Part shown: piece by piece, positions 1-64,000 of the stretch
How the letters are laid out: each line of letters starts with the position of its first letter
How positions within the stretch are numbered: position 1 is the stretch's first letter
Source: Arenicola marina
Lineage: Eukaryota; Annelida; Polychaeta; Arenicolidae
Direction of reading: 5' to 3'
NCBI GenBank assembly: GCA_964019135.1
Contig: OZ025249.1
Span: 31,819,759-31,883,758, forward strand
Length of the DNA stretch: 64,000 nt
Position numbers and translations under genes: made by a program
Notes under the pieces: model-generated
What the model saw: the letters and a program-made list of their open reading frames with translations, nothing else
Told to the model about the DNA's origin: nothing
The model's database searches: none

Positions 1-675
1 TATAGAACAGAGTAGTGGTGGCCATTTAATTTTTTGAGGCCAATGTGCACAAACATGTATAAAATGAAGTAATGGTGGGCATTTAATATGGTGGCCAATG
101 TGCACAACCATGTATAGGACAGAGTAGTGGTGGGCATCTAATATGGTGGCCAATGTGCACAACCATGTATAGGACAGAGTAGTGGTGGGCATCTAATATG
201 GTGGCCAATGTGCACAACCATGTATAAAATAGAGTAATGGTGGGCATTTAATATGGTGGCCAATGTGCACAACCATGTATAGGACAGAGTAGTGGTGGGC
301 ATTTAATATGGTGGTCAATGTGCACAACCATGTATAGGGCAGAGTAGTGGTGGGCATTTAATATGGTGGCCAATGTGCACAACCATGTATAGGACAGAGT
401 AATGGTGGGCATTTAAAATGGAGGCCAATGTGGACAACATGTGTAGGACAGAGTAATGGTGGCCATTTAATATGGAGGCCAATGTGCACAACATGTATAG
501 GACAGAGTAGTGGTGGTGTATAGGACAGAGTAATGGTGGGCATCTAATATGGAGGCCAAAGTGCACAACATGTATAGGACAGAGTAATGGTGGGCATCTA
601 ATATGGATGTCAATATGGACAAACATGTCTAGGATAGATTAATGGTTGGCATCTAATATGGAGGCCAATGGGTAC
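1..675. repeat. 55-bp minisatellite, ~12 copies, runs off the window edge
   Basis: The unit is built around GGTGGGCATCTAATATGGTG and CCAATGTGCACAACCATG, followed by TATAGGACAGAGTAGT. The period is 55 bp, read from the recurrence of AGAGTAGTGG at 121 and 176. Later copies (420-660) are more diverged and have GGAGGCC instead of GGTGGCC. The array sits in the PHACTR intron downstream of exon 900-779. The short open frames inside it are repeat artefacts. Confidence 0.93.
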
Positions 676-712
676 AAATCTGGTCGGGCTTTCACAGCGT
701 TAGGTATAGCGA

Positions 713-778
713 AGACGAGATTAACGCGAGATCCGCAGAGACGAGATTAGCGCGAACTCCACAGGGACGAGTACTTAC
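713..778. repeat. 26-bp tandem repeat ending in the exon 900-779 donor
   Basis: Two 26-bp units (713-738 and 739-764) share AGACGAGATTA-CGCGA. A third, partial unit (GGACGAG, 765-771) continues straight into the donor complement ACTTAC (773-778). The intronic edge of this donor is therefore the remnant of a tandem repeat. Confidence 0.75.
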
Positions 779-900
779 TTTCCCGGTCCCGGTCGTCATA
801 TTGCACCTCGCCGTCTGAGTCTGAGTCGTGCAGGTTGTCATAGTCAGGGTCATAGGCGTGAGGGTGGTTTTCCTTGTTACTCTGGTCCACCATGTGGGCT
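779..900 (-). CDS. PHACTR: PHACTR homologue, acidic NKEN/DSDSDG exon
   Basis: This is a 122-nt exon on the minus strand. It encodes AHMVDQSNKENHPHAYDPDY, then DNLHDSDSDGEVQYDDRDRE. The NKEN block followed by an acidic DSDSDG..Y-DD segment is the conserved region that precedes the C-terminal RPEL triplet in PHACTR proteins, so the missing RPEL2-4 and PP1-binding exons should lie beyond position 1. The acceptor is CTCTCCCTCACCCAG (plus 901-902), entering in phase 2. The donor is GTAAGTAC (plus 773-778), leaving in phase 1. The first ten exon bases plus the acceptor are repeated about 192 times in the adjoining intron (901-11022). The 26-bp repeat at 713-778 runs into the donor. Family identity is strong from the motif pair. 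Confidence 0.9.
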
Positions 901-3900
901 CTGGGTGAGGGAGAGAAAGCATGGCTTGTTATTATACTGTATCATGTGGGCTCTGGGTGAGGGAGAGAAAGCATGGCTTGTTATTATACTGTATCATGTG
1001 GGCTCTGGGTGAGGGAGAGAAAGCATGGCTTGTTATTATACTGTATCATGTGGGCTCTGGGGTGGGGGAGAGAAAGCATGGCTTGTTATTATACTGTATC
1101 ATGTGGGCTCTGGGGTGGGGGAGAGAAAGCATGGCTTGTTATTATACTGTATCATGTGGGCTGTGGGTGAGGGAGAGAAAGCATGGCTTGTTATTATACT
1201 GTATCATGTGGGCTGTGGGTGAGGGTGAGAAAGCATGGCTTGTTATTATACCGTATCATGTGGGCTCTGGGGTGGGGGAGAGAAAGCATGGCTTGTTATT
1301 ATACTGTATCATGGGGGCTCTGGGGTGGGGGAGAGAAAGCATGGCTTGTTATTATACTGTATCATGGGGGCTCTGGGGTGGGGGAGAGAAAGCAGGGCTT
1401 GTTATTATACTGTATCATGTGGGCTCTGGGGTGAGGGAGAGAAAGCATGGCTTGTTATTATACTGTATCATGTGGGCTCTGGGGTGGGGGAGAGAAAGCA
1501 TGGCTTGTTATTATACTGTATCATGTGGGCTCTGGAGTGGGGGAGAGAAAGCATGGCTTGTTATTATACTGTATCATGTGGGCTCTGGGGTGGGGGAGAG
1601 AAAGCATGGCTTGTTATTATACTGTATCATGTGGGCTGTGGGTGAGGGAGAGAAAGCATGGCTTGTTATTATACTGTATCATGTGGGCTCTGGGGTGGGG
1701 GAGAGAAAGCATGGCTTGTTATTATACTGTATCATGTGGGCTGTGGGTGAGGGAGAGAAAGCATGGCTTGTTATTATACTGTATCATGTGGGCTCTGGGG
1801 TGGGGGAGAGAAAGCATGGCTTGTTATTATACTGTATCATGTGGGCTCTGGGGTGGGGGAGAGAAAGCATGGCTTGTTATTATACTGTATCATGTGGGCT
1901 CTGGGGTGGGGGAGAGAAAGCATGGCTTGTTATTATACTGTATCATGTGGGCTGTGGGTGAGGGAGAGAAAGCATGGCTTGTTATTATACTGTATCATGT
2001 GGGCTCTGGGGTGGGGGCGAGAAAGCATGGCTTGTTATTATACTGTATCATGTGGGCTGTGGGTGAGGGAGAGAAAGCATGGCTTGTTATTATACTGTAT
2101 CATGTGGGCTCTGGGGTGGGGGAGAGAAAGCATGGCTTGTTATTATACTGTATCATGTGGGCTCTGGGGTGGGGGAGAGAAAGCATGGCTTGTTATTATA
2201 CTGTATCATGGGGGCTCTGGGGTGGGGGAGAGAAAGCATGGCTTGTTATTATACTGTATCATGTGGGCTCTGGGGTGGGGGAGAGAAAGCATGGCTTGTT
2301 ATTATACTGTATCATGTGGGCTGTGGGTGAGGGAGAGAAAGCATGGCTTGTTATTATACTGTATCATGTGGGCTCTGGGGTGGGGGAGAGAAAGCATGGC
2401 TTGTTATTATACTGTATCATGTGGGCTGTGGGTGAGGGAGAGAAAGCATGGCTTGTTATTATACTGTATCATGTGGGCTCTGGGGTGGGGGAGAGAAAGC
2501 ATGGCTTGTTATTATACTGTATCATGTGGGCTCTGGGGTGGGGGAAAGAAAGCAGGGCTTGTTATCATACTGTATCATGTGGGCTCTGGGGTGGGGGAGA
2601 GAAAGCATGGCTTGTTATTATACTGTATCATGTGGGCTGTGGGTGAGGGAGAGAAAGCATGGCTTGTTATTATACTGTATCATGTGGGCTCTGGGGTGGG
2701 GGAGAGAAAGCAGGGCTTGTTATCATACTGTATCATGTGGGCTCTGGGGTGGGGGAGAGAAAGCATGGCTTGTTATTATACTGTATCATGTGGGCGCTGG
2801 GTGAGGGAGAGAAAGCATGGCTTGTTATTATACTGTATCATGTGGGCTCTGGGGTGAGGGAGAGAAAGCATGGCTTGTTATTATACTGTATCATGTGGGC
2901 TTTTGGGTGGGGGAGAGAAAGCAGGGCTTGTTATTATACTGTATCATGTGGGCTCTGGGGTGAGGGAGAGAAAGCAGGGCTTGTTATTATACTGTATCAT
3001 GGGGGCTCTGGGGTGGGGGAGAGAAAGCAGGGCTTGTTATTATACTGTATCATGTGGGCTCTGGGGTGAGGGAGAGAAAGCAGGGCTTGTTATTATACTG
3101 TATCATGTGGGCTCTGGGGTGAGGGAGAGAAAGCATGGCTTGTTATTATACTGTATCATGTGGGCTCTGGGGTGAGGGAGAGAAAGCATGGCTTGTTATT
3201 ATACTGTATCATGTGGGCTTTTGGGTGGGGGAGAGAAAGCAGGGCTTGTTATTATACTGTATCATGTGGGCTCTGGGGTGAGGGAGAGAAAGCATGGCTT
3301 GTTATTATACTGTATCATGTGGGCTCTGGGTGAGGGAGAGAAAGCATGGCTTGTTATTATACTGTATCATGTGGGCTCTGGGGTGAGGGAGAGAAAGCAG
3401 GGCTTGTTATTATACTGTATCATGGGGGCTCTGGGGTGGGGGAGAGAAAGCATGGCTTGTTATTATACTGTATCATGTGGGCTCTGGGGTGGGGGAGAGA
3501 AAGCATGGCTTGTTATTATACTGTATCATGTGGGCTCTGGGGTGGGGGAGAGAAAGCATGGCTTGTTATTATACTGTATCATGTGGGCTCTGGGGTAGGG
3601 GAGAGAAAGCATGGCTTGTTATTATACTGTATCATGTGGGCTCTGGGGTGGGGGAGAGAAAGCATGGCTTGTTATTATACTGTATCATGTGGGCTGTGGG
3701 TGAGGGAGAGAAAGCATGGCTTGTTATCATACTGTATCATGTGGGCTCTGGGGTGGGGGAGAGAAAGCATGGCTTGTTATTATACTGTATCATGTGGGCT
3801 GTGGGTGAGGGAGAGAAAGCATGGCTTGTTATTATACTGTATCATGTGGGCTCTGGGGTGGGGGAGAGAAAGCAGGGCTTGTTATCATACTGTATCATGT

Positions 3901-6900
3901 GGGCTCTGGGGTGGGGGAGAGAAAGCATGGCTTGTTATTATACTGTATCATGTGGGCGCTGGGTGAGGGAGAGAAAGCATGGCTTGTTATTATACAGTAT
4001 CATGTGGGCTCTGGGGTGAGGGAGAGAAAGCATGGCTTGTTATTATACTGTATCATGTGGGCTTTTGGGTGGGGGAGAGAAAGCAGGGCTTGTTATTATA
4101 CTGTATCATGTGGGCTCTGGGGTGAGGGAGAGAAAGCAGGGCTTGTTATTATACTGTATCATGTGGGCTCTGGGGTGAGGGAGAGAAAGCATGGCTTGTT
4201 ATTATACTGTATCATGTGGGCTCTTGGGTGGGGGAGAGAAAGCAGGGCTTGTTATTATACTGTATCATGTGGGCTCTGGGGTGAGGGAGAGAAAGCAGGG
4301 CTTGTTATTATACTGTATCATGGGGGCTCTGGGGTGGGGGAGAGAAAGCATGGCTTGTTATTATACTGTATCATGTGGGCTGTGGGTGAGGGAGAGAAAG
4401 CATGGCTTGTTATTATACTGTATCATGTGGGCTCTGGGGTGGGGGAGAGAAAGCATGGCTTGTTATTATACTGTATCATGTGGGCTCTGGGGTGGGGGAA
4501 AGAAAGCAGGGCTTGTTATCATACTGTATCATGTGGGCTCTGGGGTGGGGGAGAGAAAGCATGGCTTGTTATTATACTGTATCATGTGGGCTGTGGGTGA
4601 GGGAGAGAAAGCATGGCTTGTTATTATACTGTATCATGTGGGCTCTGGGGTGGGGGAGAGAAAGCAGGGCTTGTTATCATACTGTATCATGTGGGCTCTG
4701 GGGTGGGGGAGAGAAAGCATGGCTTGTTATTATACTGTATCATGTGGGCGCTGGGTGAGGGAGAGAAAGCATGGCTTGTTATTATACTGTATCATGTGGG
4801 CTCTGGGGTGAGGGAGAGAAAGCATGGCTTGTTATTATACTGTATCATGTGGGCTTTTGGGTGGGGGAGAGAAAGCAGGGCTTGTTATTATACTGTATCA
4901 TGTGGGCTCTGGGGTGAGGGAGAGAAAGCAGGGCTTGTTATTATACTGTATCATGGGGGCTCTGGGGTGGGGGAGAGAAAGCAGGGCTTGTTATTATACT
5001 GTATCATGTGGGCTCTGGGGTGAGGGAGAGAAAGCAGGGCTTGTTATTATACTGTATCATGTGGGCTCTGGGGTGAGGGAGAGAAAGCATGGCTTGTTAT
5101 TATACTGTATCATGTGGGCTCTGGGGTGAGGGAGAGAAAGCATGGCTTGTTATTATACTGTATCATGTGGGCTTTTGGGTGGGGGAGAGAAAGCAGGGCT
5201 TGTTATTATACTGTATCATGTGGGCTCTGGGGTGAGGGAGAGAAAGCATGGCTTGTTATTATACTGTATCATGTGGGCTCTGGGTGAGGGAGAGAAAGCA
5301 TGGCTTGTTATTATACTGTATCATGTGGGCTCTGGGGTGAGGGAGAGAAAGCAGGGCTTGTTATTATACTGTATCATGGGGGCTCTGGGGTGGGGGAGAG
5401 AAAGCAGGGCTTGTTATTATACTGTATCATGTGGGCTCTGGGTGAGGGAGAGAAAGCATGGCTTGTTATTATACTGTATCATGTGGGCTCTGGGTGAGGG
5501 AGAGAAAGCATGGCTTGTTATTATACTGTATCATGTGGGCTCTGGGGTGGGGGAGAGAAAGCATGGCTTGTTATTATACTGTATCATGTGGGCTCTGGGG
5601 TGGGGGAGAGAAAGCATGGCTTGTTATTATACTGTATCATGTGGGCTCTGGGGTGGGGGAGAGAAAGCATGGCTTGTTATTATACTGTATCATGTGGGCT
5701 CTGGGGTAGGGGAGAGAAAGCATGGCTTGTTATTATACTGTATCATGTGGGCTCTGGGGTGGGGGAGAGAAAGCATGGCTTGTTATTATACTGTATCATG
5801 TGGGCTGTGGGTGAGGGAGAGAAAGCATGGCTTGTTATTATACTGTATCATGTGGGCTCTGGGTGAGGGAGAGAATACATGGCTTGTTATCATACTGTAT
5901 CATGTGGGCTCTGGGGTGGGGGAGAGAAAGCATGGCTTGTTATTATACTGTATCATGTGGGCTCTGGGGTGGGAGAGAGAAAGCATGGCTTGTTATTATA
6001 CTGTATCATGTGGGCTCTGGGGTGGGGGAGAGAAAGCAGGGCTTGTTATCATACTGTATCATGTGGGCTCTGGGGTGGGGGAGAGAAAGCATGGCTTGTT
6101 ATTATACTGTATCATGTGGGCTGTGGGTGAGGGAGAGAAAGCATGGCTTGTTATTATACTGTATCATGTGGGCTCTGGGGTGGGGGAGAGAAAGCAGGGC
6201 TTGTTATCATACTGTATCATGTGGGCTCTGGGGTGGGGGAGAGAAAGCATGGCTTGTTATTATACTGTATCATGTGGGCTCTGGGTGAGGGAGAGAAAGC
6301 ATGGCTTGTTATTATACTGTATCATGTGGGCTCTGGGGTGAGGGAGAGAAAGCATGGCTTGTTATTATACTGTATCATGTGGGCTCTTGGGTGGGGGAGA
6401 GAAAGCAGGGCTTGTTATTATACTGTATCATGTGGGCTCTGAGGTGAGGGAGAGAAAGCAGGGCTTGTTATTATACTGTATCATGGGGGCTCTGGGGTGG
6501 GGGAGAGAAAGCATGGCTTGTTATTATACTGTATCATGTGGGCTCTGGGTGAGGGAGAGAAAGCATGGCTTGTTATTATACTGTATCATGGGGGCTCTGG
6601 GGTGGGGGAGAGAAAGCATGGCTTGTTATTATACTGTATCATGTGGGCTCTGGGGTGGGGGAGAGAAAGCAGGGCTTGTTATTATACTGTATCATGTGGG
6701 CTCTGGGTGAGGGAGAGAAAGCATGGCTTGTTATTATACTGTATCATGTGGGCTCTGGGGTGGGGGAAAGAAAGCATGGCTTGTTATTATACTGTATCAT
6801 GTGGGCTCTGGGGTGGGGGAGAGAAAGCATGGCTTGTTATTATACTGTATCATGTGGGCTCTGGGGTGGGGGAGAGAAAGCAGGGCTTGTTATTATACTG

Positions 6901-9900
6901 TATCATGTGGGCTCTGGGGTGAGGGAGAGAAAGCAGGGCTTGTTATTATACTGTATCATGTGGGCTCTGGGGTGAGGGAGAGAAAGCATGGCTTGTTATT
7001 ATACTGTATCATGTGGGCTCTGGGGTGAGGGAGAGAAAGCATGGCTTGTTATTATACTGTATCATGTGGGCTTTTGGGTGGGGGAGAGAAAGCAGGGCTT
7101 GTTATTATACTGTATCATGTGGGCTCTGGGGTGAGGGAGAGAAAGCATGGCTTGTTATTATACTGTATCATGTGGGCTCTGGGTGAGGGAGAGAAAGCAT
7201 GGCTTGTTATTATACTGTATCATGCGGGCTCTGGGGTGAGGGAGAGAAAGCAGGGCTTGTTATTATACTGTATCATGGGGGCTCTGGGGTGGGGGAGAGA
7301 AAGCAGGGCTTGTTATTATACTGTATCATGTGGGCTCTGGGTGAGGGAGAGAAAGCATGGCTTGTTATTATACTGTATCATGTGGGCTCTGGGTGAGGGA
7401 GAGAAAGCATGGCTTGTTATTATACTGTATCATGTGGGCTCTGGGGTGGGGGAGAGAAAGCATGGCTTGTTATTATACTGTATCATGTGGGCTCTGGGGT
7501 GGGGGAGAGAAAGCATGGCTTGTTATTATACTGTATCATGTGGGCTCTGGGGTGGGGGAGAGAAAGCATGGCTTGTTATTACACTGTATCATGTGGGCTC
7601 TGGGGTAGGGGAGAGAAAGCATGGCTTGTTATTATACTGTATCATGTGGGCTCTGGGGTGGGGGAGAGAAAGCATGGCTTGTTATTATACTGTATCATGT
7701 GGGCTGTGGGTGAGGGAGAGAAAGCATGGCTTGTTATTATACTGTATCATGTGGGCTCTGGGTGAGGGAGAGAAAGCATGGCTTGTTATCATACTGTATC
7801 ATGTGGGCTCTGGGGTGGGGGAGAGAAAGCATGGCTTGTTATTATACTGTATCATGTGGGCTCTGGGGTGGGGGAGAGAAAGCATGGCTTGTTATTATAC
7901 TGTATCATGTGGGCTCTGGGGTGGGGGAGAGAAAGCAGGGCTTGTTATCATACTGTATCATGTGGGCTCTGGGGTGGGGGAGAGAAAGCATGGCTTGTTA
8001 TTATACTGTATCATGTGGGCTGTGGGTGAGGGAGAGAAAGCATGGCTTGTTATTATACTGTATCATGTGGGCTCTGGGGTGGGGGAGAGAAAGCAGGGCT
8101 TGTTATCATACTGTATCATGTGGGCTCTGGGGTGGGGGAGAGAAAGCATGGCTTGTTATCATACTGTATCATGTGGGCTCTGGGTGAGGGAGAGAAAGCA
8201 TGGCTTGTTATTATACTGTATCATGTGGGCTCTGGGGTGAGGGAGAGAAAGCATGGCTTGTTATTATACTGTATCATGTGGGCTCTTGGGTGGGGGAGAG
8301 AAAGCAGGGCTTGTTATTATACTGTATCATGTGGGCTCTGGGGTGAGGGAGAGAAAGCAGGGCTTGTTATTATACTGTATCATGGGGGCTCTGGGGTGGG
8401 GGAGAGAAAGCATGGCTTGTTATTATACTGTATCATGTGGGCTCTGGGTGAGGGAGAGAAAGCATGGCTTGTTATTATACTGTATCATGGGGGCTCTGGG
8501 GTGGGGGAGAGAAAGCATGGCTTGTTATTATACTGTATCATGTGGGCTCTGGGGTGGGGGAGAGAAAGCAGGGCTTGTTATTATACTGTATCATGTGGGC
8601 TGTGGGTGAGGGAGAGAAAGCATGGCTTGTTATTATACTGTATCATGTGGGCTCTGGGGTGGGGGAAAGAAAGCATGGCTTGTTACTATACTGTATCATG
8701 TGGGCTCTGGGGTGGGGGAGAGAAAGCATGGCTTGTTATTATACTGTATCATGTGGGCTCTGGGGTGGGGGAGAGAAAGCATGGCTTGTTATTATACTGT
8801 ATCATGTGGGCTGTGGGTGAGGGAGAGAAAGCATGCCTTGTTATTATACTGTATCATGTGGGCTCTGGGTGAGGGAGAGAAAGCATGGCTTGTTATTATA
8901 CTGTATCATGTGGGCTCTGGGGTGGGGGAGAGAAAGCATGGCTTGTTATTATACTGTATCATGTGGGCTCTGGGGTGGGGGAGAGAAAGCATGGCTTGTT
9001 ATTATACTGTATCATGTGGGCTCTGGGGTGGGGGAGAGAAAGCATGGCTTGTTATTATACTGTATCATGTGGGCTCTGGGGTGGGGGAGAGAAAGCATGG
9101 CTTGTTATTATACTGTATCATGTGGGCTCTGGGGTGGGGGAGAGAAAGCATGGCTTGTTATTATACTGTATCATGTGGGCTCTGGAGTGGGGGAGAGAAA
9201 GCATGGCTTGTTATTATACTGTATCATGTGGGCTTTGGGGTGGGGGAGAGAAAGCATGGCTTGTTATTATACTGTATCATGTGGGCTCTGGGGTGGGGGA
9301 GAGAAAGCATGGCTTGTTATTATGCTGTATCATGTGGGCTCTGGGTGAGGGAGAGAAAGCATGGCTTGTTATTATACTGTATCATGTGGGCTCTGGGTGA
9401 GGGAGAGAAAGCATGGCTTGTTATTATACTGTATCATGTGGGCTCTGGGTGAGGGAGAGAAAGCATGGCTTGTTATTATACTGTATCATGTGGGCTCTGG
9501 GTGAGGGAGAGAAAGCATGGCTTGTTATTATACTGTATCATGTGGGCTCTGGGTGAGGGAGAGAAAGCATGGCTTGTTATTATACTGTATCATGTGGGCT
9601 CTGAGTGAGGGAGAGAAAGCATGGCTTGTTATTATACTGTATCATGTGGGCTCTGGGTGAGGGAGAGAAAGCATGGCTTGTTATTATACTGTATCATGTG
9701 GGCTCTGGGTGAGGGAGAGAAAGCATGGCTTGTTATTATACTGTATCATGTGGGCTCTGGGTGAGGGAGAGAAAGCATGGCTTGTTATTATACTGTATCA
9801 TGTGGGCTCTGGGGTGAGGGAGAGAAAGCATGGCTTGTTATTATACTGTATCATGTGGGCTCTGGGTGAGGGAGAGAAAGCATGGCTTGTTATTATACTG

Positions 9901-11022
9901 TATCATGTGGGCTCTGGGTGAGGGAGAGAAAGCATGGCTTGTTATTATACTGTATCATGTGGGCTCTGGGGTGGGGGAGAGAAAGCATGGCTTGTTATTA
10001 TACTGTATCATGTGGGCTCTGGGTGAGGGAGAGAAAGCATGGCTTGTTATTATACTGTATCATGTGGGCTCTGGGTGAGGGAGAGAAAGCATGGCTTGTT
10101 ATTATACTGTATCATGTGGGCTCTGGGGTGGGGGAGAGAAAGCAGGGCTTGTTATTATACTGTATCATGTGGGCTCTGGGGTGAGGGAGAGAAAGCATGG
10201 CTTGTTATTATACTGTATCATGTGGGCTCTGGGTGAGGGAGAGAAAGCATGGCTTGTTATTATACTGTATCATGTGGGCTCTGGGGTGGGGGAGAGAAAG
10301 CAGGGCTTGTTATTATACTGTATCATGTGGGCTCTGGGTGAGGGAGAGAAAGCATGGCTTGTTATTATACTGTATCATGTGGGCTCTGGGTGAGGGAGAG
10401 AAAGCAGGGCTTGTTATTATACTGTATCATGGGGGCTCTGGGGTGGGGGAGAGAAAGCATGGCTTGTTATCATACTGTATCATGTGGGATCTGGGGTGGG
10501 GGAGAGAAAGCATGGCTTGTTATTAAACTGTATCATGTGGGCTCTGGGGTGAGGGAGAGAAAGCATGGCTTGTTATTATACTGTATCATGTGGGCTCTGG
10601 GGTGGGGGAGAGAAAGCATGGCTTGTTATTAAACTGTATCATGTGGGCTCTGGGGTGAGGGAGAGAAAGCATGGCTTGTTATTATACTGTATCATGTGGG
10701 CGCTGGGTGAGGGAGAGAAAGCATGGCTTGTTATTATACTGTATCATGGGGGCTCTGGGGTGGGGGAGAGAAAGCATGGCTTGTTATTATACTGTATCAT
10801 GGGGGCTCTGGGGTGGGGGAGAGAAAGCATAGCTTGTCATTATACTGTATCATGTGGGCTCTGGGGTGGGGGAGAGAAAGCATGGCTTGTTATTATACTG
10901 TATCATGTGGGCTCTGGGGTGGGGGAGAGAAAGCATGGCTTGTTATTATACTGTATCATGTGGGCTCTGGGGTGGGGGAGAGAAAGCATGGCTTGTTATT
11001 ATACTGTATCATGTGGGCTCTG
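901..11022 (-). repeat. 52/53-bp minisatellite, ~192 copies, each a copy of a 3' splice-site module
   Basis: The units are 52 bp (CTGGGTGAGGG type) or 53 bp (CTGGGGTGGGG or CTGGGGTGAGG type) and nearly identical. On the minus strand each reads TAATAAC, then about 28 nt later CTTTCTCTCCCTCACCCAG, then AGCCCACATG. This matches a branch point, a polypyrimidine tract with AG, and the first ten bases of the adjoining PHACTR exon. Some copies carry CTGTGGG, which still leaves an AG on the gene strand. Higher-order repeats are visible: blocks starting near 2870 recur near 4824, and blocks near 5142 recur near 7041, periods of about 1.95 and 1.90 kb. Units near 9350-9960 are mostly the 52-bp form. 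Long open frames of several hundred codons are by-products of the mixed 52/53 spacing. Confidence 0.95.
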
Positions 11023-12487
11023 AAGATAACGAGACTACCAAGGCAAACCTGCTACTCTACCACTCCACCTGGTTTAAAAACCATGACAAACAAAGGGTGA
11101 AAAGACACACGGACACCCGGGAAAGACATGCGCAAGATTATAAAGTGTAGTGAGTCGGTTCGATGTTATAACCCACCCTTTATGATACGATGTTACACTA
11201 GATCTAAAGATTATGTTCACACGTGGCGGGGTGGGGGAGGGGGGTGGGGAAGGGGGGAGGACGGTGTTAACATTGGATAACGTGGTGGTTTGGAAAACAA
11301 CGATGGAGCAGAATTCTAATCAGCACTTCCATGAAACTTCGAGCTAGTTATAAACAAACAAGGTTTTGATTCTTGAACTAAACAAATTCCAAGGATTTTA
11401 ATTTTCTTTTTACATACCTATTTATTGATGCTTATTTTGTGTTTGGCAGTCGGGTGATGTTGAATATGCTGAGAATACTGTGCTATACATGGCTAAACAG
11501 TGGCCGACCGCCAGGGGCGGGTGGGGGTGAATCGTCCAGGAAAACATTGTTATGAGGGTAAATATAACGAACATGCTTGGCAAAAAAGGACATCGATGCG
11601 GTATTAGGCATACCGAGTGCGTCCCCTCACCCTCCCCTCTCCCCCTCCCTTTCCGCAGAGAGGTCCGCACCCTGCAGGGTTACCCTCTCAGAGGTCCGCA
11701 ACCAGCCAAGGCTACCCTCTCGTCCGCTGAGGGCTAATATAGGCACCAGTGAGGTGTCTATGGTTTATTACAACATCTGTACGCAATGTTACATATAGTA
11801 TGGTCATTCCTCAACATAACTCAATAATGCAACGCAATGCCAAGAGTCCGGAGAGGGGGTACCGAGCACAGTGACACAGCAAAGATACGGGGCCGTTAGT
11901 AGCAGGGTACAGCGGGGCGGGTGGTGGGGGGGTGGGGTGGGGCGCAGTCGTTGGTAAGAGACAGGACCGCTGTTGGACTAAGCCCACCAGGGCCAGGGGG
12001 GGGGGGGGGGGGGGGGGCATGCCAGGTGGAGAAACAGTAAATACCTGGATTTGACAAAACCTGTTCGTCGTCTAGAGATGCAGGAAGGAAAACGGAAAAA
12101 AGAGAAAGGTACAAAAAGTCATTTGAATCAGAAATATCAGGAATGAAGACTCGATCAGAGAAATACGCAGCGGTCGGTGTGGGGGTTTGGGCATCAGACC
12201 GACCATCCGCTTCACGCAGTTTGTCCCACAAATCCCATGATATCAAATGGGGGTGAAGGAAGTGAGATCCCTGGCATTGACATGACCTAACCCCTTATCC
12301 CGCATGTCCCTCCCACAGGGGTGTAATGTGCCGGACCTGACAGGGGGAAGCGCACAATGAAAGGGAAGACTTGCCACCCAACCCTGCATGTATAAGCCAA
12401 CATTTAAAGCCGCATAATGAGAACACTTAACTATTAAAAGAAAAGTGAAATAAAGAGAGATGAGAATTTAAATGTTGGGAAACAAGC
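11023..12487. other. Intronic stretch without a supported gene
   Basis: This is mixed unique intron sequence between the large array and a MITE. It holds G-rich stretches (11225-11270), a G run of about 23 (11997-12017) and a C-rich patch (11620-11660). I saw no convincing exon with splice sites in phase with the PHACTR exons. Confidence 0.6.
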
Positions 12488-12740
12488 AAGGGCGGATCCA
12501 GGGGGGGGGGATCCCCCCCCCCCCTTTTTGAGGAAGAATGCGGTTTTTCAATATAAACTTTAGACCACCGTGAACCGCCCCCCCTCTTTTGAGGAAGGAA
12601 GTTATTCGAGGAGGCGTGGATCATACCCCGCCCCCGTTGGTCAATAAATTGGTGAATCCTGCGGTCACAATTTTTTTCAAAGGCCCCTATGCCCCTTCGC
12701 AAGATTGGACCCCCCTTATCACATTCTTGAATCCGCCCCT
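12488..12740. mobile_element. MITE-like element with GGGCGGAT-type terminal inverted repeats
   Basis: The left end is AAGGGCGGATCCAG (12488-12501). The right end is CTTGAATCCGCCCCT (12726-12740), the inverse of AGGGGCGGATTCAAG. The ~250-bp interior has no coding frame. The ends look like those of non-autonomous DNA transposons common in invertebrate genomes; the superfamily was not determined. I could not define a target-site duplication. Confidence 0.6.
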
Positions 12741-12781
12741 GAATAAATACGTATTTAAGTAATAATTATATATAAACAATA

Positions 12782-12787
12782 TTTATT
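12782..12787 (-). promoter_or_regulatory. Candidate intronic poly(A) signal AATAAA
   Basis: TTTATT on the plus strand reads AATAAA on the gene strand, about 480 nt after the in-frame TAA that overlaps the donor of exon 13771-13264. It could end a truncated transcript that reads through that donor. Such hexamers occur by chance, so this is weak. Confidence 0.2.
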
Positions 12788-12891
12788 TCACTGAAGATAA
12801 AAGCAGGTGCCCAGTAGCTTAAGCGGGCACCGTGCATGGCATTATGTACCCGGAACAACAAATAGCACAAGACATGGTCATCTCATCATAG

Positions 12892-13225
12892 TATATCCCA
12901 CATGGTACCACGTGGTCTCCCACATGGTACCACGCGTTCTACATAGTACCACGTGGTCTCCCATAGTACCACGTGGTCTCCCACATGGTACCACGTGGTC
13001 TCCCAAATGGTACCACGCGTTCTACATAGTACCACGCGTTCTACATAGTAAAGACGTGGTCTCCCACATGGTACCACGTGGTCTCCACCATTGTACCACG
13101 TGGTCTCCACCATGGTACCACGTGGTCTCCCACATGGTACCACGTGGCCTCCCATATAGTACGTGATATGGACCACGTGGTTTCGGTGTTGACGCCGTGT
13201 TGTTGTCACCACGCACCACGTGGTC
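12892..13225. repeat. Degenerate ~23-bp repeat with ten CACGTG palindromes
   Basis: Units of the form GGTACCACGTGGTCTCCCA alternate with variants that have CACGCG or an AT-rich tail. I count ten CACGTG hexamers (canonical E-box cores) in about 330 bp. The array starts about 40 nt into the intron after the donor of PHACTR exon 13771-13264. Confidence 0.85.
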
Positions 13226-13263
13226 GCCCTACACCCTCCCCCACTCCACTTTCCGATACTTAC

Positions 13264-13771
13264 GAGTTGATGAGGTGCATCCTGGGCTTGGGGGCGACTT
13301 TCGGGGGGGCTCGGGGGGTGCCGTCCGAGCCCCGCATCTGGTGCTGCTTCTCCTGGAGTCGCAGCTGCAGCTGCTGCTGCAGGCGCTGCTGGGACTTGGC
13401 GCCCTTCATGGCGCTGCGGGTCGGCCGCTTGTTGGGGTCGGGCTCGTGCATTGGCACCTCCTCGACCATGGTCGTGGCGGCGGGGGAGGGGTGGCTGTGG
13501 GCCGCCGAGGAAGGCACTGACAGGGGCAGCGTGTTGTAGCCGGGGTGCGCCGCGGAGAAGCCCACCGACCCGCCGCCGCCGCCCTGGCCGCCGCCCTGGC
13601 CGCCGCCCTTTAGGTTGGGCGTCGGGTACATCAGCCCGCCGGTAGGGGGTGGGGTGTAAATGTTGTTGACGACGGGGTGGGCGCCTGCGGAGGAGGGCGC
13701 GGGGGGGTCACCCGACTGAGGCGCGTAGTGTTGGTGGGGGTGGTGGTGATGTGACCGAGGCACCGTGTTAT
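13264..13771 (-). CDS. PHACTR: PHACTR homologue, long disordered exon (His, Pro, Gly and Gln rich)
   Basis: This is a 508-nt exon on the minus strand. In order it encodes NTVPRSHHHHPHQHYAPQ, a Pro/Ser part with NNIYTPPPTGG, a GGGQGGGQGGGGG run, VEEVPMHEPDPNKRPTRS, a Gln-rich helix-prone stretch around QQRLQQQLQLRLQEKQHQ, and PRAPPKVAPKPRMHLIN. PRAPPK fits a PxxPxK SH3-ligand pattern. The acceptor is ATGTTTTCAG (plus 13772-13773), entering in phase 1. The donor is GTAAGTAT (plus 13258-13263), leaving in phase 2, which joins the A of the next exon to make Ser. Read unspliced, the same bases give Ser then TAA, so retention ends the protein exactly at the junction. PHACTR linkers are long, proline-rich and poorly conserved, which fits. 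Confidence comes from phase, splice sites and an open frame of more than 500 nt. Confidence 0.86.
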
Positions 13772-14277
13772 CTGAAAACATGAAACGTGTCCCTGTCACT
13801 GCACACTGGACGATAATCGGTCGGCTTGACATGTCAAACACCATAGTTAACAATACATCTCCACGTTCTTTATTCAAACAAGACATTCTCATCTAGACAA
13901 TGACTTTTAATTGAATTTAAAACATACATAAAAAGGGAAACAGTGAATAATCATAAGAGATATAATCATCACTATATCACAATATACATGTGACACTAAT
14001 ATCTTGGCGTTTAAGTCGCTAACTATATAGTTATGTTAAAAATTATTCGAAAACTATTTTCAGACGAATCTCAAGTCTCATACTAGATACGACACGGCGA
14101 GGCGAAGAGAAGACAGGCATGCGGTGCGACTTGGGACACAGACAGTGACTACTCACTACAGGGTGAACCGTCACAATGTTAGGAAAGCTCTACTATTAGA
14201 GATGCCTCATGCAGCGAGACTAGCAATTAGCATACAAGTAATAAAATTGCAAACGGGAATGTGTTTTCTATGCGACA
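13772..14277. other. Intronic stretch, no gene seen
   Basis: This is AT-rich unique sequence between exon 13771 and the 18-bp array. It contains the branch-point and polypyrimidine region of the exon acceptor. Nothing else was recognised. Confidence 0.6.
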
Positions 14278-14768
14278 GAATGGCACTGAAACCGTCAGTG
14301 ACACTGAAACCGTCAGTGGCACTGAAACCGTCAGTGACACTGAAACCGTCAGTGGCACTGAAACCGTCAGTGATACTGAAACCGTCAGTGGCACTGAAAC
14401 CGTCAGTGACACTGAAACCGTCAGTGACACTGAAACCGTCAGTGACACTGAAACCGTCAGTGATACTGAAACCGTCAGTGGCACTGAAACCGTCAGTGGC
14501 ACTGAAACCGTCAGTGACACTGAAACCGTCAGTGGCACTGAAACCGTCAGTGGCACTGAAACCGTCAGTGACACTGAAACCGTCAGTGACACTGAAACCG
14601 TCAGTGATACTGAAACCGTCAGTGGCACTGAAACCGTCAGTGGCACTGAAACCGTCAGTGACACTGAAACCGTCAGTGGCACTGAAACCGTCAGTAGAAC
14701 TGAAACCGTCAGTGACACTGAAACCGTCAGTGGCACTGAAACCGTCAGTGACACTGAAACCGTCAGTG
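14278..14768. repeat. 18-bp minisatellite, ~27 copies
   Basis: The unit is ACTGAAACCGTCAGTGAC, with GTGGC, GTGAT and GTAGA variants. Because 18 is divisible by three, several frames on both strands stay open across the whole array. Those frames have no codon-level sign of selection. Confidence 0.95.
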
Positions 14769-15029
14769 ATAAACACACGTCGGATAAGTTAACGGTACTA
14801 CACAGCGCCAATCACGTTGAGAGCTACTGGACAGTTCAGAAGACAACAATGATGGGATTGTCAACACATATTCCGGAGTCTTCGGGATGAATAATATTTC
14901 ATGTTGACACACATTCCGATGAGCGACATAGACAGGCAATGATAGCAGTGACCGGTCAGCCAAACAAAACAGGTTTAGTAATGACACGTGTATTGGCAAT
15001 AAGTTGAGAAGGAAACAACCACAAAGCTT

Positions 15030-15140
15030 GACTAAGGAAAAAACACGAAAATAGATTAACTAGGGAAAAAAAACACGAAAATAGCTTAACTGAGGAAAAA
15101 AACAACACGAAAATAGCTTAACGAAAGAAAAAGAAACAAC
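15030..15140. repeat. ~32-bp A-rich tandem repeat, ~3 copies
   Basis: AACACGAAAATAGCTTAACT recurs three times, separated by runs of A and GAGGAAAAA. It is a short degenerate array. Confidence 0.75.
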
Positions 15141-15275
15141 AAATAGCCAAGAAAAACATAACATCAATTAAAACTTAGTAGGAGGCAAACACTAATTTCT
15201 ACGAAGCCTACGAGGTCGCAAAGCATGCGCTATTCGTTAATTATAGTGGCAAGCTTTCTTTGGAATTACTAGTTA

Positions 15276-15935
15276 CAGTCCAGCTATCTGCTGTACTGTG
15301 GCTACCGTTGACAGTCCAGCTGTCTGATGTACGGTGGCTACCGTTGACAGTCCAGCTGTCTGCTGTACGGTGGCTACTGTTGACAGTCCAGCTGTCTGAT
15401 GTACTGTGGCTACTGTTGACAGTCCAGCTGTCTGATGTACTGTGGCTACCGTTGACAGTCCAGCTGTCTGCTGTACGGTGGCTACCGTTGACAGTCCAGC
15501 TGTTTGCTGTACGGTGGCTACCGTTGACAGTCCAGCTGTTTGCTGTACGATGGCTACCGTTGACAGTCCAGCTGTCTGCTGCACGGTGGCTACCGTTGCC
15601 AGTCCAGCTGTCTGCTGTACGATGGCTACCGTTGACAGTCCAGCTGTCTGCTGTACGATGGCTACCGTTGACAGTCCAGCTGTCTGCTGTACGGTGGCTA
15701 CCGTTGACAGTCCAGCTGTCTGCTGTACGATGGCTACCGTTGACAGTCCAGCTGTCTGCTGTACGGTGGCTACTGTTGACAGTCCAGCTGTCTGATGTAC
15801 TGTGGCTACTGTTGACAGTCCAGCTGTCTGCTGCACGATGGCTACCGTTGACAGACCAGCTGTCTGCTGTACGGTGGCTACCGTTGACAGTCCAGCTGTT
15901 TGCTGTACGATGGCTACCGTTGACAGTCCAGCTGT
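15276..15935. repeat. 36-bp minisatellite, ~18 copies
   Basis: The unit is built from GCTACCGTTGACAGTCCAGC plus TGTCTGCTGTACGGTG. 36 is a multiple of three, so frames remain open on both strands. These are not treated as genes. Confidence 0.95.
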
Positions 15936-16604
15936 TTGAACACGGTTGATCCATCGCCCCCCTCCCCTCCCCGCCGTTGACCCAGATTCGCTTAGTAGGA
16001 TGATGCAGGAAAACGTTAGCGGGCAAGAAATCGAGAGAGCGAGAGAGAGCCGTAAGGTGAGATTCATCACTGACAGTGGAAATCGCCAACCGGCGCCATT
16101 ACATCAACGTGGATATCGCGAAAAAAACAGTGGATGCAGCATACAACTGAGCCCAAAGAAATGCTGACCGAAGGCCCCACATCAGGAATATATCATGGTT
16201 TTGTTTGTTGGAAAACGACAGTTCAAGCTATGACGGCATTATCGCGTCAGGATCCAGGACAGAGAGGCGACGTGTCCGTGGGGTAAACACGATAGCTAAC
16301 CACCAGACCATTCAGCTGGGTAAGGGCTTGTAAAAGGAAGTCATTTAAAGGACATATATTAAAGATGTAGATAGATTAAAGTAAATAAGACTATTAGAAT
16401 ATTAACGCTTTTCTCCTATAATATCAATACATGTATACATCCACTTCATAATACTGACATAACGGCTAACTGTCGTATGATGAATCCCACCTTGCAGCGT
16501 GACTTACAACCTGCCCTTGAGTCAGTGTCCGTGGTGAATCCCAAAGCAGTGAGGTGCGGTCTGAGAGAGAGAGCGAACGACAACCTGGTTGGCTGAGTAG
16601 ACGC
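15936..16604. other. Intronic stretch, no gene seen
   Basis: This is unique sequence between the 36-bp array and the CACGTG cluster. It has a short C-rich patch at 15955-15975 and an AT-rich part at 16340-16450. No exon-like frame with splice sites was recognised. Confidence 0.55.
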
Positions 16605-16830
16605 GACCACGCCATTGGCCACTAGAAGCGACCACGTGACTAATGGCCAACTTAGGTAACCACGTGGTTGGCCCCGTCAGCAGCGGTCACGTGTTTAGCT
16701 TCATAGCAGCGAGCACATGGTTGGTTGTCAAGCAAAGTCACGCGGTCTTTGAACCAGCCCCAAAGATTAATTTGGTTGGCGGATTCAGAGCGATCACGTG
16801 ACACTGACAGACCACGTGGTCGGTGGTTGA
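16605..16830. promoter_or_regulatory. Cluster of five CACGTG motifs (diverged repeat)
   Basis: GACCACGTGA, AACCACGTGGTT, GTCACGTGTT, ATCACGTGAC and GACCACGTGGTC fall within about 200 bp, in loosely repeated AGCGACCACGTGG-type units. Another copy (GACCACGTGG) sits at about 17160, beside the acceptor of exon 17152-17006. They may be diverged relatives of the array at 12892-13225. Regulatory use is only a possibility. Confidence 0.5.
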
Positions 16831-17005
16831 CTGGCGTCGATTCGCCACCAATAATCATCGTGCGCGGCGCGTATTACCATCTAAGAGCGACACGCTTATT
16901 GGTGTACACTAGAAAAACAGCAAAAAGGATAAGAAATAATAAAAGGGTATAATACCGAACGCTTCTCACATTTGGGCCTAAAGACAATCTTTATATCCTG
17001 CTCAC

Positions 17006-17152
17006 CGGTTGACGCTTCGCGCACAACGGGAATCTGAATAGTTTTTTGTATCACAGGAATATGGCGGTCTTTGTCCTCGACAGGCAGCATGACCCGGATG
17101 TGCTGCGGCTGCACCACGTCCGGCTGCTGGTGGTCCTCGCCAGGGTGGCCGC
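17006..17152 (-). CDS. PHACTR: PHACTR homologue, linker exon
   Basis: This is a 147-nt exon on the minus strand. It encodes GHPGEDHQQPDVVQPQHIRV, then MLPVEDKDRHIPVIQKTI and QIPVVREAST. The acceptor is TGTTGCAG (plus 17153-17154) and the donor is GTGAGCAG (plus 17000-17005). Both edges are phase 1: G plus GC gives Gly at the entry, and G plus AT gives Asp at the exit. The sequence is not low complexity, and the alternating hydrophobic stretch IPVIQKTIQIPVV looks constrained, but I do not recognise a domain. The open frame runs past the donor into the intron for about 20 codons. The splice call therefore rests on the donor match and on phase agreement with both neighbours. Confidence 0.82.
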
Positions 17153-17271
17153 CTGCAACAGACCACGTGGTGTAATAAGGCGTTAATGACAGCGGTACAC
17201 GGGGAGGTACGTACTTACACAGGGCCAGCGGCGGCAGTGACGGCTGTACATACCAAGGCAAGGCAAGTCGG

Positions 17272-17302
17272 CGGTCCAGGGTTCGATTCCCTGGTACAGA
17301 GG
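17272..17302 (+). mobile_element. Possible SINE remnant (tRNA B-box-like)
   Basis: GGGTTCGATTCCCTGG resembles a tRNA T-arm and B box. No A box or acceptor stem was found upstream, so it is not a tRNA gene. It is most simply a truncated tRNA-derived SINE. Confidence 0.35.
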
Positions 17303-18744
17303 TCATGATTTTGATATGTTATGTCATAAATCGCCAGTCACGATTATAAAGCCCTCCCTAAGCCTGCCCCTTATGTCATGCCGCCGCCCCCCCCCCTCCC
17401 CAAGGCTCCCCTCTATGGCATGCCGCCCCCGCCAAACCTCATCTCTTGCCCACGCCCCGCTCCCAGACGAGGGCCACACCCACAAAGCGGTACATCACGC
17501 CTCATGCGGGATTAACTCCCATCACCTTCCATGCGCTGTCTTTCTCCCTCTACCCCTTAAAACCCTTTCCTTGCTGGCCCTCCCACACACCCACACCCAC
17601 GTAGGTACACTCACCAAGAAGCTCCCTTCACCTCCATCTCCTTCAGTCCTGGCTCCAGTCATTCGCCTCACATCCCTCTCAAAACCAATCTAGGAGACCG
17701 CCACTGTCCCCAGCCGTATCAGGTTTTACCGCCGCCGATTGCGATTCGCTTTTGCGCCCAGGGCTGTGAGCTGGCTCCGAAAAGACCCGTGTCGGTGTCC
17801 CCGTCCCGGGAACACGTCACCAGCCACCCGCTGCCCCGCCCGGGACAGTGGCCCCCGCCCCCGCCCCCACCCCCCCAGGCCGGCCTCCAGGACAGCAGCC
17901 CACGCTAACCATACCGGTGACATTACTCACATCGCCTGGGGGCGGGACTTAAAGAAACCCTCTCCTTGGAAGCCCACCCCAATCCCCCACCCCCCGAGAA
18001 TACACTTATCCTCTCTACCCCCCCCTCCCCGGCCGAATACACTTATCCCCTCAACCCCCTCTCCCCGAACACATGTATCCTCTGTTCCCCCCTCCCCCCT
18101 CCGCCCCCACCTTCTCTCAACCAAAGGTACCATTGTCCCATCATCGGCGGTCAAGGAACGACTGGCGGGAGCCACGAGATCGCCAAACATATCTACGACA
18201 CTGGCAGGACATCTGTGCGAGAAATTAAGTTATCCTCGCAACTAGAATGAAGTATGCGCAAAATAAGCATGAGGTATCCTCGAAATTAGAATGAGGTATG
18301 CGCGACACTTGAAGGTGTCCCCTTAGTTAGAAGTTATGTGCCACTACTCAGCCAAAGAAGCAACCTAACGACCCATGAGGGTCTGGGGATCATTCTCCCG
18401 TGGCGGCACCACCGATGCACAATCCAGGTCCCGGTAAGATCCATCGCCCTCCTATCGGCATCAAACTCGGTCAGACGGCCGACATGTTATGTCATTCCTA
18501 TCACTACTCTCCAGTCATTGAAAGACCAGGCGCTCAATTTCCCCCAGAGTTTTGTCTTTTTCTCTTCGATTCAATCCCCTGCATCAAAGCAGTATCCATG
18601 GCAACGCAAATGAGATAACGACGGGGGCAGGGTGGGGCGGGGTGAGCAGGGAGCGTGCGCGTGGCTGATCAGTAGGACCCGGGCACCGGTAACTCGATGG
18701 GGGGTAAAAGGGCCGGACTGTAACTGGACTCGGTGGATAGGACT
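17303..18744. other. Intronic C-rich stretch, no gene seen
   Basis: The sequence is pyrimidine/C-rich on the plus strand (17370-18120), with AT-poor homopolymeric C runs. A short ~55-bp repeat is present at about 18230-18305 (GAATGAGGTATGCGC-like). Open frames here are proline-rich by composition, with no recognised domain. Confidence 0.55.
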
Positions 18745-21700
18745 GTAGGGCTATAGGCTGTAACCGGGGGATGGGAGCAGTCCCCTCCGCTATAGAGCTG
18801 TAACCGGGGGAAGGGTGCAGTCCCCTCCGCTATAGGGCTGTAACCGGGGGATGGGTGCAGTCCCCTCCGCTATAGGGCTGTACCCGGGGGATGGGTGCAG
18901 TCCCCTCCGCTATAGGGCTGTACCCGGGGGATGGGTGCAGTCCCCTCCGCTATAGAGCTGTAACCGGGGGAAGGGTGCAGTCCCCTCCGCTATAGGACTG
19001 TAACCGGGGGAAGGGTGCAGTCCCCTCCGCTATAGAACTGTAACCGGGGGAAGGGTGCAGTCCCCTCCGCTATAGGGCTGTACCCGGGGGAAGGGTGCAG
19101 TCCCCTCCGCTATAGGGCTGTAACCGGGGGAAGGGTGCAGTCCCCTCCGCTATAGGGCTGTAACCGGGGGATGGGTGCAGTCCCCTCCGCTATAGGGCTG
19201 TAACCGGGGGATGGGTGCAGTCCCCTCCGCTATAGGACTGTAACTGGGGGATGGGTGCATCCCCCTCCGCTATAGGACTGTAACCGGGGGATGGGTGCAG
19301 TCCCCTCCGCTATAGGGCTGTAACCGGGGGAAGGGTGCAGTCCCCTCCGCTATAGGACTGTAACCGGGGGAAGGGTGCAGTCCCCTCCGCTATAGGACTG
19401 TAACCGGGGGAAGGGTGCAGTCCCCTCCGCTATAGGACTGTAACCGGGGGAAGGGTGCAGTCCCCTCCGCTATAGGACTGTAACCGGGGGAAGGGTGCAG
19501 TCCCCTCCGCTATAGGGCTGTACCCGGGGGATGGGTGCAGTCCCCTCCGCTATAGGGCTGTAACCGGGGGATGGGTGCAGTCCCCTCCGCTATAGGGCTG
19601 TAACCGGGGGATGGGTGCAGTCCCCTCCGCTATAGGACTGTAACTGGGGGATGGGTGCATCCCCCTCCGCTATAGGACTGTAACCGGGGGATGGGTGCAG
19701 TCCCCTCCGCTATAGGGCTGTAACCGGGGGAAGGGTGCAGTCCCGTCCGCCATAGGACTGTAACCGGGGGAAGGGTGCAGTCCCCTCCCCTATAAGACTG
19801 TAACCGGGGGATGGTTGCAGTCCCCTCCGCTATAGGACTGTAACCGGGGGAAGGGTGCAGTCCCCTCCGCTATAGGACTGTAACCGGGGGAAGGGTGCAG
19901 TCCCCTCCGCTATAGGACTGTAACCGGGGGAAGGGTGCAGTCCCCTCCGCTATAGGGCTGTAACTGGGGGAAGGGTGCAGTCCCCTCCGCTATAGGACTG
20001 TAACTGGGGGAAGGGTGCAGTCCCCTCCGCTATAGGACTGTAACCGGGGGAAGGGTGCAGTCCCCTCCGCTATAGGACTGTAACTGGGGGATGGGTGCAG
20101 TCCCCTCCGCTATAGGACTGTAACCGGGGGAAGGGTGCATCCCCCTCCGCTATAGGGCTGTAACCGGGGGAAGGGTGCAGTCCCCTCCGCTATAGGACTG
20201 TAACTGGGGGATGGGTGCAGTCTCCTCCGCCATAGGACTGTAACCGGGGGAAGGGTGCAGTCCCCTCCGCTATAGGACTGTAACCGGGCGAAGGTTGCAG
20301 TCCCCTCCGCTATAGGACTGTAACCGGGGGAAGGATGCAGTAACCTCCGCTATAGGGCTGTAACCGGGGGAAGGTTGCAGTCCCCTCCGCTATAGGACTG
20401 TAACCGGGGGAAGGGTGCAGTCCCCTCCGCTATAGGGCTGTAACCGGGGGAAGGGTGCAGTCCCCTCCGCTATAGGACTGTAACCGGGCGAAGGTTGCAG
20501 TCCCCTCCGCTATAGGACTGTAACCGGGGGAAGGATGCAGTCCCCTCCGCCATAGGACTGTAACCGGGGGAAGGGTGCATCCCCCTCCGCTATAGGGCTG
20601 TAACCGGGGGAAGGGTGCAGTCCCCTCCGCTATAGGACTGTAACTGGGGGATGGGTGCAGTCCCCTCCGCAATAGGACTGTAACCGGGGGCAGGGTGCAT
20701 CCCCCTCCGCTATAGGACTGTAACTGGGGGATGGGTGCAGTCCCCTCCGCTATAGGACTGTAACCGGGCGAAGGTTGCAGTCCCCTCCGCTATAGGACTG
20801 TAACCCGGGGAAGGGTGCAGTCCCCTCCGCTATAGGGCTGTAACCGGGGGAAGGGTGCAGTCCCCTCCGCTATAGGACTGTAACTGGGGGAAGGTTGCAG
20901 TCCCCTCCGCTATAGGACTGTAACCCGGGGAAGGGTGCAGTCCCCTCCGCTATGGGGCTGTAACCGGGGGAAGGGTGCAGTCCCCTCCGCTATAGGACTG
21001 TAACTGGGGGAAGGTTGCAGTCCCCTCCGCTATAGGACTGTAACCGGGGGAAGGGTGCAGTCCCCTCCGCTATAGGACTGTAACCGGGGGAAGGGTGCAG
21101 TCCCCTCCGCTATAGGACTGTAACCGGGGGAAGGGTGCAGTCCCCTCCGCTATAGGACTGTAACCGGGGGAAGGGTGCAGTCCCCTCCGCTATAGGGCTG
21201 TACCCGGGGGATGGGTGCAGTCCCCTCCGCTATAGGGCTGTAACCGGGGGATGGGTGCAGTCCCCTCCGCTATAGGGCTGTAACCGGGGGATGGGTGCAG
21301 TCCCCTCCGCTATAGGACTGTAACTGGGGGATGGGTGCATCCCCCTCCGCTATAGGACTGTAACCGGGGGATGGGTGCAGTCCCCTCCGCTATAGGGCTG
21401 TAACCGGGGGAAGGGTGCAGTCCCGTCCGCCATAAGACTGTAACCGGGGGAAGGGTGCAGTCCCCTCCCCTATAAGACTGTAACCGGGGGATGGTTGCAG
21501 TCCCCTCCGCTATAGGACTGTAACCGGGGGAAGGGTGCAGTCCCCTCCGCTATAGGACTGTAACCGGGGGAAGGGTGCAGTCCCCTCCGCTATAGGACTG
21601 TAACCGGGGGAAGGGTGCAGTCCCCTCCGCTATAGGGCTGTAACTGGGGGAAGGGTGCAGTCCCCTCCGCTATAGGACTGTAACTGGGGGAAGGGTGCAG

Positions 21701-23172
21701 TCCCCTCCGCTATAGGACTGTAACCGGGGGAAGGGTGCAGTCCCCTCCGCTATAGGACTGTAACTGGGGGATGGGTGCAGTCCCCTCCGCTATAGGACTG
21801 TAACCGGGGGAAGGGTGCATCCCCCTCCGCTATAGGGCTGTAACCGGGGGAAGGGTGCAGTCCCCTCCGCTATAGGACTGTAACTGGGGGATGGGTGCAG
21901 TCTCCTCCGCCATAGGACTGTAACCGGGGGAAGGGTGCAGTCCCCTCCGCTATAGGACTGTAACCGGGCGAAGGTTGCAGTCCCCTCCGCTATAGGACTG
22001 TAACCGGGGGAAGGATGCAGTAACCTCCGCTATAGGGCTGTAACCGGGGGAAGGTTGCAGTCCCCTCCGCTATAGGACTGTAACCGGGGGAAGGGTGCAG
22101 TCCCCTCCGCTATAGGGCTGTAACCGGGGGAAGGGTGCAGTCTCCTCCGCCATAGGACTGTAACCGGGGGAAGGGTGCAGTCCCCTCCGCTATAGGACTG
22201 TAACCGGGCGAAGGTTGCAGTCCCCTCCGCTATAGGACTGTAACCGGGGGAAGGATGCAGTCCCCTCCGCCATAGGACTGTAACCGGGGGAAGGGTGCAG
22301 TCCCCTCCGCTATAGGGCTGTAACCGGGGGAAGGGTGCAGTCCCCTCCGCTATAGGACTGTAACCGGGGGAAGGATGCAGTCCCCTCCGCCATAGGACTG
22401 TAACCGGGGGAAGGGTGCAGTCCCCTCCGCTATAGGGCTGTAACCGGGGGAAGGGTGCAGTCCCCTCCGCTATAGGACTGTAACTGGGGGATGGGTGCAG
22501 TCCCCTCCGCAATAGGACTGTAACCGGGGGCAGGGTGCATCCCCCTCCGCTATAGGACTGTAACTGGGGGATGGGTGCAGTCCCCTCCGCTATAGGACTG
22601 TAACCGGGCGAAGGTTGCAGTCCCCTCCGCTATAGGACTGTAACCCGGGGAAGGGTGCAGTCCCCTCCGCTATAGGGCTGTAACCGGGGGAAGGGTGCAG
22701 TCCCCTCCGCTATAGGACTGTAACTGGGGGAAGGTTGCAGTCCCCTCCGCTATAGGACTGTAACCCGGGGAAGGGTGCAGTCCCCTCCGCTATGGGGCTG
22801 TAACCGGGGGAAGGGTGCAGTCCCCTCCGCTATAGGACTGTAACTGGGGGAAGGTTGCAGTCCCCTCCGCTATAGGACTGTAACCGGGGGAAGGGTGCAG
22901 TCCCCTCCGCTATAGGACTGTAACCGGGGGAAGGGTGCAGTCCCCTCCGCTATAGGACTGTAACCGGGGGAAGGGTGCAGTGCCCTCCGCTATAGGACTA
23001 ACCGGGGGAAGGGTGCAGTGCCCTCCGCTATAGGACTGTAACTGGGGGAAGCTTGCAGTCCCCTCCGCCATAGGACTGTAACCGGGGGAAGGGTGCAGTC
23101 CCCTCCGCTATAGGACTGTAACCGGCGGAAGGGTGCAGTCCCCTTCGCTATAGGACTGTAACTGGGGGATGG
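18745..23172. repeat. 40-bp minisatellite, ~110 copies, with higher-order structure
   Basis: The unit is GGACTGTAACCGGGGGAAGG plus GTGCAGTCCCCTCCGCTATA. The period is exactly 40 over most of the array; one 2-bp deletion occurs near 23000. A block beginning near 19501 is repeated from 21181, giving a higher-order period of 1680 bp (42 units). CAGTCC and GGACTG within a unit can pair as a 6-bp stem; GGGCTG variants would pair by one G-U wobble in RNA. Confidence 0.95.
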
Positions 23173-23451
23173 GTGGGGACAGGAGAATTGTCATACGCTC
23201 GTTAGCTCATGTCATGTTCTTAATGCTTCCGTCCGTCCAAAACCTCAAAAAACATGTTGTAAAACAGCCGTACTCAAAACGGCGTAAGTACCAGTACCGA
23301 GCAAGAACAAGATGCCACCCCCCCCCCCCCTACACCACGCCCAAGAGGCGCTCCCACCTCTGCAATGGCCGTCTCGGTGAAATAAATAACGACATGCCGT
23401 AAAACAGCAGCGGCGTGTCCTTCATGCGGGCCACTCACTTGCTCGACTTAC

Positions 23452-23760
23452 CGTAGTGGTTACCATGGTGATGGCCGTGCATCCCCATGCCCGAGCCGCC
23501 GCTGAGGGGTCGCGGCGTGCAGTCCGGTGACAACGATATCGTCGCGTCCGTCTGGTCGTCCCCAGTGTCGCCGGCGTCTCCACGGTTACCGTGGCTGCCA
23601 TGGCGACCCCCGTGGTTGCCATGGCCTCCGGGGTCGCTGCCAGCCTGGCTGCCGTAGCCGAGGTAGACGTCCCCGCCGCCGCCGCCGCCTCCGTTGGCGG
23701 CGCTGCCGTTGGCCTGAACCTCCTGCTCTGAGGACGGTTCAGACTTCTCCTTGACGGCCT
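23452..23760 (-). CDS. PHACTR: PHACTR homologue, Gly/His-rich linker exon
   Basis: This is a 309-nt internal exon on the minus strand. It begins EAVKEKSEPSSEQEVQANGS, continues through a seven-glycine run and GGHGNHGGRHGSHGNRG-type low complexity, and ends near MGMHGHHHGNHYG. The acceptor is GTATTTCCAG (plus 23761-23762) and the donor is GTAAGTCG (plus 23446-23451). Both edges are phase 1, so it splices without frame loss to the RPEL exon upstream and to 17152-17006 downstream. The start is acidic (KEKSEPSSEQE), like the variable linker after RPEL1 in the family. The rest is low complexity and probably disordered, so it carries no diagnostic domain. The call rests on the open frame, good splice sites and phase continuity. 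A dense 40-bp minisatellite ends about 280 bp downstream and a 42-bp one starts about 220 bp upstream. Confidence 0.82.
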
Positions 23761-23984
23761 CTGGAAATACACAAGAGGACAGGAATCAGGAAATGTACAT
23801 CAACAGCAGGGTGCTCCACACTTTACAGAGTAGACAGACAAAGCATTTGGAGTAGCCAGCACGTTGTGCTTTTTTTTTTTACCTTTTAACATATTTAATA
23901 TGAAAAAAGTAGACGGCGCAAGTTATATGAGTAGACGGCGTTATCGCCGGCCGCTGGGGCTTGTGGAGTACTCTGTCAACATGA

Positions 23985-24290
23985 AGTGGTCATCAACAAA
24001 GGGGCCTCGAGAAATAGACATTGAATATTGGACGTCAACAAAGGGGCCTCGAGAAATAGACATTGAATAGTGGACGTCAACAAAGGGGCCTCGAGAAATA
24101 GACAGAATAGTGGACGTCAACAAAGGGGCCTCGAGAAATAGACATTGAATAGTGGACGTCAACAAAGGGGCCTCGAGAAATAGACATTGAATAGTGGACG
24201 TCAACAAAGGGGCCTCGAGAAATAGACATAGAAGAGTGGACGTCAACAAACGGGCATCGAGAAATAGACAGCGGATATAAAAAAACCGAG
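23985..24290. repeat. 42-bp minisatellite, ~7 copies
   Basis: The unit is TGGACGTCAACAAAGGGGCC followed by TCGAGAAATAGACATTGAATAG. One copy is shortened (GACAGAATAG). The array lies about 220 bp upstream, in gene orientation, of exon 23760-23452. Confidence 0.93.
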
Positions 24291-24527
24291 CAATCGACAT
24301 TTAATGTCCTCCGTATAAACAATTTCATCAAAAGTTGGAGGGCATTTCTCCAAGCCAGGACAGTGTCCGGGAATGAATATCAAGTTCATTATAGCAGGTT
24401 GTGGTCATCGAATGCTTAGGACACATATTAAAACTTCGTTGTGTACGGCGTTGTCTGTGTTCTGGCGGCCTCTGCTACCTGCTCTGGACCCGACTGGATT
24501 TCTCGTTGCCTGTGCTACTCTAGACCT

Positions 24528-24865
24528 GGCTTGGGTGCTCGGGACCTGTGCTACCTACTCTAGACCTGGCTTGGGTGCTCGGGACCTGTGCTACCTACTC
24601 TAGACCTGGCTTGGGTGCTCGGGACCTGTGCTACCTACTCTAGACCTGGCTTGGGTGCTCGGGACCTGTGCTACCTACTCTAGACCTGGCTTGGGTGCTC
24701 GGAACCTGTGCTACCTGCTCTAGACCTGGCTTGGGTGCTCGAAACCTGTGCTACCTACTCTAGACCTGGCTTGGGTGCTCGGGACCTGTGCTACCTACTC
24801 TAGACCAGGCTTGGGTGCTCGGGACCTGTGCTACCTACTCTAGACCTGATTTGGGTGCTCGTGAC
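24528..24865. repeat. 40-bp minisatellite, ~8-9 copies
   Basis: The unit is CTACCTACTCTAGACCTGGC plus TTGGGTGCTCGGGACCTGTG. Its right part is inside the first copy of the 2.2-kb duplication and therefore reappears at 26885-27067. Confidence 0.93.
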
Positions 24866-26884
24866 CTGGCGTAAGTCGTTTGCAGGCTCCTCTCTTGTGT
24901 CATTAAGAAACTAGGGGGCCAGTCTGGCCTCTCAACACGTGATAACAGAGGACCGAAGAGGTTAATACTGTTAGCACGGGGCCAACTACCCGCCCACGGA
25001 GCCCCGGGGGAGAGGTCGGCAGAGGCCGGGCAAAGAAAGGGGGGTGGGGTGGAGGGGGGGGGGGGGGTGTTTCGGAGCAGTACGGGGTACTCATCGAGTG
25101 TCGAGAGAGGGCGGTTTCCCGTGTATACGGATCATAAACGTCAATCCAGATAGACCGATCCGTCCAGCCAGACAGAGCGAGGGGCGTGGTAGGGAAGGCA
25201 GAGATACCGCGGGAGGGAAGACAGAGACAGCGAGAGAGACATAGAGGGAGGGAGAGAAAGTGAATGGGAGAACTGAGAGGGAGATGATCAGAGAACAGAA
25301 AGGGAGGGAGATGGAGCTGGAGATGGACGTCCAATAGGGTGAAGTGGAGGCCAGCTCTCAGGGTCTGCCGACAAGTGGAGGTGGGTGGGGCCCATCCGTC
25401 CATCCCAGCGTAATGGAGGGTTCGGAGCAGAGAAGGAACCACACAGTGCGCACACGGACATCCTTACATTCTCAACAGACGTCAGGGACAACGTGGATGG
25501 CCCTCTCGCGTTGTTTAACGTTACTCCCTCCACATATCTTAAAGCTAACACCCTTGGCTGCCTGAGTACTGCTGGCCACACCCAGCGTCTCACTATAGAG
25601 CCTCCTGGTCTGGCGGAACCGCCTGACACACCCACAGGCCACGCGGGTCGATAACATGCCTTTTTACTCAATTATGATGAGTTACCAACTACAGGGCGTG
25701 GACGCCGCCGCCGCCACGGTGGGTTCAGACTAACGGTGTGTAGGTCTGGTATGTTATGTCATGGTTCATTGATTGAACTCTAGCTGGTACTTCACGAGAG
25801 GAATAAAGAAGTCATTAAACCGGTAAATTCGGAACAGGACCATCGACAGCTGTCTCCACCAAGTCCATTGTGGACGAGGTGACAAGGCACTAAATCAATT
25901 TCTGACCATTAATTGGACACACGCTGGACTGGGGGCCGGCCGGCCGGCCCGGCAGGCAGGCCCGGCAGGCAGGCCCGCGGTAGGTGCTAAAGGCTACCAA
26001 TCCGTCTGATTGCCCGCGGGAGGCAGGCGAGAGAGGTGGGGGGGGGGGGGGGGGGGGAGGGAGGGGAGGGGGGAGATGTTACTCTGCCTTCTTTGGCTGC
26101 CGTACCCCCCCCCCCCACCACCCCAAGGCGTCAGGTGTGATCCGGGTGGTCAGGATGCTCTCACCCTCGTCCGCTCCCCATCCGGCCTCCCCACACCTCA
26201 ATCTGCCCCAGGCAGCTGGTAATGCTGACCCTCTGCCCCCAGTGCTGCACAGCTTGCCCCCCTCCCCCTCCCCTCCACCCCCCCCGGCCGCCACCCCCTC
26301 AATCCCTGTCGGCAGCTGGTGATAACGGCGACCTGTTGTTATTTCTCTATCCCGGCCACAGAGACTCCTGGAAAGGTTAATCTACCGCGGGGTGCCGACC
26401 CTCCGTAAACCCCCCCCCACTCCCCCCCAATCACCCCCGCTCTCGTTCGACGGCCTTCCCCCCTTCCTACATCAGGCGTGGAAGGGCAACCGCCATACTT
26501 GCAGCATACACCTCCCAATACCTCAACCTACCACCAGTTACCCTAGAGGCCGCCCCCCCGGCCCCAACCAACGTAGCTACCCGCCCCTCCCCTTCGCTCG
26601 GGGCGATCCCAGCGACCCCCCCCCCTCCCGCCCCTCCTCCCATAAGGCATCCAGCGTCCCTTCCTAGCAGCCAGCCCAATGCCCCATCCACCTACCCAAC
26701 CCCCATTCCGATAGAGCAGTCCCCACTTCCAAAAGCCCCCCTCCTCTCTCATCCTCCCTCTTGCCAAAGCTCCCGTTCTTCTTTCATCCACCCTCTTCCC
26801 GAGGCCCCCCTCTCCTCTCAAATCCCCCCTTCGCCATCTTCCCACCCCTCCTCTCCGCCCGACGGCCTCCACGCCCGCTCCCAG
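24685..26884. repeat. 2.2-kb tandem duplication, copy 1 (2200 bp)
   Basis: This copy aligns base for base with 26885-29076, as far as I could read. The differences I see are three homopolymer lengths: G14 versus G13, G20 versus G15, and C12 versus C10. The left boundary falls inside the 40-bp minisatellite. The content is GC-rich and non-coding: G and C runs, a GGCCGGCCGGCC stretch, and C-rich pyrimidine tracts. Confidence 0.95.
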
Positions 26885-29076
26885 CCTGGCTTGGGTGCTC
26901 GGAACCTGTGCTACCTGCTCTAGACCTGGCTTGGGTGCTCGAAACCTGTGCTACCTACTCTAGACCTGGCTTGGGTGCTCGGGACCTGTGCTACCTACTC
27001 TAGACCAGGCTTGGGTGCTCGGGACCTGTGCTACCTACTCTAGACCTGATTTGGGTGCTCGTGACCTGGCGTAAGTCGTTTGCAGGCTCCTCTCTTGTGT
27101 CATTAAGAAACTAGGGGGCCAGTCTGGCCTCTCAACACGTGATAACAGAGGACCGAAGAGGTTAATACTGTTAGCACGGGGCCAACTACCCGCCCACGGA
27201 GCCCCGGGGGAGAGGTCGGCAGAGGCCGGGCAAAGAAAGGGGGGTGGGGTGGAGGGGGGGGGGGGGTGTTTCGGAGCAGTACGGGGTACTCATCGAGTGT
27301 CGAGAGAGGGCGGTTTCCCGTGTATACGGATCATAAACGTCAATCCAGATAGACCGATCCGTCCAGCCAGACAGAGCGAGGGGCGTGGTAGGGAAGGCAG
27401 AGATACCGCGGGAGGGAAGACAGAGACAGCGAGAGAGACATAGAGGGAGGGAGAGAAAGTGAATGGGAGAACTGAGAGGGAGATGATCAGAGAACAGAAA
27501 GGGAGGGAGATGGAGCTGGAGATGGACGTCCAATAGGGTGAAGTGGAGGCCAGCTCTCAGGGTCTGCCGACAAGTGGAGGTGGGTGGGGCCCATCCGTCC
27601 ATCCCAGCGTAATGGAGGGTTCGGAGCAGAGAAGGAACCACACAGTGCGCACACGGACATCCTTACATTCTCAACAGACGTCAGGGACAACGTGGATGGC
27701 CCTCTCGCGTTGTTTAACGTTACTCCCTCCACATATCTTAAAGCTAACACCCTTGGCTGCCTGAGTACTGCTGGCCACACCCAGCGTCTCACTATAGAGC
27801 CTCCTGGTCTGGCGGAACCGCCTGACACACCCACAGGCCACGCGGGTCGATAACATGCCTTTTTACTCAATTATGATGAGTTACCAACTACAGGGCGTGG
27901 ACGCCGCCGCCGCCACGGTGGGTTCAGACTAACGGTGTGTAGGTCTGGTATGTTATGTCATGGTTCATTGATTGAACTCTAGCTGGTACTTCACGAGAGG
28001 AATAAAGAAGTCATTAAACCGGTAAATTCGGAACAGGACCATCGACAGCTGTCTCCACCAAGTCCATTGTGGACGAGGTGACAAGGCACTAAATCAATTT
28101 CTGACCATTAATTGGACACACGCTGGACTGGGGGCCGGCCGGCCGGCCCGGCAGGCAGGCCCGGCAGGCAGGCCCGCGGTAGGTGCTAAAGGCTACCAAT
28201 CCGTCTGATTGCCCGCGGGAGGCAGGCGAGAGAGGTGGGGGGGGGGGGGGGAGGGAGGGGAGGGGGGAGATGTTACTCTGCCTTCTTTGGCTGCCGTACC
28301 CCCCCCCCACCACCCCAAGGCGTCAGGTGTGATCCGGGTGGTCAGGATGCTCTCACCCTCGTCCGCTCCCCATCCGGCCTCCCCACACCTCAATCTGCCC
28401 CAGGCAGCTGGTAATGCTGACCCTCTGCCCCCAGTGCTGCACAGCTTGCCCCCCTCCCCCTCCCCTCCACCCCCCCCGGCCGCCACCCCCTCAATCCCTG
28501 TCGGCAGCTGGTGATAACGGCGACCTGTTGTTATTTCTCTATCCCGGCCACAGAGACTCCTGGAAAGGTTAATCTACCGCGGGGTGCCGACCCTCCGTAA
28601 ACCCCCCCCCACTCCCCCCCAATCACCCCCGCTCTCGTTCGACGGCCTTCCCCCCTTCCTACATCAGGCGTGGAAGGGCAACCGCCATACTTGCAGCATA
28701 CACCTCCCAATACCTCAACCTACCACCAGTTACCCTAGAGGCCGCCCCCCCGGCCCCAACCAACGTAGCTACCCGCCCCTCCCCTTCGCTCGGGGCGATC
28801 CCAGCGACCCCCCCCCCTCCCGCCCCTCCTCCCATAAGGCATCCAGCGTCCCTTCCTAGCAGCCAGCCCAATGCCCCATCCACCTACCCAACCCCCATTC
28901 CGATAGAGCAGTCCCCACTTCCAAAAGCCCCCCTCCTCTCTCATCCTCCCTCTTGCCAAAGCTCCCGTTCTTCTTTCATCCACCCTCTTCCCGAGGCCCC
29001 CCTCTCCTCTCAAATCCCCCCTTCGCCATCTTCCCACCCCTCCTCTCCGCCCGACGGCCTCCACGCCCGCTCCCAG
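26885..29076. repeat. 2.2-kb tandem duplication, copy 2 (2192 bp)
   Basis: This is a direct repeat of 24685-26884. The 8-bp shortfall is fully explained by the three homopolymer differences (1 + 5 + 2). It begins at CCTGGCTTGGG, directly after CGCTCCCAG, the end of copy 1. It may be a very recent duplication or an assembly artefact. Confidence 0.95.
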
Positions 29077-30442
29077 CCCACACGCCCCCATCGCTCCCAG
29101 CACACACGCCCCCACCCGGCATGTTGACCTAATGAAAGCCTTACATCACGACCGAGGCTGGCAGACCGCTGACAACAACTGACGTACCCGCCCAATAACG
29201 TGCTCAGTGAGGGTGGCAGGGTGGGTGGGTATGGGGCTCCCTTGGGTAGGGACACGGTATATAAACAGTATCTCTGGTACCGGGGTATACCGGGGTATAC
29301 CGGGGTATACCGGGGCACCGGAGCTCCTTTGTTCCACCCCCACCTTGAGCCCAAGAGGGGCAGTCGGGAGGGATCTCAGAAGCTCCAGTACGGAGCCGCA
29401 AAAAGCGTCCAGAATACACAAAGCTCAACACAACACGACAGTACTATTATGTTATGAATCCAGTTACACCGTTGGCCCATTAACTCTGTGTAATGTGTCA
29501 AACCGTGGGTAAGAGAGAACTGTTATGACGCCCCCCCCCCCCACACACACATACACCGTACGGGAGTCTGTGGGTACTGTGGGTAGGAGGGTACTCTTAT
29601 GACTACCCCCCCCATACACACACACACTGTACTGCGTCATTCCGTGGGTAAGACGATAGATGTGACACATGTAAGCTTCTCCTTCCCCTTTAATACCACC
29701 CCCCTCCCACTCCATCACCTCCAGGCTGAGTGGAGCAGACGCATCCCGTTAATCCAGATGTCCCGGATCCGTACGAGCAGCAATACAACGCGCACATCGC
29801 GATCCAGTACTGACACCGCCCAGGGTGGGGTGGGGTGCGAGGGAGTGGGGTGTGATCACTAAGGGCCAGCTGCCGCCACCCTCACCCCTCCCCCCCCCCC
29901 TCCAGCCTGCGCTCCCCCGTCAGCTCCAGTCACTCACAGCCCTTTTCCCGCACGCACTAAATCTCTTTGATGGCGAACCGTGTGTCCAACGTTACGCGGG
30001 TCTCGGCCATCTACTGCTCCCTTCCCCACCCACCCACACCCCTACCCATGCATACCTGCACAACCCGGATACCGACCTCCCCACCCGCGACACCTACTCC
30101 CCACCCCCCATTCTACCCGCGCCATGTGATACCGCCTGCCCCCCCCCCTCCTCCGGCACCCCTAACACATTCTCGCATTGAGCTCCCGAGGTGATAAGTA
30201 AGAAAGATTCATTCCCCTATTATGAGCCTCTTGCCTGTCTCAGTCCTGGCTTCAGCCGGCAATCCAGCGCCCCCCTAACCCCACCCCCCACCCCCCACCG
30301 CTACCAAACTAGTCTATATCCCAGCCGTCCATGTCTGCATCAACAGGTTCTTAAACAACGCCCCCCCCCCACCCCACAGCCCCTATACGCCGCATCATGG
30401 GTTCGTGGGCGTCTCAGTACAGTCAGCTACACGGAACTTCCT
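29077..30442. other. Intronic stretch with small repeats, no gene seen
   Basis: It contains a short GGTATACCGGG tandem (29278-29318), two related ~100-bp segments with C runs and CACACA (about 29500-29600 and 29600-29660), and a C-rich region (29870-30370). TATATAAACAG at about 29260 resembles a TATA box but has no supported transcript. Confidence 0.5.
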
Positions 30443-30645
30443 CAACACCCACTCACTTTATCTAATCCACTCTCTTTGCCTCACATAATGATACTATAGC
30501 GTCTTCAACACCCACGCACTTTATCTAATCCACTCTCTTTGCCTCACATAATGACACTATAGCGTCTTCAACACCCACGCACTTTATCTACTCTACACTC
30601 TTTGCCTCACATAATGACACTATAGCGTCTTCAACACTCACTCAT
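30443..30645. repeat. ~63-bp tandem repeat, ~3 copies
   Basis: CAACACCCACGCACTTTATC is followed by TAATCCACTCTCTTTGCCTC and ACATAATGACACTATAGCG. It is repeated three times, with a fourth start near 30628. Confidence 0.88.
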
Positions 30646-33600
30646 TCTTCGCCTCGCACAGAAGCCGATACAAAAAGTTGCTGTCTTCCGAAGTCAAATA
30701 CAGTGACAATAAACAGGAAACCCCAGGCGTGAAAATTGCGTACTACGGATAAAAAGGACTCTAGCTGGCTTTTTATAATACTGAACCCTGACGACGGTCA
30801 CGTGCCCACAGAGTGACGGCCTACCCGTTGTGCACCTCGCTGACACCACTCCACACTTTACGCCACAGATGGAGGAAACAGATAGATACAGTCGTCCATA
30901 CTGATAACAAAAACCCTTGTGGCAAGAAACAATTGGACGGATGGCTTGAAAAGGTCGAAGGCCTTTTGCTTCTTTTCGCCGCTGGGCCCCAAGGGCCTCC
31001 TGTTTTCACCGCCGCCACTATGGCGGGGCGCCCTCTGACGGGAGATCCCGGCCAGGGTCGGGCTTCTAGAGTCTTCTTTGCTGGTGATGGTGGGTGGGGG
31101 TAGGGGCGGGGGTGGTGATGGTTGGGGTGAGGGTCGGGGTGGTGATGGCTGGGGTGGGGGTGGGGATGGGTGTGCCGGGGCGGTGTGCATGATGGTGCCG
31201 CCCGCCAGACATAAGCATCACATCGCCGGGCCCCGGGTCGCGGCAACAGTTGTGGGAGCGATATTACGCCGACTCAGCAGTTCTCAGCTCGTAAGTTCGG
31301 TCAGCGTCAGGGTACGGGAGGTGGGAGATAGCGGAGGGAAGGAAGGGAGGGACTTGAAAGATAGAGGGAGGGAGGGAAGAGCGAGTGAAGGAGAGAAAGA
31401 ACGAGTGAGACCGATTGAAGGAGGTATTAGGCAAGGCAGGGAATGAGAGAGAGACGTGTGCGCGTGCAGAGTGTGTGTGAGAGGAGGGGGGGGGGATTAA
31501 AATACAGGAACCGGAAGTTTAATACCCGGGGTCAATGCCACAGTCGTGGCGGAGGGCTTGCACCGTCGCGCCACCTGGTGAGTCCATCAAGAATTAAGCG
31601 CCCACATTCTAACTGCAGTCGACCTACTTCAAGAGCTCCGCTACTGTGTGCTTCCAGATTCCACAAGGCTGTGATACACGATTCCCACGCATACCCCCCC
31701 CCCCTCTTCCTTGCAGCTCCGACAATCCCCTGACACACAACTGCGCCACTCCTTCCAATCATGCTCTCCAGAGGAACAAAATGATATCTTTCACGCTCGC
31801 CTTGATCCGGAGAAGGATTCATTTACAACACAAGGCGTAGCTGAAAGCCTTGCCGTGGGCGGGTGCCGCCCGGAGGGGGTATGCCACGCCACCCTACCCA
31901 CTCCCTGCCACCAACAACACACCAGTCAGCAATAACAACTAAAACCCGTATGCGCAGTGACGTCTATACGACCACGTGTTAACTGCGTTTTGGCGGAGCA
32001 CGACGACAGGACGCAAATAAAACTGCGCTCTGGCGAAGTAAAACACCTCTTCGTGTCTGCGACATAAAACAACGTCGTCATTCCGCGACAACTTAATTAG
32101 ATCTATGTCATCGTCAAAAAACGATCACTTCAGTACACGAAGCGGCACTTTTTGAAAGAACCATTCACAGAGGCACAGATTTCCCACTCGACCCAAAAGG
32201 AAAATTACTCCGCCACCCGGCAGCGGTGATGAGGCGTGCCCGGCCCTCGTCTGGAGCGGACTATCCCTATCCCTACTGGCACCAAACCTCATTACATCCG
32301 GACATCGATCGTTCAGTCAACGCCGCCGCCGGACGCAGTCATTAAGGAAACCGGGAGCGAGAAGATCTTGGGGGATTTGGCAATGACGTCATTTTATCGG
32401 TGGTATTTATAGCTGCGGAATAAAAACGGGTATCGCTTTGGCTGAGGGGGATGTTATCGTCCACAGATCGGAGCAGCGGCTGCCGCCAGAGATGGAGACA
32501 GGAGCCTCGCCATCTGCGTCGGACCATCTCCGCGATGACAATGTTTGATATTTTAGTGGGCGTTATCAAGGTCGGACAAACGTGGGTCCGAGCGATGGCC
32601 TATATTATATAACCTCAAAGCCACACCTGATGTGACGAGATGGGATGAAAGGCGCAGACTGGATATTGGATGGTGGGTGGGGTGGGGTGTGTCCACAATC
32701 CGGTCAGCCTTGAAGGAGGGCGGAGTGGGCGGAGGGGGGCGGGAGTAGGAGACTCGCAGGAAGGGGGTAGGGGCGGGTAGGGCTAACATATGAAGAGACA
32801 CGAGGACGGAGAGGGCATCATGTACTGACCGCTGACTGGGTAGCCATGGGGCGACCAGAAGGGTGGATCAGGTGGCCAGCGGAGGGAATAGGACCAGCGA
32901 TGAGCTTCATCCATCCATCCATCCTTGGCTATATCCAGATCAACATCCCCATGTCGGATTAACGGTCCTCGGTATGCTAACGACCGGCTAATCGCCTTCC
33001 CCATCGCTTGTGGATATACATACAAGGACCAACACCGGCCCCGCCCTCCTCAAATCCCTCCCTATCAATCAGGACCTCCCACCCCCCGCACCACCCCCCT
33101 CCCCATTCCATCCCATCGCTCCTACCCCCATCCGAAGGCCTTGCTATCACAACAAGTCAGCGCAATGCCCCGCAGCCGTACCACAAGCCCTGTGATTGCG
33201 GACGGCACGAATAAGGTTGCAGGTTGCTGGCATGAAGCCATCATTATTAGCCCGGCCACAGCACAAGGACCACAGCCCCGGCCACACAGCCGTCATGGCT
33301 GGTCGGGTGGTCATGACAGCAATCTGTTTACAGCCCTCGCCGGGACGCGGAACTATAGAGGCGAGTCCCACTCCCATGTGGCGAGGAATACAAACACTGG
33401 GTCAGGCTTTGACCGGATTTGACGACTCCCAGTCAACCAATGCAGACAATGATGCAATGTCACGATTATCAATAAAAAACACAAGAGATAAAGAATGGAA
33501 GAAGAAAAAATACAATCGAACGCTGTATGGTCGATAAATCGTGCTGAGAGCCGCAGTTTTTTGTTCAGAGCTCAGCTGAGCTCAGCTCAATAACTGTGTA

Positions 33601-33971
33601 TGGAGGGAGTATAGGCCTCCATGACGTCAGATTATGTGATGACAATATCGCGGGACGCAGGTTTCCGTACTTTAGTAACCCAGTTTGATGTTCGACACCA
33701 CCCAGGTTATTATCATCACCCGAACAACACGGGCAAGGGCCAAGTAGCGAGACGGAAGAGAAGGGCGGCCATACTGCCACTCGACGTGCAGGGTGAACAA
33801 AGGAACGAAGGCACTAGGGCATACGCTAGCACTGTACTACTGCCTGACGACACCCAGTGCAGTGTGTACGACCAGCCGCCCTCACAGGGTGAAGAGACCC
33901 ATGCATTAACAATGAGGCCGGCGACAGCTGCACGCCACCAAGGCGCTCGTCTCTCACTGCAGCACGCCGCT
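30646..33971. other. Long intronic stretch, no supported gene
   Basis: This is unique sequence with a G-rich GGTGATGG tract (31084-31180), a purine-rich tract (31310-31480) and a CTCF-like site. A perfect palindrome, GAGCTCAGCTGAGCTC, lies at about 33569-33584. One minus-strand open frame at about 30860-31090 follows a plausible CACCATCACCAG acceptor, but it has no good donor and no family match. Confidence 0.5.
31566..31583 (-). promoter_or_regulatory. CTCF-like motif
   Basis: On the minus strand the site reads TCACCAGGTGGCGCG. This fits the bilaterian CTCF core CCASSAGRKGGCRS well. It is a sequence match only. Confidence 0.35.
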
Positions 33972-34825
33972 GGCGTGTTATTGCAATAGAACAAGGCGTC
34001 ATGTTGCCTTGTTGCAATAGGACAAGGCGTTATGTTGCGTTGTTGCAATAGAACGCATCATTATTTTGGCGTGTTGCAATAGAACGCATCGTTATTTTGC
34101 GTTGTTGCAATAGAACGCATCGCTATTTTGCGTTGTTGCAATAGAACACGGCGTTATTTTGCGTTGTTGCAATACAACGCATCGTTATTTTGCGTTGTTG
34201 CAATAGAACGCATCGTTATTTTGGTGTGTTGCAATAGAACGCATCGTTATTTTGGCGTGTTGCAATAGAACGCATCGTTATTTTGCGTTGTTCCAATAGA
34301 ACGCATCGCTATTTTGCGTTGTTGCAATAGGACACGGCGTTATTTTGCGTTGTCGCGATAGAGCGCATCGTTATGTTGCGTTGTTGCAATAGAACGCATC
34401 GTTATTTTGGCGTGTTGCAATAGAACGCATCGTTATTTTGCGTTGTTGCAATAGAACGCATCGCTATTTTGGGTTGTTGCAATAGAACACGGCGATATTT
34501 TGCGTTGTCGCAATAGAACGCATCATTATTTTGCGTTGTTGCAATACAACGCATCGTTATTTTGCGTTGTTGCAATAGAACGCATCGTTATTTTGGTGTG
34601 TTGCAATAGAACGCATCGTTATTTTGGCGTGTTGCAATAGAACGCATCGTTATTTTGCGTTGTTCCAATAGAACGCATCGCTATTTTGCGTTGTTGCAAT
34701 AGAACACGGCGTTATTTTGCGTTGTCGCGACAGAGCGCATCGTTATTTTGTGTTGCTGCAATAGAAGGCATCGTTATTTTGCGTTGTTGCGCTAGAACAC
34801 GGCGCTATTTCGTGTTACTGCAATA
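33972..34825. repeat. 31-bp minisatellite, ~27 copies
   Basis: The unit is TTGCAATAGAACGCATCGTT plus ATTTTGCGTTG. Variants include ACACGGCG and TTTTGGCGTG. A block at about 34165-34400 recurs about 372 bp (12 units) later, so it has a higher-order repeat. Confidence 0.93.
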
Positions 34826-34960
34826 GTTATGTACTGAACAAAGAGAATATAACAATGCCAACGGATTGATTTGCGCAAGGACGGCGAAACCCTTCTTCAA
34901 CCTCTCTATGTACCTTGCCTTCGGCTTTCTTTCAGTTCAGAAGCCACAGTACCGACCAGG

Positions 34961-34979
34961 GCCGCCAGGTGGCGCTGCC
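34961..34979 (+). promoter_or_regulatory. CTCF-like motif
   Basis: GCCGCCAGGTGGCGCTGCC matches the CTCF consensus across the core (CCGCCAGGTGGCGCT). It is the best of the three such sites in the window. Function is unproven. Confidence 0.4.
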
Positions 34980-35829
34980 ACAGGAGGGCCACACTTTCCC
35001 GAAACCCACCCTCCGCCAGAAGGTTGCCTGCGATGGTAACAGGGCTGGACGGACCTCGTGGGCGCATCCCGCCGGATAATACCATAATACCACAATACCC
35101 CGCTTCGCCGGAAGTCCTCATTCAGACCACGCCCAGCTATTCATTAATCCGCCACCCGCACCCCCAACCAGCCCTCCCGCTGCCACTGCCACCATTAACT
35201 GTTCCATGGCTGTTCACAAACAACCATTAGTTCTGACTGCAGCTCTCAGGAAGCAGCTTGCCCAAGCTACTCATGCTTTATAATGGACCCAATCAGTTCT
35301 CCACGCCCCCGCCCAGGCCCGTTCTCTCCCGCAGCCAGCCTCTGCTCCCCACCCCCCTCCACCCCACCCACACACAGGGCGCAGACATTGTTCACAGAGG
35401 AAGCCACGTGATCTCTTATAAGTCACCCACGACTGTCCTGCTAGTGAGGACAGGTGGCAGGGTGGTAGGGGGGGGGGGGGAGGTAGCTGTGGGTGGGGAT
35501 AAGCTGACGAGAGGACCGTCCGTGGGTTCGCCGGATTCCTACGTCACACGGTGACCGTTCGTGCATCTGGTGGGTAGGTGGGGGGCTAGGTTAGGGGCAA
35601 GGTGGCAGCTCACGGGGCATGGATCCCACCGGGAGCGCAGCATATAATCGCCTCAACGCCCCTCCCTCGTCAGGTGTAAAATGGACTCAAAACAGCTTAA
35701 AGCGGGTGGCCAACCTAATTTAATCGCGATCTGCACCGAAAGTTTACATCTTAAAATTAAATTGGCGAGTGTTAACGCTTCGTTTCGGCCGACTGGTAAG
35801 GAGAAAAAAATTGAGGCAACCCGCCCCCA

Positions 35830-36260
35830 TCAATGTCGAGCAGCGCGCCATTTTGCCGGAGCGAGTGACGCATATTGTGACTATTCACATGGCGCCGCCA
35901 TACGTTACAGCTCGCGGAGAGAGATCAGGGCCGCGATTTGTAGACGAACCGCGGCAGTTCCAAGCCGTGCAGTAGCGCAAGATCTTAGCCTTTCATGAAA
36001 AAGTACCAATCAAACAAATTGATATACGTCTTGCGACGATTGAATACGCAACAATGCCATGATTGGAGTTAGAATCGCAGCTATTTATACTAGCGATTAT
36101 CATGCGCTCTTGTTTTGCTCACACAATAGGCGCAATTTCCGGTTTGAATAAATTAGAGTATCGCCTCCTGATTGGTCAATCGCGGACACGCCTCCAAAAA
36201 GGGCTGCCGCCTGGGTAGGCGGCCAAATCGTGCCTGGCGGTCACTTCTAAATGCTATGGT
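35830..36260. promoter_or_regulatory. Candidate promoter-like segment
   Basis: This segment clusters a YY1-like GCGCCATTTTG, an ATGGCGCCGCCAT palindrome, CCAAT-type boxes (ACCAATCAAA, GATTGGAGTT, GATTGGTCAAT), and a CACGCCTCC GC/KLF-like box. It differs from the surrounding repeat-rich intron in being balanced in composition and non-repetitive. It could drive an internal PHACTR isoform, but no first exon was identified. Confidence 0.22.
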
Positions 36261-36575
36261 GAGCTACAGATAGAACGAAAAATTCTGTAATTTGGAGGAT
36301 AGACAATTGAGTATTATATGAATCGGTAAAGCAGCGTTGACCTTTTAAGGTCACTCCGTCCTACAAGACGCTAGGAGGCACTGATTTTTGCGAAAGCGGC
36401 GAAAATAAGAGAATAAGTCCTGAGATACGGACGACCTCCGGATCTCCGACAACGTCTGCTGCCAGTGAGGCGACACACGGTGGACGCACTCTAAGGAAGC
36501 TCATACCTTGGACACAGTGGAACGCCATATAATCTAATATAAGGAAGCTAATACCTGGGATACAGCGGCACGCCA

Positions 36576-36577
36576 CA

Positions 36578-36608
<31 letters not shown>
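36576..36608. repeat. (AT)n microsatellite
   Basis: A run of alternating A and T directly precedes the hAT-like element. It may be an insertion target or may have arisen after the insertion. Confidence 0.85.
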
Positions 36609-37082
36609 CAGGGTTCATACAGGCAAGGTTCCATCAAATTCAAGCCTTTTTAAGGCAAGCACTAGAACAATTCAAGGACTTTTCAATGACAATTTTTACC
36701 TTCTCTGGTCTATTTGAGGCATACAAATTGCAAAACTTGGGACTTATTTTATGCATACAATCTTTGATACGCGGAAATAAGGAATGACAACAAGAAGGCG
36801 GTGTCCACGTTTATTTATTACCAGCCAACAGCATTTATTGGAGTTAATCACTTTACTTTTATCAACTACTACTTCTTCAATTCAGCCAGCTTTTGTTCGA
36901 TTTTTTCTTGGGTCTTTGCCAGTGCCCGGTCCAGTTTGAAATCAAGCACTTTTCATTGTAACTGCCCTATTTTCAAGCAAATTCAAGTACACTGGATCGA
37001 CCTCAAGGCCCATTTCTGTTTTTATGATCTTTTCCAGGCATCAGTCAAAATTCAAGCCCTTTTCAAGCCTGTGCGCACCATG
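36609..37082. mobile_element. hAT-like non-autonomous element, putative
   Basis: It starts CAGGGTTCATACAGGC and ends GCCTGTGCGCACCATG, an imperfect inverted pair (about 11 of 16). The subterminal regions repeat AAATTCAAGCCTTTT and TCAAGCACTTTTCA motifs in both arms, as in many hAT elements. The middle of the minus strand contains a 24-codon frame with LAKTQEKIEQKLAELKK and then a stop; it is helix-prone and also bounded upstream by a stop. I could not find an 8-bp target duplication. Confidence 0.5.
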
Positions 37083-37302
37083 GTATGCGATACTATATAT
37101 GCGATGAGATATAAACGTACATGCACAGCGCCATGTATAAATAGCCACGAGGGATGACGTCAGAGCTATCAAGGTCGCGTGGGCTGAACACGACACTTGA
37201 CGTCATCATCAAACGAGACGTAGTGTGCCATGGTGACGTGTGACACGGTGTCACAGCAGTCCGTCACAGGAGTCCACGACATCGGTCAAAGCGAAGCGAA
37301 AT

Positions 37303-37502
37303 NNNNNNNNNNNNNNNNNNNNNNNNNNNNNNNNNNNNNNNNNNNNNNNNNNNNNNNNNNNNNNNNNNNNNNNNNNNNNNNNNNNNNNNNNNNNNNNNNN
37401 NNNNNNNNNNNNNNNNNNNNNNNNNNNNNNNNNNNNNNNNNNNNNNNNNNNNNNNNNNNNNNNNNNNNNNNNNNNNNNNNNNNNNNNNNNNNNNNNNNNN
37501 NN
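37303..37502. other. Assembly gap of 200 N
   Basis: Exactly 200 unknown bases, a typical fixed-size scaffold gap. Open frames that cross it are meaningless. The gap lies in the 29.8-kb PHACTR intron, so a short exon could be hidden here. Confidence 0.99.
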
Positions 37503-38890
37503 GGAAATGGGCGATAATAGAACCGGTTAGGTCCGCTGACCTCTGCCAAGGTTAAAGTCCCCATCAGCGTAGCGGTATGTACATCACAACAGCGCACATT
37601 ACCCGCTCGGGACTTCCGGACTTGGAAGGTCACCTCGTAATGCGCGTTCCCCACAAGCTAAGTGGCGGAACGCTTTATGTCAAGGTCAGTCATATTAGTG
37701 GTCACCTCGTAGTGTGGAAATGACGAGGACGAAGCGGCGAAGATTTTCACACGTGCCTGAATATCGCTCAAATTTGTATTTTACCATTCTGTAGGCTTTG
37801 CTATTATGATTCCACACTGGGCATGGCATCCATGTGTAAATACTAGCCTCCATGCTGAGAGGATGTAAACAACTTCCATTTACGAAAATACAAAAATAGT
37901 GGACTTGAAGAATAAATGCAGGCGTCTTGGATTGTAATATGCCACTCTAACTTTGGCTTCAGAAGACCTAGTGGACCCCGGGCCGATAACCCTGGACGGA
38001 GAAGTGAGGGTCACTGACCCACTTCCACCACAACCAGGAAGTGGCGCCATCTGACGGCAGCTGGGCTGTGTCAGAGTTTTTTACGGTACGGGTAAACATC
38101 TTCCGGGCCAGGTGGGAGTCCAGATTGAGGGTCGGGGCGGCCCACCCACGCACCGGACAGACTTGGATTCGGCGGTGGGGCGGAGGGGGTGAGGTTTAGG
38201 TGTACATGTAAAATTATGAATAGAGGCAGTATTTTTATTGACCCGGGTTAAGAACGCGGCTCTCGGGATTTCACCCGCCAGGTGCCAGTCCTACTCCTGC
38301 CTTACACCCCCCCCCCTAACCCCCCACCCCCTCATCCTCACAACCCTTCACCCAGAGCCACCTCACATCCTACGTAGCCAGGAATACAAGACATATTTAT
38401 CCGGTAATGTGATGCTAATACTGAAAAAAGGGGAGGGATTTTCCCACACAATCTATTCAGACGCAATAAATGCAGAAAACATGATGCCATTGGGACGTCA
38501 CCTTGACAACATCTACACAGCAGTATGCCACCTATGAAACTAGAACAGCAGCCCAATCGCACTCACAACAGTAGCCTAAGTAAGGAGCTATATTATAGTT
38601 TGACGATGGCGCCCTCACGCGGCCTGTGTCGCAGGCTTCTGAGGAAAATGTCCGTCTCTATGGGTTACAGACGGCGAGAATATTTGTAGAGGAGAATGCT
38701 CAGCACCTGTCGCAGGCTTCTGAGTGGACGTAGGTTACAGACCCCTCTCTCTCAGTGTGTCGTGTTTCACCAGACCTCTGCGGGAGACCTGCCGTGTGTG
38801 TCTGTGTACAGTGGTGTATCCGCTCAGGCCACAGACACAGCCAGGCAGATATGACCAGCCAGTCTGTGTAAGGACATAGCAAAACCAGAC
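37503..38890. other. Intronic stretch, no gene seen
   Basis: Unique sequence with a short C-rich part near 38310-38330. No exon with splice sites in a compatible phase was recognised. Confidence 0.5.
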
Positions 38891-39059
38891 TCGCTTTGTA
38901 CATCATTGCCAGTGGGCGCTGGGGAATATGGGGGGGGGGGGGCAGACAGGGAGGGAAGGAGGGAGGTAGGGATGGAGAGGCAGATGGAGGCAGAGGGCGA
39001 GAAAACGGAGGAGCGAATGAGAGGGAGAGGGAGGTGGTCATTGCCTTCCCCGTCTTACC

Positions 39060-40200
39060 AACATCGCCCCGCAAGCCACCATCGCCCCGCCGGCCTCCAT
39101 CGCCCCGTCTGGCCACCATCGCCCCGTCTGGCCACCTTCGCCCGTTCTGGCCACCATCGCCCCGCCGGCCACCATCGCCCCGCCGGCCACCATCGCTCCG
39201 CCGGCCACCATCGCCCCGCCAGCCACCATGCCCCTTCTGGCCACCATCGCCCCGCCGGCCTCCATCGCCCCGCCGGCCACCCTCGCCCCGTCTGGCCACC
39301 ATCGCCCCGTCTGGCCACCATCGCCCCGCCGGCCTCCATCGCCCCGTCTGGCCACCATCGCCCCGTCTGGCCACCTTCGCCCGTTCTGGCCACCATCGCC
39401 CCGCCGGCCACCATCGCCCCGCCGGCCACCATCGCTCCGCCGGCCACCATCGCCCCGCCAGCCACCATGCCCCTTCTGGCCACCATCGCCCCGCCGGCCT
39501 CCATCGCCCCGCCGGCCACCCTCGCCCCGTCTGGCCACCATCGCCCCGTCTGGCCACCATCGCCCCGCCGGCCTCCATCGCCCCGCCGGCCACCATCGCC
39601 CCGTCTGGCCACCATCGCCCCGTCTGGCCACGATCTCCCCGCCGGCCACCATCGCCCCGCCGGCCACCATCGCCCCGTCTGGCCACCATCGCCCCGCCAG
39701 CCACCATCGCCCCGTCTGGCTACCATCGCCCCGACGGCCACCATCGCCCCGTCTGGCCACCATCGCCCATTCTGACCACCATCGCCCCGTCTGGCCACAA
39801 TCGCCCCGCCAGCCACCATCGCCCCGTCTGGCCACCATCGCCCCGCCGACCACCATCGCCCCGCCGGCCACCATCTCCACGTCTGGTCACCATCACCCCC
39901 CCAGCCACCATCGCCCCCCGCCGACCACCATCATCCCCCGCCGGCCACCATCGCCCCCCTGTCCGGCCACCATCGCCCCGTCACCATTGCCCCCCCCCCG
40001 TCCGGCCACCACCGCCCCCCCCCCCGTCCGGCCACCATTGCCCCCCGCCCGGCCACCATCGCCCCCCCCCCCGTCCGGCCACCATCGCCCCCCCCCCCCG
40101 TCCGGCCACCATCGCCCACCCCCCTGTCCGGCCACCATCCCCCCGCCGGCCACCACCCCCCCGCCGGCCACCATCGCCCCCCGAGGCCCCCATCCGCCCC
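39060..40200. repeat. 18/19-bp GC-rich minisatellite, ~60 copies
   Basis: Units are CCACCATCGCCCCGCCGG (18 bp) or CCACCATCGCCCCGTCTGG (19 bp). They degrade into C-run-rich copies after 39900. A higher-order block of about 240 bp is visible (39126 and 39365). Plus and minus strands both show open frames of 250-440 codons, all Arg/Pro/Ser or Gly/Trp/Arg low complexity; these are artefacts of the repeat. Confidence 0.93.
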
Positions 40201-41394
40201 CCCCCCCCCAACACCCAGCCGGCCTGATAGCCACTACACTGGGCTGCACGCCATTACATCACAGATGGACGAGGGACATGTTTACCCGGGCCTCCCGTCC
40301 CCACCACGAGTCGTGCCATGATATACGGGCAAACAGTGGGCGACTGGCAGCCGACAGCACCCAGACACACAGAGACAGGCATGTGATATATATATATAAT
40401 CGCATGTACACTATCATTATTGTAAAAAAAGAGAGATCAAGTACATGATCCACGTGTTATAATGCAATAACGAGCGCGACAGAATTAGCTGAGGACGCCC
40501 AGTCACGAGCCGGTCATAGCGAGATGACGTCACAGACAAAGTGTGTCGCACATCCCACTGCCCACATCCTGCCACGTCACCAATGGCACTATTCATATCG
40601 ATATTTGAATATATATATATATATTATATATTATATATATATAACATATATTTATGGCCAAAGCCAGCGCCGTATCCTGACCCGCCATCATTCCGCTTCG
40701 CCATGACACATAACGATATTCATAACGAGGCTGCGGTCAGCGAGCCACGCGTCACGTGATCAAAGCCACGTGGCAGCTAGTCTGAGGTATATATATATAC
40801 ACCCAGTATCACCAGAAGGTGGCGAGGACTATCAATAAGAAGCAAAACGTCACATTAACGGCCGGCCGACAGAGACCCTCAGACCCATATATGTCCTCGC
40901 CGGACCGTGTCCTCGCCGGGCTCAAGCCAGGATACCGCAATACAGTGCAACCCCTCGACTCACCGCCTATATGTATAGGGGATACCCATGAATACACCAT
41001 ATACAGCGATACCCCGTGCCACTGGTGTTCTATTAGTTTGTATGGTGAAGACTTAAACAAGGAAACCGGTCCCCGCGCCACTGTTCGGCGGGCGTCACAC
41101 TGCGGTTATGATACATTAAATAGTGTTTTTTTTCAGTTCACAGCGTCAATAGATTGAAGAGAATTCAAATGTAAATCAAATCAAGTTCAAACGAACTCCT
41201 ATTTGAAGCGCCACTAGCCTCGATCCACACGTCACTACTGATACGGGTGCCGGGTTCCGTGAGAAGGGTGGTGGGGGGGGGGGGGGGAGACACATCCCTG
41301 AGCTGGCTGGGGAGTCACTCAGTGTCTTGGTATTGATTCACGGCCTAAGTGTGGAGCCGTGTGGTCTGGCTGGCTGTACACGCCAGATAGGGGA
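40201..41394. other. Intronic stretch with AT repeats, no gene seen
   Basis: Contains (AT)n at 40608-40655 and 40790-40800, a G16 run near 41273, and unique sequence. No gene is supported. Confidence 0.5.
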
Positions 41395-42885
41395 GGCGAG
41401 GCCAATGCCTGAGACGATGGACATGGGTGGTCTGAGACGATGGCCATCGGTGGACTGAGACGATGGCCGTGGATGGCCTGAGACGAAGGCCATGGGTGGC
41501 CTGGGACGATGGACATGGGTGGCCTGAGATGATAGACATGGTGGCCTGAGATGATGGACATGGGTAGCCTGAGACGATGGACATGGGTGGCCAGGGACGA
41601 TGGACATGGATGGTCTGAGACGATGGACACCGGTGACCAGAGACCATATGGGTGGCCTGAGACGATAGACATCTGTGGCCTGAGACGATAGACATCTGTG
41701 GCCTGAGACGATGGACATCTGTGGCCTGAGACGATGGCCATGGGTGGCCTGAGACGATGGACATGGATGGCCTGAGACGATGGCCATGGATGGCCTGGGA
41801 CGATGGACATGGGTGGCCTGAGATGATAGACATGGTGGCCTGAGATGATGGACATGGGTAGCCTGAGACGATGGACATGGGTGGCCAGGGACGATGGACA
41901 TGGATGGTCTGAGACGATGGACACCGGTGACCAGAGACCATATGGGTGGCCTGAGACGATAGACATCTGTGGCCTGAGACGATAGACATCTGTGGCCTGA
42001 GACGATGGACATCTGTGGCCTGAGACGATGGCCATGGGTGGCCTGAGACGATGGACATCTGTGGCCTGAGACGATGGACATCTGTGGCCTGATACGATAG
42101 ACATCTGTGGCCTGAGACGATGGCCATGGGTGGCCTGAGACGATGGACATCTGTGGCCTGAGACGATAGACATATGTGGCCTGAGATGATGGACATGGGT
42201 GGCCTGAGACGATGGACATGGGTGGCCTGAGACGATGGCCATGGGTGGCCTGAGACGATGGACATGGGTGGCCTGAGACGATGGCCATGGACGGCCTGAG
42301 ACGATGGACATAGATGGCCTGAGACGATAGACATCTGTGGCCTGAGACGATGGCCATGGGTGCCCTGAGACGATGGACATGGGTGGCCTGAGACGATGGC
42401 CATGGATGGCCTGAGACGATGGACATGGATGGCCTGAGACGATGGACATCTGTGGCCTGAGACGATGGACATGGATGGCCTGAGACGATGGACATCTGTG
42501 GCCTGAGACGATAGACATATGTGGCCTGAGATGATGGACATGGATGGCCTGAGATGATGGACATGGGTGGCCTGAGACGATGGACATGGGTGGCCTGAGA
42601 CGATGGACATGGGTGGCCTGAGACGATGGACATGGGTGGCCTGAGACGATAGACATATGTGGCCTGAGATGATGGACATGGATGGCCTGAGATGATGGAC
42701 ATGGGTGGCCTGAGACGATGGACATGGGTGGCCTGAGACGATGGTCATGGATGGCCTGAGACGATGGACATCTGTGGCCTGAGACGATAGACATATGTGG
42801 CCTGAGATGATGGACATGGATGGCCTGAGACGATGGGTTGCCTGAGATGATGGACATGGGTGGCCTGAGACGATGGGTTAAAGTA
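41395..42885. repeat. 23-bp minisatellite, ~65 copies
   Basis: The unit is GGCCTGAGACGATGGACATG plus GGT, with GATAGACATCTGT, GGCCATGG and GATGATGG variants. A block at 41500-41720 recurs about 300 bp later (41800-42030). All three minus-strand frames remain open because the 23-bp period rotates the frame without creating stops. Confidence 0.95.
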
Positions 42886-42894
42886 AGAGTAGTC

Positions 42895-42995
42895 TGAGGC
42901 AGGAGGGTGGCAGGAGGGTGGCTGATGGAGGGTGGCTGATGGAGGGTGGCTGGAGGGTGGCTAGAGAGTGGCTGGAAGGTGGCTGGCGGGTGGCT
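42895..42995. repeat. Short GGAGGGTGGCT tandem repeat
   Basis: GGAGGGTGGCTGAT or GGAGGGTGGCT is repeated about seven times, immediately after the 23-bp array. Confidence 0.8.
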
Positions 42996-43231
42996 TGCAA
43001 TGACCGTTTACAATTAATTACCCATGTTACATCCCCGGGACGCTCCTTCAAATATCAGTACTATTTCACACGTCTATGACATTGCTTCTTTAAAAACATG
43101 AGATGCTTTGTGCTTGCTGTGACACCAGCCTGGACGAGATACTAAACGGAAACCGGAACCAGCACTCATGAAACACGCGGTCCGTATTTGGCAAAATACA
43201 TCGTTTTCAGACATGAGTCAGAGACAGTCAG

Positions 43232-43970
43232 CGTCGCATACATGGCTTGTCGTGGTGAGACACATACATGGCTTGTCGTGGTGAGACACATGGATGGCTT
43301 GTCGTGGTGAGACACATACATGGCTTGTCGTGGTGAGACACATGGATGGCTTGTCGTGGTGAGACACATACATGGCTTGTCGTGGTGAGACACATACATG
43401 GCTTGTCGTGGTGAGACACATACATGGCTTGTCGTGGTGAGACACATGGATGGCTTGTCGTGGTGAGACACATACATGGCTTGTCGTGGTGAGACACATA
43501 CATGGCTTGTCGTGGTGAGACACATACATGGCTTGTCGTGGTGAGACACATACATGGCTTGTCGTGGTGAGACACATGCATGGCTTGTCGTGGTGAGACA
43601 CATACATGGCTTGTCGTGGTGAGACACATGGATGGCTTGTCGTGGTGAGACACATACATGGCTTGTCGTGGTGAGACACATACATGGCTTGTCGTGGTGA
43701 GACACATACATGGCTTGTCGTGGTGAGACACATGGATGGCTTGTCGTGGTGAGACACATACATGGCTTGTCGTGGTGAGACACATACATGGCTTGTCGTG
43801 GTGAGACACATACATGGCTTGTCGTGGTGAGACACATACATGGCTTGTCGTGGTGAGACACATGGATGGCTTGTCGTGGTGAGACACATACATGGCTTGT
43901 CGTGGTGAGACACATACATGGCTTGTCGTGGTGAGACACATGGATGGCTTGCCGTGGTGAGACACAGTGT
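43232..43970. repeat. 26-bp minisatellite, ~28 copies
   Basis: The unit is CATGGCTTGTCGTGGTGAGA plus CACATA. The main variant is GGATGGCTTG in place of ACATGGCTTG. Copies are nearly identical, which indicates recent homogenisation. Confidence 0.95.
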
Positions 43971-44012
43971 GCATTGAGGCTACTACCACGAACAGCTAAT
44001 GGGAGGATGAAC

Positions 44013-44072
44013 TATAGCGTCGGTTGATTTGACTGGGGTTTAACGGCACTTTCAGCCTGAATATAGCGTCGG
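44013..44072 (-). mobile_element. Tail-only SINE insertion with 11-bp target duplications
   Basis: TATAGCGTCGG at 44013-44023 is repeated exactly at 44062-44072. Between them, the 38-bp insert on the minus strand reads CTGAAAGTGCCGTTAAACCC and ends AGTCAAATCAA. The same tail (GTGCCGTTAAATCCCAATC) occurs at 58230-58262. This is a severely 5'-truncated retroposed copy. Confidence 0.82.
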
Positions 44073-44576
44073 AGGGGAAGGAGGGAACTAGACAGCTTCA
44101 GGGTCGGCACAACTGTAGGAAGGCCTGTCTTTGACACCGACGAGGAAGATGGCCATATGTCATCCACATTATTCATCGTCCCGAGAGGTTCATTGGGCTA
44201 AGTTAGTCCTCGTGGGCCTAACACAACAATACAGTGTATTACACGGTAAAATACAATCTACTGGCATGTCGACATCAGGCCGGTTTGGACAAGTGGTCGG
44301 TTTATTAAGGTGGTCGCGTGCACATTAAGGGAGCCATCCGGGTCCATTGTTCCTAAAGTCCGAAATAGGCAGCCATTATGATCGACCAGATGCACACAGG
44401 ACGCCTAGGTCGGATCCTGAGCCAATATCCCTGAAGTTTACAGCATACAGGATGCCCATACATACCAACCACGGCCATGCATAGAACAATACTCAACAAT
44501 GAATGTACCATTTATAGCAGTATCAAGATAACGGGAGGAAGTTTTCCTTGACGACTTACTGTCGTGCATTTAGTGT
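44073..44576. other. Intronic stretch, no gene seen
   Basis: Unique sequence without recognisable exon, RNA or element. Confidence 0.5.
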
Positions 44577-44644
44577 ACACAGTACTGCCTTCCCGGTGAC
44601 AGTACTGCCTTCCCGGTGACAGTACTGCCTTCCCGGTGACAGTA
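44577..44644. repeat. 20-bp tandem repeat, ~3.5 copies
   Basis: ACAGTACTGCCTTCCCGGTG is repeated three times plus a partial copy. Confidence 0.9.
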
Positions 44645-44809
44645 CTTAACGCTGGCATTCTCCCAGATTGACCCAAATAATGGCCGACCCGGGGTGGGGT
44701 GGGGGCGCAGAATGCCAGGAATGCAAGACGTCCTGTCGGGACCTCTGTCGGAGACACATCTTAGCCTGCCCCCCCCCCCCCTCCCGATCCCCCCCGGACA
44801 CATCTTTGG

Positions 44810-44832
44810 GTATATATATATATATATAATAT

Positions 44833-44897
<65 letters not shown>
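44810..44897. repeat. (TA)n(GA)n microsatellite
   Basis: A TATATA run is followed by about 30 GA dinucleotides. Confidence 0.92.
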
Positions 44898-44899
<2 letters not shown>

Positions 44900-45159
44900 C
44901 ATCTCCACCCGCTGTGAGTCCCACTTCAGTGACCCAGACCAACCTATAGTCCCCATCAACACCGGAGGACGATCCTTCAGTCCTACTCAACCTTTATCCC
45001 CCCCCCCCCCCCCCCCTCCACCTTTTCTCTCTCTCTCTGGGCACGTGGACAGGCAGGGTCACACATACCAGCCAGACTCTGGCCACAGTCTGCACACCAC
45101 AGCTGTGCGGGCTTGTGCGTCACTTCATCCATTAACGCTACTCATCACTACCATCAGCG

Positions 45160-45958
45160 GTCTCCTTACTTCACATCTGTAGCATTTACAAGCAGTGTCT
45201 GTATGATATATGGCGGCGGTTATAGCTATGTCACCTCAATGGTCCTTATACTTCACACTGTAGCATTTACAAGCAGTGTCTGTATGATATACGGCGGCGG
45301 TTATAGCTATGTCACCTCAATGGTCCGTATACTTCACACTGTAGCATTTACAAGCAGTGTCTGTATGATATACGGCGGCGGTTATAGCTATGTCACCTCA
45401 ATGGTCCTTATACTTCACACTGTAGCATTTACAAGCAGTGTCTGTATGATATACGGCGGCGGTTATAGCTATGTCACCTCAATGGTCCTTATACTTCACA
45501 CTGTAGCATTTACAAGCAGTGTCTGTATGATATACGGCGGCGGGTATAGCTATGTCACCTCAATGGTCCTTATACTTCACACCGTAGCATTTACAAGCAG
45601 TGTCTGTATGATATACGGCGGCGGGTATAGCTATGTCACCTCAAAGGTCCTTATACTTCACACTGTAGCATTTACAAGCAGTGTCTGTATGATATACGGC
45701 GGCGGGTATAGCTATGTCACCTCAATGGTCCTTATACTTCACACTGTAGCATTTACAAGCAGTGTCTGTATGATATACGGCGGCGGTTATAGCTATGTCA
45801 CCTCAATGGTCCTTATACTTCACACTGTAGCATTTACAAGCAGTGTCTGTATGATATACGGCGGCGGGTATAGCTATGTCACCTCAAAGGTCCTTATACT
45901 TCACACTGTAGCATTTACAAGCAGTGTCTGTATGATATACGGCGGCGGGTATAGATAT
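45160..45958 (+). repeat. 81-bp minisatellite, ~9.7 copies, one frame open throughout
   Basis: The unit covers CATTTACAAGCAGTGTCTGT, ATGATATACGGCGGCGGTTA and TAGCTATGTCACCTCAATGG, then TCCTTATACTTCACACTGTAG. 81 equals 27 codons, so a 285-codon plus-strand frame (45113-45970) stays open with a VAFTSSVCMIYGGGYSYVTS repeat. Several of the few variants are silent (GGT/GGG Gly, ACT/ACC Thr); others are not (ATG/AAG, CTT/CGT). No signal peptide, splice support or family match was seen. Confidence 0.93.
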
Positions 45959-46080
45959 GTCAAGATATAGACATAGATATGGACATGTCACCTCAATGAG
46001 TTAACCCGTATAACAATAGCATCGGGGACCCAACAATGATGGTTCTTATAGATGAGTGGCTGACGCACCCAGAAGGGCCG

Positions 46081-46245
46081 CCCCCATAGCTTAGTGGGTT
46101 AGAGCGTTCGCATTGAGCGCTCTGGCCACCTGAGATCGTAACGGCACGTGGATTGGTGGTTCGAGCTCCGCTGTGGTCATGTCTGTGTGGCCGGAGGATA
46201 AAGATCCCATGTCCTTCTTCGTAGGGGGTTACCCCCGGGGACATG
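46081..46245 (+). mobile_element. tRNA-derived SINE
   Basis: The A-box-like TAGCTTAGTGGGTTAGAGCG and B-box-like GGTTCGAGCTCC are about 75 nt apart, too far for a tRNA gene. They are followed by a body with GGATAAAGATCCCATGTCC and GGGGTTACCCCCGGGGACAT. The body resembles the minus strand of 57075-57200, so this is a dispersed family. A second tRNA-like piece (GAGTGGTTAAAGCGTCCC) follows near 46293. Confidence 0.6.
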
Positions 46246-48600
46246 GCTCCACACTCCCTTCCCTTCTCCCATTGACGCGATATGACCAGAATGAGTGGTT
46301 AAAGCGTCCCGACTATACAACCAACCGTACACGGGTCCCATAACACTCAAGGTATATACCCTCTGGTGACTCCCGCCACGTGGTCTGTCCCATTATTGGC
46401 ACAGTTATATGACTACCTTCAATACTCAAGTACCCAACGAGGAAAGGAATTCCGCTATTATTGACCATGATAACACCGTAGATTTCGAGCCCCATACGCG
46501 GGACGAAACACCTGTGTATATCCGGTACACAAACAGGGGAATACCGGCTTCTGGTACAGTCCACATAAAGCTTTCACAGAGGGGCAACAAATAAGTACGG
46601 CGCAATGCATGCGCCCTCCTGCCCTGTCTGTACTCTGTACAGGCGATCGCGAGGCTCGCACCCCACAGGCTCTAGACGGCAATCCGGTTACCTTTTGATA
46701 GACACGCAGAGCCCATGTTACTCCAGTCGGGGCTATCCGGAGATCAGGCTGGGGGTGGTGGAGGTCGTGGTGCCGGTGGTAGACGCTGTTCTGCTGGAAA
46801 TCCGTCCACGATTCATTTCTCTCATCCCCCGTCAGCAGCGATCAGTCCGGTTGCTACTGGAGGCGAGGCGTGGTGGGCGGGGCGGGGCGGGGCGGGGCGG
46901 GGAGGGCAGGGGAGGGGAGGGCAGGGCAGGGCAGGGCAGGGGAGAGTGGGCGATTGGACGGTGGTGGGATGGGCGAGGGCGGGGTTGCGGGGGAGTGGGG
47001 GGGGGGGGGGTGCGATGGCCGCGGATAGGATGCACACACGCTGCTATCCAGATGGCGTGTATGTTGGCCTATATATCCTGTCGGGTCTTGTATTCCGCTG
47101 CGAAGCACTATTTTTTTTCCTTGCTTGCTTCTTTCTGTTCCTGATGTATATAAGATTGCGGGGGCGGTTATCCGTGTACTACCACCAGCCACAGAACACA
47201 CAGCGGCGAGAAGATCAAATATCACACACGGGTCGACTGATCTACAACTACAGGCCTTTCACCGGACGTCTTAACCAGAGACGAATGAAAGACCTCGGCA
47301 CATATCCCGGGACTGGCAGCTACATACATCCACGGGTATATATATGACCGTTGACTATATATGTCGATACCATGCGCTGAAGGAGACTCTGGTGACGGCT
47401 GGGTGAGTGGGTACAGTTACACCCCGACCAGCAGCGCCACCCCACGGGGTTCGCTGCGTCGTCGGCACGTTGGTCGTTGTTTAAAATATACCGATGTGAA
47501 GTGACGAGACCTGGGCGAGAACGGCGAGTGACAGATGCCAATGCTCTACCACCACTGGCTACAGACATCCAGCAAGTCACGTTATTACCGCAATACTCCC
47601 TGGGTTTGCCCCGAGAGCGCGTCGCTCTGCTCGCGCCACGCCACGCAAGGCTAGGGTAGGGTAGGCTAGGCTAGGACTGGACGGGCCGAAGGGTCCTTCG
47701 GTCGGTCACTGCAGTGCTTCAACGGCAGGTGTCACGCCAAATCCTTATATGAAAACGTCACCTCGCCTTGTTGCTCGGCGTAACAGTCGCATCGATTACA
47801 AAAACCTGAGAAATGCGTCATCCAGACAGACCGACACACAGCCAGGGAGGCGAGGCTTAGGCGGGGTGAGCGAGGCAAGGTACGATGGCAGGGCAGGGTA
47901 GAGCAGGGCAGGCAGACTTTCTCTCCAGCTGATCTAATATTTGACGGATGTCTCGGCGAGTAGAGAGAGAGCTATGATCGGATGTGTCCCGGTAGATGGC
48001 GCTTCCTGCCGACGTATCGTCGTCGCTCGGGGGTGGCTCGGGGGTGGCGGTGGGGGTGGCGGGCGCGAGGAAGACCTTTCACGTCAGTACGCCACCAGCG
48101 ATACAGCTCTGTTGGCCTACCGGCACAGCGCGACAGGCACATGCGTGAATGTATATGTGTGTGTATGTGTGAAGGCGGCACACACCGGGGCCTCAGCGCT
48201 CCGAGTAAACACTCCCGCACACATAGGTATACAGGGAGAGAGATATATACACGGAGATCCTCGCATACACGCGCGGACACCACAGATGGTCGCCGCCCCG
48301 CCGCCGCCGCCGCCGCCGCGATACGCGGTTTGTCAGTCCCTCCTGCAGCCCACGGGCCAGCTAGCAGACGCCCGGTAACCGGTAAGGTGAGCGGATGGTC
48401 GACCGCCGGGCGCGCTGGTGTCGAGACAGACAGACAGATGGACAGACCGATAGAGAGAGAGAGGGGATAGACCCTGGACCCTCAGTCCGCTGTCCAGTGA
48501 TCCCTCCGTCGCTCCACCCTAGGTGTGTGTGTGTGTGTGTGTGTGACACAAGACGAGCTCGATATATGGCCAGTAGACCTAGCAGCAGCGGTAGCCGAGG
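46246..48600. other. Long intronic stretch, no supported gene
   Basis: It holds a G-rich tract with GGGGC and GGGCA repeats (46870-47010), a small GGGTAGGCTAG repeat (47645-47680), a CGG/CCG run (48295-48320) and a GT run (48523-48545). A minus-strand frame at about 46690-46797 has a possible acceptor and donor, but it is in phase 0 and does not fit between the phase-1 PHACTR exons. Confidence 0.5.
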
Positions 48601-48623
48601 CAGTCAGTCTCCGTCGTGACGTT

Positions 48624-48642
48624 GATCGCCCTCTGGTGGCGC
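48624..48642 (-). promoter_or_regulatory. CTCF-like motif
   Basis: The minus strand reads GCCACCAGAGGGCGATC, close to the CTCF core CCACCAGGGGGCGCT. It is a motif match only. Confidence 0.35.
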
Positions 48643-51600
48643 TGGCGGCTGATGCTGCTGCACCAGCTCCATCTACCGGCGATAGGGTTAAAGATGCCTC
48701 TTTCTATCAAAGCCCCAAAGGAGGGGATTGGGGTGGGGGCGTGGAGAGGTGGGGGAGGGGGTGAAAATGACCCAGATAAAGCCTCTACTACCACCAGGCC
48801 GAGGTGCCGCCGTCGAGTGGGTACATTCGGCAGGCAGCAGCGAGACCCCACTCACTACGCGATCGGTCGGTGCGGCGGTCGGCTGGACGGACGGAGAAAT
48901 GCCCCCACCGCGCACATATAACAGGGACCCAGTGCAACCCAGCGTGCGGGGCGGGGGGCTTTTGGCGGGGGGGGGGGGGCGCGGGACGGAAGCGGGGCGG
49001 GAGGGTGGAGGGGCGTTGGAGGGTGAGGGGAGAAGGACGTGAGAGTAGCGAACCCCAGTGCAGACCGCAAAGCGCCGTGTGAACCCCGAATCCCGACTCG
49101 GCTACACTCGGCTGTAGTCGGCCATCCCCGGCCATCCTCGGCGGTCTGGTCGAACAAACACCACACCCGACCCCCCCCCCCCCCCCCCGGCTTCTCCCCA
49201 CGTGTGTGTGTGTTTGGCTGGCTGGCTCCCCGCCACTCAGCGGCATAGCATAGGTTTCTTTCGCTGCAGGCAAATCTGGTATGCAATTGACAATGGACGA
49301 GTCCATTTCGCTTGATTTCCACGCGGGATGAGGGGTGGGCGGAATGGAACAGATCGCACGCTACACCGATGGGTTTCCTTCACTGCAAATCCCAACCTTT
49401 AAGAATCAAATGCGCAATAGTAACCTAAACCTATAATCGGTCTATGATACTCCCTTTAGACAACATCCTGCCTGTACGATATAATGAACCATCCCATCCA
49501 CCCTGTTCCTATATATCAGCTGATTTTTCTCACTTGAGGCCCTTACGCGACCAGGGCCCTGGCACAGTACCGGCAAGGCAGGCAGGCTGGTTGGCAGGCT
49601 GGCTGGCTTGGCCGACACGGGGCTATAAATGGAAGCTGTGCATAATCTACGAGTGGGTGTGGCCGGCCGACCCATGCGCCCTGAGGCCTGCCAACCCTTC
49701 TCCCTGGACCTGGCTGGGCTGGCTGGCCAGGGAGGGCCATCCATATACACAGAGCGGCCTGCCATGAGGGAGGGAGGCGAGGGCTGTCCCCGGGGCCTTG
49801 GTGGACGGGGGCGGTGAGGGAAGGAGGGGGGTGGGGAGGAGGGGGCGGTGACGGAAGAAAGGGGATAGGGAGGATGGTGGTGGGGCGGAGGGGGGCGGTG
49901 AGGGAAGGAGGGGGGTGGGGGTAAGAGGGGAGGGGGGAGCAGAGGGCGGTGAGGAAAGGAGGGGGCGGTGAGGGAAGGAGGGGGTGGGGGGAGGGGGGCG
50001 GTGAGGGAAGGAGGGGGGCGTGGGGCGTGGCGTATGGAGTGAGGGGGGTCCACCCTACCGGCCAGTGCACCCCATAACACGCAATCATCGTCGTCAACCA
50101 GCTCGCCGCGTGGGCAAACAACCTGCCACTGAGGCACTGGACCGGATGTGCCGGAACCATCGAGAAAAGGACATACGGAAGCCCATTAGACCATCACGGC
50201 AATAACGGGAGACAGGGAGCTCACCGGACCCGAGACGACCTCGAGGGGGAGGACATCTCTTTAACTTTCATTACGTCAGGAGGCCATCGGAACCATTGGG
50301 TCGGAAATGCTGTAACCGCCACTTCTCTACGGAAGCCGAGACGGGAGTGCAAGACGGCTGAAACCGCCAGCGACAAGGCCTAGATGCGGAGGAGGCGATG
50401 AGACAACAGGGGGATGATAGAGCCATCAGGCCACAGTGTAGCCAGCGGCTAGCTATCACAGTCACTGACCGACCAATAGTGCTATCTGCCATCAAGGGGT
50501 CGGACCATTGCATATAACGGCCATGATACCAGCGATTCCCACCGTGATATGCGGAAAGGGCTGTCGACGGTGGTGAAGGCAGCTCTTGATAAACGCGTTG
50601 ATTTTTTACACGTCAAACACTACACGGCCCAGAGTGTTATTCAACCCGCAGCTAATGGGACACAAGTGGTACGGGGCGGCAGGGTGCAAGGGGAGGGAGA
50701 GGTAGGGGAGGGGGGAGGGGGGGGGGGTTAAGCCTTTTTGACTTGTCGTCCAGGCCCAGGGCTGATGTAGGGGACCCCAGTATATGGCCTACAGCTAGTT
50801 TATCGACAGATTGCCATTTACGGAATCGTTGGGTTATGCCACATTCATTGGCGTCGTATCGCAGTCGATATCGGAGTGTGTCCGTGATTTATCCCACATG
50901 CCAATTATAGACGCGTTAGTGGATATCGAAGCACCAAGTTGTTTTGGTTATTCACATTCTTTTAGCAGTTTTGGTGGGCACATTAAGCTGATGGAATCAG
51001 AAAAATTGTATAAATTGATTATTATGATATACACCATAGCCCAGTATATCACGCCTCCTCCGCGACTGTCCCAGTGGCTCCCTCCAGCGACAGCCGCTGT
51101 AATGGCGCCTCAGGTTGCCAGGGGTAACGCCTGGGCCCGGTGACGCATGTGATGCCCCACCCCCATCCCCCTTCTCCCCTATCAGGCCCATGCCCTCAGG
51201 GAGACATCCCCGCCCCCCCCTCCCTCTCAGGGAGATATCCCCGCCCACCCCACCACCCCCCTCAGGGAGATACCCCCCCCCCACCTCAGGGAGATACCCC
51301 TCCCCCAACCCTACTCGGGAGTAACCGGATCTGCCCCGTCAGGAAACAGGAATTCGAAGCCCTGGATCCCAAAATCTGAATCCCGATCGTTAGCATCCAG
51401 AGCGATCCGCAGTGACATGATCCGGACGAGAGGGGGGGGGGCGGAGACCGCTGGGGAGTCTCCATGGCGACATTCCTGACATAACCGCTGTCATCGCCAC
51501 TTTAATCCGGCGAAGAACAGACAACTTGATGTGATAGACTCCGGACAGATTTGTTTCTGGATCAGGTTCACTTACAAAGCGAAAACGAATGCCAGGGAAC

Positions 51601-52164
51601 ACAAAAAAAACAAAAAAAAATAGGACCAATTTTGTGTCCTCAAGATTTCTTTGTTTACAAAATAGCCCCTTGTTCTTAGTCTGTACTACAGCGCTGATAA
51701 AACCAGCATAACAAATTCGTTCCAACAGCAAGTGGCGATACAAGTTTGAGCATGATGACAACGTAGATCCGGAATTCCTTAACCAAAGTGATGGCAAATC
51801 CGAACCATGGAGAGAGTCTTGCATGGTTAGTCACCACCGCATGACGTCACCCCTGGTGTATAGAACCTAAACCGCAACTATGTGACGTTAAGGCTGCCAT
51901 AATTATGTCCACCGTAGCAGTATATAGGCATGGTCTCCCCTCCCCTTTTTGTGGTTCATCTCCACCCCCGACCACATCCATTGTGGGACAGACGCAGTGT
52001 ATAATCGTAATCATAAATAATGTTATATGATCCTATATTATTTCACCACAATGCCGGTGACACATATCACTCATCCGTCGCCAGAGCGGATGAGCGATGT
52101 CACAGCGCGTGTGCGACGTATTACGGTACGACTCGCGGTCAGCACCCATGACAATGCCCGTATG
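48643..52164. other. Long intronic stretch with G/C homopolymers, no supported gene
   Basis: Contains C18 and G13 runs near 48970 and 49170, a GGAGGGGGCGGTGAGGGAA purine/G-rich tract (49800-50040), and a TCAGGGAGATA-CCCC tandem of about 31 bp (51200-51310). Open frames are proline-rich by composition. Confidence 0.5.
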
Positions 52165-52345
52165 TTAGGCACGACGCGCTGCGTGACGTCACTGCCTGTA
52201 CTGGGCAGGACGCGCTGCGTGACGTCACTGCCTGTACTGGGCAGGACGCGCTGCGTGACGTCACTGCCTGTACTGGGCAGGACGCGCTGCGTGACGTCAC
52301 TGCCTGTACTGGGCAGGACGCGCTGCGTGACGTCACTGCGTGTAC
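52165..52345. promoter_or_regulatory. 36-bp tandem repeat with five perfect TGACGTCA (CRE) sites
   Basis: The unit is GCGCTGCGTGACGTCACTGC plus CTGTACTGGGCAGGAC, repeated five times. Each contains the palindromic cAMP-response element TGACGTCA, spaced 36 bp apart. It lies in the intron about 1.2 kb downstream of the RPEL exon. A CREB/ATF role is inference from the motif. Confidence 0.8.
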
Positions 52346-53236
52346 TGGGCAGGATGCCATCACTGGATCGGTGTTTAAGGCCATCTTTGTGCACACATGG
52401 ACCAATGAACCCTTTTCTGTGGGGGCAATCCGGTGACAGGATAAAACGACCCAGAGGCACAGGTGGGGGGGGGGGGGGGGGTGTAACCCACAATCTGTTG
52501 GGTTTGTAGTTGTGCAGGCCACGCCACGGGTGCTCCCACTCCCAGGGTGCCACCCATGTCTCCAGCCCGTGTCCCATTGACACCACGGCGGAATCAAACG
52601 CCGCCACAACGATAGCACATTATTGCCACGACCGTTATCAACTCCCCATAACTCTTGTGTACAGACAACACGAACCCGTGTAACGCTGAGTCACCAAATG
52701 AATGGTATATATATATATATATATATATATAAGTGCATACTTTATTAGTAGTGACTATGGTGGCTGGCACGCCCTGCCTAACCATTGTCATCAGTCGCCA
52801 TCACTCACATTTGACACCCGTAACGACGCCATTTACCGACCATAGGACTCCACCCATGAGCGGGCGATAGGCGTAAATACACATGCCAACGATCACATCC
52901 AGCGGGGAGACAAAGCCACCGCCGTGCTAAATGCCCATAACTACAACTCACGATAGTGCTTTGTCCCTTTGTTCGGGGGAGGGGGAGGGAGGGGGGAGGG
53001 TCGTTAGGAGCTAGGCGACGGACGAGCAGCAAGGGAAAGATCATTACATCACGGATCTGGAGAACCAATATATATACCGGGACACGTGTAGGGCAGACAA
53101 CTTCGTATCAACAAAAGGGGGTCAACCACACAAGAAGACAGGAGACCAGGGTGCGGAATTTATGCCGGGCCACATAGGGTTAACAGAGCTCACTGGATGT
53201 TGATACTGTGTGTACATGAATGTAATTATGAATGTG
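52346..53236. other. Intronic stretch, no gene seen
   Basis: Contains a G18 run near 52470, an (AT)n run at about 52707-52732 and a G-rich tract at 52975-53000. Nothing coding was recognised. Confidence 0.5.
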
Positions 53237-53512
53237 TCTCACAGCCCCACCCTCGGAGACGGCGGAGATTGGTATCTCTGCATGGAGATGGGCACAGGTA
53301 TGAGCTATTCAGTAAAGACTGGGTGACTGACATAGCGCTGTCGTCAGCGCCACCCCCGGAGACGGCGGGCAGTGGAGATTGATATCCCTGCATGGCGATG
53401 GACATTAAGACTGGGTGACTGACTTGCCGCTGTCGTCAGCGCCACCCCCGGAGACGGGCGGGCAGTGGAGATTGATATCCCTGCATGGACACGGACATTA
53501 AGCCTGACTTAC
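53237..53512 (-). repeat. Tandem partial copies of the RPEL exon 3' end and donor
   Basis: The last 45 nt of the exon (53513-53557) recur at 53428-53473 (one extra G), 53336-53380 and, shorter, at about 53242-53270. On the gene strand the nearest copy ends GACAGCG followed by GCAAGT, a GC-type donor. The next has lost the donor (CTATGT). The repeats sit directly after the true GTAAGT donor. They look like the start of a minisatellite seeded on an exon edge. Confidence 0.85.
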
Positions 53513-53632
53513 CGCTGTCGTCAGCGCCACCCTCGGAGACGGCGGGCAGTGGAGATTCGTCGACATCGCGGAGAACCCCCCGCTTGATGAGTTCCTCGCG
53601 GGTGGTGCGTACAGAGATCTTTCTTTCCAGGT
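53513..53632 (-). CDS. PHACTR: PHACTR homologue, exon with the N-terminal RPEL motif (internal exon, partial gene)
   Basis: This is a 120-nt exon read on the minus strand. It encodes 39 whole codons, LERKISVRTTREELIKRGVL followed by RDVDESPLPAVSEGGADDS. LERKIS..REELIKRGVL is the first RPEL repeat of phosphatase and actin regulators. In that family, RPEL repeats bind G-actin and a C-terminal segment binds protein phosphatase 1. As in vertebrate PHACTRs, this first repeat lacks the proline of the RPEL name. The acceptor is ...CTTCTGAAG (plus 53633-53634), preceded by a long CT-rich tract (53640-53681). The donor is GTAAGT (plus 53507-53512). Incoming and outgoing phases are both 1, and the outgoing G joins AG of the next exon to give Glu. 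The upstream N-terminal exon (basic segment) was not found in the window. Family identity is near certain; the exon edges are predicted. Confidence 0.92.
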
Positions 53633-53639
53633 CTTCAGA

Positions 53640-53645
53640 AGAGAG

Positions 53646-53681
<36 letters not shown>
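53640..53681. repeat. (GA)n run forming the polypyrimidine tract of the RPEL exon
   Basis: A plus-strand GA microsatellite reads as CT repeats on the gene strand, immediately before the CTTCTGAAG acceptor. Length variation here would change the polypyrimidine tract. Confidence 0.8.
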
Positions 53682-53682
<1 letters not shown>

Positions 53683-54887
53683 CAATAACACAGTTCATTA
53701 TTAACGCACAGCAAAATCACGGAAACCTACACGAGTGCATCATGATATACACACTTTGTGCAAAAGGTCTAATAAGAACGTCATATCCAGTGAAGAACAA
53801 TGATAAAGTACGCATTATGCCTGAGGCGTGTTAATACATGATTAATATTTACATGTATTATGTATGAACCTACATCCATCAGTCTAACGTCATGCTGGCT
53901 TGATACTGAAATGATATGGGCTTTTATACATGGCTCTGAGAAGTAAGGAACCCCCGCACATCGCCTTTTTTTCACACGAGAAATGTGTAACATTTGATGT
54001 AGGTAGCACGTTAAACAGGGTATCCAGCTTAATAAATAAGGCAGCAAGTTTAAAACCACACTATTATCCCTATACAAGTAATTACAGTCGCTTGGTATCT
54101 GAACGTTTATACAAACAGGTAAAACCCAGGCACGAATATGAAATACGAACAGCTATCATAGCGCCACGCCGGTAGGGTTTATCATATTGGCGCAGGACCA
54201 ACACGCGCCAGTCTAGTAGCCGGACGTCTATTTTAGTACGTCCAACCGGGTGGTCGGAAACGCGGGGCTTTCGTGAATAGCCCCGCAGGGGACGCGCACT
54301 ACCATGTCTGGCTAGTTTCCGGATCAATGAATACCAAGCCAGATATGATGAGGAAGCCGTGACGCAGTGGAGTGTAAAGAGTGGGTGACACACGTCAGTG
54401 TTGTGACGCTGGACAATGACCGACGTTGACGTCAGCATTGTGACAGCCGACGCCCATATCGACGTCACCCCTAGCGGACCCAGCCCTCTAAACAAAAGGT
54501 CAACGACCTTGAGGCACCAACTCAGCTGTGTTTGTTACCTGTTCACTCACACAGAGTAAACAGTCTGTCTCCTACCTGACGGGCGGAAAGCCTTAACACT
54601 GTGGCTTATTGTAAATAAATCATTGTGCAATGTAATGTGAGCTATTGCTTCTTTTCCTTTGACGTAGCATTCAGCAATGAAACTATTGTAGTTTTAGGCC
54701 CGTTCTGCGCACACGAAGGCTAAATCCGGCCAATAAACCTTCAGGAACAATGCATCATTGCGATGAAATATTCCCCGGATTAGATCGCCCAGACCGCATT
54801 GTGAAAGACGGACCATGGCCCGCAAGTTTCAAAAGTTCGGGGACGAATTTTCCGCCAATTAGCATGGAGCAGAGGGAACAGTTGGCT
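53682..54887. other. Intronic stretch upstream of the RPEL exon, no gene seen
   Basis: AT-rich unique sequence. A minus-strand frame of 137 codons (54082-54495) has no recognised domain. GCGGGGCTTTCGTGAATAGC with its complement forms a short hairpin near 54270. The expected PHACTR N-terminal basic exon was not found. Confidence 0.5.
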
Positions 54888-55155
54888 CTGGGGCCGTATT
54901 CATAATCCCCTCGTAAGTTACGCACGAAAAGTGTATTATCGTCTTGGCCTCATCAGCTCGTTGTGGTGGTGTTTGATTAATTGATGATAAAGAGATCTTT
55001 TTCAATATAATTTTAGCTCTTTCTTAATTCAGAACAAAATCCACTTCTTGGGTGACTACTTATGTATTTTGAATCCGATAATCCCTTGACAAACCTTCCA
55101 CTTAGCGCTAGGTCTACTGGCGTAGCCTAAGTGTCGATTATAAATACGGCCCCAG
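54888..55155. mobile_element. MITE with CTGGGGCCGTATTCATAAT terminal inverted repeats
   Basis: The left end CTGGGGCCGTATTCATAAT and right end ATTATAAATACGGCCCCAG are inverted repeats with one mismatch in 19. The 268-bp element has no coding frame. On its right flank, the minus strand reads TGGCCGAGTGGTAGAACACT, a tRNA A-box-like SINE head, so it may have landed in a SINE. Confidence 0.75.
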
Positions 55156-55870
55156 GTCTGCAGTAGAGTGTTCTACCACTCGGCCACTCAGGCGCCCGTG
55201 GCGCTTAATGGTGTGACCCTCGCGTTCATATGACGTCATTAATTACGACGTCAAGGACAAAGTGTTTATCATAACGCGCCCCAGAATGACGTCATAACAT
55301 GACGTCATAAGAACAATTGGCGAGATCGCGTGTCACAGCCTACTTTTATATATATATATAAATACACCACCGCCACCGTAAAAGACACCACTACACTTTG
55401 ATGTATATGTCGACATCATATTTCATACCCCTTGATCCTGGCATTTATATCAAAAGCCCCCTCCCCTCCCCCCACCCATCAAAGAACTGTTACAAGTCCC
55501 GGCTAACATCGCATAGTCTCGTACGATCAAAGCGTCTCCATTAAGGGGTTTGTTCACACCAGGGCAGAAACAGGATGCGTAAACATAACGAACTGACCGG
55601 GGGAACACAGTGGTATCCGTAGTGGACGTGCTCAAACTTATCTGGAGTGAACGTCCTGCAGGGTTCCTGCTTTATTGCAGAACTTACATTACCGGTACGC
55701 TTCAAAGGGAGGACGCTTGGTAAGTTCTACGTGGGTGATTCACCTTGAAGCAGCGCCGCTCTACTGCCCCACGACGTGCCACCAGGAAGGTTGTGTGGTC
55801 CATCACAATGTGGGTCCGCGTGTCGGTTAAGTAAGACGCTTCAACATCTGCAGGTCCTAGCGCCGTAATG
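55156..55870. other. Intronic stretch, no gene seen
   Basis: Contains several TGACGTCA/GACGTCAT motifs (55230-55310), an AT run (55347-55362) and a C-rich patch. No exon is supported. Confidence 0.5.
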
Positions 55871-57075
55871 GGAAGGGTCAGGCAGAGGGATGAGGGGCAA
55901 GGCAGAGAGATGAGGGGTCAGGCAGAGAGATGAGGGGCCAGGCAGAGAGATGAGGGGTCAGGCAGAGAGATGAGGGGTCATGCAGAGAGATGAGGGGTCA
56001 GGCAGAGAGATGAGGGGTCATGCAGAGAGATGAGGGGTCATGCAGAGAGATGAGGGGCCAGGCAGAGAGATGAGGGGCCAGGCAGAGAGATGAGGGGTCA
56101 GGCAGAGAGATGAGGGGTCAGGCAGAGAGATGAGGGGTCAGGCAGAGAGATGAGGGGTCAGGCAGAGAGATGAGGGGTTAGGCAGAGAGATGAGGGGTCA
56201 GCCAGAGAGATGAGGGGCCAGGCAGAGAGATGAGGGGTCATGCAGAGAGATGAGGGGTCATGCAGACAGATGAGGGGTCAGGCAGAGAGATGAGGGGTAA
56301 GGCAGAGAGACGAGGGGCCAGGCAGAGAGATGAGGGGCCAGGCAGAGAGATGAGGGGTCATGCAGAGAGATGAGGGGTCAGGCAGAGAGATGAGGGGTCA
56401 TGCAGAGAGATGAGGGGTCATGCAGAGAGATGAGGGGCCAGGCAGAGAGATGAGGGGCCAGGCAGAGAGATGAGGGGTCAGGCAGAGAGATGAGGGATCA
56501 GGCAGAGAGATGAGGGGTTAGGCAGAGAGATGAGGGGTCAGGTAGAGAGATGAGGGGTCAGGCAGAGAGATGAGGGGTCAGGCAGAGAGATGAGGGGTCA
56601 TGCAGAGAGATGAGGGGTCATGCAGAGAGATGAGGGGCCAGGCAGAGAGATGAGGGGCCAGGCAGAGAGATGAGGGGTCAGGCAGAGAGATGAGGGGTCA
56701 GGCAGAGAGATGAGGGGTCAGGCAGAGAGATGAGGGGTCAGGCAGAGAGATGAGGGGTCATGCAGAGATATGAGGGGCCAGGCAGAGATATGAGGGGGCA
56801 GGAAGAGAGATGAGGGGTCAGGCAGAGAGATGAGGGGTCATGCAGAGAGATGAGGGGTCATGCAGAGAGATTAGGGGCCAGGCAGAGAGATGAGGGGTCA
56901 GGCAGAGAGATGAGGGGTAATGCAGAGAGATGAGGGGTCAGGCAGAGAGATGAGGGGTCAGGCAGAGAGATGAGGGGCCAGGCAGAGATATGAGGGGTCA
57001 GGCAGAGAGATGAGGGGTCAGGCAGAGAGATGAGGGGTCAGGCAGAGAGATGAATGGTCAGGCAGAGAGATTAGG
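55871..57075. repeat. 20-bp minisatellite, ~60 copies
   Basis: The unit is GAGGGGTCAGGCAGAGAGAT, with TCATGCA, CCAGGCA and TTAGGCA variants, and is strongly purine-rich. The right end borders a SINE fragment. Confidence 0.95.
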
Positions 57076-57200
57076 GGCCACGTCTCTGGGGGTTACACCC
57101 GATTCTTTGCGAAGCAAGATCTCGGGATTTTTATCCTGTGCACACCGAGACAGTTGCATAGATGGGATTCAATCCCCGTACCGGCCGCTTGGGCCGCCCT
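57076..57200 (-). mobile_element. SINE fragment, same family as 46081-46245
   Basis: On the minus strand a B-box-like GGGATTGAATCCC is followed by CACAGGATAAAAATCCCGAG, a CTTCG-containing stretch and GGTGTAACCCCCAGAGACGT. This parallels the body of the SINE at 46081. The A-box half is missing or diverged. Confidence 0.55.
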
Positions 57201-57224
57201 GGCAATACACGCTCGACAATATTT

Positions 57225-57605
57225 GGTGTATGCACTATATCACCTTGTATGGTGTTTGCAATAATTACCTTGCATAGTGTATACATTAATTACCTGGGCT
57301 GGTGTATGCACTAAGTACCTTCGCTGGTGTATGCACTAATTACCTTGGCTGGTGTATGCACTAATTATCTTGTGTGGTGTATGCACTAATTACCTTGCAT
57401 GGTGTATGCACTAATTATCTGGTGTGGTGTATGCACTAATAAACTGGCACGGCGTATACACTAACTTGTTTGGTGTATGCACTAATAACCTTGCATGGTG
57501 TATGCACTAATTACCTTGCATGATGTATGCACTAATTACATTGCATGGTGTATGCATAAATTGCCTTGTCTGGTGTATGCACTAATTACATTGTATGGTT
57601 GTATT
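57225..57605. repeat. ~25-bp degenerate minisatellite, ~15 copies
   Basis: The unit is GGTGTATGCACTAATTACCT plus TGCAT, with considerable divergence and small indels. Confidence 0.88.
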
Positions 57606-58005
57606 ACATACACAAGGTAGCACCCGGGAAGACTCAACACATTAATATCGGCGGACCTTGTTCTAATGCCTAGAATATAGGCCTACAGACAGAACAATGC
57701 GGTCAGCCCGCGAGATCACCAAACATATCGGTACACTAACATCTTCGATATCACAACCGCCCCACCACCACTACCCGGGTCACACAACACCGGGTGTGAG
57801 AGAGAGGGGTGGGGGGGGGGGGCTTAGCACGTCACCTATCTAGCCAATCCCGGTCACCGGGGCACATTGGAAGCCCTACCGTGTGGTCGAGGGAACGCCT
57901 AGAACGGCACTAACACTACCCACTCACGGGAGCGAGAGAGAGGGAGGGGGGGGGGGTAGGGGGGGGGGGGAGGGGGAGAGCGACCAGGGAAGACGCCGAA
58001 ATAAT
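57606..58005. other. Intronic or flanking stretch, no gene seen
   Basis: Unique sequence with G runs (57808-57820 and 57940-57975). Nothing else was recognised. Confidence 0.5.
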
Positions 58006-58116
58006 AGATAAGGAATGAGTTGCAGGTTTTTAATGGGATCGAAGAACTTGGGAGGCGTATTGCCTAGCTGAGAATTTGTAAAGTCCTAATAAGGACCCGC
58101 AACTCATTCCTTATCT
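58006..58116. mobile_element. Fold-back MITE, AGATAAGGAATGAGTTGCAG ends, copy 1
   Basis: The left end AGATAAGGAATGAGTTGC is exactly inverted at the right end GCAACTCATTCCTTATCT. The element is 111 bp and most of its length can pair with itself. Confidence 0.8.
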
Positions 58117-58185
58117 GGCTTAATGTGTATTTCCATTGTAGCCACTCTAGAGTAGGTGCATGGAGAACAGGCTTGTACTAAACAT

Positions 58186-58262
58186 CATACACACGTAAGC
58201 AACCTAACCGGTACGGCACGAAATAGCCTTATAGGCTGAAAGTGCCGTTAAATCCCAATCAA
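58186..58262 (+). mobile_element. SINE 3' tail
   Basis: GCTGAAAGTGCCGTTAAATC continues to CCAATCAAATCAAATT. This is the same tail as the 38-bp insertion at 44024-44061. Confidence 0.55.
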
Positions 58263-58351
58263 ATCAAATTAAACCACACGTAACCATCAGGATTTTATTT
58301 CCCCTTGCTGGTTTTTTAGTGTCACGGAAATAGAGTGACCCGCTCTGTATT

Positions 58352-58454
58352 AGATAAGGAATGAGTTGTAGGTCATTATTGGGATTGAAGAACTTCGAGG
58401 CGTAGCCGATAAGTTGTGAGATCCCAATAATGACCTACAACTCATTCCTTATCT
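58352..58454. mobile_element. Fold-back MITE, same family, copy 2
   Basis: AGATAAGGAATGAGTTGTAG at the left is inverted at the right (CTACAACTCATTCCTTATCT). Inner arms (GGTCATTATTGGGAT and ATCCCAATAATGACC) also pair, giving an almost perfect hairpin of 103 bp. Confidence 0.82.
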
Positions 58455-58457
58455 GGC

Positions 58458-58696
58458 TTAATGCCTACTTCTATTGTTTCCTCCGAGGAGGCGGCGATGG
58501 CATGGAGTATGTGAGCGAGGGGTCATTATTGTGACGGAACTATAATGACCCGCTCTGGTACAATAATGACCTCCTGCTCACGGTCCGCAGGTCCTTACCG
58601 GCAAAACACGACTCCGAGGAAACAATAGAAGTATGCATTAAGGGACATTAATGCATACTTCTATTGTTTCTTGATCTACAACTCATTCCTTATCTA
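58458..58696. mobile_element. Composite fold-back with ACTTCTATTGTTTC arms and a third AGATAAGG end
   Basis: ACTTCTATTGTTTCCTCCGA at about 58468 is inverted at 58614-58635. A second copy of the arm (TGCATACTTCTATTGTTTC) then runs directly into CTACAACTCATTCCTTATCT at 58675-58696. The two families appear nested or recombined. Confidence 0.65.
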
Positions 58697-58862
58697 ATAT
58701 ATAATGACCAGCGCTGGGACAAAAATGACCCGCTTCGAGAAAATAATGACCCACTCGTGGTCCGCTGGTCCTTACCGGTAACACTCGACTCCGAGGCAAC
58801 ACTAGTATTTAATGACACTGGATTGCTCCTCCCAGACCTCCCAGTACCATCTAACACCACGT

Positions 58863-59571
58863 GTAACACCTGAGTAGGCCTACAAGTAAACCGAACCGCA
58901 TGACCCCAATAAACATTGTGACGTCACGACGATCTAACGGTCGCTCGGCTCGTGCTGCTCAAAGCCTCGCGAGACATTGATTTTGTAATATGCTGAGCGT
59001 GTTTAGCCAGTCACGGCATGATTCGGATATACATGCCTATCGACTGTAGTAAAATAAAACAAGATGCCGACATTTTTTAGCCATTAGGTAATTATATTTT
59101 GATTTTGATGAGCATAGTTGGCATTCCGGTATTCAGTTTTAAATCGATATGGGGGTATCTCGGTCGTCACTACCCTGATAGCGTCATAACAACGTCCGAC
59201 TTAACCCCACCAGTGAAAAATTAATCATCCATTTCTATCAAAATGACATCAGCCCAAAAAACAACACGAAACACCTTTGTGCCATTAAAGGGTCAGTGAC
59301 CGATATAGGACTGAGTTCATTGTTTGCCTCCCTTAATGGCCGGTTCGATATTTGTTATGAAAGAGATTTCTCAGCAACTAACATATAACAACGATTGTTT
59401 CGCGGAATAGTTTTATATTGTTATTTATATATTTTGTATTATTATATAAGAACTTACGTTTGTTAATTATATTTGTCACTGAATGAATTTTTGCTTTAGG
59501 CTACCTGCGTGCACACATGGAGGATATCGGGACAGAGAATCGAATGGAAAATAGGAAAGTAAAGAATAACG
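58863..59571. other. Stretch without recognised content
   Basis: AT-rich unique sequence. No exon or element was seen. Confidence 0.5.
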
Positions 59572-60312
59572 TGAAGGTCACATGTATGGGTGGCCGTCCA
59601 GACAATAACACAGGTCACGTGTATAGGTGGCCGTCCAGACAATAACACAGGTCACATGTATGGGTGGCCGTCCAGACAATAACACAGGTCACGTGTATGG
59701 GTGGCCGTCCAGACAATAACACAGGTCACATGTATGGGTGGCCGTCCAGACAATAACACAGGTCACGTGTATGGGTGGCCGTCCAGACAATAACACAGGT
59801 CACATGTATGGGTGGCCGTCCAGACAATAACACAGGTCACGTGTATGGGTGGCCGTCCAGACAATAACACAGGTCACGTGTATGGGTGGCCGTCCAGACA
59901 ATAACACAGGTCACATATGGGTGGCCCTGCAGACAATAACACAGGTCACATGTACCGGTGGCCTTCCAGACAATAACACAGGTCACATGTATGGGGGGCC
60001 GCCCAGGCAATAACACAGGTCACAGGTATGGGTGGCCGTCTAGACAATAAGACAGGTCACATGTATGGGTGGCCGTCTAAACAATAAGACAGGTCACATG
60101 TATGGGTGGCCGTCTAAACAATAAGACAGGTCACATGTATGGGTGGCCGTCTAGACAATAAGACAGGTCACATGTATGGGTGGCCGTCTAGACAATAACA
60201 CAGGTCACATGTATGGGTGGTCGTCTAGACAATAACACAGGTCACATGTATGGGTGGCCGTCTCGACAATAACACAGGTCACATGTATGGGTGGCCGTCT
60301 AGACAATAGCAC
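59572..60312. repeat. 37-bp minisatellite, ~20 copies
   Basis: The unit is GGTCACATGTATGGGTGGCC plus GTCCAGACAATAACACA. The distal half switches to GTCTAGACAATAAGACA-type units, so two subfamilies lie side by side. CACATG and CACGTG alternate in the early copies. Confidence 0.94.
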
Positions 60313-62529
60313 ATACAGCAGGTGTATAGAGGCGCATTTTGGCGTCGTTAGGATCTAGAATATGGGACAACAACACAATTAGAGTTTCGACGAGGAGGAG
60401 GAGGACAGTCGGTACGCCGCAGGATGTCGGGCTGTGACCGTCCCTCCTGAGTGGAACACAAATACTCTTCCATGTGTTTGTGAGACCGGTGTCGTTAGAA
60501 TCGAGCGGGAAGGATGCGAGTTCAAGGCACTACCATCTTGTCACGATAGAATACCATTGGATGGGCAGCCACGCAGTCAGAACGCCTGTGGAGGGGTCAG
60601 AGTCAGGAGGTGTGGGGGGGGGGGGGGCGTTGGAGAGTGGATGTGTGGGGGAGGTAAGGTAAAGAATTATGTCAGCACCGTCAGCCGACGATGATCCACG
60701 GATTGGTAAACATCTTTAAAACAGAACATTGCTCACACGCGAACCAACACATTTAATATAGGATCTGGCAGTATTCCCGTCTTGAAGTTTTTCTTCCTCA
60801 GACTCATCGATCACAGATACGAGGGCTGAACGCCTAGGGATGGAAGGCTGCTTGTAGATTTAATAGGGTTACCGATACCATCCCGCTCATAAAGCTCGCC
60901 ATTAGTAGTTGTAGGCTAGGAGGTAAAACCAAAAAACACCACCCCCAGGAGGTTCCCGCTGAGTAAACAGCTCTATTCCGCGCCCATCCAAGATCCTGGC
61001 TGGGGCCCAAAACCTGTTTCCACTTTATCAGAGCTCAGACGGAGCCAGAACAACGCGTGGGGGGTGTCTACCACACAGTGTGGGGATCTATACCGGGTTC
61101 AGTATTAAGGGTTTTCATGCCCTAGATTAAGGGCTAAGGAAAAATCCATACACGAGATGAAAAATTGCGTATTAAGACGTCGAAAACCTCTGTTGCCGTC
61201 GAATTAAAGTCACCACCAGAGATGTACGTGACCCAGGGCGGTCGGTGGGGGGGGGGGGGCGTGAAATACCGACCCTGTATGGCTAGGTGGCTGGGTGGGG
61301 GGTGTCTGGGTGGGTGGGAGGAGTGCATACATAGCTGCGCTCACTCGTTGGGTTACTCACTGGACGGGGAGTCGATATTTTATAGCGCAGCTGGCGTGTG
61401 GTCAGCAGGTGTAGCTCAGGTCAACGCCGGACCAGCGACAGTGAACATATGTTTAACAACTATTCGCCAGTGAAAGCGGCTGGTAATGTTCATCCGAATA
61501 TCGATGTAACTGCGTCTCATAATATTAATTAAATGAAGTAATGTGTGTAATATGTGTGCATAAAAAATATGTAAAATATCCGTTCATAAAATTATACAAT
61601 AAGTGTTGATTTAGTTTTCAAACTGTTGACATGGTGTGCTCATTATTTATACTTATAATAGAAGTCTTATTACAAAATAATATTTTCATAATTATGTGTT
61701 TATAATATGTGCAGATCAATTTTATAGCCCAAAGAATCTGTTACATATCAATAAATATAAAGAAATATGAAAATGAATCTCCGCATGTCGGTAGGGACCA
61801 TAATCTTGCCATATGTGGCCAGGAACTGCCTTCCTCCACCCCATACCCCACCCCAGCCACCGCAGACCTTGTTAAATTTATATATGCCCCCCGTGACCCC
61901 CAGGTCATTGCCATGTCTCCACACGACGCAGCCATGACGGTGACGTGAAGGGCAGCGGTGACGTCATCAACGGCGGCCATTATCATACGGAGACAGTCCC
62001 CCGGCGCCCTCAAGATATTCGTCCCCCCCTTCAGTCCATCACGTTTAAGAAGTGCTGAGGTCGGCGGAATCTTCCCCAGTGGCCATGGTAACGACCACCA
62101 TTCCCAGCCTGGGGAATGGATAATGTAATGGCAAGGCACGCACACACACACCTGACTAACCGGGCAACCGCTATGATAATTTGTGTGCCAAATATGACAA
62201 TATACAAAACCACATGTAAAACTTGATTATTGATTAATGACTTTGTACTCCTGACAGCTACGGGACAGCTGGAAAAAGTTGTCACACTTGTCCACACGAC
62301 CTGAGGTATTGTGGGGTTAGACAAATCTCAGCCAACAGCTGGGGCTGCCCACTGTGGCCGCCAGTGTGTGGGTGAGCGGAGGGGGTGGCACGCGGGAACT
62401 GTAGCCACCCCTTTATCCAGTACCAGATCTCAGAGCATTCCCTCTCCACTGCTCCCCGAAACGGAGAGAACCGCGCCAAGAAGAGACGCGTCGTCACTGC
62501 GACCAAAAGATGTTCTTCACAGACTACCC
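60313..62529. other. Stretch without supported gene
   Basis: Unique sequence with G runs (60613-60627 and 61248-61258), an AT-rich zone (61500-61780) and CCATGGTAAC (about 62083), an RFX X-box-like half palindrome. No PHACTR-like exon was seen. Confidence 0.5.
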
Positions 62530-62760
62530 TGGCTAACAATAGACGTTATCCATAGACCACCCGGCTAACAAAATAATGTTATCCATAGACCACCCGACTA
62601 ACAATAGACGTTATTCATAGACCTGGCTAACAATATGATGTTATCCATACAATCACTCTGGCTTACAATATAATGTTATCCATAGGCCACCCTGGCTAAC
62701 AATAGACGTTACCCATAGACCACCATAAACAATAGACGTTATTCATAGACCTGGCTAACA
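62530..62760. repeat. ~30-bp minisatellite, left block
   Basis: CTAACAATAGACGTTATCCA followed by TAGACCACCC is repeated about seven times, with deletions. The same unit resumes at 63905. Confidence 0.85.
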
Positions 62761-62767
62761 ATGTAAC

Positions 62768-62928
62768 AATAGCGCGAGTTAGCGGGGCTTTAGGCAATTT
62801 TATTGGCCCGACATCAAGCTCTAGCAGCCCGCCAACTTTCATTATCCGCCGTTGGCCTTGCGGCCTGGGGCGGTTAACTGGATGAAGGGCCCATAAAATG
62901 CCTAATGCCATGCAACACTCGCGCTATT
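62768..62928. mobile_element. MITE with AATAGCGCGAGT terminal inverted repeats
   Basis: AATAGCGCGAGT (62768-62779) is exactly inverted at ACTCGCGCTATT (62917-62928). Subterminal TTAGGCAATTTTATTGGCCC and GGGCCCATAAAATGCCTAA also pair. It abuts the minisatellite's left block. Confidence 0.75.
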
Positions 62929-63298
62929 ACTATTATTACGAGTTGAATCTAAATTTAAGGCGTTTAATTAATTAATTTCCGCATGCAACGATCAAAGTAA
63001 TGCATTTGGGGACTGACTGTCCACAAATCGCAAGCCTTTCTACATATAGTTGGCCAGTCGCCTTTTAGATACCATATACCGTTGCCAAGAAACATGGCAC
63101 GAGCAACTAGGCAGGTAAGCGGGCCATTTAAAGCTATAACTACTATTCTTTTGTGCGTGACGTCATGTTTCATTGTTCTATGCAATGTCGCTATGGCAAC
63201 GATTGTCGATTGCATGGGCAACAGGGCGGTTCGGGTCAAAATACAGCATTTAAGCGGAATCAAAGAACTTGTATCTATTCTTTGGCGGCATTCAGATT
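62929..63298. other. Unique stretch between two mobile elements
   Basis: No gene seen. GTTGCC and ATGGCAAC half sites (63074 and 63195) resemble RFX motifs. Confidence 0.45.
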
Positions 63299-63870
63299 TA
63301 AAGTCAAAGTCATAAATGCCGTAGACACACGTTTCGGCCGATATTTTCCGCGAATTTGCCTCGATCGCTCTCAAAATCCCTGACGTGAGAAAGCAACTCT
63401 AGACCATTTTAATGATACTAAACTTATGTTTGTAATGCGATGTTATCCTTTTTTATGACACAAACAATATTTCTCCATGCTGACACTCCATTGGCAGCAG
63501 ACACACTTTCGCAAATAGACTAAATCACAGCCAATGAAAGGCTCTATAGTTGCCATGGCATCCTCGTGGCTGGAATAAATATAGAGCATGTATTGTTCAA
63601 AGCACGTTCGGCGCCATGGCAACCATCATTTTATGACGCGTGTTTTAGTATTATGGCGACAGAGCGTTTTCTGCCAACGGAGTGTCAGCATGGAGAAATA
63701 TTCTTTGTGTCATAAAAAAAGGATAACATCGCATTACAAAGGTAAGTTTGGTATCATTAAAATGGTCTAGTGTTGCTTTCTCACGCCAGGGATTTTGAGA
63801 GTGAAGGAGGCAAATTCGCGGATAATATCGGCCGAAACGTGTGTCTATGGCATTTATGACTTTGACTTTA
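63299..63870. mobile_element. 572-bp fold-back element with ~205-bp inverted arms
   Basis: The left arm starts TAAAGTCAAAGTCATAAATG (63299) and includes CGTTTCGGCCGATATTTTCC, CATTTTAATGATAC and GGAT-flanked ATGACACAAA. The right arm is its reverse complement, ending CATTTATGACTTTGACTTTA at 63870. A few substitutions and one indel separate the arms. The loop of about 160 bp has GTTGCCATGGCA and GCCATGGCAACC. No transposase frame is present. Confidence 0.88.
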
Positions 63871-63904
63871 GTGATATTGTACTAGTTAACATGCCCACCA
63901 ACTC

Positions 63905-64000
63905 GTAATAATAGACGTTATCCATAGACCTGATTTTCAATGTACGGTATTCATAGACTTGACTAACAATACACGTTATCCATAGACCTGACTTTCAATA
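63905..64000. repeat. ~30-bp minisatellite, right block
   Basis: AATAGACGTTATCCATAGAC and related units continue the array seen at 62530-62760. The intervening kilobase holds a MITE and the fold-back, so the array was probably split by insertion. It runs off the window edge. Confidence 0.85.

Follow-up and report, generated by a model that had tools for sequence, protein, structure and literature searches.

Minisatellites that extend across exon-intron boundaries have been described in amphioxus, whose globin genes contain minisatellite-like duplications of intron-exon boundaries that were named 'mirages' after the case of Adh3 (Ebner et al., 2010; PMC3087553). One of them, the BflGb6 mirage, is of the acceptor type, comprising the 3' end of an intron together with the 5' part of an exon, and has six and three units in two haplotypes (PMC3087553). 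PGBD5 carries repeats of 60 and 108 bp across splice sites, of which different assemblies show 2 to 7 copies; troponin C has also been named as a mirage case (PMC3902484). According to these reports, lancelet mirages seemingly do not hinder regular splicing (PMC3087553, PMC3902484). The array analysed here, which lies in a PHACTR gene, resembles the amphioxus mirages (Adh3, BflGb6, BflGb9, troponin C and PGBD5) in that it is a minisatellite spanning an exon-intron boundary, with many copies that contain splice signals, and in that acceptor and donor types both occur. A further parallel is the human IFI6 (6-16) gene, in which Turri is said to have described, in 1995, a minisatellite with multiple splice donor sites that are used in alternative transcripts. 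In both genes, each repeat unit offers a splice site beside an exon; however, the IFI6 units are donors with reported use in transcripts, whereas the PHACTR units are predicted acceptors.

The earlier note on this DNA knew of no described case of such size. This statement holds at most for the size, since the PHACTR array belongs to a described kind, the mirage, of which BflGb6 represents the acceptor type (PMC3087553), and it is far larger than the globin and PGBD5 cases, with 192 copies compared to the 2 to 7 given there. A literature search, with most subscription journals outside its scope, returned no recognisable title on an acceptor array of this size. Lancelet genomes have a G+C content of about 41%. 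The non-array part of our sequence has a higher value of 52% (CpG observed/expected, 0.81), so that the lancelet precedent may come from another lineage; if the animal is not a lancelet, boundary mirages exist outside the cephalochordates.

Anatomy and integrity of the acceptor array

The window, i.e., the whole stretch of 64,000 nt that was analysed, contains part of a PHACTR gene on its minus strand, with further downstream exons, in which the C-terminal RPEL motifs of a PHACTR would be sought, lying outside. Four exons were delineated:

53513..53632, minus strand: RPEL exon, 120 nt, the most upstream exon found
23452..23760, minus strand: exon C, 309 nt
13264..13771, minus strand: exon A, 508 nt, upstream partner of exon B, donor CTC/GTAAGT
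779..900, minus strand: exon B, 122 nt, first ten bases (900-891) within the array, donor AAA/GTAAGT

The most upstream exon (53632-53513) encodes an N-terminal RPEL motif of the PHACTR type (Pfam, E=2.5e-8), and its top PDB match is the PHACTR1 RPEL peptide (8.4e-6). These matches identify the predicted gene as PHACTR, and the in-phase joins of 53632-53513, 23760-23452, 13771-13264 and 900-779, which are stop-free over 352 aa, further bear out this assignment, already made in the earlier note. None of exons A, B and C (0/3) has a Pfam match. When the joined exons served as the query of a protein search, none of the 7,992 candidates that were scored reached E<=0.001, and Rfam (gathering thresholds) and ARAGORN (bacterial code) returned no matches. 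Judged by its reading frame and splice signals, exon B is a credible exon that would be used as such.

The intron between exons A and B measures 12,363 nt, 82% of which is occupied by the array:

891..11022, minus strand: acceptor mirage, 192.2 copies of a 52/53-bp unit with branch site, pyrimidine tract, AG and ten exon-like bases
901..943, minus strand: real acceptor in the terminal unit, CAG at 903-901, TAATAAC upstream
11010..11022, minus strand: upstream copy of the 13-bp direct repeat CAGAGCCCACATG

TRF reports the array at 891..11022, with a period of 53, 192.2 copies and 95% matches. We located 193 unit starts, whose 192 spacings measure 53 bp in 135 cases and 52 bp in 57; these spacings, together with the ten bases of an exon predicted from frame and splice signals, place the repeats across an exon boundary, as in a mirage. 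On the gene strand, a unit runs from exon-like bases through a linker to TAATAAC and on to a pyrimidine tract and CAG; the distance from the branch A to the AG is mostly 28-30 nt. In the terminal unit, TAATAAC is followed, with 28 nt between the branch A and the AG, by CTTTCTCTCCCTCACCCAG and then by AGCCCACATG, which corresponds to exon bases 900..891. The order of branch motif, spacer, tract and ten exon bases proposed previously is thus confirmed for this unit, and the data support the accompanying view that the last unit of the array is the real acceptor and that the expansion took in the acceptor itself.

The same note spoke of about 192 complete modules. While the number of spacings is real, 'complete' turned out to be too generous. 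A full unit precedes 192 junctions, namely those of 191 decoys and that of the real acceptor. Of these, 176 have an exact TAATAAC, 163 an in-register CAG and 148 both (147 of the 191 decoys), and some YAG lies close by in 182, so that many repeats carry a splice signal, as in mirage minisatellites (163/192 for CAG, 182/192 for YAG). A looser search, which tolerated one mismatch in the branch motif and required the first YAG to follow within 18-42 nt and pyrimidines to make up at least 75%, found 167 modules on the gene strand of the array, none elsewhere on this strand of the window and one on the opposite strand. First-order Markov sequences with the composition of the array gave a mean of 1.57 modules (maximum 5 in 100 runs), and those modelled on the rest of the window a mean of 1.65 (40 runs). 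By this crude measure, the array modules are better than the other three acceptors of the gene, all of which fail the search. The array modules are copies of a single module made by tandem duplication, not independent events. Thirty of them (29 decoys and the real acceptor) are identical over the 52 nt from -42 to +10, and the nearest decoys, at -52 and -104, match the real acceptor over 52-53 nt. We also considered whether the arrays in the window generally contain acceptor modules and rejected this idea, because such modules occur in only two of the 54 TRF rows (period >=14, >=2.5 copies), both of which belong to this array.

Origin and growth of the array

We consider it likely that the array is a very long mirage that arose by passive minisatellite growth and whose terminal acceptor is the one used. 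Minisatellites usually start from short direct repeats. The array opens and closes with CAGAGCCCACATG (11010-11022 and 903-891), which suggests that, before any expansion, the single-copy sequence probably contained a pair of 13-bp direct repeats with a spacing of about 40 bp. The minisatellite would have arisen across the 3' end of the PHACTR intron, its first growth involving unequal exchange or slippage between these copies of CAGAGCCCACATG. Later growth probably took place partly by large blocks, as seen from one block copy of 2,035 nt at a shift of 1,899 (13 mismatches) and another of 1,144 nt at a shift of 1,954 (2 mismatches). Such blocks of up to about 2 kb would have copied the acceptor and the ten exon bases along. 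The exon-side edge of the array would have been fixed by coding constraint, directing the expansion into the intron: only ten exon bases lie within the array, presumably because growth into coding sequence was selected against.

In the one sequence examined, the block duplications fit with length instability between alleles. The near-identical blocks of 1-2 kb would also fit an array that is real but whose length of 192 units is inflated by the assembly or specific to one haplotype. A gap of 200 N at 37303-37502 and a direct tandem duplication of 2.2 kb with 99.6% identity (24685-26886 and 26885-29078), which is either recent or the product of two haplotypes assembled together, point in the same direction. 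However, the 38 distinct unit types in irregular order are unlike a simple stutter, and we regard such an assembly effect as distinctly improbable.

Another reading starts from the pyrimidine content of the array, which contains 192 non-overlapping YUCUYY/YYUCUY motifs, or 19 per kb, compared to 4.2 per kb outside the array. The transcribed intron could, in principle, act as a sponge that binds pyrimidine-tract proteins (PTB-like proteins or U2AF) and alters their supply, similar to the PNCTR RNA, in which pyrimidine motifs are likewise repeated at a density that could, in principle, attract splicing proteins, and whose hundreds of such motifs bind PTBP1 (PMC6224606). However, PNCTR is a noncoding RNA with 565 non-overlapping motifs, whereas the PHACTR array, with its 192, is part of an intron. 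Given, moreover, that the motif density follows from the copying of one unit and that introns are normally short-lived, a role as a sponge appears highly improbable.

Choice among near-identical acceptors

If the array is a passively grown mirage, exon A is most likely joined to exon B at the terminal unit. This acceptor would be chosen since it alone abuts exon B, with its presumed enhancers and its donor, in line with the suggestion in the earlier note that the exon is defined from its GTAAGT donor. Scored with a human donor matrix, none of the 194 GT dinucleotides in the array exceeds 2.6, compared to 6.0-10.3 for the four donors of the gene. The units thus do not resemble the donors of IFI6, and the decoys would only be able to pair with the donor of exon B. 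Pseudo-exons inside the array are not favoured either, as the decoys would find no good donor to form them. Exon definition is therefore plausible, but it is insufficient on its own, because use of the decoys at -52 and -104 would give exons of 174 and 226 nt, which fall into the ordinary range of this process, and it can hardly exclude them; exon enhancers or tolerated waste must be invoked in addition. Since both match the real site over 53 nt and lie within this range, splicing would probably go to a decoy in some cases. We also considered RNA structure that hides the pyrimidine tracts, but it is not favoured: the last units and the exon have z=+1.48, with 96 of 100 shuffled sequences folding at least as well.

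Each of the 192 upstream AGs tested, including that of the partial first unit, leads to a stop 5.3-24.3 codons past the junction. Residual errors may hence be cleared by nonsense-mediated decay. Exon definition and exon sequence together probably ensure that the right acceptor is taken, while nonsense-mediated decay would hide the errors.

The same stops are compatible with a brake or poison switch, in which the decoys compete with the real acceptor, stop-containing mRNA results and the length of the array sets the yield of PHACTR. The branch motif and in-register CAG that are intact in 147 of the 191 decoys and the 29 exact copies of the real acceptor agree with this proposal, as does a slight fall of the in-register CAG towards the exon. 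However, any non-coding insert of this kind is likely to hold stops, normal splicing is reported for lancelet mirages (PMC3087553), and the decoys show no sign of being kept. Deviating units per column average 4.7 for the branch site and AG and 5.5 for other columns (permutation P=0.54, in a test of low power), so that selection keeping the decoys is not favoured. In 26 of the 192 units, the AG has a changed G, a position that ranks fourth among the 53 columns in deviating units. We thus view a brake as unlikely; the analysis yielded no evidence for either the sponge or the brake, both of which the earlier note had raised. Its quantitative extension, a rheostat in which about 147 intact acceptors, some of them identical in sequence, compete with the real one and the share of productive PHACTR mRNA drops as the array grows, with array length differing from one individual to another and perhaps even from cell to cell within a body, is quite unlikely.

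When the array is divided into octiles, the fraction of in-register CAG drops from 1.00 at the far end to 0.75 next to exon B (Spearman -0.19, a value reached by 7 of 192 circular shifts). This fall is weaker for CAG and branch motif together (21 of 192 shifts), and the branch motif alone shows no trend along the array. Because block duplication makes the units non-independent, we treat this trend as a weak hint that nearby decoys matter; it may reflect blocks that drifted or selection acting on decoys close to the exon.

Studies of competing splice sites are usually confounded by unequal strength of the sites. In this array, the real acceptor shares its 52 nt with 29 decoys, so that position must discriminate. 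The array thus offers a natural test of splicing choice among near-identical sites, in which exon definition becomes measurable in a natural gene. Assuming equal competition by the 147 intact decoys, 50% of the mRNA would be correct only if each decoy were used at no more than 0.7% of the weight of the real site, and 90% only if this value were 0.08%. The array also illustrates the size of boundary minisatellite with which a gene may cope, and a way in which material for new acceptors or introns could accumulate.

Other arrays at exon edges

Tandem arrays with periods of at least 10 bp, which merge into 49 stretches and comprise many unrelated units, make up 43% of the window; a further example is the array at 18750-23175 (40 bp x 110.7). 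Two of the eight exon edges lie inside arrays, compared to a mean of 3.46 expected from random rotation of the array map, and 90% of the rotations place at least two edges in arrays. The meeting of an array with an exon edge is thus not above chance in this window; it follows from array density and does not call for a function in splicing. Arrays flank exon B on both sides: apart from the acceptor array, a 26-bp array (713-771) starts 8 bp past the end of its donor and is followed by a 55-bp array (1-678).

The second exon edge concerned is that of the RPEL exon:

53327..53557, minus strand: second small mirage of the donor type, 93 bp x 2.6, repeating the 3' end of the RPEL exon and its donor

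Its two intronic donor copies read GCAAGT and CTATGT, compared to GTAAGT in the real donor. These copies are thus altered (GC and CT for GT), whereas those of the acceptor array are mostly intact.

In the remainder of the intron between exons A and B, an element at 12490..12740 has GGATCC next to long G and C runs, and may resemble short dispersed repeats known from marine invertebrates.
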